From Parachlorella kessleri (taxonomy: Eukaryota > Chlorophyta > Trebouxiophyceae > Chlorellales > Chlorellaceae), in NCBI GenBank assembly GCA_001598975.1, contig BBXU01000576.1, positions 1-15,150 on the forward strand: a stretch of 15,150 nucleotides of DNA, read 5' to 3'. The notes beneath the pieces were generated by a model that searched no databases, was not told where the DNA came from, and saw nothing but the letters and a program-made list of their open reading frames with translations. Of this stretch, positions 1-15,150 are shown piece by piece; the stretch's first letter is position 1, and each line of letters starts with the position of its first letter. Made by a program: the position numbers and the translations under genes.

Positions 1-92
1 CCCCCTCTCACTGTGCCGCCATCCAGCATCACTGAGAACACTTGCAGAGCAAGTTCATACTCTAGCCTCAGCCTGTGACCCCCTGGCTGCAG

Positions 93-732
93 TCAGCTAC
101 CTGGCGCCCTGCCCCGGCCCCCTGCCCGGCAGCTTCCTGCTGGCGGGGAACTTCAAGGTGTATCTGGATTGACCCGTACCGGCAGCCTCCCTGCCACGAC
201 CCTCGCCTCCTTCGCCCCTGGGTCAACAACAACAACGAACGACGCAGCAGCACTGGTGGGAAGGCTCGCCAAGCTGGCCGTGCGCGCCTCGCAGGCAGCA
301 CGGAAAGGCCTTGAGGGCAGCTGGCACCCAGCCGGGGGCCAGAGTGAAGGCCTGGTGTGGTGGGGCAGCTGCTGCCTCGCTGCCTGGCTTGGGTATCAGC
401 ACCCGATACTGCTTTGGTGGTGGGGTTCGGCTGGGAGGGCGCCACAGCCGGCGGCGCTGGGCAGTCGCTGGCCCTGGGAGGAGGCAATTTGCTCATGTTC
501 ACTTGAACTGCATTTATGCTTGGGCTTGATTGATGACTGTATGCTTGATGGGGTTGGTGTGCCTGCCGCAGTGGACAGCTGTTTAGTGTGCTCATGGCTG
601 CCCCGCTGGCGCTTATAGAGGCTGAGCCGCTTCTATCTAAACTACTTCTACGCCCACCAGCAGTGTCACAGTGTCCATGGAAAGCGCCACAAGTTCACCG
701 TGCACGACCCATCTCCCAGGGATAGTCCGTGA
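93..732 (+). CDS. 3' end of an unrecognised protein-coding gene (last two exons)
   Basis: Seen: an exon at 93-157 follows a good acceptor (GGCTGCAG) and encodes about 21 residues, including APCPGPLPGSFLLAGNFK. It ends AAG|GTGTAT in phase 0. A second exon at 619-732 follows CTTATAG, starts in phase 0 and encodes 37 residues rich in Tyr, Phe and His (RLSRFYLNYFYAHQQC) before TGA at 730-732. The intron would be 461 nt. Earlier exons lie left of the window. If the first exon is read on without splicing, it hits TGA eight codons after the donor region, so a one-exon ending is an alternative. I do not recognise the family and assign no function. The gene converges on the Kunitz gene, whose stop is at 1055. 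Confidence 0.42.
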
Positions 733-1054
733 AGGAGCTTCTACACCTTTGTAGCATGCATGAATTTGCAAACGCTCAAAGTTGCAGCATGCATAGCTCA
801 TCCCTCCCTCTGATGTATTTGTGAACACTTGGTCGTTCCGTCCGTGCTGGGTGGGGGCCCCTTGTTGGAACAATGCGACATACAAGACAAGAAGGGCAGC
901 TTCTGCAAGACTCCCAGCAGCATCTGTCAGCTCATGCCAAGAATACCTTCAACATAGAAACGAATCACAGAGCACAACTGTATCCAGCCGTGTTCGTTCA
1001 AAGCCTGAACAACACAGTAAACCATGCCAACCTTCTAGCACTGTTGGGCGGGCC
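733..1054. other. Intergenic region between convergent genes (3' UTRs)
   Basis: This stretch separates two convergent stop codons, TGA at 730-732 on + and TGA at 1057-1055 on -. It should hold both 3' UTRs. I found no TGTAA on + and no TTACA (TGTAA on -) here. The 9-mer AGCATGCAT occurs twice, at 753-761 and 786-794. No coding exon is supported. Confidence 0.5.
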
Positions 1055-2809
1055 TCACAGCCCTGCAGGCTTCTGGCAGTACTTGGCGGCGGCGGCCTCG
1101 CATTGCGGTGACGTCTCAAAGTTGTTTGCGTTGGCCTGGCACCCGCCGTACCTGCACAGTGTGCCCACATACAGTCATGGGTCCATCAGGCGGGATGGAC
1201 CCAACCTACAAGGCTTCCCCCTGTTAATCCTTGTGTGGCCCACCTCACAGCAACTCGACATGTGCAGCTCCGTGGCCAAACATTAAGGAGATGTGCCTGG
1301 GCCCAGAGGCACCGCAGTAGCTGCATGCACAAGTTGCACTGTCTGGCGACTCAGCTATCAGAGACATCCGTACATGTCGGCATGTTTGATGCTGCCTGCT
1401 GGGAGCCCCAGGACCCTTGCTGGTGTGCTGCACCCCCATGCACATGCGGAGCGGAGCTGCTACTCAGGACTGCCAGTCAGGCGACTTACAGGAAGGGCAT
1501 GCACGTCTTGGTGGCCGAGTTGTAGTACCAGCTGGGGATGGCACCGCGACATGGCCCGGTGAATGGCGGTAGCGTGCAGAAGCTGCTGCTCAGAGCCGCC
1601 TGCAGATAGTATGAGATAAGTGAGGCTCAGCACACCTTGCCACCGGCCCCTTCACACAGCCAAGCGCATTCATGAACCCTTAGCAGCGCTCTGCAGGCCA
1701 GGCCGTGCACTGCTCGGTGTGCTAGGGATCGACGGCCCGGGGGAACATTGTTGCCTACCCCTGGTGGCAGCAACAGAAGGGCATGCAGTGCTTGCGGCAT
1801 GAGGGCCGCTCCTTTTCTCAGGTAGTCGACCAGGCAGGCAACCGGGTCTTACCTCAGATGCGGGGGCCGCCGGCGCTCCTGCCAGGGGTGCAGTTTCGAT
1901 GATGTCTGCCCCCATGGGAGCTACTGCCGGCGAGGCCTGAGACGTAGGGGAGGAGGCGGGCTTGGGGGCTGCCGTGGGCGTCCCAGGCTTGCAGACCCCA
2001 CACGTGATCTGGCAAAAGCCGCCCTGCATGCCAGGTTGCTGGCAGGCTTGTCGCTAGCAAAAGCGGTAAAGCCGGCATCAGCGCAAGCTCGTCCGTTGCT
2101 ATGCAATGAGAGCATGCCATGCAGCGGACCCGCAACATATAGAGGCACCCACCTGAGTCATCCATGCCTCACTGCACTTGCCCCAGGCCAGCTGCTGTGC
2201 GCATGTGAAGCCTGCACGACAGGGGAAGAACTCTGGCGAGTTGTGTGGCCTTTATCCTGGCTTGAAATGCACAGAGCAAGTGCAAATCAGCAGCCTGCAT
2301 GTGCAAGTTAGTGACACATGTTAGGACGCCGATTATGTGCAGGTTGCTACGACAGTGCGCGGCCCATGCCTTACCCTCAGGGGTTGGCTTGTCAATGCAG
2401 GGCTCAAAGCCAGTCTGCAGGATGCGTCGACCCTGCATTCCTGTTGCAGCCACAATACTGGATAGCTCAGGCTTTGCTTCATGCGTCTATGGTCAACATT
2501 GGTCATGAGGGCAAGCCTGCCCCGGAAAAAGCCTTACAGGGGCATTGTGAATGTTATTGCTGTCCTTCTGCAGCAGCTCAGCAGCTGCAGCTCACCGTTT
2601 GAGATGGCAGCGGCACCAAAGGGCAGCGGGAACGTGACGACGCACTTCTGAGCTGCATCGTCCCACCCGCAGACTCCAGAGTCGGTGACGGTGTTCTGGC
2701 AGCTGCCGGCGTCTGTAAAGATGCTGCAGTTCACCCCAAAGCTGCCTGGAAGAGCTGCTAGAAGCAAGAGAGCTGCGCACGTGCACGTCAGTTTGAGATG
2801 GGGCAACAT
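1055..2809 (-). CDS. Secreted cysteine-rich protein with ShK-like and Kunitz/BPTI domains
   Basis: Predicted 238-aa secreted protein with a serine-protease-inhibitor domain. Exons in transcript order: 2809-2596, 2440-2375, 2211-2153, 2023-1853, 1599-1490, 1151-1055. All are GT-AG and phases close exactly (717 nt, stop TGA). Residues 1-25 are a signal peptide with an LLLLAAL core. A four-Cys segment spans about 28-56. Residues 86-124 form a ShK-like domain (C86, C97, C106, C117, C121, C124; motifs FTCAQQ, WGKC, GGFCQITCGVC). A Pro/Ala/Thr linker spans about 125-172. Residues 178-232 form a Kunitz domain with FCTLPPFTGPCRG, YYN, FLYGGC and NNF. Its first five Cys have exact BPTI spacing (9, 16, 8, 13). 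Arg188 sits at P1 after C187, which in this family suggests trypsin-like targets (inference). The last Cys spacing is 8 rather than 4 because of an Ala4 run. The start is the first in-frame ATG, followed directly by the signal peptide. Confidence 0.9.
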
Positions 2810-3368
2810 GTCGCAACGCAGAGAGAACAGACCACAACGCGGTGTAGAAAGCGAGCGCGAGGGTGAAGGTAGATTTATTATGTTCTCAGTTACCACGGGC
2901 GTAATGCTTAGGCAGGAGGGGCGAATTTAGGAGGAGGTGCCACGCGCGGCCTTGGAGAATTGGGCGGGGGATCTGCAGGACGTGCGCCGCATGGAGCATG
3001 GCGATGCCCTCTGTTGGAAGGTACAACGCTGTCTTGCCTCTATTAGCTGCCAGAGCAGGACTGTACGCTTTTCACCTACCACAAGCTCAGGTGCCAAGCT
3101 TTGCCACTGTGTTTACGGGTACCTGGCACTCCAGGGACTCGAGTCAAGGCATGCCTAGGCAGCAACACTGTTAGGGAAAATGATTATGGCAGGGAAGATG
3201 ATTATTACGGAGCACAGGGTAGCACAGCAACCTTGCAAAGTCATCTTTTCCCAAAGTGCTTGGACTGCATACGTCTGATACCAGTGTTGCATCCTGTGAA
3301 AGTGACAGCTCGCCTCTTCCAGTGAAAACAGATAACAGCCTGCAAGGGTGACATCATGGCTGCCATGC
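2810..3368. promoter_or_regulatory. Upstream region of the ShK-Kunitz gene and 3' flank of the next gene
   Basis: No exon is supported here. On the minus strand a TATA-like run (TAATAAAT, 2880-2873) lies about 65 nt upstream of the ATG at 2809, making it a candidate core promoter. The rest should contain the 3' UTR of the minus-strand gene that stops at 3369. No TTACA (TGTAA on -) is seen in the near part of that flank. Confidence 0.3.
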
Positions 3369-4806
3369 CTACCCACCCCTGCTGCCGCTGCTACATGCTG
3401 CTGCTGCCCTTGCTGCTGCTTGGGTGCCTATGCCGCTTTTGTCTCCTCCTGCTGTTGTTGCTGTTGCCCCAGCTGCATCACCGGTGCTGTCGCTTGCGTC
3501 TTCCTCTCGGACCAGCTTGCATTCCAGGGCATACTCTATCCGCTCTGAAGCCAATTGGTTATGAGCACATTGTGCACCTCCTGCAAGCACGCAATGGGGT
3601 GCTCCTTGCTTAACACTATCTGTTTAGGGCTCCACAGGCCTGTTCAGCAAACAGTTACACCTCTGGCCTCCGCAACCACCACCACAAGCTTTGCCTACCC
3701 GAGCCATTCTTTTTGTCTGGGTCACTGCGAGGGTACCTCTCAGAGTTCTCAGGGTGCGGCCAGATTGGATTGCGTTGTTCACCTGCAGCAAGCGGGGCTC
3801 TCGTTGACACTTCCACGTTTAGGGAACATAGCTGACAACTGGGCTAGCAATACTGGGGCCACTGCTGTGGTGTGCTCTCATCCCTGTGGGCATCGCAACT
3901 GCAAGCTTCCAGCGCTCCTTCTCTCCCGCATCGCACTGACGGACAGTATGCCAAGCAGGCTGCCAGCAGTGTGCACACTGGCAGACTGCCATCCTTTTCC
4001 TGACCACCTGCAGAGAGTCACCATGTAGAGAAATCGCATACAGTGCTTTCAGTGGCTTCTCCCCTCTGCCCCTTTGCCACCCGAGGACGCATCGCGCCAA
4101 CACAGTTGCTCACCATGCTCAACCCAAAGGTTGTGAACAACGTCCAGTCCAAGTATTGAAATGAGGCCATGCCTTCCACCACATCCCGCCGCACGTGATG
4201 TTCTGTGTAGCCTTGACTGCTTAAGCGCTAGAAGACTTCATCCAGCGGCTTGCCGTCTGGGCACCTCAGGTCATATTTCTCTGCCATGGCTGTTAGGCGC
4301 GGCTTGAGCCTGCAGCGTCCCCTCTGATATGTGTGAATCGTGCTCTGCATCCATGGCGGTTGCAAGCCGTAAGGACTCCATCCTTGGTTGAGCTCCATAC
4401 TCTTTCCAGACAGCCGCGCAGCATGCCCACCTATTAAAAGCCTTGATCAGCCCTTGCTTCTTGTATTTTTGCAAGAAGTTGGCAGGGTCCAAAGTTTTTA
4501 GCCGCGGTGCAACTGGACCAGCACTAGCCAGCGGGCCAGCTTGCTGTCTGACGTTACCACGTCTGGCTGGTCCCAGGCAAAGGATACGTCCTGCATAGGG
4601 TCGCCGCACTTACAAAGCACGGCCACGTTCCTACAGGCGGTGCACTACGGTATAGGAGTGCCTGGCATTGTAACTTAAACCAGGAATGGCCGGCGCCTTG
4701 ACGCGGCAGGCTCATTATAGCTCCCTGACGAGCAAATGCACAGCTTATAGGCGTTGGGTTTGCTGTCGCTTCCAAGGTAGCCATCGCCGCGCGCAACTGC
4801 CAGCAT
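3369..4806 (-). CDS. Unrecognised multi-exon protein with an in-frame TAG codon
   Basis: Modelled exons in transcript order: 4806-4730 (tentative first exon, weak donor GTCAGG), 4630-4614 (17-nt microexon, strong donor GTAAGT), 4512-4431, 4309-4114, 3782-3737, 3580-3369. Phases agree throughout (630 nt). Exon 3 is Lys-rich (NFLQKYKKQGLIKAFN). Exon 4 contains KYDLRCPDGKPLDEVF, then TAG (4230-4228), then continues in frame for 38 clearly protein-like codons (GYTEHHVRRDVVEG, QYLDWTLFTTF) to a GTGAGC donor. The last exon carries SERIEYALECKLVREED and an Ala/Thr/Gly-rich tail encoded by CAG-type repeats, ending at TAG 3371-3369. The product would be 209 codons with TAG at codon 86. The gene may be a pseudogene, a readthrough gene or a gene with a small extra intron, or the TAG may be a sequence error. 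I do not recognise the family. Exons 3 to 6 are more secure than exons 1 and 2. Confidence 0.55.
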
Positions 4807-4929
4807 CAGATACCCTGTAAGCGATCTACCACTCAAACTTGCGCACCTTCACGGATCGAAGGGGTCGTATTTCAGCACAAACCTACAGCCTCGATTTACA
4901 GCGACCTGCGCCTAGAGGGGGCTGGTGCA
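4807..4929. promoter_or_regulatory. Short divergent promoter region
   Basis: About 123 bp separate the tentative minus-strand ATG (4806) from the plus-strand ATG of the Sec14-like gene (4930). Both promoters and 5' UTRs must lie here or overlap the neighbouring exons. No clear TATA box is visible. The plus reading frame of the Sec14-like gene stays open far upstream of 4930 without another ATG, so a 5' extension supplied by an upstream exon cannot be excluded. Confidence 0.35.
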
Positions 4930-7242
4930 ATGACACTCCCAGCCTTCCTGAACCTGAGCCTAGAAGAAGAGAGCAAGCTTGGACAGCTCCAGAAAGAGAT
5001 AAGCCCACTGATCAAGGTAAAACGAGTATCCAGGCTGGGCGCTCTCTCCGGGCAGACTGCCGACCAACCCCTGCTCAACAACTACTGGCCACCTTGGTGA
5101 CCTGCCAACAGCCACAGCTCCCTGCAGACCCCAGACCCAGCTAATATCTCTTCACCTGCCTCTAGCTGAAGAGCCAGTGCTTCTGACTTGCAGGACTCCC
5201 CAGCCCTACAGGCCTTCTGCACCCGCTCGTGCTATGTGCGCTACCTGCGGGCGCGGCACTGGAACGTGCAGAAGGCTGCCAAGATGCTGGCAGCTACGCT
5301 GGAATGGTAAGCATGGCAGCTTGCCAGTCGTCGCTGTCGGGCTGACTGGTGCAGCAGCGGCCATAGACTTCAGTGCGCGCAGGAGACACTATACCTGTGG
5401 GGCTTATAGTGTGCACTCTACCTCCATCTCAGGTTGCAGTTTGCGGCCCATGTTCTTGCTTAACATCCAACATCACTTGTTGTGCCACTCTTGGCAGGCG
5501 ATCCGAATACAAGCCAGAGGCTCTGACTTGCGAAGGGCTGGCGCATGAGGGCAGCAAAGGCCGCATGTATGTTCTGCCGCGGCCCGACAAGGAAGGGCGG
5601 CCCATAGTTGTCATGCGGCCCAGGTAAGCAGCATGCACCGCAGTCTGACCTGGAGGCTGGGCAACTTCCTCTGGGAGTTGTGCACCACATCCAGTGTCAG
5701 CTGCTAGCTCAGCCAAGGTCCAGCCCCCATGGTAGATGTCCCCTACAGTAAAGATAAGTATTGTTCGCTTAGTCTGGCTTCAAGTGTGCACAACTGCCTC
5801 GCATCTCACTACCAAGTGTCCATGCTGTTGCGGTAGTCATTAGAACTGTGCTGCTCTGCAGGGAAGACCCCAACCCCAGTTCTAATGAGGACCGCATCAA
5901 GTGGCTTGTGTATGTCCTCGAGGCGGCATCGGAGCTGGCCGATGCCACAGGTGTGTGGGTGGGGCAGCAGCCGCATCTTGGAGAGAGGATCGCACAGGCT
6001 CGGCGGCAGCTGGGAGGAGAGCCCAGGGGGCCAAAGGCTGTTTCGAGTTGTTGCCCATCAACTTTGCGCCGCTTGGCTGTTCCTGGTTCTGTGCAGAGCC
6101 GGGTACCATGACATGGATTATAGACTACGAGAACTACACTCGCAAGGCGTCCCCACCCCTTAAAGTCTCCTTGCAGACGCTGCACATCTTGCAGGCAAGT
6201 GACTTCCTGTGCCTCCCTGCTGCGACCTTTCCTCCCTCCTTCCCTCATCCCTGTTCTGCGACTGTGACGACACAACCAGCACAGCACCACAGTCCCTGTA
6301 GGGCGCACCACGGAACCCATAACCAAGACCTGGGTGTGCTTCACTGTTCTCCTCCGTTGCGGTCTCTGTGGTCAACCTGCTTGGGGGCGGCGCTTACCCC
6401 ATGCTCACGTCTGCTGTTTTTATGGGGCAAATCAGTTGCTGCTGTGCCATGCAGAACCACTACCCCGAGCGGCTTGGGCGGGCGGTGTGCTACCACCCGC
6501 CTGCCATCTTTGACCTGCTGTGGAGGGTAGGGCGGCTTGCTTCCTTGCTTCCTTGCTACCAGCTGCATGCTTACTGGCTGGGCATGGCAGGCGTGTTGCA
6601 TGCTTACTCCCTTCCCTGCTGGCCACAGCAGATGACGGCCGTCTAATGTAACACTTGCAAAGATCTGTTGCCAGTTCAGGTCTTACTCCCTGTCGAGTTA
6701 GGAGCGGTTGGCGTTTGTGTGCAGGCGGTGTGGCCCTTCATTGACCCAGTGACATACAAGAAGGTCGTGTTTGTGAACAAGAAGAGCCCCGAAGGTCAGT
6801 GGCCCTTGGGCCTCGGACCAGCTTAACACCCAAGGCAGGCTTTGTATAGCTGGTCGTGCACCGCGTCGATCTCATGATTGCCGTGGTGCCAACCCTCTCC
6901 CCACCAGCGCCGCTGTCGTGCGTTGGTGTGGCCCCGGGATGTGTCAAATAACCCAGGAGCCTCACCCCTTCCATGCCCTGCTTTGCACTGTCTGCCCCTG
7001 TAGGCCTGATGGGGAGTTATTTCCACCTGGAAGGGTTGGACGCAGCCCTTGGGGGCACAGCAACACTCCAAGACATCTTCAGCTGGCAGCAGTACGCCGC
7101 CCAGATGGCAGACAGGGACTCGCAGCGGCTGCTGCCAGGGGCGGGCTCTGGCAGGCAGAAGCAGCTGCAGGGGAAGGCCGAGGAGGCGGATGCAATCCAG
7201 GCGGTGGGAGTAGGAGTGCCGGTAGTGGCAGGGCCCCAATAA
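4930..7242 (+). CDS. Sec14-like CRAL-TRIO domain lipid-transfer protein
   Basis: Predicted 297-aa cytosolic lipid-binding protein of the Sec14/CRAL-TRIO family, whose members bind and exchange phosphatidylinositol or other lipids. Ligand specificity cannot be read here. Exons: 4930-5016, 5194-5306, 5498-5623, 5862-5950, 6097-6194, 6455-6526, 6725-6794, 7004-7242. Phases close exactly (894 nt, TAA). The CRAL-TRIO N helix region is at about residues 42-70 ([19 protein letters not shown]). The lipid-binding domain is at about 95-235, with [62 protein letters not shown] and a closing LGG. The last 60 residues are a Gln/Ala/Gly-rich tail without domain features. No signal peptide, transmembrane helix, GOLD or nodulin domain is present, so it is a stand-alone CRAL-TRIO protein. 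Intron 5 (after 6194) is GC-AG with CAG|GCAAGT. The ATG begins [14 protein letters not shown], a typical acidic N-terminus. Confidence 0.95.
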
Positions 7243-7528
7243 AAGGCAGAGCCAGGAGTGGCTGGTGGGAGTGCCGTCAGGGGCATGGTCCCATCAGTCA
7301 GCAAAGCCAGCAATGCCTGGTAGGGTTCTGTGGAATGCGGTCGGACTTGACCCCTGACACCTGGCTGGCTGCTCAACAGGGCATGCCTTAGGTGGGAACA
7401 CGCCTGGCACACCTCGGTCACAACAAGAATTGTGTGGTCTTGGCATCCCAGAGTGGACGGCCGTGCTGTCGTGCCAGACCGTCTTGAGGGAGTACACCTG
7501 CTGTATCGCTGGCGCAGTTGTTGTTGTG

Positions 7529-7533
7529 TGTAA
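7529..7533 (+). promoter_or_regulatory. TGTAA polyadenylation signal of the CRAL-TRIO gene
   Basis: TGTAA lies about 290 nt after the TAA stop of the CRAL-TRIO gene. In green algae this pentamer about 10-20 nt before the cleavage site is the usual poly(A) signal. AATAAA also overlaps the stop codon (7238-7243) but is too close to be the likely signal. A 3' UTR of about 300 nt is inferred. Confidence 0.55.
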
Positions 7534-7803
7534 GATTTGAACCCGGTACTCAAGACAACAGCACTGGAGATAACTAAACTTGAACCTCGACCGCAATGGT
7601 TCCTTCTATTACTAGTTTTGTTGATGGTCGCAGGCAATGAGCACAAGGATAGAGTTTCTTCTAGTTAGTCAGGGGCTGGTCGTGCAAATAGAGTTCAACT
7701 TCTGCATTTTCACATTCTGCATTGCCGCTGGTGCGTCCCGCTCTATGCTGGGTGCACAGCCTCTGCTAATAGAGCTCTAGGTGAACTATAGTGACAGGGA
7801 CCT

Positions 7804-7914
7804 CCTATTAGCATGGGTGGCAGGTAGTGCAAACAGCGAGTAGAGCTGGGCTGGACTGGACCGGCAGGATTGAATGCAGAATGAGCCTGAGTCTTATATG
7901 AGTTCTTAGCCAGT
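7804..7914 (+). repeat. Interspersed repeat, copy 1
   Basis: Begins CCTATTAGCATGGGTGGCAG and shares the core GGGTGGCAGGTAGTGCRAAC with four other places in the window. It continues through a CTGGGCTGGACTGG block and GAATGCAGAATGAGCCTGAG. It is closely similar to copy 2, which starts 172 bp downstream in the same orientation. It lies in non-coding sequence downstream of the CRAL-TRIO gene. Confidence 0.75.
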
Positions 7915-7975
7915 AATTCTCTCCCCAAGATAAGCTAAGGCCACTGGAAGAGGAGATGCAGCTCAACTGAAGCAT

Positions 7976-8092
7976 CCTATTAGCTTGGGTGGCAGGTAGT
8001 GCGAACAGGGAGTAGGGCTGGGCTGGACTGGACTGACAGGGCTGGATGCAGAATGAGCCTGAGTCTTGCCTGAGTTCTGAGCCATCCCATTG
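7976..8092 (+). repeat. Interspersed repeat, copy 2
   Basis: Begins CCTATTAGCTTGGGTGGCAG. It matches copy 1 along its length, including GCAGAATGAGCCTGAGTCTT near the end. Copies 1 and 2 are direct tandem copies with about 60 bp of less similar sequence between them. Confidence 0.75.
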
Positions 8093-8626
8093 CCGCTGGC
8101 TCTTCCTTGCAACTTTCATGTGATGATGGCCCCAATGAAGCGCTTGCATTTTTGCATAGGCGGTGTTTTACAACCAACCTGCACACTCGCATGGGAGTCC
8201 TTACATTAGTCACCACTGGTGGATGACATCACGCTCTGTATCCGGAAAGAACAAAACCCAGGCCCGCTTCATCATTTGCTGGGCAAATCTGAATACTGAG
8301 GATGGTAGGAGCAAGCAACAAGTGGTGTCCCACAACAACTCTTGAGCACAGCACTTGGGCAGACTGCCACCAGATACTTGCGCCTACTGAGAAGGTGGCA
8401 AGTGCTGACGGGAAACAAAGTAAGAAAATAGCAAGGATATGAGAAAAAGCTGCCTGCATGGAGATTGCAGAAGCCGCAGCCAGCCATGATATCATGTCAG
8501 TAGGTAATGAGCTCGCCCACAAGTAGTGTCAGGACGTTACCAAAACAACAGTTCTACGCCAAGCAAGGACAGATGGCCAAAGCAGCAATCATACCAGGCT
8601 AGCAAGCCGTACCCACAAAAGGACTG

Positions 8627-8631
8627 TTACA
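8627..8631 (-). promoter_or_regulatory. TGTAA polyadenylation signal (minus strand) of the orphan gene
   Basis: TTACA on the plus strand reads TGTAA on the minus strand, about 380 nt beyond the TAG stop at 9011-9009. It is the first such signal downstream of that gene, so it is the likely poly(A) signal. The stretch between 8632 and 9008 would be 3' UTR. Confidence 0.4.
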
Positions 8632-9008
8632 AGAGTGTGCCCTGCTGATCCCGAGAAGGCCGCTAAACCCTGATCGCGACACGCACTAGACAACGCAGGC
8701 ACAGCAAAGAAACAGGAGAACCAGAGCGTCCGAACGCCTGAAAGCCCAAATAATGGGCAGCATCAGCATGCCTGGCATGAGCCGACGCAAGCTGACGCAT
8801 CCCTCCTGCACGCTTTAACCCTGCCTAATTGCCTACCTACAAACAGTTTCTGCCACTGGCGTACTTTTGGGAGTTTTCTCTTGCCCCGACTCCTAACCCT
8901 GCTGCGGTGAAATCTTGGCTGCCGGCCCGAAATCGACCTACTCTAGCGGCGACAAACCCTACTGCTGCAGCTATATCTCTGCAGAGCACGTGCGCATCAT
9001 TCAGTGGC

Positions 9009-10178
9009 CTAATCCAGACCGGCTACCAGGCCGTGCTTCAGGCGCAAACGCAGGCTCCCATCCTGCAGTAGCACACGCAGCAGACCAAGATCAGGTGGTG
9101 GACAGCAAAACATACATTCACAAAAACTTCCTACGTACCACGCGACACCCCCCCCCCCCACCCACACACACACCACCAACCAACCGGCACTCTGCAACAT
9201 GCCATGTCGACGCCCGCCCAGCCAAACCTTACGCAGACAAGCAGATTCCTTGAGCCCCAGTGCGCTCATCAAGACAATTGAAGGCAACTGTGCGCACCCA
9301 TGCCCTTCGGGAGAGGCCGCCCTAGTGGCCAACAACCACACCTCCTCATACGACCCCCCTGCAAAGTATGACTGCCGGCCCTGGCGCACCCCACAGATCC
9401 CTTCACCCCTGACGAAGCCCGCAACCCACCTTGGAAGGGGGTGCGGCGCTGGAGTCCTGAGTGGGACTGCCCATGCCAATCTCTGACAGCCTGTCCCATC
9501 CAGGCTGCATGTCAGCCTCCACGCTTGGCTCCACAACAGGGGGTAGCACCATCGGCTTGCCGAACGAGGTTGCTACCTGCAGGGCCAGCACCAGAGCTGC
9601 TCACAACCACACCTCCGAGCACTACAAGCCCCGCAACCGACGTTTGCCATAGTTAGAACAAGCCTGCTCTTATTTACTGCCCCGCTGGTGTTGCTGCTCC
9701 TCATAACAGCTTCTGCCAGCCACAGAATCGCTCTTACACCCAACCAGGGTCGAACGCAACACATACCCGCAGCTCCTGGGTCCAAACCATAACATTACTC
9801 CACAGATAGCATAGTGCCCATACTCTCTCTCCAACCAGCGACCAAACCTACCTTGTTTGAAAGGCGATGCGCCACAGCAGCTGTGCAGCACCTCAGGCTA
9901 GCTTCAGGACGGGGCTGGGTGACAGGCCCGGCAAGTGCAGAGGCCTGCTCACGCTGCACATGAGCGGCCAGCGACAGCAGGAGCTCCGCGCCACTCCAGT
10001 CCATGCCGCCGGCTCCCATCAAGCCATCCCCCACGCTGTCGTCACGGCGCATGTGCACAGTACGCTGGGCTCCTAGCAAAGTCAAGCTGGTCACGGCGGC
10101 AGCTGCTCTAGCTGCTGCTGCTACCTGAGGGCCATGCTTGGCTGCTAGCTGGAGGGTACGGGCGGTGTGTGGAAGCAT
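9009..10178 (-). CDS. Orphan protein, possible mitochondrial presequence
   Basis: Predicted 175-aa protein. Exons in transcript order: 10178-9852, 9576-9430, 9062-9009. All junctions are phase 0 with good sites (AAG|GTAGGT, CCCTGCAG|, AAG|GTGGGT, CTACTGCAG|), total 528 nt, stop TAG. The N-terminus (MLPHTARTLQLAAKHGPQ, then AAAARAAAAVTSL and MRRDDS) is Ala/Arg-rich and almost free of acidic residues for about 45 residues, as in mitochondrial or plastid targeting peptides. The middle is hydrophobic and Ala/Leu-rich (GAELLLSLAAHVQRE). The C-terminus has SFGKPMVLPPVVEPSVEAD and DGSLRLRLKHGLVAGLD. I recognise no family or motif. The start is the first ATG after a TATA-like AATAAAAGG (10227-10219). 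The gene is divergent from the PRKRIP1 homologue. It could still be an incomplete model. Confidence 0.6.
9148..9175. repeat. Homopolymer C12 and CA/CCA simple repeat in an intron
   Basis: Twelve consecutive C residues (9148-9159) are followed by a short CCCACACACACACACC run. The tract lies inside the last intron of the minus-strand orphan gene, between its exons at 9430-9576 and 9009-9062. Confidence 0.8.
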
Positions 10179-10773
10179 CAACCTGTGGCAATGACCTGCA
10201 AGCACGAAGGAGGTATAGCCTTTTATTCCTGCTCGCTCATGGTAGGGCCGCGCGGAGGCACGCAGTGTTAAAATGATCAACAGGGAGCAACAGCACCTGA
10301 CTCCAACGCGCCGGCGTGCTGTTGCACACTGAGCGCCGCTCACACGGCCGCCATGCCGGGCATGACGCCGTGGAGAAAGCCTAGGTCTGACTACCATGAC
10401 GGTTTGTTGTCCAACACTGCAACAAGGGAGGTGCCATTGTCAGAGGACACAGCAAACAGAGCAGAAACCCAAGAAACTGCGCACCTGTCGCGACGTGTGA
10501 AGCCTTCAAGAGAGTGTATGGCAACCAGGCAGGCAGGAGCTCGGGAATAGGCAAAGGTCGCCACACCCTACAATTTCTTACAATGGATTGCGGATTAGTT
10601 TGGCTGCAGACGGCGAAGGGGTACTTGACTGCATGGCAGGAGCAGGTACAAGCAGTACGAGTCGTTCTTGCAGAAACCAAAACTTCACCGGAGGGGACAG
10701 TTTCGATCCCAGAGACTATTTACCACGACACTAATACATTTGTAATTTGCAATTTGTGAAAGCAACCGCAGCC
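10179..10773. promoter_or_regulatory. Divergent promoter region between the orphan gene and the PRKRIP1 homologue
   Basis: Nearly 600 bp separate the two divergent ATGs. On the minus strand AATAAAAGG (10227-10219) is a good TATA-like box about 45 nt from the orphan gene ATG at 10178. On the plus strand the PRKRIP1 start sits in a strong context (GCAGCCATGGGG), with a weak AT-rich CTATTTACC near 10716. Open frames in this stretch lack splice sites or family resemblance, and I do not call them genes. Confidence 0.4.
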
Positions 10774-12233
10774 ATGGGGGAGCTGATTCCCATAGCAGAC
10801 GCCCAAGCGCTTGCTCTGCTACCACAGATCAGCCCCGAGGAACAGGAACGCAGAGAAAAGGAGGTAACGCGGCAGCTCGTTGGGAACTTGTTGAAGTGGT
10901 GCCTCCTCGCTTGCTCCCTCGCAACTCCAGGGCGCCCCTGTTCAGGTCACCTTGTGTGGAGGCTGGTTACAGGACAGGATGACATTAATTAACAAACTGA
11001 GTTCCTGCAGGCCCAGGAGCTTGAGCAGAAGCTGAGGTACATAGTTGAGGACCTCCCCAACCGTGTCTATCATGTCATGGGCAGCAATGCTGGCGCCGGC
11101 AGCGGCGAGTTCCACACCTATAGAAACGTACGTAGGTCAAGCCAGCTCCTGGCTGCAAGGTGCCCGCCGGACTGGGACAGTGGAGGCTGGGCGGTGTACG
11201 CAACTCGCTGCCAGGCTGGACAGTGCCGGGGATGCCAACAGGCTTGTTCTTCACAAGGCGCGTTGTCAGTAGTAGACCACGAGAGGCGGCGGCAAGAGCT
11301 TGTTTTGCGAGCGACCTGCGGCGTCTAGCCAACGTTGTGTGGCTGTTACCGGTGCAGGCACGGCGGAGAGAACAGGACCGTTTGGAGCGGATGGAGCGGG
11401 AGTATAAGGAGGACCAGGAGCGAAAAGAATACGAGGCAAGTACCGCCTTCTTCCCTCTGTGACCGCCCATGGTCAGGACACACGCTCTTCCGTAGGGTTC
11501 ATGGTGTGCTTGTGCTACCGCACCGGTGTTCTGCCTCGCTTGCCCGGCCGACAACTCATCCAGGGCCTAGGCCGGGTGACTGCCGTGCCTGGTCAAGGGG
11601 GTCTCGCTGTGGACCCGGCAGTACAGGAGGGGCCAGGCAGCAGTATACCCCGCAAAGCGTGCCCGTCTTGTCAGGCTTTAAGAGAGATGCGGCCCTGCTC
11701 TACTCTTTATGTTTGCACTCTAGACAGTGGTGTGGGCAGGGACGCTAGTGATTTGGTTTGGTGGCTTTTAAATTTTCCGGCTACAGGAGAGGTTAGCCAA
11801 GCTGAAACAGGAGGACGAGGAGCGAGCGGCAAAAAACAAAGCAAAGCGCTTGAAGAAGAAGGTGCGGCAACAGGCTGCTCCTGCTTCCCACCGCTTGACT
11901 GCTACATGGCGTTGGTAGCAGCTAGTGCTATTTGGCAATCTGGGGCCCTGGCTTGTTAGGGCTGCGTTCTAAGGTTGCCGCAAGGGGTGTCAGTAAGAGG
12001 CCATTGTCTGGAGAGCCCCAGCGCTGCATACCTGTCAGGTCGCTGGCTCAGCTCAACTGCTGAAGTGTGTGCAGGAGAAGCAGAAAGCCAAGAAGCGTGC
12101 CAAGACCGCTGAGGGAGGGGACGCAGCGGCAGCAGGGCAGCGGGACGATGCAGATGGCGGCAGCAGCGACGAGGAGGAGGCACGGCAACACCAGCAAGAA
12201 CCGCCAGCCGTGGAGCAGGCAGCCTTAGACTAA
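10774..12233 (+). CDS. PRKRIP1: PRKRIP1 homologue (DUF1168), spliceosome-associated protein
   Basis: Predicted 172-aa homologue of PRKR-interacting protein 1, a conserved nuclear protein. In human it was placed as a long helix in the step II (C*) spliceosome. Exons: 10774-10863, 11011-11127, 11358-11435, 11787-11861, 12075-12233. All junctions are phase 0 (519 nt, TAA). The family signature VMGSNAGAGSGEFHTYRN (about residues 52-69) runs straight into ARRREQDRLERME, then a long charged helix rich in Lys, Glu and Arg (about 70-135; ERLAKLKQEDEE, KAKRLKKKEKQKAKKRAK), as expected. The acidic/Gln-rich tail GGSSDEEEARQHQQE is low complexity. Length fits the human protein (about 184 aa). Intron 3 is GC-AG (GAG|GCAAGT). 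The ATG at 10774 is in a strong context. The frame continues a short way upstream but without an ATG. Confidence 0.93.
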
Positions 12234-12489
12234 CGTCGATGCACAGCAGTGAGAGTCAGCTTCCTTTGCAGCAGAAGGACCAGAGTGGAACGAGAGCGTG
12301 TGCTAGGGACTTGTGTGTGTGCGTGTGCTAGTGTGTGAGGCTGCAGCAGACGTGCCGGCCATCCGCATGCATGGGGGAGGCAGCCTGGCAGTCGCAAGCT
12401 GTGCCTTAGTGATTGCTCCGTCGGTGGCCAGCCCAGGTGGGCACATGTTGTTAGCTAGTTAAGTGTTGGCTGATGTACCGTATAAGAGT

Positions 12490-12560
12490 TATTAGTAAAG
12501 AGTGGCAGGTAATGCTTACAGAGAGATAGGGGCTGACTGCACTGACAGGGCTCGATGCAA
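12490..12560 (+). repeat. Interspersed repeat, copy 3 (diverged)
   Basis: TATTAGTAAAGAGTGGCAGG, then TAATGCTTACAGAGAGATAG, then CACTGACAGGGCTCGATGCA. This is the same order of blocks as the other copies (TATTAG, GTGGCAGGTARTGC, ACTGACAGGGCT, GATGCA) with more substitutions. It lies between the convergent PRKRIP1 and acetyltransferase genes. Confidence 0.6.
12516..12520 (-). promoter_or_regulatory. TGTAA polyadenylation signal (minus strand) of the acetyltransferase gene
   Basis: TTACA on plus, TGTAA on minus, about 210 nt beyond the TGA stop at 12733-12731. It is the first such signal downstream of the acetyltransferase gene. It falls inside repeat copy 3, at a position where the other copies read CRAACA and so lack the signal. 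Confidence 0.45.
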
Positions 12561-12730
12561 GTTTTTGTAGTTTTCTAGGATGACTGGTGTTAGGCAGGTT
12601 TGCTTGACGGCAGAGTGCTGTGTTGACCTTGCTGAAACTGTTGGTTATCCAACCTTGAAGTAGCATCCGAGCAGCAACTGCAATCCGGCGTCACCGTCGA
12701 TTTCCTTGCACCATCGTGAGGGGCAAAGAG

Positions 12731-13924
12731 TCAAGCGGGAGGTTGTGGAGGTGCCTCATTGGTACCTGCTGTTCTCTCCAGGCGTCTAATCAGCCTGGCT
12801 GGGTTACCTCCTACAAGACTGCACGGCTCAACATCCTTCACAACCACCGCCCCAGCTGCCACTGTCGAGCCTTCGCCTATGATAACCCCAGGGCAGATGA
12901 TAGCCCCACCCCCAATCCACACATCATCGCAAATGGCAACGGGTGCTGCTATTTGGGGTCCGAAGACGCCCCTGCGGTCGTCACATTCCAGGGGGTGGTT
13001 CCCTGCAGTGGGGAGCGAACAGGGGCCTAATCAGCGCGTGGGCTTACCAATAGCATTGCAGCTGGACACAGGTGCAGGGTTTCGGCATTGGTGCATGGCA
13101 CTCACTGTCCCTGCTCGATTCCGCAGTTCAGCATGCGTCTATAGCCCATAGCAGGACCGCACGCAACACTTGCACTACATGCAGCTTCGCTTCGGACAGT
13201 CCGGCCTGGGCTTGTGCATGCGTCTGGGCGCACTGCTCATTGCTCATGAGCTTGTGTAGCTCCTGTCGGCTGACTCTACTGTTACCACTGCACCGCTCCC
13301 CCACCACCAACAACGTAGGTTGCAGCACCCCTCACCTGTGAAAATCTGAACGTTTGGGCCCAATATTACCCTGTCTCCAATATGAATAGATGCACTGTCT
13401 AGGAATGTGCAGTTTACGTTGCAATAAAAGCTCCTGCCTACAGTAATGTTGTAGCCTGCGAGGAATGACAGCCGGTCAGCATCAGAACACCAGTGCCTGT
13501 TCCCCCGGCACCCAGACTGTGGTTTATAGGCAAGCACAATAGCGAAACAACCTAGTGCCATAGTCCTACTGCTTGTGCACCTTAGCTACCCTTGCAAGCA
13601 CCCTTGCTCACCATAGTCGCAGAAGATTGGCGGCTCCAGGAAGGGTGGTTCTGCCAAGTTCAAGCCTCCCAGGAGTTGCTGTAATACCTCCCGCCTGCCC
13701 TTGACGTTGTCATACGCCAGTTCCTGGTTATATCTTCTAAGTAACTTGCGAGCTCTGACACGGTCCTGCCAAAGCTCCTTATCCCTCCCTTGGAACGGCA
13801 GACCCCGCAGCATCCTGTCCTTCTCGCTCGTGGGACCGCTTGTTCCTGACGTCGCCTTGAGACGGTAACCTCCCAGGCAGCATCGTTGGCTGCTAGAAGT
13901 GATCCCAATCCTGAAGACGATCAT
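12731..13924 (-). CDS. Maltose/galactoside O-acetyltransferase-like hexapeptide-repeat protein
   Basis: Predicted 234-aa acetyl-CoA-dependent sugar O-acetyltransferase of the Maa/LacA family, a trimeric left-handed beta-helix enzyme. Exons in transcript order: 13924-13612, 13455-13336, 13002-12731. Phases close (705 nt, TGA). Residues about 33-95 match the N-terminal Mac domain (SEKDRMLRGLPF, RVRARKLLRRYNQ), ending FCDYG. Hexapeptide coils include NITVGRSFYCNVNCTFLD, IHIGDRVILGPNVQIFTG and VWIGGGAIICPGVIIGEG, then VVVKDVEPCSLVGGNPARL. His147 in GNHPLE is at the position of the family's catalytic His. The first 32 residues (MIVFRIGITSSSQRCC and on) extend beyond bacterial enzymes and have Ser, Arg and Thr but no early acidic residue, possibly an organelle-targeting peptide. 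A TATA-like GATATAATA on plus (13968-13976) lies about 45 nt upstream. The exact sugar acceptor cannot be told. Confidence 0.93.
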
Positions 13925-13976
13925 GACTGATCTTTGCGCGCTTCACTTCACATAATACTCGACCAGTGATATAATA

Positions 13977-14049
13977 TTATCAGCATGGGTGGCAGGTAGT
14001 GCAAACAGGGTGTGAGAGTTGAGCTGTACGAACAGGAAGGATGCAGAGT
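13977..14049 (+). repeat. Interspersed repeat, copy 4
   Basis: Starts ATTATCAGCATGGGTGGCAG, then GTAGTGCAAACAGGG, TGTGAGAGTTGAGCTG, GAACAGGAAGGATGCAGAGTG. It starts directly beside the TATA-like box of the acetyltransferase gene. It is shorter than copies 1 and 2. Confidence 0.75.
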
Positions 14050-14057
14050 GCGGGAGT

Positions 14058-14130
14058 ATTATTAGCACGGGTGGCAGGTAGTGCGAACAGGGAGTGAGAG
14101 TTGAGCTGGACTAACAGGGCTGGATGCAAT
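14058..14130 (+). repeat. Interspersed repeat, copy 5
   Basis: Starts TATTAGCACGGGTGGCAGG, then TAGTGCGAACAGGGAGTGAG, TTGAGCTGGACTAACAGGGC, TGGATGCAATG. It is a direct tandem partner of copy 4 with a period of about 80 bp. Confidence 0.75.
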
Positions 14131-14791
14131 GTGCGTGTGTGTATGTATTGTGCCAGTTGTCGTCCCTTCCCGTTCTTGATGACTCATTTACAGTCAGCAG
14201 GGCGCTCCCGCCGGCTAGGACTTGCTATTAAAAATGTAACTACTACCCACGCTGCTCACAGTATACATCAGTTCCTGAACAGTTCCTAAACTACAACGAA
14301 CAAAATCGTCCTGACGGCCAAAGCAACCAGTCCTGTTGGCCACAGCCACCTATAGGTTTAGCTAGCTAGCTAAACCAAATCAACACACCAACACACAGAG
14401 CACGAACTTTGCGACGAAAATTGGGAGGAAAACAATGTTCAAACCTGAGGGGTTGGCCCAGCAGAGATATCAAGGCCCACTGCATGCGGGCTCCTGGGCC
14501 ATGAGGGAAACAGCACCTGACGCTTACTCGCTCAGCGAAAAGACACCCAAGGGTGTGCAGGGATATCAAGCACAGGCCTTGGCAACAGCCACGGAAGAAA
14601 AACGGAAAAAGTTATGGCAATTCCCCTAGCCTGCACATGCTCGCAGACATACCGCTGCATCCTACGGTTCGCCAATATGCAATGGCGACCTCACACCCAT
14701 CACCGATCTGGAGACGACTCTGCCTGCAAAAGTACTCTACAAGGCGCTCACACCATACACGTTCACCCGCTTGCTGCACCCCCTAGCCCGC
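14131..14791. other. Non-coding region, probably 3' flank of the TPT1-like gene
   Basis: No supported exon. It holds a 22-bp perfect palindrome at 14355-14376. A minus-strand TGTAA (TTACA at 14188-14192) could be the poly(A) signal of the TPT1-like gene if its 3' UTR is about 600 nt. TGTAA on plus occurs near 14236 with no plus-strand gene before it. A 64-codon plus-strand frame at 14435-14629 is not supported by anything else. Confidence 0.4.
14355..14376. repeat. 22-bp perfect palindrome
   Basis: GGTTTAGCTAG followed by its exact reverse complement CTAGCTAAACC, with no spacer. The centre is three overlapping GCTA units. It could form a hairpin in RNA or bind a dimeric protein; neither is shown. 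Confidence 0.85.
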
Positions 14792-15081
14792 TCACAGCTC
14801 CGCAACATGTCTGTTGGGGGCCTGCTCTCGCCACTCCTCTGGCAGCTCGCTTAGCTTGATTTGCTGGATGTACTTAAGCGGGATGGGGCCCTCACACAGC
14901 ACAACGTTGTTGGCAGCCTTGCAGAACTTGATCCCGTCCTGGATGGCGTGCTTCAGGTCGACCTGCGCAGACCACAGCGGGCACAGCAGGCTCGATCAAG
15001 GCACGGTGGCACCTCCACACCCGGCCTACCCTCACATCAGCATCCGGTTGCCATCCCGTAGGCAGTCAGGAAACACTCTGC
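14792..15081 (-). CDS. TPT1: 3' end of probable tRNA 2'-phosphotransferase (TPT1/KptA)
   Basis: TPT1/KptA removes the 2'-phosphate left at the splice junction after tRNA ligation, using NAD+. Seen: a terminal exon 14962-14792 after acceptor TCTGCGCAG, phase 0, 56 residues then TGA. It contains VDLKHAIQDGIKF, KAANNVVLCEG and IPLKYIQQI, in the order expected for the C-terminal part of the family (DGIKF, SxNGVxLTEG, xPxKYF). A candidate preceding exon, 15081-15036 (after CACATACAG, donor GTGAGG), encodes RVFPDCLRDGNRML, also fitting the family. However, it ends in phase 2 while the last exon starts in phase 0, so the two do not join cleanly. The N-terminal part lies beyond the window. The rest of the window (15082-15150) is presumed intron. 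Confidence 0.6.
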
Positions 15082-15124
15082 CTGTATGTGGCAAACCAAG
15101 AAAGCTCACGCCCACAGGGGGGCA

Positions 15125-15144
15125 TGTGTGTGTGTGTGTGTGTG
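15125..15144. repeat. (TG)n microsatellite
   Basis: About ten TG units close to the right edge of the window, probably in an intron of the TPT1-like gene. Confidence 0.85.
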
Positions 15145-15150
15145 GTGGGG

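Follow-up and report, generated by a model that had tools for sequence, protein, structure and literature searches.

The window analyzed here, a whole contig of 15,150 bases (C343) from the genome assembly of Parachlorella kessleri, carries a gene in which a predicted signal peptide, a four-Cys segment, a Cys-rich module, a Pro/Ala linker, and a C-terminal Kunitz/BPTI domain are joined. The novelty of the gene lies in the fusion of the module to the Kunitz domain and in the conserved displacement, by what modeling indicates is one helical turn, of a classical cysteine; the middle domain has to be renamed. We think it fairly probable that the product is a secreted modular serine protease inhibitor that is held at the surface by its module and acts on trypsin-like proteases.

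Gene structure and conservation of the fusion

The gene lies on the minus strand, from 2809 to 1055, and its six exons (Table 1) close in phase to give a coding sequence of 717 nt including the stop codon, which encodes 238 residues. All five introns (155, 163, 129, 253, and 338 nt) have GT...AG boundaries, each with a CAG 3' end. The original prediction, made from the sequence of the window, had proposed six in-phase exons with exactly this span and the same residue number for the P1 residue, Arg188. Exon 4 has an in-frame alternative acceptor with which it would start at 2038; the acceptor at 2023 was chosen because the relative P0002 reads WMTEGGFC and the unspliced frame P0012 stops after WMTE and resumes at GGFC. 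The proposed signal peptide is supported by inspection and by a hydrophobic core that scores 2.87 on the Kyte-Doolittle scale over 10 residues, and such a peptide would direct the 238-residue product to secretion.

Table 1. Exons of the gene and other features found in the window
Feature	Position	Strand	Content
Exon 1	2596..2809	-	Start codon, signal peptide (residues ~1-25, judged by eye), and the four-Cys segment, VNCSIF...QKCVVTF
Exon 2	2375..2440	-	Opening cysteine of the Cys-rich module (EPCIDKPTPEG), with a counterpart in P0002, P0007, and P0010
Exon 3	2153..2211	-	Middle of the Cys-rich module (GFTCAQQLAWGKCSEAWMTQ)
Exon 4	1853..2023	-	Last part of the Cys-rich module (GGFCQITCGVC), followed by the Pro/Ala linker
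Exon 5	1490..1599	-	Start of the Kunitz domain, including P1 Arg188; PF00014 match at 1492-1581
Exon 6	1055..1151	-	Remainder of the Kunitz domain (YGGCQANANNFETSPQCEAAAAKYC), stop codon
CRAL/TRIO exon	~6323-6643	+	E=1.8e-5; Sec14-like
Direct repeats	7803-8084 and 13975-14118		Four copies of 62 nt, 66-90% identical to the reference copy, and a pair of 110 nt with 88% identity
DUF1168 exon	~10993-11325	+	PF06658, E=4.5e-11; PRKRIP1-like
Maltose O-acetyltransferase-like gene pieces	12734-13942	-	Mac cap E=4.2e-14, hexapeptide repeats E=1e-8

Comparison with relatives confirmed that this is one continuous gene and not a chance reading. P0002 is an uninterrupted frame of 265 residues on a contig no longer than 1297 bp, which is probably a transcript, and it contains all of the domains in the same order. 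The four-Cys segment, module, linker, and Kunitz domain also follow one another in this order in P0007 from Micractinium, which is 33% identical over 86% of the query, and the four-Cys segment recurs in P0031 as well. A second, shorter Micractinium model, P0010, retains the signal peptide, two of the four cysteines, the module's N-terminal half with three of its six cysteines, and the Kunitz domain. The unspliced frame P0012 is identical to P0002 in the exons that they share, and its breaks, as judged by eye, fall at three of the five introns of the window gene: before GFTC, after WMT[QE], and after the Pro/Ala linker. The order of four-Cys segment, Pro/Ala linker, and C-terminal Kunitz domain that had been proposed for a single green-algal gene is thus found again in P0002, the fusion is kept in Micractinium, and the green-algal origin is likewise supported. 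The fusion of module and Kunitz domain, which the window gene has in common with Micractinium and P0002, appears to be new.

The best protein match, P0001, is the independently annotated product of this gene in NCBI (P. kessleri N2152v2_009357). At 95% query coverage the identity is 90%, and wherever the two models use the same exons their residues agree. Its first piece corresponds to the minus strand of the window at about 3369-3548, a false upstream first exon, from which the model enters exon 1 inside the signal peptide, so that the start is lost; it also skips exon 2. The six-exon model is the better of the two, since in both P0002 and P0007 the four-Cys segment is immediately preceded by a signal-peptide-like stretch and the exon 2 motif PC.D...PEG is present.

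Other relatives have different architectures. P0031 consists of the four-Cys segment, an acidic linker, and the Kunitz domain, without the Cys-rich module, which is therefore not essential everywhere. The models P0027 and P0029, which may be partial, also have no module and continue from the Kunitz domain into a hydrophobic C-terminus, possibly a membrane or glycosylphosphatidylinositol (GPI) signal. There may thus be more than one way in which the Kunitz domain is presented, at the surface or outside it.

A Kunitz/BPTI domain with an intact reactive loop

The predicted BPTI-type domain was recovered by its Pfam profile (PF00014) with 65.4 bits against a curated cut-off of 21 (E=5.4e-18), in a match to residues 177-226 that spans the last splice and stops at profile position 50 of 53. 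The reactive loop reads GPC-R188-GAI (P3-P3', P-C-R-G-A-I), and the P1 residue is Arg in all six complete algal-type domains, of which P0001, P0007, and P0010 come from named algae and P0002, P0027, and P0031 are called algal-type by resemblance. The same six domains are identical at Gly12, Pro13, Cys14, Arg15, Cys30, Phe33, Tyr35, Gly36, Gly37, Cys38, Asn43, Phe45, and Cys51 (BPTI numbering). As far as our searches show, the gene is single-copy in the assembly of 50.9 Mb and 1,642 contigs that they covered. A weak second Kunitz match on another contig (C871; E=0.03) proved on reading to be without the Kunitz cysteines and was rejected.

Structure prediction was carried out on the relative P0002 rather than on the spliced product of the window itself, and in agreement with the original prediction the Kunitz part of this AlphaFold model has the BPTI fold, from which exposure of the P1 residue would follow. 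The model was built on a 46-row alignment and has a mean pLDDT of 72.2 and a pTM of 0.38. In its Kunitz part, the ten-residue blocks of 201-250 have pLDDT values of 92 to 96, and the block 251-260, which contains the displaced cysteine discussed below, has 85. Superposition on the amyloid precursor protein inhibitor domain APPI gave 0.6 Å over 50 residues for the chain bound to mesotrypsin and 0.8 Å over 54 residues for that bound to trypsin, in comparisons that cover essentially the Kunitz part of P0002 (199-259). Animal multi-Kunitz proteins were excluded from the folded alignment because the Cys-rich module was aligned with their first domain; an earlier full-length AlphaFold run, with four sequences, reached a mean pLDDT of only 45.7 and was not used.

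Compared with known Kunitz/BPTI domains (PF00014, MEROPS family I2; APPI, tissue factor pathway inhibitor [TFPI], and SmCI), the algal domain is alike in fold, with the P0002 model at 0.6 to 0.8 Å from several APPI chains, and in its six cysteines, G-P-C-R loop, and YGGC and N.F motifs. It differs in the position of its last cysteine, in the intron inside the domain, and in the fusion to a green-algal module. With the plant Kunitz-STI inhibitors (MEROPS I3), whose fold is unrelated to that of BPTI, it has only the name in common, and that family was absent among the Pfam matches to the window product.

Displacement of the last cysteine

The cysteines of the Kunitz domain are spaced 8/15/7/12/7, versus the canonical 8/15/7/12/3: five of the six are in register, and the sixth, C232, comes four residues later than in BPTI. 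We file the domain as a Kunitz/BPTI variant, since both profile and fold place it in this family despite the spacing. Spacing 7 before the last cysteine was found in 6/6 complete algal-type domains, and the second half of the Kunitz domain of P0029 has it as well (by eye). Among the other domains with 8/15/7/12 spacing in the 21 matched proteins, all 61 have spacing 3 and none has spacing 7, although these are not independent and include near-identical ones (e.g., P0003/P0006 and P0018/P0019/P0024); three further domains with 8/13 spacing (P0023, P0025) also end in 3. Domains that were incomplete or divergent, P0029 and P0030 (in which an intron interrupts the domain), and P0012 (which has no Kunitz part) stayed outside this count. 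Spacing 7 was likewise absent from the 79 bacterial domains scored at 59 of 66 loci, the remaining 7 loci having been left unscored; 64 of these domains are canonical and the other 15 are off by one or two residues.

The bacterial set contains a separate variant of its own. In 12 of the 79 domains, encoded at 12 loci of Bacteroidota, Marinimicrobia, and one member of the Myxococcales, the spacing is 11/3 or 11/2 and a VPF-like motif replaces N.NNF.

In the P0002 model, the C-terminal helix comprises residues 246-256. Model residues 201-254 align with chain residues 3-56 of 1taw in one ungapped block, so that an alanine falls at the position of Cys55, and alanine occupies this position in 6/6 complete algal-type domains. 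Some structure alignments (e.g., 1zjd and 1aal) shift the end of the domain by about three residues, and others, such as that of 1taw, are unshifted. The model thus indicates a new Kunitz variant in which the last cysteine sits one helical turn later than in BPTI; with this displacement, the canonical position of the 5-55 disulfide is lost, a point that counts against the favored inhibitor reading.

The domain may have lost its inhibitory function and serve another role on the same scaffold, with the shifted cysteine reflecting relaxed constraint. The spacing and the alanine at position 55, uniform in the algal-type domains, and the early end of the Pfam match could be read in this way. We consider it improbable, since the P1 Arg loop and the scaffold glycines are unchanged in all six domains and the shift is itself conserved, which points to constraint and not to decay; moreover, BPTI without its 5-55 disulfide is native-like.

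In a Kunitz tree of 120 rows, built on 49 columns up to the fifth cysteine so that the columns of the trait were excluded, the six algal-type domains fall on one side of a branch with an SH-aLRT value of 82 (not starred), which makes a single origin of the displaced-cysteine domains likely. The tree, in which P0003 and P0006 were counted as bacterial by resemblance, is silent on whether the domain is of animal or bacterial origin, since 69 of its 113 inner branches are open.

Distribution and previous descriptions

Kunitz/BPTI domains had been described in the original prediction as best known from animals and their venoms. This is too narrow: the 66 bacterial loci mentioned above encode the domain, with records from Myxococcota, Planctomycetota, Bacteroidota, and Marinimicrobia, and it has also been listed for green algae (PMC4189545, in the part available). 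Its presence in bacterial records means that an animal donor is not implied. No relative of P0002 or of the Kunitz alignment was found on viral contigs.

The best PDB match and several of the protein matches of the window product are animal, and these, like the bacterial loci, might suggest an animal or bacterial contaminant as the source of the contig or of the domain. We give this practically no weight. The gene has introns, module paralogues lie on many contigs of the same genome, and the same protein is encoded on a 2.7-Mb P. kessleri contig, with homologues on Micractinium contigs of 2.1 Mb and 0.2 Mb; in addition, the algal spacing is absent from the 140 other scored domains (61 + 79).

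BPTI-type inhibitors as a kind are already known in green algae. MEROPS I2 ("Kunitz-A") is listed for Chlorophyta (Chlorophyceae and Trebouxiophyceae) in Table 1 of PMC4189545, where, in the part available, I2 is found by BLAST only in Chlamydomonas reinhardtii among the species of that study, others being recorded in MEROPS. The family, phylum, and class are those of our gene, and the available part of that paper gives presence only, without domain architecture, cysteine displacement, or Parachlorella. The suggestion that the combination is undescribed in green algae consequently stands for the fusion and falls for the BPTI type alone: neither the fusion nor the displaced cysteine was found described in the open-licence literature, which leaves most subscription papers outside.

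The Cys-rich module and its relation to a GH9 cellulase

The original prediction called the six-cysteine middle domain ShK-like. The ShK profile (PF01549) gave 10.8 bits for the window copy and 12.4 bits for the P0002 copy, both under the cut-off of 20.9, and Pfam returned only sub-threshold families for the window copy. A genome-wide search with PF01549 at E<=10 yielded 13 matches, 4 of them over the cut-off, and the window gene was absent; of the nine that scored lower, five overlap copies of the Cys-rich module. The domain does resemble ShK/ShKT in its six cysteines, its C..TCG.C ending, and a weak profile similarity, but under that name it falls short of the Pfam cut-off and is better termed a green-algal Cys-rich module. 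In an alignment of 20 module copies the six cysteines are invariant, and 16 of the copies match PF01549 (best E, 8.3e-4) and 4 match Crisp (best E, 0.0028) at E<=1; on these profiles the module appears to be a distant ShK-like family.

The module is widespread in the genome. A 40-residue module query gave 43 genome matches at E<=10, the two exons of the window gene itself included, and a DNA pattern for C.QQ..WG[..]C gave 11 matches versus 0 for the reversed control. Several copies adjoin long Pro/Ser-rich stretches. One open frame (C501:78575-79030) contains three modules in tandem, separated by Ser/Pro linkers.

One copy belongs to a GH9 cellulase gene (C112:30500-34600), in which a signal-like N-terminus, an intron-interrupted module, a Thr/Pro linker, and the start of the GH9 domain (GGWHDAGD) are consecutive. 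A profile of 17 genomic module copies, from which those of the Kunitz genes and of the cellulase contig had been excluded, scored the window gene at 55.1 bits and the N-terminus of the cellulase at 52.2 bits; the highest score among 1000 shuffled versions of the window protein was 6.1 bits. By this profile, the middle domain of the window gene is kin to the module on the GH9 cellulase of the same alga.

Cys-rich putative novel carbohydrate-binding modules have been described on GH9 cellulases of Chlamydomonas, Gonium, and Volvox (PMC6032398, in the part available), whose authors state that binding is still to be confirmed and term binding data "vital." Compared by description and not by sequence, those modules and ours are both Cys-rich (with a 6-C motif in four of theirs), and both occur on GH9 enzymes, partly via Pro/Ser/Thr linkers. 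The volvocine modules are C-terminal to the catalytic domain, whereas that on the P. kessleri GH9 is in the opposite place, at the N-terminus.

Alternatively, the Kunitz domain could be inhibitory and the module a protein-protein or purely structural ShK-type domain that does not bind polysaccharide, with the protein being freely secreted. This has an appreciable chance, short of an even one. The PF01549 matches among the module copies and the sub-threshold Pfam results for the window copy favor it, and carbohydrate binding by such modules is only putative even on cellulases (PMC6032398, as available). The weak similarity to ShK and, in 4 of the 20 copies, to Crisp, neither a carbohydrate binder by name, likewise counts against wall binding. 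However, the position of module copies beside Ser/Pro-rich stretches and on a GH9 gene is as expected of a wall-associated module.

Proposed function and significance

If the product is a surface-held inhibitor, as we favor, its Kunitz domain would present a rigid canonical loop with P1 Arg188 that inserts into the active site of trypsin-like (S1) proteases. The six-cysteine module would anchor the inhibitor to the cell wall or to extracellular polysaccharide, and the Pro/Ala linker would act as the spacer between module and Kunitz domain. Such an antiprotease may be directed against proteases of microbes or predators, which would be a form of defense, or against the wall proteases of the alga itself. 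A genome search gave 10 matches to trypsin-family exons at E<=0.001, which may be Deg/HtrA-like; their presence makes an internal regulatory target possible besides bacterial or grazer proteases.

More speculatively, and with considerable doubt, the Chlorellaceae may have their own Kunitz lineage, in which the disulfide linking the N- and C-terminal parts has moved one helical turn outward and a cellulase-type wall module has been added, yielding an immobilized antiprotease coat around a unicellular alga and a natural re-engineering of a much-studied fold. BPTI serves as the textbook case in studies of disulfide folding, and a natural variant that is conserved directly tests how far the 5-55 bridge can be altered. 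The idea is testable, since the gene is single-copy within the reach of our searches and gene editing exists for P. kessleri, according to the available part of PMC10916037. With its fused module, of a kind also carried by a GH9 cellulase, the gene points to the possibility that unicellular algae can anchor protease inhibitors at the cell surface, as this one may do.
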